Assembly (NCBI GenBank): GCA_902781895.1
Contig: CACZLA010000026.1
Coordinates: forward strand, 1 to 32,024
From: an uncultured Lachnospiraceae bacterium
GTDB lineage: Bacteria; Bacillota; Clostridia; Lachnospirales; Lachnospiraceae
DNA length: 32,024 nt
Reading direction: 5' to 3'
Shown: positions 1-32,024 of the stretch, piece by piece
Layout: the number at the start of each line of letters is the position of its first letter
How positions within the stretch are numbered: the stretch's first letter is position 1
Notes under the pieces: model-generated
What the model was told of the DNA's origin: nothing
Seen by the model: the letters and a program-made list of their open reading frames with translations, nothing else
Database searches by the model: none
Made by a program: the position numbers and the translations under genes

Positions 1-563
1 GTGTTGTCTATATTGAAAATGTCAAGGATTTCTTTTTGGGCTTGTTTCTTTGCTTCGTCAACTTTCAAATTTTGTTCAGTTACTAAATAATTGACTCGTT
101 CGTATTCAAGATGGGTGAGTAGATTGACGTTTATAGTATTTCTATCGCTGACATCGGAAATGGCCAATAAAGTCAGTTCAGAATTAGAATTTTTCCCGGT
201 AATTTCATTGCGGTAATATCCGCTTGCTTCAAGAATAACGTACTGACTTGCAAGTTTGCTGCCTTTTATCTTGAATTCACCCTTGCCGGAGTTGTCAACT
301 GTAACAGTATTCCTGTCAGGCACAGGTGATAAAGAATCTTCTGATTTGATTTTGATCTTAAAGGATGCATTATCCATATCCGTTGAGTTGATGCACTCAA
401 ATGGAATCACTGCGTCAACAGGTGTATATGAATACTCTGCATGAACTGTGAGATCGTAGAAACATACAACAAAAAGAGCGCACATAAGAAGACCTGCCAT
501 AAACAGGGTTCTTACCCACGTTGCTGTGCTATATGTATGTTTTTTATTATATCTTTCTACCAT
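1..563 (-). CDS. Pilus-locus surface protein, fourth gene (FctB position), 3' end outside window
   Basis: Minus-strand frame open from an ATG at 563 to the window edge, so the C-terminus is missing. The N-terminus reads MVERYNKKHTYSTATWVRTL, followed by a hydrophobic stretch (about residues 19-36) that fits a signal peptide or anchor. The next part, beginning EYSYTPVDAVIPFEC, resembles the start of FctA/Spy0128-like pilin domains. Later residues (LTHLEYERVNYLV, then an Ala/Lys-rich helix) look like a separate helical module. The gene follows sipA-like, pilin and sortase genes in the same direction, the position fctB holds in streptococcal FCT loci. The homology is suggestive only. A minor or basal pilin, or another sortase substrate, is plausible. 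No strong SD precedes the ATG. Confidence 0.6.
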   Translation of the reverse strand, partial: MVERYNKKHTYSTATWVRTLFMAGLLMCALFVVCFYDLTVHAEYSYTPVDAVIPFECINSTDMDNASFKIKIKSEDSLSPVPDRNTVTVDNSGKGEFKIKGSKLASQYVILEASGYYRNEITGKNSNSELTLLAISDVSDRNTINVNLLTHLEYERVNYLVTEQNLKVDEAKKQAQKEILDIFNIDN

Positions 564-576
564 ATCACAACCAGCT

Positions 577-645
577 TTTATCCATGTTAATATCCGGCAT
601 TTATTCATGCTGATAGCCGGAATTTATCCATGTTGATGACCAGCT
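577..645. repeat. Three tandem 23-bp repeats between sortase and downstream gene
   Basis: Three imperfect copies start with TTTATYCATG at 577, 600 and 623, each followed by a variant of TTRATRNCCGGMA. They lie in the leader of the gene at 1-563, downstream of the sortase stop. The spacing is exact (23 bp). Function is unknown. They could set leader length or structure. Confidence 0.6.
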
Positions 646-684
646 CATGCCATGCCATGTCACAACATTCAAAATCATGCTATA

Positions 685-1392
685 TCATTCATATATATAG
701 CAGAACACAAGCAGTCTGTTACTTGATACAGGTTCAGTACAAGTAGAAAGAGCAAGTATATGGTCTGATTTTTCTATAGACGGATTGATGTACCCGGAAC
801 GTTCTCTGATTATCTTTTGTATTTCTTTAACGCTCATCGGTTCAAGTACATTTTCCTCAAATACATTTACCTTAATGCACGCGAAGACACCCAGCTCGTA
901 GGTCGCATCAGCATTACGACCAACTATCAGCTGTCCATGGTCATGATGCTCCAGATAACTCTTGTTCAGAAATTCATCCAAAGCTCCGAACATGCTTCCA
1001 TACTCCATATGATGGCCATACAGGATGCTGTAATCATCTGTAAAGTCAGGTTTATTTCTGCTGTCGAGGAAGATACTCCCCGACAGCGAATATTCACCAT
1101 ATGGATTTATATTAAGGTACTTTGTATTATCGTCACCCTGCATGACAGGGTAATCTATATTTGTGTCATCAATCGTGACCCAGGCAACCATATCTTCTGT
1201 GATTGGTGCATCATCCGGAACACCACTCTCCGGAGTAGGTTTATACTTCAGGTAGCTGTCGTCCAGTGCATTGTGATAGACGTACCAGGTATCATACAGC
1301 CCGTAGCAGACTATCAACAATGCTACAACAAAAACAAGAAGCATAAACTTCTCATAGAGAATATTCATTTTTATCCAGAATCGCTTCATCAT
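685..1392 (-). CDS. Class B sortase, pilus-associated
   Basis: A 235-residue membrane-anchored transpeptidase that would cleave pilin sorting motifs and join subunits or attach them to the wall. One N-terminal membrane segment (about residues 15-34) places the catalytic domain outside. The sortase triad is visible: His in SILYGHHM (about 127), Cys in ALSTC (about 218) and Arg in SSNRLLVFC (about 226). The YGHHM/GSMF spacing and the ALSTC motif are class B features, as in the pilus-polymerising sortases of streptococcal FCT loci. The gene lies directly behind the FctA-type pilin. The start could be either of two adjacent ATGs. The SD is weak. Confidence 0.92.
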   Translation of the reverse strand: MMKRFWIKMNILYEKFMLLVFVVALLIVCYGLYDTWYVYHNALDDSYLKYKPTPESGVPDDAPITEDMVAWVTIDDTNIDYPVMQGDDNTKYLNINPYGEYSLSGSIFLDSRNKPDFTDDYSILYGHHMEYGSMFGALDEFLNKSYLEHHDHGQLIVGRNADATYELGVFACIKVNVFEENVLEPMSVKEIQKIIRERSGYINPSIEKSDHILALSTCTEPVSSNRLLVFCYIYE

Positions 1393-1458
1393 AGATAGTT
1401 ACTTTTAATCACTTAGAATCTCTTATAATTGCCTTTAATCACTTTTGATTGTTTATAC

Positions 1459-2661
1459 TTACTCTTCTTCGTACTTTCTTCTTGAACGAACACCAAAGAA
1501 TACAATACCTGCAACAACTATAACAGCTACTACTAAAAGACCTGCAGCTGAAAGGATAATTCCTGTAGGGATGACACCTTCCTTTGTATTTGTAAATGCA
1601 AGTGCTGTGTTATCAGTTATTCCCGTAGTAGCAGAAGATATTGTAGTCGCATCAATCGCCGCTTCTGCGTCAGTTCCAATAGTCCTTACTATAGAAGTTG
1701 TGTAGCCTTCATTTGTCATTGTTGTGCCATTTTCACTTACAGTATACTTCGTTCCTGAAGTAAGTCCCTTTATAGTTATAGACTGACCACCCTGAATCCA
1801 GAATATAGCACTTGCAGCACCATCAGCATCAGTAGTAATCGTAGCTGCATTTGTATGAGTTGAAGTATTTACTCCATTGGTCGTTGTGGTAGCTTCAGCA
1901 TTTTCCAGATTCACAGCATATGTTGTTGAAGGAAGTGCATCTTCAAGCTGTACAGTAAACTCGAAATACTCATCCTTTGATGCCTGATTACCACTTACAG
2001 CTTTGCTGATTTCCAAATTGAAAGATGCATATGTATTGGTATAGCCATCTATTTTTGTAGCACCATCTACACCGGCATTTGTCTTTAAAGGTGCAGCAGT
2101 AACAGTACCGCTATACATAACATAACCCTGTATTGCTAGACCAGTTCCATCATCCTCTACATACACGTCCATAGTTCTTACCGGTTCAGCATCATTAGTA
2201 ATACCGCTTACTGTAGATTCAGCCTCAGAAATAACATATCTATAAACTCCAGGCTCCTTGTATGTAACTCCGGAAAAATCAACATTCACATTACTCTTTG
2301 CGTACTTTTGATTTGTTCCAAGTGTTACTGAATCACCATCCTGCTGTGTAGTATAAGTTGTTGAGTTTGCTGCAAATGGTGCAGTTCCAATTGTCGGTGT
2401 ACCAGTCACCTTATTTGCATCATTTCCTGCATATACGGCTAATGTACCAGCACTTCCTTCAGCAGCTGCCCCCGCTCCAATAGTATATGTAAATGTAACC
2501 GCTGGAACATTTGCATTATTATCCATCACAAGATATTTCTTAAATGTAGGCGACCCACCCGCAACCGGCGTATACGTCGTAGCCGCACATACAGGCACCG
2601 CCATCATCATTGTCATCACTGCGACAAGTAACAAAGTTGATAGTTTTCTTTTTCCCTTCAT
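1459..2661 (-). CDS. FctA-type major pilin with isopeptide domains and xIPTG sorting signal
   Basis: A 400-residue secreted and wall-sorted pilin. Signal peptide (residues 1-26, ending VCAA), an N-terminal FctA/Spy0128-like domain (about 27-215, with FKKYLV and YTNTYASF at the ends where isopeptide Lys and Asn would lie), then a CnaB-like domain (about 215-360) with Lys in EISKAVSG, Glu in YFEFTVQ and Asn in AFTNTKEG, the usual Lys-Glu-Asn layout for a self-formed isopeptide bond. The C-terminus has VIPTG at about 363-367, a hydrophobic helix and RSRRKYEEE, a cell-wall sorting signal that departs from LPXTG. A GGAGG SD precedes the ATG. It is probably the major shaft subunit, polymerised by the neighbouring sortase. 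Confidence 0.9.
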   Translation of the reverse strand: MKGKRKLSTLLLVAVMTMMMAVPVCAATTYTPVAGGSPTFKKYLVMDNNANVPAVTFTYTIGAGAAAEGSAGTLAVYAGNDANKVTGTPTIGTAPFAANSTTYTTQQDGDSVTLGTNQKYAKSNVNVDFSGVTYKEPGVYRYVISEAESTVSGITNDAEPVRTMDVYVEDDGTGLAIQGYVMYSGTVTAAPLKTNAGVDGATKIDGYTNTYASFNLEISKAVSGNQASKDEYFEFTVQLEDALPSTTYAVNLENAEATTTTNGVNTSTHTNAATITTDADGAASAIFWIQGGQSITIKGLTSGTKYTVSENGTTMTNEGYTTSIVRTIGTDAEAAIDATTISSATTGITDNTALAFTNTKEGVIPTGIILSAAGLLVVAVIVVAGIVFFGVRSRRKYEEE

Positions 2662-2736
2662 ATCCTTACCTCCATATGAATAAAGTTTTATTTTTGTGGC
2701 AGTATATCTGCCGATTTATATAAAGCCTGATAGTTA

Positions 2737-3432
2737 TCAGACACCTCTTTTTCTAAGCAGGAGAACAACCTTTCCTTTTGTATCCTTCATGGGGATGCCA
2801 CCATAGGTCCGGCTGTCTGTAGCATCCGGTCTGTAGTCATTCAGAACAAACAGCGAGTCATTTGGCACCGTGTAAGGAAAACTGATCTTTGCTCCTTCGC
2901 CGGTTGTAGGATATACAGTATCTTCATAAAGACCGTATCCATTTACCGTTAGTCCCTCATCTCCGATGTCAACCACCTCTCCGGCTTCTGCGACGATACG
3001 TCCAAAATGGATAGTTCCATCCACTTCGTAAGCTATCTCATCGCCCTTATGCAGCTGGGCCAGTTTAAATGTGAGACACAGATCTCCATCCTTCACCATA
3101 GGATAGCCGGTGTTACTGTGATTTACATATACTCCAACAACAAAATAAAGAAGAAGCACCACAACAAGAGCAGTTACGCCAACCTTTATAAAAAATGAGA
3201 TTGCATACTGTTTAGCTGTTTTCTTCTTCTTTGAATCTTTCTTTTTTCCGTTTCCCACACCTTTTGAAACACTCTTTTCAGTGCTTTTGTGAGTATTATT
3301 TACTGCGCTTTTCTGAGCACTAATCACTGTGCTTTTCTGAGCACTATTTTCTGTGTTTCTCTCAATTTCCGCAGACTTTGCTTTAACTAACTTACTTCTG
3401 TCTACGATTACTTTCTCTTTCTCCTCACTCAT
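2737..3432 (-). CDS. SipA-like signal peptidase homologue lacking catalytic Ser/Lys
   Basis: A 231-residue type I signal-peptidase-fold protein. Residues 1-75 form a long, Lys/Ser-rich cytoplasmic segment with degenerate AQKS/THKS repeats. One membrane helix follows (about 76-103), then the outer domain. Family boxes are recognisable: the substrate-site box is NTGYPMVKDGD (107-117), where active enzymes have Ser-Met-x-Pro, and the general-base box is HFGRIVAEAGE (142-152), where Lys is expected before Arg but Gly is present. Box E (LNDYRPDATDSRTYGG) is well kept. Streptococcal SipA of FCT pilus loci has also lost its Ser/Lys dyad and acts as a pilus assembly factor. Position before fctA- and sortase-like genes supports the same role here. 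The catalytic loss is read by eye from motif alignment. Confidence 0.85.
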   Translation of the reverse strand: MSEEKEKVIVDRSKLVKAKSAEIERNTENSAQKSTVISAQKSAVNNTHKSTEKSVSKGVGNGKKKDSKKKKTAKQYAISFFIKVGVTALVVVLLLYFVVGVYVNHSNTGYPMVKDGDLCLTFKLAQLHKGDEIAYEVDGTIHFGRIVAEAGEVVDIGDEGLTVNGYGLYEDTVYPTTGEGAKISFPYTVPNDSLFVLNDYRPDATDSRTYGGIPMKDTKGKVVLLLRKRGV

Positions 3433-3537
3433 AGTTGAAAACCTTCAAAGACTTCACCCTAACAGCCTTCTATATTTTTTCCCTTTCTACTACTTCGGAA
3501 TTAAACGAGTTTTCATCGCCTAGTATAATGCTATGTC

Positions 3538-3566
3538 ATTTTACCATGTTTTGACAAAAAAAGCAA
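3538..3566 (-). promoter_or_regulatory. Candidate promoter of the pilus operon
   Basis: On the minus strand TTGCTT (3561-3566) is separated by 17 bases from TAAAAT (3538-3543). This would leave a leader of about 100 bases before the SipA-like ATG at 3432. A second TTGTCA lies between them, so the exact pair is uncertain. Confidence 0.4.
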
Positions 3567-3621
3567 AAAATTCACATTTTTTTCACATTATGTATATTCT
3601 GATATTAGTTGCACGAAACGA

Positions 3622-3649
3622 AGAAAAACCCGGGCTGAATCGCCCGGGT
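3622..3649 (-). terminator. Terminator behind the solute-binding-protein remnant
   Basis: ACCCGGGC (3628-3635), a 6-base loop and GCCCGGGT (3642-3649) form a perfect 8-bp GC-rich stem. On the minus strand it is followed by a T run (the AAAAA at 3624-3628). It ends transcription from 3691-4273 and insulates the pilus operon. The rest of 3433-3690 is the pilus promoter and leader. I see no gene there. Confidence 0.85.
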
Positions 3650-3690
3650 AAATATATATGTAAAAAGAGGGTTTTTACTATATTATTTAG

Positions 3691-4092
3691 TTATTTATTC
3701 TCATTTATATATGTACCGATTCTGTCCTGAATAACGCTACATACATCATCTATTGACTTATCGCCTGAGAAGTAACCTGATACCTCTTCTTTAACTATTT
3801 CTGTTACCTTACTATCCTCGTCAGTACAACCACTTATTGAGTCTATCAGTTTTCTGAATTCATCTACATCAGCCTGTGAAACCGGCTTATACTCATAAAC
3901 AAAATCTGATGACTCTATAACTTCATTTCGTGGCTCGACATTGTTTCCATATTCATCAGTATAGCTTTCAGTTGCCATACAGTATTTCTCATATGCGGCG
4001 TATACATCTTTCCTTACAGGAACACCTGCTACTTGCATATAATTTTTACCCTGATACTCACTTAAAAGCAGATATTTGATAAAGCTCCAGAC
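3691..4092 (-). pseudogene. 3' remnant of an extracellular solute-binding protein gene
   Basis: The readable frame continues upstream of the ATG at 4038 into WSFIKYLLLSEYQGKNYMQVAGVPV, which is the style of the C-terminal part of family 1 ABC-transporter solute-binding proteins. The end, SGYFSGDKSIDDVCSVIQ and a helix ending YINENK, also matches the usual C-terminus (FxGDKS...IQxRVxxYL). The signal peptide and sugar-binding N-lobe are absent. The frame breaks at about 4092, where sequence homologous to the HNH gene at 6116-6715 begins. No SD precedes any internal ATG, so the fragment is probably not translated. Family assignment is from memory of the motif style. Confidence 0.7.
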
Positions 4093-4273
4093 AGTTTGAT
4101 ATCTTGAAGTTGAGGCCTTCGTTTTTGCAGTAGGCCTTGATCTTCCCTATCTTTCTCTCACTCTTTATGAGGTCATTGAATTCGCTGCCGTTCCATACCA
4201 GGCCGTAGTGCTTGAGAGTCTTCTTCTGTTTTCTTGTTATTTCCGTCCTACTGGATACTTTTATGGGGTACAT
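4058..4273 (-). pseudogene. Truncated duplicate of the HNH protein N-terminus
   Basis: Residues 1-57 (from MYPIKVSSRTEITRKQKK) are nearly identical to the N-terminus of the intact HNH protein encoded at 6116-6715. Homology stops after FKISN, at about 4092. The last residues (CLELYQISAFK) are an out-of-frame reading of the solute-binding-protein remnant. The HNH cysteines, the catalytic His and the membrane segment are all missing. A plausible SD (ACGGAG) remains, so a 71-residue peptide might still be made. This is a recombination chimera. Confidence 0.75.
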
Positions 4274-4578
4274 TGATTTAATCTCCGTTCGGGCCTCAGT
4301 GCGTAAGGTAACAAACCTATCACTTTGAGAAGGTGTTGTCTATAAAAATATAATTACAAAAACATAGTCATATAAATCGGTATATATAATACTCCATCAT
4401 CAAATGCCAGATCCTTCGTATAGATGATATAACGGTCATTCATTTTTACTTTATACTTATCTTTTACAAGTTGTTTTATCGACCGAGATTGCGATTTGTT
4501 TTCCTAAATATATGCACCTAATTGCGATTTGTTTTCTCTTTGTCGCGCCGCAAATTACATTTTTTAGTTCTCTAAACG
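4274..4578. other. 305-bp gap with degraded coding sequence and a short direct repeat
   Basis: No intact gene is visible. On the minus strand an open stretch ends at 4354 and from the ATG at 4443 reads MNDRYIIYTKDLAFDDGVLY. It is protein-like but has no SD and no recognised family, so it is probably a gene remnant. The sequence TTGCGATTTGTTTTC occurs twice (near 4486 and 4521), about 35 bases apart, just behind the serpin stop. No convincing terminator for the serpin was found. Confidence 0.4.
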
Positions 4579-5739
4579 CTATAACTTATTAGCCACGCCC
4601 ATGAATATCGGCAGGTGGGTTTTGTTATGGATGACTGCATAGATGAATGGCTGATCGAGATATACTTCTTTGTGTTCATTGAAATCAGCTGCACAGCCAA
4701 TGGCTATCTCCATTGTAACAGCGGAAGCTTTGGTTCCGTGACGATCAACCTCTATAAGTGCTTTATGGCATATCTGATCTATCTTCATAGGGATGCCTTT
4801 AGCCATCGGCGAGAAATCTGCATTATCTTCAAACGCCTGATTTACGCCAACTTCCTTTAACAAGCCGGACAGTTCTTTGGTATATTCTGATTTAAACTTA
4901 GGTATGTAGGCTTCTACATTTGCCAACTCTGCATTGTCATAGAGCTCGGTCACATCCAGATCATTAATGATTTTTCTTATTAATGTTTTGCTATTGATTT
5001 TTGGGCGGAGTCCCATAAATGAGAATTCATCCTTCTTATAAGGTTTGATGAAGCCGTTAAACAGTTCATTCTCTATGTAATAATCCTCGGAGCTGTGCAT
5101 CATTTGAACCTTTGAACTTGTCTTATCTATGTTTTTAAACTTCTCCTCGTAGATATCGTCCTCTTCATATTTCTCCATCCAAGCTGCATCGAACGTCACT
5201 GCATTTATTAGTGCTGCTATCATCTGACTCATGGAATCATCCGCGATTTTAGGGATCATTCCCTTGGTTTTCTTGCTCACCCATTTGTTTACATCATTTA
5301 CTATATCGACCGAATCGAAGAACTCTGCTGAGTATTTAGCTTTAAGCATCTTTTTATATTTATTGTTTATGGAGTCTTTTATCGTATTCTTCACGATTAC
5401 AGCATTGGCTGAAGTAAACTGATATGCATCCTTCAGATGACGATTCATAACCCCGAGAGTATCAAAGGAATCCGGATCTGAGGTGTCAAGATAGTTTGTC
5501 AGCTCTCTTCTTGTATCAGCAGCGGTTGAGTCTGCAAGCATATTTATAGCTGCAAATACTGAATATGGCGAGAATACGACATTCTCATCATCATGCTCAT
5601 CAAGCATCCTGCTGAGCATATTTCTTGCGATCTCGTTATATCTCATCGAATCAACATTCATCTCCGGGAAGAATTCCTCCCTTACATCCTTAGGGAAGTA
5701 ATCTACCGGCTCGCTATAAAGAATCTTCCTCTCTGTCAT
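4579..5739 (-). CDS. Serpin-family serine protease inhibitor, apparently intracellular
   Basis: The start is taken as the ATG at 5739 (MTERKILYSEPVD), with AGGAGG nearby; the upstream GTG codons overlap that SD. This gives 386 residues. Serpin landmarks: NVVFSPYSVFAAINMLADST near the N-terminus, ALINAVTFDAAW in the strand-3A region, YIPKFKSEYTKELSGLLKEVG, and the C-terminal QPFIYAVIHNKTHLPIFMG. The reactive-loop hinge is HGTKASAVTMEIAIGCAAD. Gly-Thr-x-Ala-x-Ala with small residues is the pattern of inhibitory serpins. Counting from the hinge Gly puts P1 near the Cys, which is tentative. There is no signal peptide, so it would act inside the cell unless it leaves by another route. It is translationally coupled to the small membrane protein upstream. 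Confidence 0.93.
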   Translation of the reverse strand: MTERKILYSEPVDYFPKDVREEFFPEMNVDSMRYNEIARNMLSRMLDEHDDENVVFSPYSVFAAINMLADSTAADTRRELTNYLDTSDPDSFDTLGVMNRHLKDAYQFTSANAVIVKNTIKDSINNKYKKMLKAKYSAEFFDSVDIVNDVNKWVSKKTKGMIPKIADDSMSQMIAALINAVTFDAAWMEKYEEDDIYEEKFKNIDKTSSKVQMMHSSEDYYIENELFNGFIKPYKKDEFSFMGLRPKINSKTLIRKIINDLDVTELYDNAELANVEAYIPKFKSEYTKELSGLLKEVGVNQAFEDNADFSPMAKGIPMKIDQICHKALIEVDRHGTKASAVTMEIAIGCAADFNEHKEVYLDQPFIYAVIHNKTHLPIFMGVANKL

Positions 5740-5744
5740 GATAA

Positions 5745-5897
5745 TCACCACCTCCTATACGGTCCCGGTCCGCCGTCATCAATGATAAGTCCGAGCAGGA
5801 TAAGCGGGAACCAGATTATATTCTTAACAAGTGAATAAAGTACTTTAATTGGGAATACGAGCATCCATATAAATAACCTAACCATTAATGTGATCAT
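5745..5897 (-). CDS. 50-residue membrane protein upstream of and overlapping the serpin start region
   Basis: An ATG at 5897 with GGAAGGGAG upstream opens a 50-codon frame ending in TGA at 5745-5747. It begins MITLMVRLFIWMLVFPIKVL. Two hydrophobic stretches (about 4-24 and 27-39) are followed by a Gly/Pro-rich end (IDDGGPGPYRRW). The serpin SD lies inside its last codons, and its stop is only 5 bases from the serpin ATG, so the two are very likely co-translated. No family was recognised. The coupling suggests a partner that holds the serpin at the membrane or modulates it, but this is inference. Confidence 0.65.
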   Translation of the reverse strand: MITLMVRLFIWMLVFPIKVLYSLVKNIIWFPLILLGLIIDDGGPGPYRRW

Positions 5898-6013
5898 ACA
5901 ATCAACTCCCTTCCTTGATTTAGCTGATTTGTGTTGTTCTTGTTGGTTTTAGTATCTCATAGGGTTTGGTCCTTTAATATGACAGACCTTGGAGCATGGC
6001 ACCTTTTTGCCAA

Positions 6014-6057
6014 AAAGGTACCGTGTACCAAAATGCGTTTTGGTACACGGTACCTTT
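6014..6057. terminator. 20-bp perfect inverted repeat (bidirectional terminator or repeat element)
   Basis: GGTACCGTGTACCAAAA (6017-6033), loop TGCG and TTTTGGTACACGGTACC (6038-6054) pair perfectly, and A/T pairs extend the stem to 6014 and 6057. A second, overlapping hairpin (GGCACCTTTTT with AAAAAGGTACC, about 5999-6022) is possible. It lies 60 bases behind the HNH stop and ahead of the small membrane protein, so it could terminate the HNH transcript. The same words recur at 7213-7258. In the rest of 5898-6115 I found no gene. Confidence 0.6.
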
Positions 6058-6115
6058 CTTCTCCTTTAACGTTCCAGCTAAAGTATTTGAATCCTCCCAA
6101 GTGAACTTGACTATA

Positions 6116-6715
6116 TTAATATAGGCTTTGTATCCACTGTATAACCTCTTCTCTCCTGCAAATCACTATATATATAAGTATAGCTAGAATAATGAGCTCA
6201 ATAAGCCATTTTATAATCCAACGGCCGGTATGCCTTCCGATTCTGCCGCGGAATATCCAAAGTCCGGTTTTATCATCCTTTTTCATATTACATCTGGCGC
6301 AGGCGGGGACCAGATTATTTGGACTGTTTATGTTCTGAATACCCTGTTTTTTAAGCTTCTTCTGATATTTAACACTTCTCGAAACCTTGCCTATAGGATA
6401 CAGGTGATCGACAGTCACTTTGCTTTTACTGAGAAGCTTGCCGCAGTAAGCACATATATAATATCTGCCTAGTATCTGTGGCTTATGATGGGTAAAGAAC
6501 TTATTTCTGTAGTTTGCACTTCTGTTTCCCATAGAGTTTGATATCTTGAATCTGAGGCCTTCTTTTTTACAGTAGGTCTTGATTTTCTCTATCCTTCTCT
6601 CACTCTTTATAAGTCCGTTGAACTCGCTGCCATCCCATATGAGACCATAGTGCTTCAGGGTTTTCTTCTGTTTTCTGGTTATTTCCGTCCTGCAGGATAC
6701 ATTTATAGGATACAT
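6116..6715 (-). CDS. HNH endonuclease-like protein with C-terminal membrane segment
   Basis: 199 residues in three parts. Residues 1-60 are basic and helical (TEITRKQKKTLKHYG) and are shared with the truncated copy at 4058-4273. Residues about 85-150 are an HNH fold: CAYCG, then VDHLYPIGK with the His that would bind the scissile phosphate or metal, and NNLVPACARCNMKK. The paired CxxC motifs would hold a structural zinc. Residues about 168-188 (WLIELIILAILIYIVIC) form a membrane helix with a short basic tail. Membrane anchoring is unusual for HNH nucleases. The SD is a loose GAGAGTGAG. The next gene downstream on the minus strand is the small membrane protein-serpin pair, beyond a strong hairpin. 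The natural substrate is unknown. Confidence 0.85.
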   Translation of the reverse strand: MYPINVSCRTEITRKQKKTLKHYGLIWDGSEFNGLIKSERRIEKIKTYCKKEGLRFKISNSMGNRSANYRNKFFTHHKPQILGRYYICAYCGKLLSKSKVTVDHLYPIGKVSRSVKYQKKLKKQGIQNINSPNNLVPACARCNMKKDDKTGLWIFRGRIGRHTGRWIIKWLIELIILAILIYIVICRREEVIQWIQSLY

Positions 6716-6734
6716 GCTCTCACTCTCTTATTCT

Positions 6735-7196
6735 CTATTTAAGCCCTTTTAACAGCTCCAGCAGGTCTTCCTTGCTCTTAATGATCATCGCATCCAATGA
6801 CTCTGCACCCTTCACATACGGCTCAAGCTTCTCTGCGGTTTTACCTATGCCGCTTCCGCCGGACGTCGCAAAAGCATAAACCTTCTTTCCCGTCCAGTCG
6901 TAGTCCTTGCAGAACGTGTTTATAACATTCGGAGCTGCGTAGTACCATATAGGAAAACCGACAAAAACAGTGTCATACGTTTCGAAATTCTCGACCTTGC
7001 TCTCTACCGGAACGTCCTTTTTGCCAAACTTTTCCTTATTACAGCGGGCAATAGGGTTAGCCCACTTCAGATCCGACTCAGTATATGGCTGAGTTGGTTT
7101 TATCTCGAAAACATCAGCATCGATTTTTTTAGCCAGCGCCGATGCAACCTTCGCTGTTCTTCCACTTGCTGAAAAATAAGCAACTAAAGCTTTCAT
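6735..7196 (-). CDS. Flavodoxin
   Basis: 153 residues, the normal size for a flavodoxin of the Flavodoxin_4 type. The FMN phosphate loop is SASGRTAK after the first strand (MKALVAYFSASG). FVGFPIWYYAAPNVINTF and FATSGGSGIGKT supply the flavin-stacking loops and the second FMN contact region. It would carry low-potential electrons in the cytoplasm as an FMN protein; the redox partner cannot be told from context. A strong GGAGG SD lies before the ATG. It precedes the HNH gene with a 19-base gap, so the two are probably cotranscribed. Confidence 0.92.
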   Translation of the reverse strand: MKALVAYFSASGRTAKVASALAKKIDADVFEIKPTQPYTESDLKWANPIARCNKEKFGKKDVPVESKVENFETYDTVFVGFPIWYYAAPNVINTFCKDYDWTGKKVYAFATSGGSGIGKTAEKLEPYVKGAESLDAMIIKSKEDLLELLKGLK

Positions 7197-7238
7197 ATGT
7201 ACACCTCCGTCATGGTACCTGGCATCTTTTTGCGTTTT

Positions 7239-7267
7239 GGTACACGGTACCGTGTACCTAGATTATA
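7239..7267 (-). promoter_or_regulatory. Extended -10 promoter and overlapping palindrome ahead of flavodoxin
   Basis: On the minus strand TGATATAAT gives an extended -10 (TATAAT at 7262-7267). A good -35 is not visible, which fits an extended -10 promoter. The predicted start of transcription falls at or just inside a perfect 20-bp palindrome, GGTACACGGTACCGTGTACC (7239-7258). Such a position would suit a repressor operator or a 5' leader hairpin. The palindrome shares sequence with the inverted repeat at 6017-6054. Confidence 0.5.
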
Positions 7268-7320
7268 TCACATCGGTTTTGTGAACTGAATATAAAAAGC
7301 TTTACGCGGGCAAATACAGT

Positions 7321-7354
7321 GGAAAAAACCGGGTTGTTATTTAACAACCCGGTT
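7321..7354 (-). terminator. ppdK terminator
   Basis: AACCGGGTTGTT (7327-7338), loop ATTT and AACAACCCGGTT (7343-7354) form a perfect 12-bp stem. On the minus strand it is followed by a T run (AAAAAA at 7323-7328). It lies about 40 bases behind the ppdK stop. Confidence 0.9.
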
Positions 7355-7392
7355 CTTCTTTTACTTCTATCTTATTAACTTCTAGATGAAGC

Positions 7393-10029
7393 TTACATCT
7401 CTGCTATAGCAGCCTGTGCTGCAGCAAGTCTAGCTACAGGTACACGGAATGGTGAACATGATACATAGTCAAGTCCGATCTTATGGCAGAACTCAACTGA
7501 TGAAGGATCTCCACCGTGTTCTCCACAGATACCGCAGTGAAGTGCAGGATTAACCGGCTTACCAAGCTTGATAGCCATCTCCATAAGCTTACCAACACCA
7601 GTCTGATCAAGCTTAGCAAATGGATCAGCCTCAAAGATCTTTGTATCATAGTAAGCATCAAGGAACTTACCTGCATCATCTCTTGAGAAACCGAATGTCA
7701 TCTGTGTAAGGTCGTTTGTACCGAAGCAGAAGAAGTCAGCTTCTGTAGCGATCTCATCAGCTGTAAGTGCAGCTCTAGGAATCTCGATCATTGTACCTAC
7801 TTCATACTTAAGATCAACGCCTGCAGCAGCGATCTCAGCGTCAGCTGTCTCAACAACAACCTTCTTTACGAACTTAAGCTCTTTAAGCTCACATGTAAGA
7901 GGAATCATGATTTCAGGCTTAACATCCCAGTCAGCATGCTCTTTCTGAACCTCGATAGCAGCTCTGATAACAGCCTTTGTCTGCATCTTAGCAATCTCAG
8001 GATATGTAACTGCAAGACGGCATCCTCTGTGACCCATCATAGGGTTGAACTCCTTGAGAGACTCAACAATAGCCTTAACCTCATCAAGTGTCTTACCTGT
8101 TGCATCAGCAAGCTTCTGCTGCTCTGCTTCCTCATGAGGAACGAACTCATGAAGTGGTGGATCCAGGAATCTGATAGTAACAGGACATCCCTCAAGAGCC
8201 TCATAGAGAGCCTTGAAGTCGCTCTGCTGATATGGAAGGATCTTATCAAGAGCCTTCTCTCTTGCTTCTACAGTATCTGCACAGATCATCTCACGGAATG
8301 CAGCAATTCTGTCTTCCTCAAAGAACATATGCTCTGTACGGCAAAGTCCGATACCCTCTGCTCCAAGCTCACGAGCCTTCTTAGCATCTGCAGGTGTATC
8401 AGCATTTGTTCTAACCTTAAGCTTTCTGAACTCATCAGCCCAAGCCATGATACGTCCGAACTCACCAGCGATCTGAGCATCAACTGTAGGGATGATTCCC
8501 TCATAGATGTTACCTGTTGTACCATCGATAGAGATCTCTGATCCCTCTGTGAACTCCTTACCAGCAAGTGTGAACTTCTTGTTCTCCTCGTCCATGTTGA
8601 TGTCGCCACAACCGGATACACAGCAAGTACCCATACCACGAGCAACAACGGCAGCGTGTGATGTCATACCACCACGAACTGTAAGGATACCCTGAGCACT
8701 CTTCATACCTGTGATATCTTCTGGAGATGTCTCAAGTCTTACAAGTACAACCTTCTCACCACGAGCAGCCCACTCAACAGCATCATCAGCTGTGAATACA
8801 ACCTTACCGCAAGCAGCACCAGGAGAAGCTCCAAGTCCCTTTCCGATAGGTGTTGCAGCCTTAAGTGCAGCAGCATCAAACTGTGGGTGAAGAAGTGTAT
8901 CAAGGTTACGAGGATCGATCATAGCAACTGCTTCCTGAGGTGTCTTATGTCCCTCATCAACAAGGTCACAAGCGATCTTCAGAGCAGCTGGAGCTGTTCT
9001 CTTACCATTTCTACACTGAAGCATGTAAAGCTTCTTATTCTCAACTGTGAACTCCATATCCTGCATATCATGGTAGTGATTCTCAAGAGTCTTACAAACC
9101 TTAAGGAACTCAGCATATGCCTCAGGGAATTCCTGCTCCATCTGAGCGATAGGCATAGGTGTACGAACACCGGCAACAACGTCCTCGCCCTGTGCGTTGA
9201 TGAGGAACTCACCCATAAGCTTGTTCTCACCTGTTGCAGGATCTCTTGTAAATGCAACACCGGTACCTGACTCATTGTTAAGGTTACCAAATACCATAGG
9301 CATTACGTTTACAGCTGTACCCCATGAATAAGGGATATCATTGTCACGACGATATACGTTAGCACGAGGGTTATCCCATGAACGGAAAACTGCCTCGATA
9401 GCAAGCTTCAGCTGCTCTACAGGATCTGAAGGGAAGTCCTGTCCAAGCTGATTCTTGTACTCAGCCTTGAACTGCTCAGCAAGAGTCTTAAGATCCTGAG
9501 CTGTAAGATCAACGTCGAACTTAACACCCTTCTCTTCCTTCATCTTGTCGATAAGCTGCTCAAAATACTTCTTACCAACTTCCATAACTACGTCTGAGAA
9601 CATCTGAATGAATCTTCTATATGAATCATATACGAATCTTTCGAATGCCGGATCAGGATTTCCCTTGATCATAGCTTCTACTACTTCATCATTAAGACCG
9701 AGGTTGAGGATTGTATCCATCATACCTGGCATAGATGCACGAGCACCTGAACGAACAGAAACAAGGAGAGGATTATTAAGATCACCAAACTTCTTACCGT
9801 TTACCTCTTCCATCCAAGCTACGCCTTCCATAGCCTGAGACATGATCTCATCATTGATCTTGCGGCCATCCTCATAGTACTGTGTACAAGCCTCTGTTGT
9901 GATTGTGAATCCCTGTGGTACTGGAAGACCTATCTCTGTCATCTCAGCAAGGTTTGCACCTTTACCACCAAGCAAGTTACGCATAGACATATTACCTTCT
10001 TTGAAGGTGTATACCCATTTGTTAGCCAT
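7393..10029 (-). CDS. ppdK: Pyruvate, phosphate dikinase
   Basis: Interconverts pyruvate, ATP and phosphate with PEP, AMP and pyrophosphate in the cytoplasm. In anaerobes it often works as a PPi-linked glycolytic or gluconeogenic step. The start is set at the ATG at 10029 (MANKWVYTFKEG) because a TAGGAGG SD lies just upstream. This gives 878 residues, the usual length. Domain order: N-terminal ATP-grasp nucleotide-binding part (SVRSGARASMPGMMDTILN, about 90-110), central phosphohistidine domain (GGMTSHAAVVARGMGTCC with the swivelling His), and C-terminal PEP/pyruvate barrel (GLCRTEHMFFE, CFGTNDLTQMTFGFSRDD, and CGICGEHGGDP with the catalytic Cys). It is a single-gene unit with its own terminator. 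Confidence 0.98.
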   Translation of the reverse strand: MANKWVYTFKEGNMSMRNLLGGKGANLAEMTEIGLPVPQGFTITTEACTQYYEDGRKINDEIMSQAMEGVAWMEEVNGKKFGDLNNPLLVSVRSGARASMPGMMDTILNLGLNDEVVEAMIKGNPDPAFERFVYDSYRRFIQMFSDVVMEVGKKYFEQLIDKMKEEKGVKFDVDLTAQDLKTLAEQFKAEYKNQLGQDFPSDPVEQLKLAIEAVFRSWDNPRANVYRRDNDIPYSWGTAVNVMPMVFGNLNNESGTGVAFTRDPATGENKLMGEFLINAQGEDVVAGVRTPMPIAQMEQEFPEAYAEFLKVCKTLENHYHDMQDMEFTVENKKLYMLQCRNGKRTAPAALKIACDLVDEGHKTPQEAVAMIDPRNLDTLLHPQFDAAALKAATPIGKGLGASPGAACGKVVFTADDAVEWAARGEKVVLVRLETSPEDITGMKSAQGILTVRGGMTSHAAVVARGMGTCCVSGCGDINMDEENKKFTLAGKEFTEGSEISIDGTTGNIYEGIIPTVDAQIAGEFGRIMAWADEFRKLKVRTNADTPADAKKARELGAEGIGLCRTEHMFFEEDRIAAFREMICADTVEAREKALDKILPYQQSDFKALYEALEGCPVTIRFLDPPLHEFVPHEEAEQQKLADATGKTLDEVKAIVESLKEFNPMMGHRGCRLAVTYPEIAKMQTKAVIRAAIEVQKEHADWDVKPEIMIPLTCELKELKFVKKVVVETADAEIAAAGVDLKYEVGTMIEIPRAALTADEIATEADFFCFGTNDLTQMTFGFSRDDAGKFLDAYYDTKIFEADPFAKLDQTGVGKLMEMAIKLGKPVNPALHCGICGEHGGDPSSVEFCHKIGLDYVSCSPFRVPVARLAAAQAAIAEM

Positions 10030-10135
10030 GTGTCTAATACCTCCTAATGTATTAAAAAATTTATTTCGGATCATAAGATTCATTCCAAAAATATAAAATC
10101 AATCCTACAGCCCGTAACTATCGGGATTATAACAT

Positions 10136-10175
10136 AAAAAAAGTGATAATTGAATAGTCAATTACCACTTTTTTT
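10136..10175 (-). terminator. Terminator overlapping the LURP-one-like gene stop
   Basis: AAAAAAAGTG-A-TAATTGA, loop ATAG and TCAATTA-C-CACTTTTTTT form a long stem with one A/C mismatch. It has A and T tracts on both sides and could act in both directions. The TAA of the gene at 10174 lies in the right arm. Confidence 0.8.
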
Positions 10176-10797
10176 AAAATCTTTTTGTTATTTTTATAAT
10201 CTTTCTGGAAGATACTAAATTACGGTCTCTGATAATATGCATCAAAATAATCATTACACTACAGATAATATCCACTGCATCAGCATCATAAATATCTATA
10301 CAATACTTTTCATGCTTGCTGATAACCTTCTGACTGACTATGGCAACCGCCCTTTTATCACTATCTAAAATCTCGAAATTCAGTCGTTGTTTAGATCCAC
10401 GAATCTGCCAGCTTAGTTCTTTTGTATTTGTAAGTTCCGTTATATTCGTCACTTCTCTAACAATATGCATGACTTCTTTTTCCAGAAGTATCTCCATACC
10501 ATTTTCCATCGTAAGAATATGTCTCTCTCTTAGAGAATATTTTTTACGATTAAAATGTGCTATAGGTTTCCCGGTTCCGTCAGTGATTTCAGTCTTATCA
10601 AGAACTGATACAGGTTTAGATACGGATCTGTAAACAGTATTATTATCATCATCCGTAATCGTTATCTCCTGCCCAACAGAAAGAACATTTCTTGTAGCAT
10701 ACAGAGAACGAACCGGAGCACCGTATCTGTTGACAACATTTATATTAGGGGCTTCGCCGGCACCATGATAGTGTTCGATTTTTGACTCTGTACCCAT
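10174..10797 (-). CDS. LURP-one-related / Tubby C-terminal-like protein
   Basis: 207 residues with no signal peptide. Alternating strands such as VLSVGQEITITDDDNNTVYRS, PIAHFNRKKYSLRERHILTM, MEILLEKEVMHIVREVTNI and WQIRGSKQRLNFEILD fit the LOR (LURP-one-related) 12-stranded barrel, relatives of Tubby and scramblase folds. Bacterial members have no settled function; membrane or lipid association has been proposed for the superfamily. The ATG at 10797 lies about 22 bases past the glyS terminator, so expression needs read-through or a promoter within or just after that hairpin (TATAAA follows it). Confidence 0.75.
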   Translation of the reverse strand: MGTESKIEHYHGAGEAPNINVVNRYGAPVRSLYATRNVLSVGQEITITDDDNNTVYRSVSKPVSVLDKTEITDGTGKPIAHFNRKKYSLRERHILTMENGMEILLEKEVMHIVREVTNITELTNTKELSWQIRGSKQRLNFEILDSDKRAVAIVSQKVISKHEKYCIDIYDADAVDIICSVMIILMHIIRDRNLVSSRKIIKITKRF

Positions 10798-10818
10798 TTA
10801 CCTTACCATCCATTTTAT

Positions 10819-10860
10819 AAAAAGATGACAGAAAAGGCATAACCTTTTTGTCATCTTTTT
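10819..10860 (-). terminator. glyS terminator
   Basis: AAAAAGATGACA (10819-10830) pairs with TGTCATCTTTTT (10849-10860). The inner AAAAGG and CCTTTT continue the stem with a single bulged G, leaving a short CATAA loop. It lies about 10 bases behind the glyS stop and is rich in T on the minus strand. Confidence 0.85.
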
Positions 10861-10869
10861 AAACTCAAA

Positions 10870-12276
10870 TTAAAAATCAAGCTTAGCTTCAAAGTAGGCT
10901 TTAAGATCTTCGATCTTAACACGCTCCTGCTCCATAGAATCACGGTCACGTACTGTAACAGCTCCATCCTCTTCTGAATCAAAATCATAAGTGATACAGA
11001 AAGGAGTTCCTATCTCATCCTGACGGCGATATCTCTTACCGATAGCTCCTCTGTCATCATACTCGCAGTTCCAGTACTTACTGAGCTGGGCATATACTTT
11101 TTCCGCACCCTCACCCAGCTTCTTGGAAAGCGGGAATACACCGATCTTTACAGGTGCAATTGCAGGATGGAAATGAAGTACAGTACGAACATCATTCTTC
11201 TCAGCATCCAGAACTTCCTCATCATATGCTTCACAAAGGAAAGCAAGTGTTACACGGTCAGCACCAAGTGAAGGCTCAACAACATATGGGATATACTTCT
11301 CATTGATCTCATCATCGAAGTACTCCATAGGCTCACCTGATGTATTCTGATGCTGTGTAAGGTCGTAATCTGTACGTGATGCGATACCCCAGAGCTCGCC
11401 CCAGTCTGTGAACGGGAATGCATACTCGATATCTGTTGTATGATCTGAATAGAAGGAAAGCTCTTCCTGATCATGATCACGAAGTCTTAAGTTCTCTTCC
11501 TTGATTCCAAGTGAAAGGAGCCATTCGAAGCAGAACTTTCTCCAGTACTCAAACCACTCAGTCTGAGTTCCGGGCTTACAGAAGAACTCCAGCTCCATCT
11601 GTTCGAACTCTCTGGTTCTGAAAGTGAAGTTACCCGGTGTAATCTCATTTCTGAAAGACTTACCAACCTGTCCTATACCAAACGGAACCTTCTTACGTGA
11701 GGTTCTCTGAACATTCTTAAAGTTAACGAATATACCCTGTGCTGTCTCAGGTCTGAGATAAACAGTATTCTTGGCATCCTCTGTAACACCCTGGAAGGTC
11801 TTAAACATAAGATTGAACTGTCTGATACCTGTGAAGTTATGCTTGCCACATGAAGGACAAGGTACATTATTATCCTCGATAAACTTCTCCATTTCTTCAT
11901 TTGACCATCCATCAACTGAAGATGTAAGCTCTATACCGTTTTCGGCTGCAAAGTTCTCTATAACCTGATCAGCTCTGAATCTCTCATGACATTCCTTACA
12001 ATCCATAAGTGGATCGGAAAAGCTTCCCAGGTGTCCTGATGCAACCCAGGTCTGAGGATTCATAAGAATGGCTGTGTCAACTCCTACATTATAAGGACAC
12101 TCCTGGATAAATTTCTTCCACCATGCCTTCTTAACATTATTCTTGAGCTCAACACCAAGATTTCCATAGTCCCATGTATTTGCGAGACCTCCGTAGATCT
12201 CAGAACCGGGATATACAAATCCTCTTGTTTTGGCAAGTGAAATGATTTTTTCCATAGTCTTCTGTGTCTTATCCAT
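10870..12276 (-). CDS. glyS: Glycine-tRNA ligase, single-chain class II type
   Basis: Charges tRNA-Gly. The start is set at the ATG at 12276 ([16 protein letters not shown]) because AAGGAGAG lies just upstream. 468 residues fit the homodimeric GlyRS type rather than the alpha2beta2 form. Class II motifs: [20 protein letters not shown] at the N-terminus, motif 2 [28 protein letters not shown], motif 3 [14 protein letters not shown], and a C-terminal anticodon-binding domain ([24 protein letters not shown]). CKECHERF and CPSCGKH suggest a zinc-binding insert at about residues 86-150. It follows the lipoprotein gene with only 15 bases between, last in the M16C-era-recO-lipoprotein run. No T-box leader was seen. 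Confidence 0.97.
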
Positions 12277-12291
12277 AATTCTCTCCTTCAA

Positions 12292-13083
12292 TTAAAAGTC
12301 ATATTTAAATACTATGATAGCCGTTCCGTTTCCGGTGGAATACACAGTATTACTGTTCTTAAGAATAGCATTAGAATTGTAATATACTACGTGACCGCTG
12401 TTTATAACATAATTAGAATCCTCATTTGTTATAAGCATCATATAACTCGGATCGGAAATATCCGAAGCAGCAACGATATCATTTGTTACGGCATCCGTAA
12501 ATGTAGCAACCGCATCTGTTGCAGAGGCATCTTCATCACCTTCGCCTCCGAGAGTTCCATTTTCCAGATCTTCAATATCATAACCGGCTTCAGCAAGCTC
12601 TTCGAGATTTACATCCGCTTTATCTATGGCATCAGTCTTGGTAGCTGTTTTAACTGCATCAAATAACTCTTCAACTCTGTCAGCTTTATATACCGAAAGT
12701 TCAGTATTTAACATATTAAATTCAAGATAAGACTCAAAATCATTATACTGAATGGCAGCCTTTACAAACTTGTTATCCTCAGAGTACTCAAGCAGACTTG
12801 CTTTTGTTGTACCTTTTTTAGTATTGAAATCCTCCAGCTCTTTATTGATATAATCCTGAAGTGTGGATATATCCACATCTGTACCATTATAATCCTCACA
12901 GGATATCTCAACTACTGAACCGTTAGGGCTGAGTTTTACGGTATTCTCCGTTACGTCTCCCATAACAGAAACATTATTTGTTGCCTCTTCTTCAGTTTTC
13001 TCTTTTTTACCACAGCCTACGGGGTATATGGCCATGAGGGAAATGAGAGTAAAGATTAGGGGTTTTTTAAGTTTTTTTATCAT
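12292..13083 (-). CDS. Putative lipoprotein of unknown function
   Basis: 263 residues. A basic N-terminus, hydrophobic stretch and lipobox YPVGC with the lipidated Cys at about 24 indicate export and anchoring on the outer membrane face. The mature part has an acidic, Thr/Val-rich N-region, a globular region starting VEISCEDYNGTDVDISTLQD, an Ala/Thr/Asp-rich stretch (about 175-205), and a hydrophobic C-terminal end (YSTGNGTAIIVFKYDF). No domain family was recognised. It lies between recO and glyS with tight spacing, so it is expressed with housekeeping genes. A folding, transport-binding or envelope-sensing role cannot be told apart from the sequence. AAGGAAAA serves as SD. Confidence 0.85.
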   Translation of the reverse strand: MIKKLKKPLIFTLISLMAIYPVGCGKKEKTEEEATNNVSVMGDVTENTVKLSPNGSVVEISCEDYNGTDVDISTLQDYINKELEDFNTKKGTTKASLLEYSEDNKFVKAAIQYNDFESYLEFNMLNTELSVYKADRVEELFDAVKTATKTDAIDKADVNLEELAEAGYDIEDLENGTLGGEGDEDASATDAVATFTDAVTNDIVAASDISDPSYMMLITNEDSNYVINSGHVVYYNSNAILKNSNTVYSTGNGTAIIVFKYDF

Positions 13084-13122
13084 AATCTTTTTTCCTTATT
13101 TCATGTGAATAGTAACATCAAT

Positions 13123-13875
13123 TTAGACATCATACACCAATGGGTCAAGAATATCAAGGGATTTGAAATGTCTGTCTACATGTACATTTAAATATTTTGT
13201 CATTATATCGTCCAGCTCAGCACATGTATTGATAGCAATATCAAAACTGTAGAGTGCTCCGATGCTTCGACTCAGTATATATCTGATGGCATAGATTGCG
13301 TCGTCTGTAATATACAAGGGATTTTTCGCTTTATTCACAACAGCATCTGCCACAAGTCCTCCATCTTCCACACTGATATGATGAAGATTTGATTCGACCC
13401 CTGAGATAACACACCTGGTCATTTCAAGTCCCAGACCTTCTATATCCAGAAGCTTACATTCAAATATAGATTTTATAAGGCCCAGGGACTGTCTGTCAGC
13501 CAGAATTGCTTTAAAGGTCACATACAAAAGATTAAGTTCATCCTTTGCCCCCACTGCCTCCTGTGTAAAATATCCGGCAAGCTCACAGACATATGAAGCA
13601 TATGCCATTTTTTCCAGATCATAGGACAACTCAGTAAACATTTCCTTAACATCGGCACTGACAAGGCTGTATGCACTTCGGCTTGGTCTGAGAATAAAGC
13701 TGCCCATCACAAACTTCTGACTTACAGCTGTAAGGGGTGAATTTTTACGTCTTGCGCCATTGGCAAATACTGTTATCCGCCCCAGCTCTGCAGTCAATAA
13801 AACAAGTCTCTTATCATATTCTTTTATAAGCGAAGTATCAAGAACTATCCCCTGAACCGTAATATTCTCGTACAT
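13123..13875 (-). CDS. recO: DNA repair protein RecO
   Basis: 250 residues, the usual length. The N-terminal OB fold begins ITVQGIVLDTSLIKEYDKRLVLLTAELGRITVFANGARR, a strongly typical RecO start, followed by the helical domain (YASYVCELAGYFTQEA, LLDIEGLGLEMTRC). RecO anneals single strands and loads RecA with RecR in recombinational repair. The zinc-cysteine cluster of some RecO proteins is not clearly present. It lies 20 bases after era, a very common arrangement in Firmicutes. The SD is GAAGGATGA. Confidence 0.95.
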   Translation of the reverse strand: MYENITVQGIVLDTSLIKEYDKRLVLLTAELGRITVFANGARRKNSPLTAVSQKFVMGSFILRPSRSAYSLVSADVKEMFTELSYDLEKMAYASYVCELAGYFTQEAVGAKDELNLLYVTFKAILADRQSLGLIKSIFECKLLDIEGLGLEMTRCVISGVESNLHHISVEDGGLVADAVVNKAKNPLYITDDAIYAIRYILSRSIGALYSFDIAINTCAELDDIMTKYLNVHVDRHFKSLDILDPLVYDV

Positions 13876-13895
13876 GAATCATCCTTCGTGAAATG

Positions 13896-14921
13896 TTATT
13901 TTTTATATCCATACTCGCTCATATATGAAGTTTTATTTCTCCAATCAGGTCTTACCTTTACCCAGAGCTTCAGATTCACCTTCATTTCAAGCATATCTTC
14001 TATGCTTCTTCTGGCCTCGGTGCCTATCCTTTTCAGCATGGCACCCTTCTTTCCGATGATAATACCCTTGTGACTTTCCTTTTCACAAATGATGGTTGCA
14101 TCTATATCCACCAGAGAGCCATCAGGTCTTGTTTTCATTTTATCTATTATGACAGCTATACCATGAGGTATCTCCTGATCAAGATTACGAAGACATTTTT
14201 CCCTGATAAACTCCGCAGCTATATCCCGTTCAGTCTCATCGGTTATGCTTTCCTCATCAAAATACATGGGACCTTCGGGAAGATGATAAAACAATATATC
14301 CAGCAGCTTATCGAGGCCTGTACCATTTGTGGCCGAGACACTTACGATATCACTGAACACCTGTCCGGTCATATCTCCGAACTGCTTCTTATATGCGTCC
14401 TTAACTTCATCCAGGTAATTATCGTCTTTATCACTATGCTCATCCTCGCCCCTGTCATTTGAAGGCTCAGCCTTAGAAGGAGCATCCTTTATGGTATCAA
14501 CCTTATTTATGACAAGGATTACGGGACAATCCACTGACTTCATAGTCTTTCCGATAAGCTCTATGATATATCTCTCACCGGCACCGATAAATGTTGTGGG
14601 CTCAACTATCCACATTATGGCGTCACAGGTCTTAAGTGTGTCTGTTGCCGCCTCCAGCATAAACTCACCCAGCTTTGTTTCAGCCCTGTTTATTCCGGGA
14701 GTATCAAGGAAAACTATCTGTCCCCTGTCCTCAGTATACACAGTCTGTATCCGTTTTCTGGTAGTCTGTGCACGTTTACTTACTGCTGCTATCTTCATAC
14801 CGATAAGATGATTCATAAGCGTGGACTTTCCCACATTTGGTCTTCCGAGTATGGCTACAAAACCAGATTTAAAGGAACTAGTAGATGTTTTCGATTGTTT
14901 TGAATATATCTCTTGATTCAT
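13896..14921 (-). CDS. era: GTPase Era, with an acidic insertion
   Basis: A ribosome-assembly GTPase that binds the 3' end of 16S rRNA. GTPase motifs: G1 GRPNVGKST (about 26-34), G3 DTPG, G4 NKVD. The C-terminal KH domain contains the GxxG loop in HKGIIIGKKGAMLKRIG. The protein has 341 residues, about 40 more than usual. Most of the excess is a 10-residue Ser-rich N-terminal extension and a charged stretch after NKVD (SKAEPSNDRGEDEHSDKDDN, about 162-181). The ATG at 14921 lies 44 bases inside the M16C gene's 3' end, behind a GGAGAAGAG SD, so the two may be translationally coupled. Confidence 0.96.
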   Translation of the reverse strand: MNQEIYSKQSKTSTSSFKSGFVAILGRPNVGKSTLMNHLIGMKIAAVSKRAQTTRKRIQTVYTEDRGQIVFLDTPGINRAETKLGEFMLEAATDTLKTCDAIMWIVEPTTFIGAGERYIIELIGKTMKSVDCPVILVINKVDTIKDAPSKAEPSNDRGEDEHSDKDDNYLDEVKDAYKKQFGDMTGQVFSDIVSVSATNGTGLDKLLDILFYHLPEGPMYFDEESITDETERDIAAEFIREKCLRNLDQEIPHGIAVIIDKMKTRPDGSLVDIDATIICEKESHKGIIIGKKGAMLKRIGTEARRSIEDMLEMKVNLKLWVKVRPDWRNKTSYMSEYGYKK

Positions 14922-17838
14922 TTAATTTCTCTTCTCCACCAACTGTACATATAGCATCACTTTCCGAAAGAATTCTGACATACGGAGCAAGGGCTCTTAT
15001 ATCCTCCGGAGTTGTGGAAAGTATCTGATCTCTGTTCTTCTGTCTGTCTTCATCAGTAACTCCGGTCATATACACACTAAATGAGAATGAACCGAGCATT
15101 GACGGAGAAAGTGGCATATCCACACCGGAAATGGTTCCAATGATATATTTCGTCATATCTCTCTCTGTGCAGTCAAACTCCTCAACATATTTAACCGCAT
15201 TTCTGTAGACATCATAGGTTTTCTTCAGATTCGGATCTCTGTATGAGGTAAAGTAACAAATGCCAAATCGATTGAAGTCACACATAGCTCCATATGCACC
15301 ACCGAGAACTCTTACATTTGTCCAGAGATAATCATAAGACATGATAATCTTCAGAACATTCAGACATCCTGTATATTCAAGTCCTGTCTTTCCAAAGTCA
15401 CCGGCCAAAGCAACATATTGAACCTTGGAACCGGTCTTGAAGCCCTCATTCTTTATTTCCATAGGAGGCTCCATACACTTATCTGTAACAGCTTCATCAC
15501 TGAGACTGCTGACAAGTTCCTTCAAAGGTTCTGCTATCTGATCATCGCCCTTATCAGAAGTATAGGAAAGTATAAGTCCGCTCTTTCTGAACATCTTCTT
15601 ATACAGTCTGGAAAGATCCGCAGCGAGTTCCTCATACACCTCATCAAAATGGGTATCAAGATAGTTAATATATCTGTAGAAATCTACGCCGTCTACACTG
15701 TCCATAATCCTGCCCACAGGGTCGATATAGGAACCGGCTCTCATCCTTGCAGTCAGGTGACCTCCCTCAACCAGAGATACCTTTCCGGAGGACTTAATCT
15801 CCGAAATAACCTCCTTGATACGTTTCCTGTCGGTTATATGTGAAGTAGTCAGTATTTCCTTTACAAGCTTAACACCGTCTTCTATATGTCCGTCAAATGT
15901 TTTCATCAGACATTTTGCATATATATAGAACTTATTATACAGAAGATTCATACAGCCCAGACTGAACACAACCCCGCCGGTTTTCAGATCGATCTGTTTT
16001 GTAAGCTCTCCATAAGTATGCTCATCCGTATCAACATATTTCAGAAGCTCCATAATAAGCTCCAGCTTACCAAGCTCTTCAAATTCAAAATCATTCAGAC
16101 AGAAATTAAAATCAAGATAAGCAATACCATTTGTAAAGATATCATGAGCAACAACCTTGGTATCGGCTATAACCGCCTCACGATTCACTGTCTTTTTAAC
16201 ATATGGATCTATATCATCAATACTGAGCAGTGGAATGGACTCAAGCTCTTCCTGAGTAGAAGGCTCCGACTGATAAGCCTTAAGATGCTCAGTCTCTTCA
16301 ACTATTCTTTCTATTTCCTCATCGGAAAGACTTTCTTTATAAGCCTTCAGCTTCTCGGCAAGCTCAGCATCCTTTTTATCATTAAGACCAACAACCGGCT
16401 CAACTGCGATAAAGGATTTATGATTATTATCAAGAAGATAAGTTTTTATCAGTTCTTCAAAATATCCATTGTTGATTCCGGCTCTCAGATGATCAAATGC
16501 ACTCTGCATTTCAAATGTATTCTGAGCCAGACTGTCATCATACAGCCATCCCTCAAAATCATTCAATCCATAGGTAAGTCCCTTAGGGAATCTTCCGAAT
16601 GCAGCCTCCTTATGTTTAAACTCAAATCTGTTAAGTGCAGCTTCAATAGCTTCCTTATCAAGGCCTCCGTCTATATATGAACGAAGCTCCTGTTCTATCA
16701 TATCCCTGAACTTATCCAGGTCCTCTGTTTTAGCATCTCTTGCAGCGATAGTAAACAGAGGCTGAAGCATAGTATTATCATACTGTGACTCAACATCCGA
16801 ACATATTCCGGAATCTACGATCTTCTTTTTCAGTGGAGCCCCGGGAGCATCAACAAGTATATACTGAAGAATATTCATGGCAAGAGCAGTATTCTTATCA
16901 GTACTTCTTCCGGTCACCACGTTATAGCTGAGGATACTGCTCTTCTCCAGGTCATCACCCTCAGCCGCAGAATAAGGAGCAACAAAGCTGACAGGCTCAC
17001 TAAAACCATCCTGAAGCTTTATCTCAGAAGGTACATATAGATAGTCATAGTCCTTCAGATACTCAGAATCAAGATATGTCAGCTGCTCAACTATATCAAC
17101 ATCACCGTAAAGAAATATATAACTGTTTGAAGGATGGTAATAGTTCTTATGATAGTCGAGATATTCTTCTCTGGTGAGTTCCGGGATTATATCAGGATCA
17201 CCTCCTGAATCAACTCCGTAAACACTGTCCGGGAACATCTTGGTATTAACCAGATTTGCCAGTACAGAGTCAGGCGAGGAATAAACACCACGCATTTCAT
17301 TATAAACAACACCATTTATGGTAAGGTCACTGTCCTTATCAGCCATCTCATAATGCCAGCCCTCCTGCTTGAATATCTCTTCTCTATCATAGATATTCGG
17401 ATTGAAGACTGCATCAAGATAAACATCCATAAGATTTCTCAGATCTTTATCATTACAGCTGGCAACAGGATAAACTGTCTTATCACTGAAAGTCATGGCA
17501 TTCAAAAATGTATTCAGCGAGCCCTTTGCAAGCTCAATGAAAGGATCCTTTGCAGGATACTTCTTCGAGCCGCAAAGTACAGTATGCTCAACAATATGCT
17601 GAATACCCTTTGAATTTGTAGGTGGTGTCCTGAAGCCTATGGCAAACACCTTGTTGTCGTCATTATTTACAACTACCGACAGCCGGGCTTTGGACTTCTT
17701 ATGACTAAGCACAAAACCAACTCCGTTCATCTCCGGAAGGTCATTTACCTTTACAAGGTCATAAGAGCCCAGGCCTTCGATTGCAGTCTTTATCTCTTCT
17801 ACTGTTCTGTTATTTCTGTCTTTAAAATTCTTCAACAC
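14878..17838 (-). CDS. M16C zinc metallopeptidase (presequence-protease / Cym1-like)
   Basis: 986 residues, the length of the single-chain M16C family, which folds as a clam-shell and degrades peptides. The inverted zinc motif is HIVEH (about 81-85) in NSKGIQHIVEHTVLCGSKKYP; the distal Glu ligand is probably in VYNEMRGVYSSPDSVL. The C-terminal half keeps the usual M16C_associated region (FEELGKLELIMELLKYVDTD and MRAGSYIDPVGRIMDSVDG). There is no signal peptide, so it acts in the cytoplasm. The start is a GTG at 17838 (or the TTG after it) with AAGGAG upstream. It heads the era-recO-lipoprotein-glyS run. Confidence 0.95.
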   Translation of the reverse strand: MLKNFKDRNNRTVEEIKTAIEGLGSYDLVKVNDLPEMNGVGFVLSHKKSKARLSVVVNNDDNKVFAIGFRTPPTNSKGIQHIVEHTVLCGSKKYPAKDPFIELAKGSLNTFLNAMTFSDKTVYPVASCNDKDLRNLMDVYLDAVFNPNIYDREEIFKQEGWHYEMADKDSDLTINGVVYNEMRGVYSSPDSVLANLVNTKMFPDSVYGVDSGGDPDIIPELTREEYLDYHKNYYHPSNSYIFLYGDVDIVEQLTYLDSEYLKDYDYLYVPSEIKLQDGFSEPVSFVAPYSAAEGDDLEKSSILSYNVVTGRSTDKNTALAMNILQYILVDAPGAPLKKKIVDSGICSDVESQYDNTMLQPLFTIAARDAKTEDLDKFRDMIEQELRSYIDGGLDKEAIEAALNRFEFKHKEAAFGRFPKGLTYGLNDFEGWLYDDSLAQNTFEMQSAFDHLRAGINNGYFEELIKTYLLDNNHKSFIAVEPVVGLNDKKDAELAEKLKAYKESLSDEEIERIVEETEHLKAYQSEPSTQEELESIPLLSIDDIDPYVKKTVNREAVIADTKVVAHDIFTNGIAYLDFNFCLNDFEFEELGKLELIMELLKYVDTDEHTYGELTKQIDLKTGGVVFSLGCMNLLYNKFYIYAKCLMKTFDGHIEDGVKLVKEILTTSHITDRKRIKEVISEIKSSGKVSLVEGGHLTARMRAGSYIDPVGRIMDSVDGVDFYRYINYLDTHFDEVYEELAADLSRLYKKMFRKSGLILSYTSDKGDDQIAEPLKELVSSLSDEAVTDKCMEPPMEIKNEGFKTGSKVQYVALAGDFGKTGLEYTGCLNVLKIIMSYDYLWTNVRVLGGAYGAMCDFNRFGICYFTSYRDPNLKKTYDVYRNAVKYVEEFDCTERDMTKYIIGTISGVDMPLSPSMLGSFSFSVYMTGVTDEDRQKNRDQILSTTPEDIRALAPYVRILSESDAICTVGGEEKLNESRDIFKTIENIY

Positions 17839-17859
17839 ACAGCTCCTTATTTATACATT

Positions 17860-18204
17860 TTAGTTCTGTTCTTTCACTCTTCTCCTTGTCTTTGTTGAGA
17901 TTGCAAGAAGTAATACTGCCATTATACCAATAAGAATATAAGGTGTATAGTATAAAAAAACTCCTGTTGGTGATGGTGATTCGAGAGTGTTGGTAACTGC
18001 AATCTCGGCATTTCCGGTAATATTAGTTTTTGAAGCTCCTGTTACAATATCTTCATAAGTTGTTGAATTTTTGGTTAATTCTTTTTCATTTGCAAGAGTT
18101 GCGCCTGTATTTATACCGGAAGAAATTGCAGTTGCTTTATAAACATCTCCAGTAGGGTTCTCAGTTACACATTTTTCACGTGCACCAAGAACCGCCCACT
18201 CTGT
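17860..18204 (-). pseudogene. 3' remnant of an FctA-type pilin or sortase-anchored protein gene
   Basis: A minus-strand frame is open from a stop at 18205-18207 to a TAA at 17860-17862 but has no start codon with an SD. It reads ...TEWAVLGARE, ENPTGDVYKATAISSG, then NAEIAVTNTLESPSPTGVFL, a hydrophobic helix (YYTPYILIGIMAVLLLAI) and STKTRRRVKEQN. This is a pilin C-terminal strand with the Asn of VTNT, an SPTG-type sorting motif, a membrane helix and a basic tail. The N-terminal part, signal peptide and start are missing. It fills most of the 400-bp gap between the GH9 and M16C genes. It is probably a relic of a second pilus subunit truncated by rearrangement. Confidence 0.75.
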
Positions 18205-18240
18205 TCATCGGGTATTTTCCCGCATAATTATTTTATAATA

Positions 18241-21084
18241 TCATCTGCAGACCCCGTCTGCATCAATCCACCAGCCATCAATATATCTACTGGTTACCAT
18301 GTATCCATCTGTACCGAAATAATACCAGCAGCTGTTTATCTTAAGCCAGCTTCCTGATGGCCACCAGCCTGAAATATCCTCAACCCACCAGCCTGATGAG
18401 TTATTCTTCCATGATAAAAGATATCTGTCATCCCAGGAACCATCAGAGTTAAACCAATATCCATTATAGTATTCATTAGCTGCCATATAGCCGTCTGGTC
18501 TGAAATAGTACCAGACTCCGTCTATCTTCTGCCACTGATCCTTCGGATACCAACCATCTGTATCTTCAACCCACCATCCGGTTGAGTTGCACTTCCACAT
18601 AAGTGTTCCGCTATAGATCTGCCTTCCGTCAGCATCATACCATTTACCATTAATCCACTCATTGGAATACTTTGGTTTGTCGGCATTCTTGTTTCCGGAA
18701 TCCTTATTAGCGTTATTATTTGAACTATTATTGTTCGAATTATTATTTGAGTTATTATTATTTGAAGTGTTGTTATTCTCTTTATTGTTCTGATTGTTCT
18801 GATTGTTCTGATTGTTCTGATTGTTCTGATTGTTATCCTTGTTTTTATCCTTATTGTTGTCTTCTTTATTATCATCAGTGAGCATTGGAATCTCTTCCTG
18901 TGCTACAAGAACAGCCTTACAAACCGAACAATGCTTTCCTTCTGTAAGTCCTGTTGAAGTAGTTGTTGGTTCAACTCGTTCATCTGTTACTTCAACATGA
19001 CCGGTCGCCTGTATAACATCACCTTCTATTTTGTTATGGCACATAGAGCATTCCCTGTCAGCATGTTTTCCATTTTCGGTACATGTAGCAGCTTTAGCAG
19101 ACCCTGTTACCTCCTGATAATCATGATTTATCATATCGATTGGTTCTGTCTTGGTGCCACTGCATTTTGAACAGGTAAATGTTTTGATACCTTTTTCTTT
19201 ACATGTAGGAGCTTTTGTTTCAACTCCTTCTCCCCATTCATGTTCACATTCACTGAGCATCGGAATTTCTTCCTGTGCAACTAATACTGCGTTACAAACC
19301 GAGCAGTGTTTTCCTTCAGTAAGTCCTGTAGATGTTGTTGTAGGCTCAACCCTTACATCTATCACCTCTGTATGGCCATTGGCAGGAATAGTTGTCTGAG
19401 CTACAAGAACTGAATTACATGCCGAACAATGACTTCCTTCTGTAAGTCCGGTTTCAGTACATGTAGGAGCCTTTGCATCATCCTTAACAGGAGTATGGCC
19501 TTTAGCTTTAATATCCTCAGTTTTTGTTTCTCCGCACTTAGAGCATGTAAATGTTTTCACGCCCTTCTGGGTACAAGTAGGAGCCTTTGTCTCTACTCCA
19601 TCTCCCCAATCATGGTCACAATCATCCAACAGATCATTATAATCAAATCTCAGATCTATTTCGGCAATATCGTCAGTTGTCATTAAAGACTTAGGTACAT
19701 CTGCATCATCCTTATATGCCAGATAAAGTGCCGCAGCTGCACCAACAAGGCCGGCGTTATAATCAAGAGCAACCTCGTTACACTGATAATCACTCTGTGA
19801 ATCAGTATAGGTTCCATTTGAATCCTTAGGTCCACCTACAAGAGCACCAAGGAGCGTATGCTTGTCAGAGGAAATCTGGCCGGAATCTCCGGAAGCAGAT
19901 GCAGCTCTATGGTGCGGATACTGAGATGAATTCTCATTATATCCGACAACATAACATTGATTCTGATCATTATTTCCAAGCAGATAATCCATCTGCCCCT
20001 TTGACCAACTCTTGTAGCTGCTGTTTCCACTCGCTTTATCATACATAAGGCCAAGCATCATAGTGTCACAGTCATATCTTGCACTTCCCCACTGAAGAAG
20101 ACAGTTATAGCCTGTTTCGGTTGTTTTCATATTACCAGCACAGTTATTAAGAGCACCGGAATCTCCCGTTCCGTAATAATCCGCAAGTGCACTTACTCCA
20201 TCCCATGAGAACCAGCTCCATATATTGTAACCACCGAGACCACCATTTTTCACACTATTAAATTCATCTTTATATGTATGATCATTTGTAGCCTTGTAAA
20301 GAAGCGCAGCTGCAAGTGCATAATCATCGCCCCAGGACTGAGAATCATACAAATACGCATTTGTCGAATTATCCCAAAGACCATCTGTAGCAACGGCCTT
20401 ATCATGACTTTTTGCATATTCAAAAAGCTTTTCTGCATATTCAAGTGCTGTTGTATCACCGAAGTTGATATATTGGAGAGTAAGCGCCGAAACAGCCTCG
20501 CTAACCTCATCCGTTGCAGGATTGTTATCTTTTGAATAATAAACCGGTCTGCTTCCGGTTTGATTTTCGGGAGCTCCCCAATAATCATGATCAGATCCGT
20601 CACCGACCTGATAAATAAAGCACTTAACAGAACCATCAGCATTTAACACGGTACATTTCTCAAAATATTCACAGAAATGGTCAGTTATTATTTTTAAATG
20701 ATCAGCTGAATCTGTGTCTGCAAAGGCCTGTGGGAATTCCAGATATGATATTCCTAAAATAGTTGCTGAATATCCCTGTGTAATACCAAACTTTCCATGA
20801 TCTCCGGCGTCATGATATCCACCACTGACATCAATCGTCTCACCATCGATTACAACTGAATCAGAAGTATGACAATCATCTCTCCAGGAAAATGCAGACC
20901 TCTCACCTACGTCTGAACCACACATATTAGCATCGTAAAAATACAGTGATTCCTGTAGAAGCTTAGCATAATTGTATTCACCAACATCTGCAGCTTCAGT
21001 GTTTATCTTTGAAACACACATCATTGATACTGCCATAACCCCCGTCAAAGCAATACTTATACCTTTTTTTACCGACTTCAGCAA
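18241..21084 (-). CDS. Secreted GH9 endoglucanase with Cys-rich repeats and cell-wall-binding repeats
   Basis: A 947-residue extracellular cellulase. Signal peptide 1-31. The GH9 catalytic domain (about 34-485) has HDAGDH (91-96, with the nucleophile and water-positioning Asp pair), HHRAAS (391-396) and the acid Glu in CNEVALDYNAG (about 437). Residues 489-736 hold about six zinc-ribbon-like repeats (TCTxKGxxTFTCSKCGxTKTE and GLTEGKHCSVCxAVLVAQ). Residues about 737-810 are an Asn/Gln-rich linker. About 811-947 are Trp-rich cell-wall-binding repeats (GWWVEDTDGWYP, IDGVWYYFRPDGYM). No dockerin or CBM was seen. Anchoring would be through the wall repeats. The start is a TTG at 21084 with GGAGG 7 bases upstream. 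Confidence 0.93.
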   Translation of the reverse strand: MLKSVKKGISIALTGVMAVSMMCVSKINTEAADVGEYNYAKLLQESLYFYDANMCGSDVGERSAFSWRDDCHTSDSVVIDGETIDVSGGYHDAGDHGKFGITQGYSATILGISYLEFPQAFADTDSADHLKIITDHFCEYFEKCTVLNADGSVKCFIYQVGDGSDHDYWGAPENQTGSRPVYYSKDNNPATDEVSEAVSALTLQYINFGDTTALEYAEKLFEYAKSHDKAVATDGLWDNSTNAYLYDSQSWGDDYALAAALLYKATNDHTYKDEFNSVKNGGLGGYNIWSWFSWDGVSALADYYGTGDSGALNNCAGNMKTTETGYNCLLQWGSARYDCDTMMLGLMYDKASGNSSYKSWSKGQMDYLLGNNDQNQCYVVGYNENSSQYPHHRAASASGDSGQISSDKHTLLGALVGGPKDSNGTYTDSQSDYQCNEVALDYNAGLVGAAAALYLAYKDDADVPKSLMTTDDIAEIDLRFDYNDLLDDCDHDWGDGVETKAPTCTQKGVKTFTCSKCGETKTEDIKAKGHTPVKDDAKAPTCTETGLTEGSHCSACNSVLVAQTTIPANGHTEVIDVRVEPTTTSTGLTEGKHCSVCNAVLVAQEEIPMLSECEHEWGEGVETKAPTCKEKGIKTFTCSKCSGTKTEPIDMINHDYQEVTGSAKAATCTENGKHADRECSMCHNKIEGDVIQATGHVEVTDERVEPTTTSTGLTEGKHCSVCKAVLVAQEEIPMLTDDNKEDNNKDKNKDNNQNNQNNQNNQNNQNNKENNNTSNNNNSNNNSNNNSSNNNANKDSGNKNADKPKYSNEWINGKWYDADGRQIYSGTLMWKCNSTGWWVEDTDGWYPKDQWQKIDGVWYYFRPDGYMAANEYYNGYWFNSDGSWDDRYLLSWKNNSSGWWVEDISGWWPSGSWLKINSCWYYFGTDGYMVTSRYIDGWWIDADGVCR
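18785..18829. repeat. Five tandem copies of a 9-bp coding repeat in the GH9 linker
   Basis: TTGTTCTGA is repeated five times in a row (minus strand encodes Gln-Asn-Asn units). It is prone to slippage, so linker length probably varies among strains. Being a multiple of 3, changes keep the frame. Confidence 0.9.
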
Positions 21085-21123
21085 AATGCACCTCCAAAGT
21101 ATTATTATTTGAGCTTAAGCGTT

Positions 21124-21210
21124 TCAACTATAGGCTTCAGCTGTAAATCCATCAGCAGACTCAACTGTTGCACCTACAATATCAAGCTCTCCTGTTAAAG
21201 CCTCTCTTTT
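21124..21210 (-). pseudogene. Possible 3' gene remnant between cytidine deaminase and GH9
   Basis: A 28-codon minus-strand stretch between two stops reads KREALTGELDIVGATVESADG then FTAEAYS and TGA. Its codon use and composition look coding, but there is no ATG with an SD. The family is not recognised. It may be the tail of a gene replaced by the GH9 gene. The rest of 21085-21231 is the GH9 leader with its GGAGG. Confidence 0.35.
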
Positions 21211-21231
21211 TCATAAAAACCATACTCATTT

Positions 21232-21654
21232 TCATTTAGTAATAAAGAATAAATTCGGAATTAATTCCGATAATTTATATTCTTTATAATCCTCCGGACT
21301 TTTCGCTACGAATATCCGGATATCTCCGGACTCAGGGAGGAACTCGGAAAGCACTTGTCTGCAGGCACCGCAGGGATATGCATAATCACTTATCTCCTCT
21401 ATAGGTCCACCTACTATAGCCATGGCATCTACATGTCTCTGGCCTTCGCTTACCGCTTTAAAAATCGCAGTCCTCTCAGCACAGTTGGTAAGTCCATAGG
21501 ATGCATTTTCAACATTACATCCGGTATATATATTTCCGGAGGGAACAATAAGCGCTGCTCCTACTAGATATTTCGAGTACGGAGCATATGCCATATCTCT
21601 GGCTTTTATTGCTTCTTCAATCAAAAGCTTGATTACTTTTTCATTTAATGACAT
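21232..21654 (-). CDS. cdd: Cytidine deaminase
   Basis: A zinc hydrolase that converts cytidine and deoxycytidine to uridine and deoxyuridine in pyrimidine salvage. The small tetrameric CDA type. Zinc ligands and catalytic Glu are in NCAERTAIFKAV (C-A-E) and PCGACRQVL (Cys pair). The N-terminal substrate region is YAPYSKYLVGAAL. I chose the ATG at 21654 (MSLNEKVIKLL, 140 residues, the family length). An in-frame ATG at 21666, one base past the upstream gene's stop, is equally possible and would add four residues. It is cotranscribed with the cell-wall-binding protein upstream. The C-terminus is a little longer than usual (LSELIPNLFFITK). Confidence 0.95.
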   Translation of the reverse strand: MSLNEKVIKLLIEEAIKARDMAYAPYSKYLVGAALIVPSGNIYTGCNVENASYGLTNCAERTAIFKAVSEGQRHVDAMAIVGGPIEEISDYAYPCGACRQVLSEFLPESGDIRIFVAKSPEDYKEYKLSELIPNLFFITK

Positions 21655-21667
21655 ATTATCACCCATC

Positions 21668-23581
21668 TTATTCCATATAACCGTTTGCATTGAACCAGTA
21701 GCAGCTTCCATCTATCCACAGCCACTGCGAACATGGATACCAGCCCGTGGAGTCCTGATACCACCATCCAATTTCGTTATAGCCCCAGCGGCCGCCCGAG
21801 TATGCTTCAACCCATGCACCGTCTGAACCAAGCCAGCAGCCGTCACGGTATTCACTATAATCCATATATCCATCAGAACAGAAATAGTACCATTTTCCGT
21901 CTATCTTCTGCCAGCTTGATACAGGATACCATCCGTTGGTATCCTCAACCCACCAGCCATAAGCATCCTGCTTCCACTGAAGAGTAGCCTTGTAGGTCTG
22001 TTTACCGTTTTCATCGTACCATTTTCCGTCAGCCCATTCATTACTGCGGCTCTGAGATGCTCCGTTTTTATCAGAGCCATTCCCCTGCTCTGAGTCCTCT
22101 GATTTTATTTTAAATGTCCTGCTTACAGTACCCTCGAAGCAGCCTATACCATTTATAAATATAACAGCCTCTCCGATATTTTTGTTATCTTCGTAGGAAA
22201 TAACAAAATCCACATCTTCCTTTAATCTGTATCCACCTACAGTTACCTTAACACTCTGAGTGACCTCTCTTCCGATATATACCTTATCCTCTACACCTGA
22301 GATTGTAAGGTCATTCCCCAGTTTTTTAAGATTCACCTTTTCAATGCTTACAGGCACATAAAGTATTAAAAGATTTTTGGACTGGTTATAATTTACCAGA
22401 TAATCCTTAGAAGAACTATTATTAAAAAGAAATGACAATGACGATATAAAGGTTCCCGCTTTGTATAAAGCATTCGGATTTAAATCTTCCAGACAGGCAG
22501 GCCATGTATATCCGGATTCCATGGAAAGTGCCACCCGAATCAGATATTCTTTTGAAGTATCCACATAATTCTCATCATTTTCGCCTATAACATATACTGC
22601 TTTTCCTTCCTGTCTGCTGACAAGACCGGTATACTCCTGAACGATAGTACATCCTTTTGTATCATTTACTATATTACTTTTAATCTGCTTTGTTATTTCA
22701 CCCTGAGTAAATATGGGATTCAGACATACGTTACCAAGCGATGCATTCACTGATACTATATCCACAACCTCATCATGGTTGATATATACACCAAAAGCAT
22801 ACTTCTTTGTATTATCGTAATTTGAAGTAGCAACTATGGTTAATGAATCTGCTGTTTCTTCCTTATGCACATAAAGTAAACCGCTGTCAGATATGGTTGA
22901 ACCCTTCTCTGCACCGATAAGGGTCCATTTCACTGACATATCAGGAGCATATCCCCTTACAGTTGCCGTGTATTTCTTTTGATTACCGGGGATTATCTTC
23001 TTAAAATCCTCATCTACTGTAACACTGACTATCTTTTTCTCGGTTGAAACTCCGGGAGCCTTAAAATAGATCCAGAGCTTAGTAGCTTTCTTATTTGTAT
23101 AAAGATATGTTAATTGAGGAATAGATGCTCCATTTATTCTTACTTTAAAATCATCTGACAGAACATCAGATATTTTCGTGGCTTTCTTAGTATTTTTAAC
23201 CTTATCAGGTAATTCAAAATCATCACTTATAATTATTGCTGCCGCAAAATAGTATTCTCTCTCAGAAGTTATCTGATCACTTCCATCTCCAATACCCACA
23301 AACTGACCATTGTCATCCAGATACATAAGAGTTGAATTCGCCTTATCCAGCTGAACACCATTCTGTTCATTAATATTCAGATTACTGAGATATGCGAGTC
23401 TGACCTCTTCCTCTGTCCAGGCAGGATGCATTTCAACACTACCGAGATCATAATTCACTGAAACACCGGACACTGTACCTCCACCGGCATAAGAATCCTT
23501 TGCAGAATACGGATAATTTCCCAAAAAAAATACAAATATCAAAGTAGCTATAATACTTCTTTTTAATAGCGTTCCTTTCAT
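21668..23581 (-). CDS. Secreted Ig-like protein with C-terminal cell-wall-binding repeats
   Basis: 637 residues. Signal peptide at about 1-31 (ATLIFVFFLGNYPYSAKDSYA). Two related modules begin VNYDLGSVEMHPAWTEEEV (about 43) and VNASLGNVCLNPIFTQGEI (about 280). Between them is a Big_2-type Ig domain (KKYTATVRGYAPDMSVKWTL, GSTISDSGLLYVH). Another Ig-like domain lies at about 425-500 (VYIGREVTQSVKVTVGGYRL). A hinge (NGSDKNGASQSRSNEW) leads to cell-wall-binding repeats (about 515-637) closely like those of the GH9 protein (GWWVEDTNGWYP, IDGKWYYFCSDGYM). No catalytic domain was found; it is probably a structural or adhesive wall protein. The SD is a GGGGG stretch. Confidence 0.88.
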   Translation of the reverse strand: MKGTLLKRSIIATLIFVFFLGNYPYSAKDSYAGGGTVSGVSVNYDLGSVEMHPAWTEEEVRLAYLSNLNINEQNGVQLDKANSTLMYLDDNGQFVGIGDGSDQITSEREYYFAAAIIISDDFELPDKVKNTKKATKISDVLSDDFKVRINGASIPQLTYLYTNKKATKLWIYFKAPGVSTEKKIVSVTVDEDFKKIIPGNQKKYTATVRGYAPDMSVKWTLIGAEKGSTISDSGLLYVHKEETADSLTIVATSNYDNTKKYAFGVYINHDEVVDIVSVNASLGNVCLNPIFTQGEITKQIKSNIVNDTKGCTIVQEYTGLVSRQEGKAVYVIGENDENYVDTSKEYLIRVALSMESGYTWPACLEDLNPNALYKAGTFISSLSFLFNNSSSKDYLVNYNQSKNLLILYVPVSIEKVNLKKLGNDLTISGVEDKVYIGREVTQSVKVTVGGYRLKEDVDFVISYEDNKNIGEAVIFINGIGCFEGTVSRTFKIKSEDSEQGNGSDKNGASQSRSNEWADGKWYDENGKQTYKATLQWKQDAYGWWVEDTNGWYPVSSWQKIDGKWYYFCSDGYMDYSEYRDGCWLGSDGAWVEAYSGGRWGYNEIGWWYQDSTGWYPCSQWLWIDGSCYWFNANGYME

Positions 23582-23621
23582 CAGATACCCCCTACTTTAA
23601 TTGCAAAATAACCAATTAGAA

Positions 23622-23650
23622 ATTATAACATTAAGACTATTAAAAAACAA
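23622..23650 (-). promoter_or_regulatory. Promoter of the Ig-like protein-cdd unit
   Basis: On the minus strand TTGTTT (23645-23650), 17 bases, then TATAAT (23622-23627), with TG one base before the -10. It is divergent from, and about 22 bases from, the RT promoter. Confidence 0.65.
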
Positions 23651-23671
23651 CAAAACTAAATGCTTTATGAA

Positions 23672-23700
23672 TTGAATCTTGTGTAAAAATTTGATATATT
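23672..23700 (+). promoter_or_regulatory. Promoter of the reverse transcriptase gene
   Basis: TTGAAT (23672-23677), 17-base spacer, TATATT (23695-23700) with an extended TGA before the -10. The start of transcription should be near 23707, about 30 bases ahead of the ATG. The gene therefore has its own promoter, opposite to all its neighbours. Confidence 0.7.
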
Positions 23701-23737
23701 TTCCTTTGTTAAGTAAATGTACTTTGGAGGTACAAAA

Positions 23738-24988
23738 ATGGAATCAAATATCAATAACTCAGATATGAATCAGTCTGAAAATAAAGGTATTTTTTATGAG
23801 GCTTTAAGCGAAGAAAACCGCGAAAGATTTATTAGGCATCGAGACACCAGAGATAATCACTACGACGGTATATTTGAGGAAATGGCTTCATATATAAGGA
23901 GTGATGAATGCACCAAAGATCTGTATAAACTTATAGACGGAAACTACGAAATGCTGACACCGCCTTATCATTTCAGAATCCCCAAAAACTTCAGCGGAAG
24001 AAAAAGGGATATCTATACCTGGTATGGTAACACCAGATATCTGGTTAAACTGATTGCTTATTGTCTGAGAAAATATGATTATAAATATCCTGATGGACTA
24101 TACTCATTCAGAACAAAACTCACTGCACGTGACTTTCTTTTGAAGCTCAGAAACTTCGAAGGAATAGAAAACTATTATATAGTAAAAGCCGATGTATCAA
24201 ATTATGTCGGTTCTATCGTCCCGGAACAGATCATCCCCATGCTTGAAGAATTATGGAGTGATGATCCGGCCTTTCTTAATCTTTTAAAACACATATTACT
24301 TCAAAAGAAGGTTATAGAAAGAGATGGAAGTATTGTAGATGCTGAACCAGGTGGTCTGGGCGGAATTCCGCTTGCAAATCACTTTATGAATATATATCTC
24401 ACTGAGCTGGACAGACACTTCTATCCTATAGCTCCGCTTTACTGTCGATATTCTGACGATATCATTATATTTGCCAGAACTAAAGAAGAAGCCGAGGAAT
24501 ATATAGAGTATTATTATTCAGTTCTTGAGAAAAGAAAGCTGCATACAAACAATGAAAAGACATATCTTATCCAGCCGGGCGAATCAGTTGATATACTCGG
24601 ATGCCGGATGAAAGACGGAAATATGGATATATCCGATCATGCAAAAAACAAGCTTAAACGAAAGATACGTATTCATGCCAACAGACTGATAAAAAGAAAA
24701 AAACGCCAGGGCATTTCTGATGAAGAAGCCGGTAAGATGATGATAGACTATTGTCATAATATTTTCTTTGGAATAAACAAAAAGAGTGAGCTGACATGGT
24801 CAAGATGGATTTTCCCTGTTATTACGGAAACAACATCACTTAAGGAATTGGATAATTATATTCAGAATGCCATAAGATATGTAATAGCCGGATCCTTCGC
24901 TAACAAAAAATACAGGACTACATATGAGGATCTTAAAAAACTGGGCTACAGAAGTCTGGTTCATTCATATTACCATTTCGAACACTAA
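23738..24988 (+). CDS. Stand-alone reverse transcriptase, unassigned group
   Basis: The start is set at the ATG at 23738 (MESNINNSDMNQSENKG): GGAGG lies at 23726-23730 and an earlier in-frame ATG at 23717 would include that SD. 416 residues. RT motifs in order: fingers at about 77-125 (PYHFRIPKNFSGRKRDIYTW, LYSFRTKLTARDFL), first catalytic Asp in VKADVSNYVGSI (152), GGLGGIPLANHFMNIYL (205-221) where most RTs have a QG core, the active site YSDD (238-241), and DILGCRMKDGN (285-295). A basic helix (NKLKRKIRIHANRLIKRKKR) and a thumb-like C-terminus follow. There is no maturase X, HNH, protease, primase or integrase domain and no retron VTG motif. It is probably one of the unknown or defence-type bacterial RT groups; the exact group needs a phylogeny. 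It is the only plus-strand gene here. Confidence 0.93.
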   Translation: MESNINNSDMNQSENKGIFYEALSEENRERFIRHRDTRDNHYDGIFEEMASYIRSDECTKDLYKLIDGNYEMLTPPYHFRIPKNFSGRKRDIYTWYGNTRYLVKLIAYCLRKYDYKYPDGLYSFRTKLTARDFLLKLRNFEGIENYYIVKADVSNYVGSIVPEQIIPMLEELWSDDPAFLNLLKHILLQKKVIERDGSIVDAEPGGLGGIPLANHFMNIYLTELDRHFYPIAPLYCRYSDDIIIFARTKEEAEEYIEYYYSVLEKRKLHTNNEKTYLIQPGESVDILGCRMKDGNMDISDHAKNKLKRKIRIHANRLIKRKKRQGISDEEAGKMMIDYCHNIFFGINKKSELTWSRWIFPVITETTSLKELDNYIQNAIRYVIAGSFANKKYRTTYEDLKKLGYRSLVHSYYHFEH

Positions 24989-24992
24989 AAAA

Positions 24993-25113
24993 AGAGAAGG
25001 GGAAATTTTAGCGTGCGCCAACAAAATCGGCTTTCAGCTTCGGCCGTTCTCAAAGCCTTTTTTACAAAGCTGTGTCCGGTTCCCTGAGAACACTAATTAC
25101 AGCACCCTTCTCT
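24993..25113 (+). ncRNA. Predicted structured RNA directly behind the reverse transcriptase gene
   Basis: AGAGAAGGG (24993-25001) pairs perfectly with CCCTTCTCT (25105-25113), enclosing 103 bases. Inside, GTTCTCA (25046-25052) pairs with TGAGAAC (25085-25091), and CGGC (25028-25031) can pair with GCCG (25043-25046, sharing one base with the previous stem). CAGCTT (25035-25040) and AAGCTG (25067-25072) offer an alternative pairing. The outer stem opens 4 bases after the RT stop. The arrangement recalls the RNA partners of retrons, DGRs and other RT systems, but no RT family was matched. The pairing is visible; the RNA function is inference. Confidence 0.5.
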
Positions 25114-25165
25114 ATAGATGGGTATTTTAAAACAAATGTTGTAAAAAGTCAAAAATAAATATGTG

Positions 25166-25493
25166 CATCGTTCATAGATTGGCACAAGTAGTATTCGGAA
25201 AGTCCGCACTTCGTTATCATCCGCAGGTTTTGTTCCAAATAGTATTCGGAAACCGTGACTTCGTCACTCTCCGCTTGTAAGCAAGCACATCATCTCCCAG
25301 CGCTGGGAACCTTCTTCACTAATAATCATCCGCAGGGTTTGGCCCACCAGTATTCGGAACAAAATATACGTACATCGTTCATAGATTGGTCCAAGTAGTA
25401 TTCGGAAAGTACGCACTTCGTTATCATCCGCAGGTTTTGTTCCAAATAGTATTCGGAAATCGTGACTTCGTCACTCTCCGCTTGTAAACAAGC
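25166..25493. repeat. Array of five hairpin modules in a 207-bp duplication
   Basis: Two copies of about 120 bp start with CATCGTTCATAGATTGG at 25166 and 25373 (period 207). Each holds two modules and a fifth lies between. A module is TTG-N3-CAA (25179, 25230, 25339 as CAC, 25386, 25437), then AGTATTCGGAA 10-11 bases on (25190, 25241, 25349, 25397, 25448). In four modules a hairpin closed by CGGA and TCCG follows: AAGT-loop-ACTT, or GTGAC-TTC-GTCAC. GCTTG-TAAR-CAAGC follows the second type. ATCATCCGCAGG ends three units (25216, 25325, 25423), and an inverted copy lies at 25598-25609. A 14-bp palindrome (TCCCAGCGCTGGGA, 25295-25308) sits in the middle spacer. Confidence 0.85.
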
Positions 25494-25531
25494 TATTTTC
25501 CTCATACATATTTGAAACAAACCATTCTGGT

Positions 25532-25597
25532 TTAAGAAATAATAAAAGGTCCATAGTTGTATGCAAGCATACCTATGGACCTTTTATTATTTCTTAA
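25532..25597. terminator. 25-bp perfect inverted repeat between RT array and groEL
   Basis: The arm at 25532-25556 (TTAAGAAATAATAAAAGGTC...) is the exact complement of 25573-25597. The 16-base loop contains GTATGC-AA-GCATAC. It lies 20 bases behind the groEL stop and behind the RT array. U-rich sequence occurs in both arms, so it could terminate transcripts from both sides. The stem is longer than an ordinary terminator, so a small inverted-repeat element is also possible. A smaller hairpin (AAACCA-TTC-TGGTTT, 25519-25533) abuts it. Confidence 0.8.
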
Positions 25598-25617
25598 CCT
25601 GCGGATGATGTTCCTTT

Positions 25618-27249
<1,632 letters not shown>

Positions 27250-27266
27250 TCACCTCTGTTTATTAT

Positions 27267-27557
<291 letters not shown>

Positions 27558-27618
27558 TCATTCCTCCTTTATTATCTGTGTAACAGACAATCAAACTGTT
27601 ACATAACATTTTTAGCTT

Positions 27619-27645
27619 TTAGCACTCATAACACCTGAGTGCTAA
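27619..27645 (-). promoter_or_regulatory. CIRCE operator (HrcA site) of groESL
   Basis: TTAGCACTC (27619-27627), nine bases, GAGTGCTAA (27637-27645): a perfect CIRCE inverted repeat. The heat-shock repressor HrcA binds it, so groESL should be heat-induced by HrcA release. hrcA is not in this window. Confidence 0.98.
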
Positions 27646-27655
27646 CACAAAGTAT

Positions 27656-27683
27656 ATTGTACTACATAATATAAAAAAATCAA
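27656..27683 (-). promoter_or_regulatory. groESL promoter
   Basis: On the minus strand TTGATT (27678-27683), 16 bases, TACAAT (27656-27661). The operator lies just downstream, where bound HrcA would block initiation. The rest of 27555-27713 is leader with no other gene. Confidence 0.75.
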
Positions 27684-27713
27684 GACTAAAATACAGTTTC
27701 TTATATATAATCT

Positions 27714-28622
27714 TTATTTTGCTCCGATCTTGTGTTTCTGACCGTATATAAACAGGTACTGCTGAGCGTAGCCGGCATATTCACCGAACTTTTCTGAGCA
27801 ATATGCCTCTATTTCCGTTTTCGGTGTTTCGCCATCAAAATACAAATATTCGCATATACGCTTCATCCACACATCAACCGGAAATGCCTGTCTGCGACCA
27901 AGTCCGAAAAGTAGCACACAATTTGCAACCTTTTCTCCAACTCCGTGAATAGACATCAAAAGCTCTCTTGCAGAGTTTATATCCATATTTTTCAATTTTT
28001 CTTCGGTAACATTTCCAAGATAAACCTGTCTTGCTGCGTCCATAATATAAGGAGCTCTGAAACCGCACTTCGAAGACCTTATGGTTTCTTCATCCGCATT
28101 ATAAAGCTGCTCCACTGTAGGGAAGAACGCATCAAACTCCGAACCTATCTGATTCATCATGGTAATATCAAACTTAGTACCCAGCTCACTTGAAAGATTT
28201 GATACAACCTGCTTGATCTGTGGTATCTGTTTATTCTGGGAAATAATGAACGAAATAAGTGTTTCAAAGAAATCCTGATTAAGTATCCTTATTCCACTGT
28301 ATTCCTCTACTATGGGTTTTAATCTCTGATCGGCACTGATAACAGCCTCTTTAATCTCTTCATAATCTCTGTCAAGATCAAAATACGGCTTCCAGAAAAC
28401 ATCATATTCCCACTGTTCAGTATTAAAGAAAATGAGTCTTACGCCATCAGAAGAAGGCTCTTCTTTAATATGAAGAACCCTGTCCTTATAAACTATATCA
28501 TATTCATATTCATCTTTATTGATACCCGAATCAGTGCGGCTGAAATGAAAACACTGACCGCATTCAAGGACATCCTTAAGATGAAAGTTTTTTACATTGT
28601 CAATCGCAAAGTTTTTAAACAT
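27714..28622 (-). CDS. OGG1-type 8-oxoguanine DNA glycosylase / AP lyase
   Basis: 302 residues. The N-terminal OGG_N domain (about 1-110) is followed by an HhH-GPD glycosylase domain. The helix-hairpin-helix is LLMSIHGVGEKVANCVLLFG, with the Schiff-base Lys at about 231. The catalytic Asp (about 250) lies in AFPVDVWMKRI. TLISFIISQNKQIPQIKQVV is typical of clostridial OGG1 homologues. It removes 8-oxoguanine opposite C in base excision repair. It follows glnS by 13 bases and is probably cotranscribed. The SD is a weak AAAGG. No obvious terminator was seen between it and the groESL promoter. Confidence 0.93.
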   Translation of the reverse strand: MFKNFAIDNVKNFHLKDVLECGQCFHFSRTDSGINKDEYEYDIVYKDRVLHIKEEPSSDGVRLIFFNTEQWEYDVFWKPYFDLDRDYEEIKEAVISADQRLKPIVEEYSGIRILNQDFFETLISFIISQNKQIPQIKQVVSNLSSELGTKFDITMMNQIGSEFDAFFPTVEQLYNADEETIRSSKCGFRAPYIMDAARQVYLGNVTEEKLKNMDINSARELLMSIHGVGEKVANCVLLFGLGRRQAFPVDVWMKRICEYLYFDGETPKTEIEAYCSEKFGEYAGYAQQYLFIYGQKHKIGAK

Positions 28623-28635
28623 GAAATATTTACCT

Positions 28636-30297
28636 TTAAACTTGTGGTTTATATGAACTCTTAAGTCCGACTACCCTGTTAAATACCATATGCTCTTCGC
28701 TTGTATCATGAGTATCAACACAGAAATAGCCATTACGGATAAACTGAACATGTTCTCCCGGCTTAAGGTCCTTTGAAGCCGCTTCCAGCTTACCGTTTAA
28801 TATTTCTAATGAATTAGGATTAAAATTGAGCGTACCGTCTTCATTCAGCTTACCTTTTTCTTCGTCTATAAGATTTTCATACAGACGCATTTCGGCATCA
28901 ACTGCATCGGCAGCATTTACCCAGTGAATGGTACCCTTTACTTTACGTCCTTCAAAGCCGCTTCCGGAGCGGGTTTCAGGATCATATGTTGCATGTATAA
29001 CAGTTACATTTCCATTTTCATCCTTCTCACAACCTGTACATTTAACAAAGTAAGCCCCCTTAAGTCTTACTTCATTTCCCGGGAAGAGACGGAAATATTT
29101 TTTAGGAGGCTCTTCCATAAAATCATCCTGCTCCACATAAAGCTCTCTGGAAAATGAGATCTTACGAGTTCCTGCCTCTTCATTATCAGCATTATTCTCT
29201 ATCTCAAACTCTTCAACCTGTCCTTCCGGATAATTATCAATAACAAGCTTTACAGGACGGAGAACTCCCATGTATCTTGGTGCTGAAGGCTTTAAATCTT
29301 CTCTGATACAATACTCCAGCATAGCATAATCACATGAGCTCTGTGATTTGGACACACCTGCAAGCTCCATAAATGTCTTAAGAGATGAAGGTGTAAATCC
29401 ACGTCTTCTGAGAGCCGCCAGAGAAACAAGTCTCGGATCATCCCATCCATCTACAACGCCATCCTCAACAAGCTTCTTTATATATCTCTTACCTGTGACT
29501 ACATTTGTCAGGTAAAGCTTTGAAAACTCTATCTGCTTTGGCGGATTAGGGTACTCGAGTTCTTCAACAACCCAGTTATAAAGCGGTCTGTGATCCTCAA
29601 ACTCAAGTGTACAGATTGAATGTGTAACTCCCTCTATAGCATCCTCTATAGGATGAGCAAAATCATACATAGGATAGATACACCACTTATCTCCCGTATT
29701 GTGATGTGTCATACGAGCTATACGATAGATTACCGGATCACGCATGTTGATGTTAGGTGATGCCATATCTATCTTTGCGCGGAGCACCTTGCTTCCGTCC
29801 TCGAACTTTCCATCTTTCATATCAGTGAAAAGGCTCAGATTTTCTTCTATGGAACGATTTCTATAAGGACTGTCCTTTCCGGGTTCCTTAAGAGTTCCTC
29901 TGTACTCTCTTATCTCATCTGCAGAGAGATCATCAACATAGGCCTTACCCTTATTGATTAGTTTAATGGCTGCCTCATACATCTGATCAAAATAGTTTGA
30001 TGCATACAGCACTTCGCCTCTGAAATCGGCTCCCAGCCACTCTACATCCTTGATAATGGAATCCACAAACTCCTCTTTTTCTTTTGTAGGATTTGTATCA
30101 TCAAATCTGAGATTGAACTGTCCGCCATATTCCTTTGCGAGTCCATAGTTAAGAAGTATGGACTTTGCATGGCCTATATGCAGATAGCCATTAGGTTCCG
30201 GCGGAAATCTGGTAACTATCTTTGTATATTTACCTTCCTCCAGATCCTTATCTATAATATTTTCTATAAAGTTTCTTGATACTGTTTCTTCAGACAT
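28636..30297 (-). CDS. glnS: Glutamine-tRNA ligase
   Basis: 553 residues, class I synthetase that charges tRNA-Gln directly. [17 protein letters not shown] (about 30-46) carries the HIGH motif. [30 protein letters not shown] and DGWDDPRL are GlnRS landmarks. The KMSKS equivalent is [14 protein letters not shown], where many GlnRS have MSKRKL. The C-terminal anticodon-binding barrels follow. The start ATG has GGAGG upstream. The OGG1-like gene follows. Confidence 0.97.
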
Positions 30298-30317
30298 TTT
30301 GGTCCTCCGGTTTCTTT

Positions 30318-31781
30318 TTAATAATCTTCCTCTTCCATCTGTCCGGGAAGCACAACCTTCTGTGGCTCCGGATCCTCACGCTCTGTTTTCTTTTTCATGG
30401 ATTCAACCGATTCCTGCGGTACTTGTTCAACCGATTCCTGCTGTGCTTGTTCAACAGGTTCCTGTGGTTCTTGTTCAACAGGAACTACTTCTTCGGCAGG
30501 AACTACCTCAAAAGCGCTGTCAACACCGTACGGTCTTTCCTTCATTGCTTTTTCTATATTTGAAATATCATCCTCGGCAGGAGGAACATTTACTCCGGAA
30601 TTGTTATCCAGAGCTTCTTCGATAAGAATTTCACCTGTATCTTCATTAACACCATAACTGTGATTCTTACCCGTCTTAGCTATATAACCTTCATCAGATG
30701 ACTCTTCGATGCCATTATCTTCCTGTTTTTCACCGTTTCTGATTATAGGCCCATCTTCATCTTCATCATCTTCGCCATCTTCCTCATCGCCATAAAGACG
30801 ATTCTGAAGGATACCGTTTTTAACAACAAGAATTATGATTACGACACACATGATGACAAATATGATTATCATCATAATAAGGAGTCTTTTCAGTGATTTC
30901 TTTCCGAGAAATCCCTCATCCTCCTGATCTGTGTCAGTTTTTTTATCAGCTATAAGAGGAGTCGCTTTTTTTACCGGCTGACTCTCCGTGAGTTCCTCCT
31001 TTTGCTCATCCGACGATACGGCATCTGAAGCAGTCGCTGCATCCAGGAGATATTTTACAGATTCATATCTTATTAAGGTTCCTTCAACAGGATCATAGTA
31101 ATATGCTCCTGTTTCTTCATCAGCATTGATGGCATATACAAGATAAAGATCACTTCCATAGGAGTCCTTATATGCAATCAGCTGGACATCATTTATTTTA
31201 AGATCTCTTTCCTCAAAGCCCTCGGGAAGCTTAACATCATCCGGTTTATTTATGATAGTGTACTGCAACCCATCCATCTTATATAGAACGGAAGGCGCGT
31301 TACTCTCATCCTGCTCTTCTTTCTTATCTTCCTGCTCATCCTCTTTTTCTGTCGTAGCCTCTGTCTTTTTACCGATAGTCAGCTGTCCACCGGCAGCAAC
31401 TACATTTAACTTAGCTCCATCGGAATTATAGAATTCACCGTTTGTAGTTGAGAAATATGCATTTCCCTCAGCAGTTGTTACAAAACTGAAGGAAACTGAT
31501 GTGGCACCTGTTCCGCTTATGGGAAGGATCCCGTCTGTTCCTGAACTGTTACTTACAAGCCCTGAAGGATATTTCAGACTGAAATCATAATTTCCAACAG
31601 ATTCACCCTTTATTGTAACGGTGACCGTAACTGTTTCACCTACATCGGCAGTTTCAGGCCATATAGCAAGGGTTACGGATGCATCCTCTGCGTAAGTATC
31701 ATTTACTTCAATGAAACAAACAGACAGCACCATAACCAAAGCCAGTGCAAAAAACACCGTACTTTTAAGTTTACTTTTCAT
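30318..31781 (-). CDS. Membrane-anchored cohesin-like protein with acidic cytoplasmic tail
   Basis: The start is set at the ATG at 31781 ([17 protein letters not shown]), which has AAGGAG before it; 487 residues. Signal peptide about 1-31. Residues about 33-140 ([54 protein letters not shown]) look like a cohesin/carbohydrate-binding-type beta sandwich. An acidic Lys/Glu linker, a second small domain (about 170-240, [20 protein letters not shown]) and a membrane helix ([21 protein letters not shown], about 297-317) follow. The tail is acidic, with EDDEDEDG and [12 protein letters not shown] repeats, and should face the cytoplasm. Cohesins bind dockerins, but no dockerin is seen in this window, so the partner is unknown. 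It could link outside binding to an internal partner. Confidence 0.75.
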
Positions 31782-31803
31782 CTGATTACTCCTTATAAAA
31801 AAG

Positions 31804-31830
31804 TAAAACCCCAACAAATTATTGTCGGGG
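31804..31830 (-). terminator. Terminator behind tRNA-Thr
   Basis: On the minus strand CCCCGACAA, loop TAAT and TTGTTGGGG form a 9-bp stem with one G-T pair, followed by TTTTACTTTTTT. The SD and ATG of the cohesin-like gene come directly after it, with no separate promoter in between, so that gene may rely on read-through. Confidence 0.8.
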
Positions 31831-31839
31831 ATGAAGAAA

Positions 31840-31912
31840 AGCTGCTAACGGGAATCGAACCCGTGACCTCAACATTACCGATGTTGCGCTCTACCTACTG
31901 AGCTATAACAGC
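31840..31912 (-). tRNA. tRNA-Thr, anticodon GGT
   Basis: A full cloverleaf on the minus strand: acceptor GCTGTTA with TAGCAGC (one T-G pair), D stem GCTC/GAGC, anticodon stem CAACA/TGTTG, T arm ACGGG-TTCGATT-CCCGT, discriminator T. CCA is not encoded. The anticodon loop is TCGGTAA, giving GGT for threonine codons ACC and ACT. Position 33 is C instead of the near-universal T. Confidence 0.95.
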
Positions 31913-31929
31913 ATAGACTACAGTCCCAT

Positions 31930-31958
31930 ATATTACTTGAAACTGACCAAAGTGTCAA
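31930..31958 (-). promoter_or_regulatory. tRNA-Thr promoter
   Basis: On the minus strand a consensus TTGACA (31953-31958), 17 bases and TAATAT (31930-31935), about 18 bases ahead of the tRNA. This is the strongest -35 match in the window. Confidence 0.8.
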
Positions 31959-31977
31959 GACTTATTACAAACATGAA

Positions 31978-32024
31978 TCAATCATCATTCTTTAATTTAT
32001 TGTGAATCCTTGTAAGTGCATTAT
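31978..32024 (-). CDS. Probable 3' tip of an unknown gene running in from the right edge
   Basis: A minus-strand frame entering from the window edge reads NALTRIHNKLKNDD and ends in TGA at 31978-31980. The composition is protein-like, but 15 codons are too few for any assignment. Confidence 0.35.
   Translation of the reverse strand, partial: NALTRIHNKLKNDD

What the first reader, a model, noticed from the sequence alone, without database searches (positions are those of the whole stretch)
23672..25597. Lone reverse transcriptase with a structured RNA and a hairpin array in one apparent transcription unit
Seen: own promoter, plus-strand RT against a minus-strand background, a stem-closed RNA starting 4 bases past the RT stop, five hairpin modules, and a shared 25-bp inverted repeat that could end the transcript. 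Known: retrons, DGRs and defence RTs use nearby noncoding RNAs as templates or primers. Inference: the RNA and/or array may be the template or cofactor of this RT. The order RT, structured RNA, repeat array matches no system I can name.
Basis: partly seen in the sequence, partly recalled or inferred. Interest (0 to 1): 0.8.

Follow-up and report, generated by a model that had tools for sequence, protein, structure and literature searches.

The report
UG26 reverse transcriptase with pseudoknotted RNA
A bacterium of the family Lachnospiraceae (by its relatives) carries a lone reverse transcriptase of an uncharacterised family paired with its own small knotted RNA, encoded just behind the gene but on the opposite strand; such pairs may make DNA against phages, while the nearby hairpin array is an unrelated neighbour.

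Summary
The RT (23738-24988, +) is a UG26 reverse transcriptase (PADLOC RT_UG26, E 6e-109). The structured RNA is real and belongs to the RT, but its sense strand is MINUS (24991-25115), convergent to the RT: a model built from related RNAs, none of them of the window's group, hits it there (E 4e-7), and the region's best promoter-like site lies just in front of it.

The RNA family has a closing stem and an H-type pseudoknot with covariation in three subfamilies. In 397 family genomes, 32 of 34 hits of one RNA model (20 of the 22 outside its training set) lie upstream of and co-directional with a related RT. In congeners the RNA lies behind the RT, once as four tandem copies; seven copies have no RT in the fetched flanks, all in RT-carrying genomes.

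The hairpin array and 25-bp inverted repeat do not belong: in four congeners they follow groEL without an RT there.

Best reading: an RT-ncRNA complex making ncRNA-templated cDNA, as Class 2 DRTs do (inferred). No UG26 RNA was found in the held literature. Template, product and defence are untested.

The parts
23738..24988 (+). UG26 reverse transcriptase CDS (416 aa; the frame also opens at 23717), RYSDD active site
   Evidence: PADLOC RT_UG26 362 bits, E 6e-109; RVT_1; AlphaFold model pLDDT 88.9 with RT folds as best PDB matches
24991..25115 (-). Structured ncRNA, sense strand minus, convergent to the RT
   Evidence: CM R3 hit on minus strand, 38.7 bits, E 4.7e-7 and 4.3e-7; CM R2, trained on it, finds the same place
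24994..25112 (-). P1 closing stem of the ncRNA (25112-25105 with 25001-24994)
   Evidence: 8 of 8 pairs
25046..25091 (-). P2 of the pseudoknot (25091-25085 with 25052-25046), GUUCUCA/UGAGAAC
   Evidence: 7 of 7 pairs; GUUUUCA/UGAAAAC in L119
25024..25082 (-). P3 of the pseudoknot: P3a (25082-25076 with 25030-25024) and P3b (25072-25067 with 25040-25035)
   Evidence: P3b, window against L003: 7 pairs kept with both sides changed in the same register, 0 or 1 in five other registers; one C.A mismatch in P3a of the window
25124..25152 (-). Promoter-like site TTGACT-17-TAAAAT just in front of the ncRNA 5' end
   Evidence: best of 7 sites in the region, 10 of 12; the number of sites is at chance
24987..24993 (-). 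T-run following P1 on the minus strand (possible terminator, by eye), overlapping the RT stop codon
   Evidence: sequence
25151..25610 (-). NOT part of the system: hairpin array and bidirectional 25-bp inverted repeat of the groEL 3' side
   Evidence: homologues behind groEL in G401, G402, G411, G412 without an RT there

Best explanation
This is a two-component UG26 reverse transcriptase system. A ~125-nt ncRNA, encoded on the strand opposite to the RT gene and probably transcribed from its own promoter, folds into a closed stem (P1) holding an H-type pseudoknot (P2/P3) (supported by homology and covariation). The RT binds this RNA in trans (inferred from co-occurrence and from varying gene order) and uses the fast-varying stretch between the pseudoknot and the 3' strand of P1 as template for a short, probably repeated cDNA, as Class 2 DRT enzymes do (inferred). 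The cDNA or the RNA-protein complex acts against phages (inferred from other DRT groups only). The hairpin array is not a component.
For: RT_UG26 match. CM R1 in 397 family genomes: 34 hits, 32 upstream and co-directional with a related RT (20 of the 22 hits outside the training set); by untrained genomes, 19 of 20 hit genomes are among 25 RT genomes of 385, p 5e-26. CM R2: 3 hits, the 3 genomes with window-type RTs; G193 is the untrained one. CM R3 in 61 genus genomes: 18 hits in 8 genomes, all 8 RT-bearing; untrained genomes 3 of 3, p 0.001. Core pattern in 84,980 genomes: 3 hits, each beside a UG26-type RT, one of them a source of the pattern and one its near-copy. Pseudoknot covariation in A2, A3, A4: 50, 88, 47 both-side-changed cells, 0 of 500 shuffles as high in each, and window against L003. 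Minus strand: all six window-group RNAs are hit by R3 on that strand, 33-55 bits. Arrangement follows the RT tree: 7 changes against 13.6 shuffled, 0 of 200 as low. P4-plus-tail stretch: 0.49 identity among four copies of one array, 0.68-0.92 elsewhere. DRT9 and DRT2 RT-ncRNA structures are among the Foldseek hits.
Against: No transcript, RNA binding, cDNA or phage assay. The A-B-A' template repeat of DRT10 was not enriched in the window group, tested on the plus strand only (449 of 500 shuffles as high), nor clearly in two other groups (38 and 51 of 500); one group (0 of 500) is confounded by hairpin repeats. One covariation measure, further pair types, was not above shuffles in A2 (125 of 500) and weak in A3 (22 of 500). 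Nine window genes scanned have no PADLOC match at E 1e-10 and look like housekeeping or secreted proteins, one without a Pfam family. RT G307 has no detected RNA and G301 only a weak match. P3a of the window has a C.A mismatch on the minus strand. The top Foldseek hits are group II-type RTs. Whether UG26 is placed in Class 2 I could not check.
Confidence: 0.6

Rival explanations
1. The ncRNA is a structural or allosteric partner only: the RT makes untemplated or otherwise templated DNA, and the RNA holds or inhibits it.
For: Co-occurrence and pseudoknot do not show templating. No A-B-A' signal in the window group on the plus strand.
Against: Characterised Class 2 systems use the ncRNA as template (PMC12632851, text parts 1-3; PMC13174585, passages). 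One stretch varies fastest between copies of one array.
Confidence: 0.22
2. The RNA is a cis-regulator or antisense regulator of the RT mRNA (convergent overlap) rather than a partner of the RT protein.
For: In the window the RNA's 3' end abuts the RT stop codon on the other strand.
Against: In relatives RNAs of the family lie upstream in sense, downstream in sense, divergent, or with no RT in the fetched flanks.
Confidence: 0.06
3. One reading: RT, RNA and hairpin array in one + strand transcript, the array serving the RT.
For: Proximity and order.
Against: The RNA is on the minus strand; the array follows groEL in four congeners without an RT there.
Confidence: 0.03
4. A decayed or regulatory relic of a group II intron.
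For: Group II RTs are the best structural and NCBIfam matches.
Against: No Rfam match at gathering score in the window except a tRNA; group_II_RT_mat 80 bits against a cut-off of 300; a specific UG26 match at 362 bits.
Confidence: 0.02

Closest known systems
UG26 reverse transcriptases (PADLOC RT_UG26; UG/Abi groups)
   Same: RT matches at 362 bits over positions 9-396 of 398
   Different: No ncRNA, partner or function for UG26 was found in the held library; in the window's clade the partner protein of the other clade was not found
DRT10 (UG17), PMC12632851
   Same: Single RT with a structured ncRNA of similar size; poorly conserved stretch after inner stems
   Different: DRT10 has a SLATT partner and its ncRNA upstream of that gene; RT_UG17 scores 77 bits here against 362 for UG26; A-B-A' not supported
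DRT2 and DRT9
   Same: RT plus ncRNA (abstracts in the listing); the DRT2 ncRNA also has a pseudoknot (PMC12596737, passages); related RT fold
   Different: Different RT groups by profile; DRT2 ncRNA was retrieved upstream of the RT; a DRT9-like poly-U template was not examined here
DRT3
   Same: ncRNA encoded downstream of an RT gene (PMC13174585, passage)
   Different: Two RT subunits; here one RT
Clostridiales-1 RNA (Rfam RF01699)
   Same: The array's end resembles it on the minus strand (36.8 bits, cut-off 48); 6 copies above cut-off elsewhere in this genome
   Different: Below cut-off at the array; no link to the RT

Membership tests
UG26 RT | Match to the RT_UG26 profile better than to other UG profiles | tested here: met
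   362 bits against 79 for the next profile, a generic RT model; RT_UG17 77
UG26 RT | Intact catalytic motif | tested here: met
   RYSDD in the window; both D invariant in 50 of 50 aligned RTs
UG26 RT with its ncRNA (defined here) | Conserved pseudoknotted RNA at the locus | tested here: met
UG26 RT with its ncRNA (defined here) | Partner gene (129-293 aa) upstream of the RNA, as in clade B | tested here: not met
   found in 26 of 50 loci, all clade B, plus the second contig of G089; not in the 32-kb window nor in the fetched flanks of clade A loci
DRT (defence-associated RT) | Protection against phage | not testable with these tools
   needs phage challenge
DRT (defence-associated RT) | Location among defence genes | tested here: not met
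   9 window genes scanned: no PADLOC match at E 1e-10; 8 of 9 have Pfam matches of other kinds, 1 none; the other window genes were not scanned
DRT10 | A-B-A' template after a stable stem-loop | tested here: inconclusive
   the window group was tested on the plus strand only
DRT10 | SLATT gene | tested here: not met
   no such match among the 9 window genes scanned, both flanking genes included
Retron | Retron RT family | tested here: not met
   retron_St85_RT 46 bits against cut-off 235, the only retron model listed
Group II intron | Maturase equivalog and intron RNA | tested here: not met
   80 bits against 300; no Rfam intron match at gathering
Diversity-generating retroelement | TR/VR pair with adenine-specific differences | not tested
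   the 136-nt repeat pair (93%) lies in the groEL array, related to arrays in genomes without an RT there

The most novel reading that the evidence does not exclude
One RT is served by a set of interchangeable ncRNAs encoded in tandem arrays and at remote sites, each keeping the pseudoknot that the RT recognises but carrying a different template stretch, so that the cell writes a repertoire of different cDNAs with a single enzyme. In the window's lineage this set has shrunk to one RNA on the opposite strand.
Probability: 0.2. Interest if true: 0.9.

Novelty: new variant of a known kind. Interest (0 to 1): 0.68.

Why it matters
UG26 appears in the held literature searched only as a name. This gives it a defined RNA partner with a covariation-supported pseudoknot, a predicted strand, promoter and boundaries, and two clades with different gene order. 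Movable and multi-copy RNAs suggest that the RT finds its RNA in trans, which would separate enzyme from template. It makes a specific experiment possible: pull down the RT, sequence RNA and cDNA, and read the template directly.

Tried and rejected
Plus-strand structure for the window RNA: abandoned when a model built without window-group sequences hit the other strand. CM R2 was built on the plus-strand alignment with an RNAalifold structure; it finds relatives by sequence but its structure should not be used. A-B-A' template search on 38 tails: sum 156 against 139.8 (sd 5.3), 1 of 500 shuffles as high overall, carried mainly by one group whose hairpins repeat letters; the window group was below its shuffles. 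A small by-eye hairpin P4 in the window group: dropped, stems of only 2-3 pairs. Partner protein as a restriction-endonuclease-like fold: the order of helices and strands invites it, but Foldseek gave no match at E below 0.001 and Pfam none above its cut-offs; left open. ABC-transporter neighbours: an eight-member cluster mixes C39-peptidase-like transporters (L003, L033, L037; Pfam run on L033 only) with other ABC proteins; not claimed as a functional partner. Viral contigs: none by protein or by RNA pattern; phage records: 2 distant RTs at 28-29% identity. The genome contigs protein scan found no relative. PADLOC RT_UG26 over 398 phylum genomes: 2 genomes at E 1e-50, the own one and one of the same family.

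Full report
What is in the window. The RT is an intact + strand gene, 23738-24988 by its ribosome-binding site. PADLOC assigns it to UG26 with 362 bits; the next profile scores 79. Its model has pLDDT 88.9. The best structural matches are group II-type RTs (6ar1, TM 0.72; G2L4 RT, 9d4s), then the DRT9 RT-ncRNA complex (9nlv, rank 7), with DRT2 (9c0i) at rank 37. Nine window genes were scanned: groEL, groES, an OGG-type glycosylase, a Glu/Gln-tRNA synthetase family protein, a cytidine deaminase, a glycoside hydrolase, an M16 peptidase, a protein with a choline-binding-like repeat just under the Pfam cut-off, and one without a match; none matches PADLOC at E 1e-10. So no defence gene was seen beside this copy.

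The array is a neighbour. The two 136-nt repeats and five modules have only 19-22 base matches elsewhere in this genome. In 41 genomes, own included, 5 have matches: this one and four congeners. In all four the array directly follows groEL, 93-96% identical as protein, and tblastn finds no RT in the locus. In two (L054, L055) the next gene is a homologue of the window's cytidine deaminase (79 and 67% identical), which in the window lies beyond the RT and a 637-aa gene. So RT, ncRNA and the 637-aa gene stand where these two genomes have none; that the array is older than the RT at this place is an inference, since loss is possible. The 25-bp repeat is most simply a bidirectional terminator (inference).

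Finding the RNA family. The first lead was L003, a 52% identical RT whose RNA region lies in front of the gene instead of behind it. A pattern of the core shared by L003 and the window, searched through 84,980 genomes, gave 3 hits, each beside a UG26-type RT: two C. aminophilum strains and Lachnospiraceae UBA3711, the last with two tandem copies. Flank comparison of 30 RT loci showed conserved blocks upstream of many RTs, and behind the RT in several congeners.

Structure. In three subfamily alignments (A2, 10 rows; A3, 15; A4, 8) I wrote P1, P2, P3 and local hairpins by eye and counted them. Cells paired: 87.8, 87.5 and 93.2%, against 38-54% when slid by 1-3 columns; cells changed on both sides 50, 88 and 47, with 0 of 500 shuffles as high in each; but further pair types was reached by 125, 22 and 2 of 500 shuffles. 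P2 is paired in 100, 97.1 and 100% of cells and P3, which crosses it, in 96.2, 97.5 and 91.1%; the last hairpin of A3 only in 58.8%. The structure came from these sequences, which favours cells paired over slid versions; the both-side changes are the stronger evidence. RNAalifold on A2, which allows no pseudoknot, chose P3, an extension of it and part of P1. For the window group, window and L003 keep 7 pairs of P3b with both sides changed in one register, against 0 or 1 in five other registers; the UBA3711 copies pair there less well (5 to 7 pairs).

Strand. Model R3 was built from eight RNAs that lie in sense behind the RT, without any window-group member. It hits the window at 24991-25115 on the minus strand with 38.7 bits, the four others first tested on the matching strand at 33-36 bits, and the sixth, L119, at 54.6 bits, E 2e-12. 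The best promoter-like site of the region, TTGACT-17-TAAAAT, lies at 25152-25124 on the minus strand just in front of the RNA; but the number of sites equals chance. In the outer pair of P3a the minus reading has G:U where the plus reading has A.C in four of five sequences; against this, the window has one C.A on the minus strand that would be G:U on plus. I conclude minus, with about 95% confidence, included.

Association. One search covered 397 family genomes: 39 RT loci of at least 100 bits in 37 genomes (tallied). Model R1 over 397 family genomes gave 34 hits: 32 upstream and co-directional with an RT, 21 to 776 nt from the start of the RT match; one on another contig of G089, which also carries the partner gene; one short hit (G321, E 0.008) without an RT. 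Twelve hits are training loci; of the other 22, 20 are upstream and co-directional. Model R2 gave 3 hits, the 3 genomes with window-type RTs, two of them training genomes; in G193 the RNA is 2.7 kb upstream, divergent. Adding G068, found only in the local search, 37 of 39 RTs have an RNA counting the split G089 locus; G301 has a weak match only (E 0.0014) and G307 none. In 61 genus genomes 12 have the RT. R3 hits 18 places in 8 genomes, all RT-bearing; 8 places are training loci; 11 are beside an RT and 7 have no RT in the fetched flanks of up to 1.5 kb, one of these weak (L116, 30.8 bits). The own genome has no R1 or R3 hit in the genome-wide searches, where stricter filters apply; R3 finds it in the window alone.

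Evolution. A tree of 49 RTs splits into clade A (12 rows, including the window) and clade B (37), support 100/100. Clade B has the RNA upstream in sense in 35 of 37 rows, often behind a partner gene (26 of 50 loci of both clades). Clade A has it behind the RT in sense (6 rows), divergent (3), convergent (the window) or not found at the RT (2), and no partner gene was found; the window is sister to L002 (98/97) within a group otherwise divergent, so its convergent order looks derived.

Mechanism. Shown by sequence: conserved RNA, pseudoknot, co-occurrence, varying gene order. Inferred: RT-RNA complex acting in trans; templating by the stretch between P3 and P1, because this is the fastest-varying part (0.49 identity among four copies of one array, 0.68-0.92 elsewhere) and is placed like the template of DRT10 (PMC12632851, parts 1-3 of 8 read). 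Against: no repeat signal. Defence is inferred from other DRT groups only.

Literature. In the held library 'UG26' with 'reverse transcriptase' occurs in 3 papers, one relevant, which names it in cold-seep viruses (listing and passages). Further listings and passages showed no UG26 RNA; PMC13213688 was read in part (1 of 2). The paper that I recall as defining the UG groups (Mestre et al. 2022) is not held, so a mention there cannot be excluded.

Noticed in passing
L063 (G412:C4) 772-1395: Four tandem ncRNA copies behind one UG26-type RT; by eye two pairs, copies 1 and 3 with TTGCAT-TATAAT-like promoters and each pair followed by a T-run hairpin; copies differ mainly between P3 and P1.
   Followed up: partly
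L110, L113 (G443); L109/L112/L115, L116 (G458); L105 (G448): Seven ncRNA copies with no RT in the fetched flanks, three of them in one array; all in genomes that carry the RT elsewhere.
   Followed up: partly
26 of 50 UG26-type loci, e.g. L006 2854-3378 (-): Uncharacterised partner protein (129-293 aa), mostly starting M-G-[FL]-[FL], C-terminal alpha/beta domain, no Pfam match above cut-off and no significant PDB fold match.
   Followed up: partly
L003, L033, L119, L037: C39-peptidase-type ABC transporter gene next to the RT/ncRNA locus (L119 by eye); in L003, L033 and L119 the ncRNA is co-directional with it.
   Followed up: partly
L002 (G193:C60): RT frame is open through an upstream gene that looks radical-SAM-like by eye, with no stop between (1281 codons), a possible fusion; its ncRNA is 2.7 kb upstream.
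   Followed up: no
L064 (G407): ncRNA behind the RT seems to lack most of its 5' half: perhaps a degenerate copy.
   Followed up: no
G000 contigs C2, C4, C14, C18: Six Clostridiales-1 RNA copies above cut-off in this genome; the groEL array's end resembles it weakly.
   Followed up: partly
window 18713-18843, 30402-30479, 3270-3362: Short tandem repeats.
   Followed up: no
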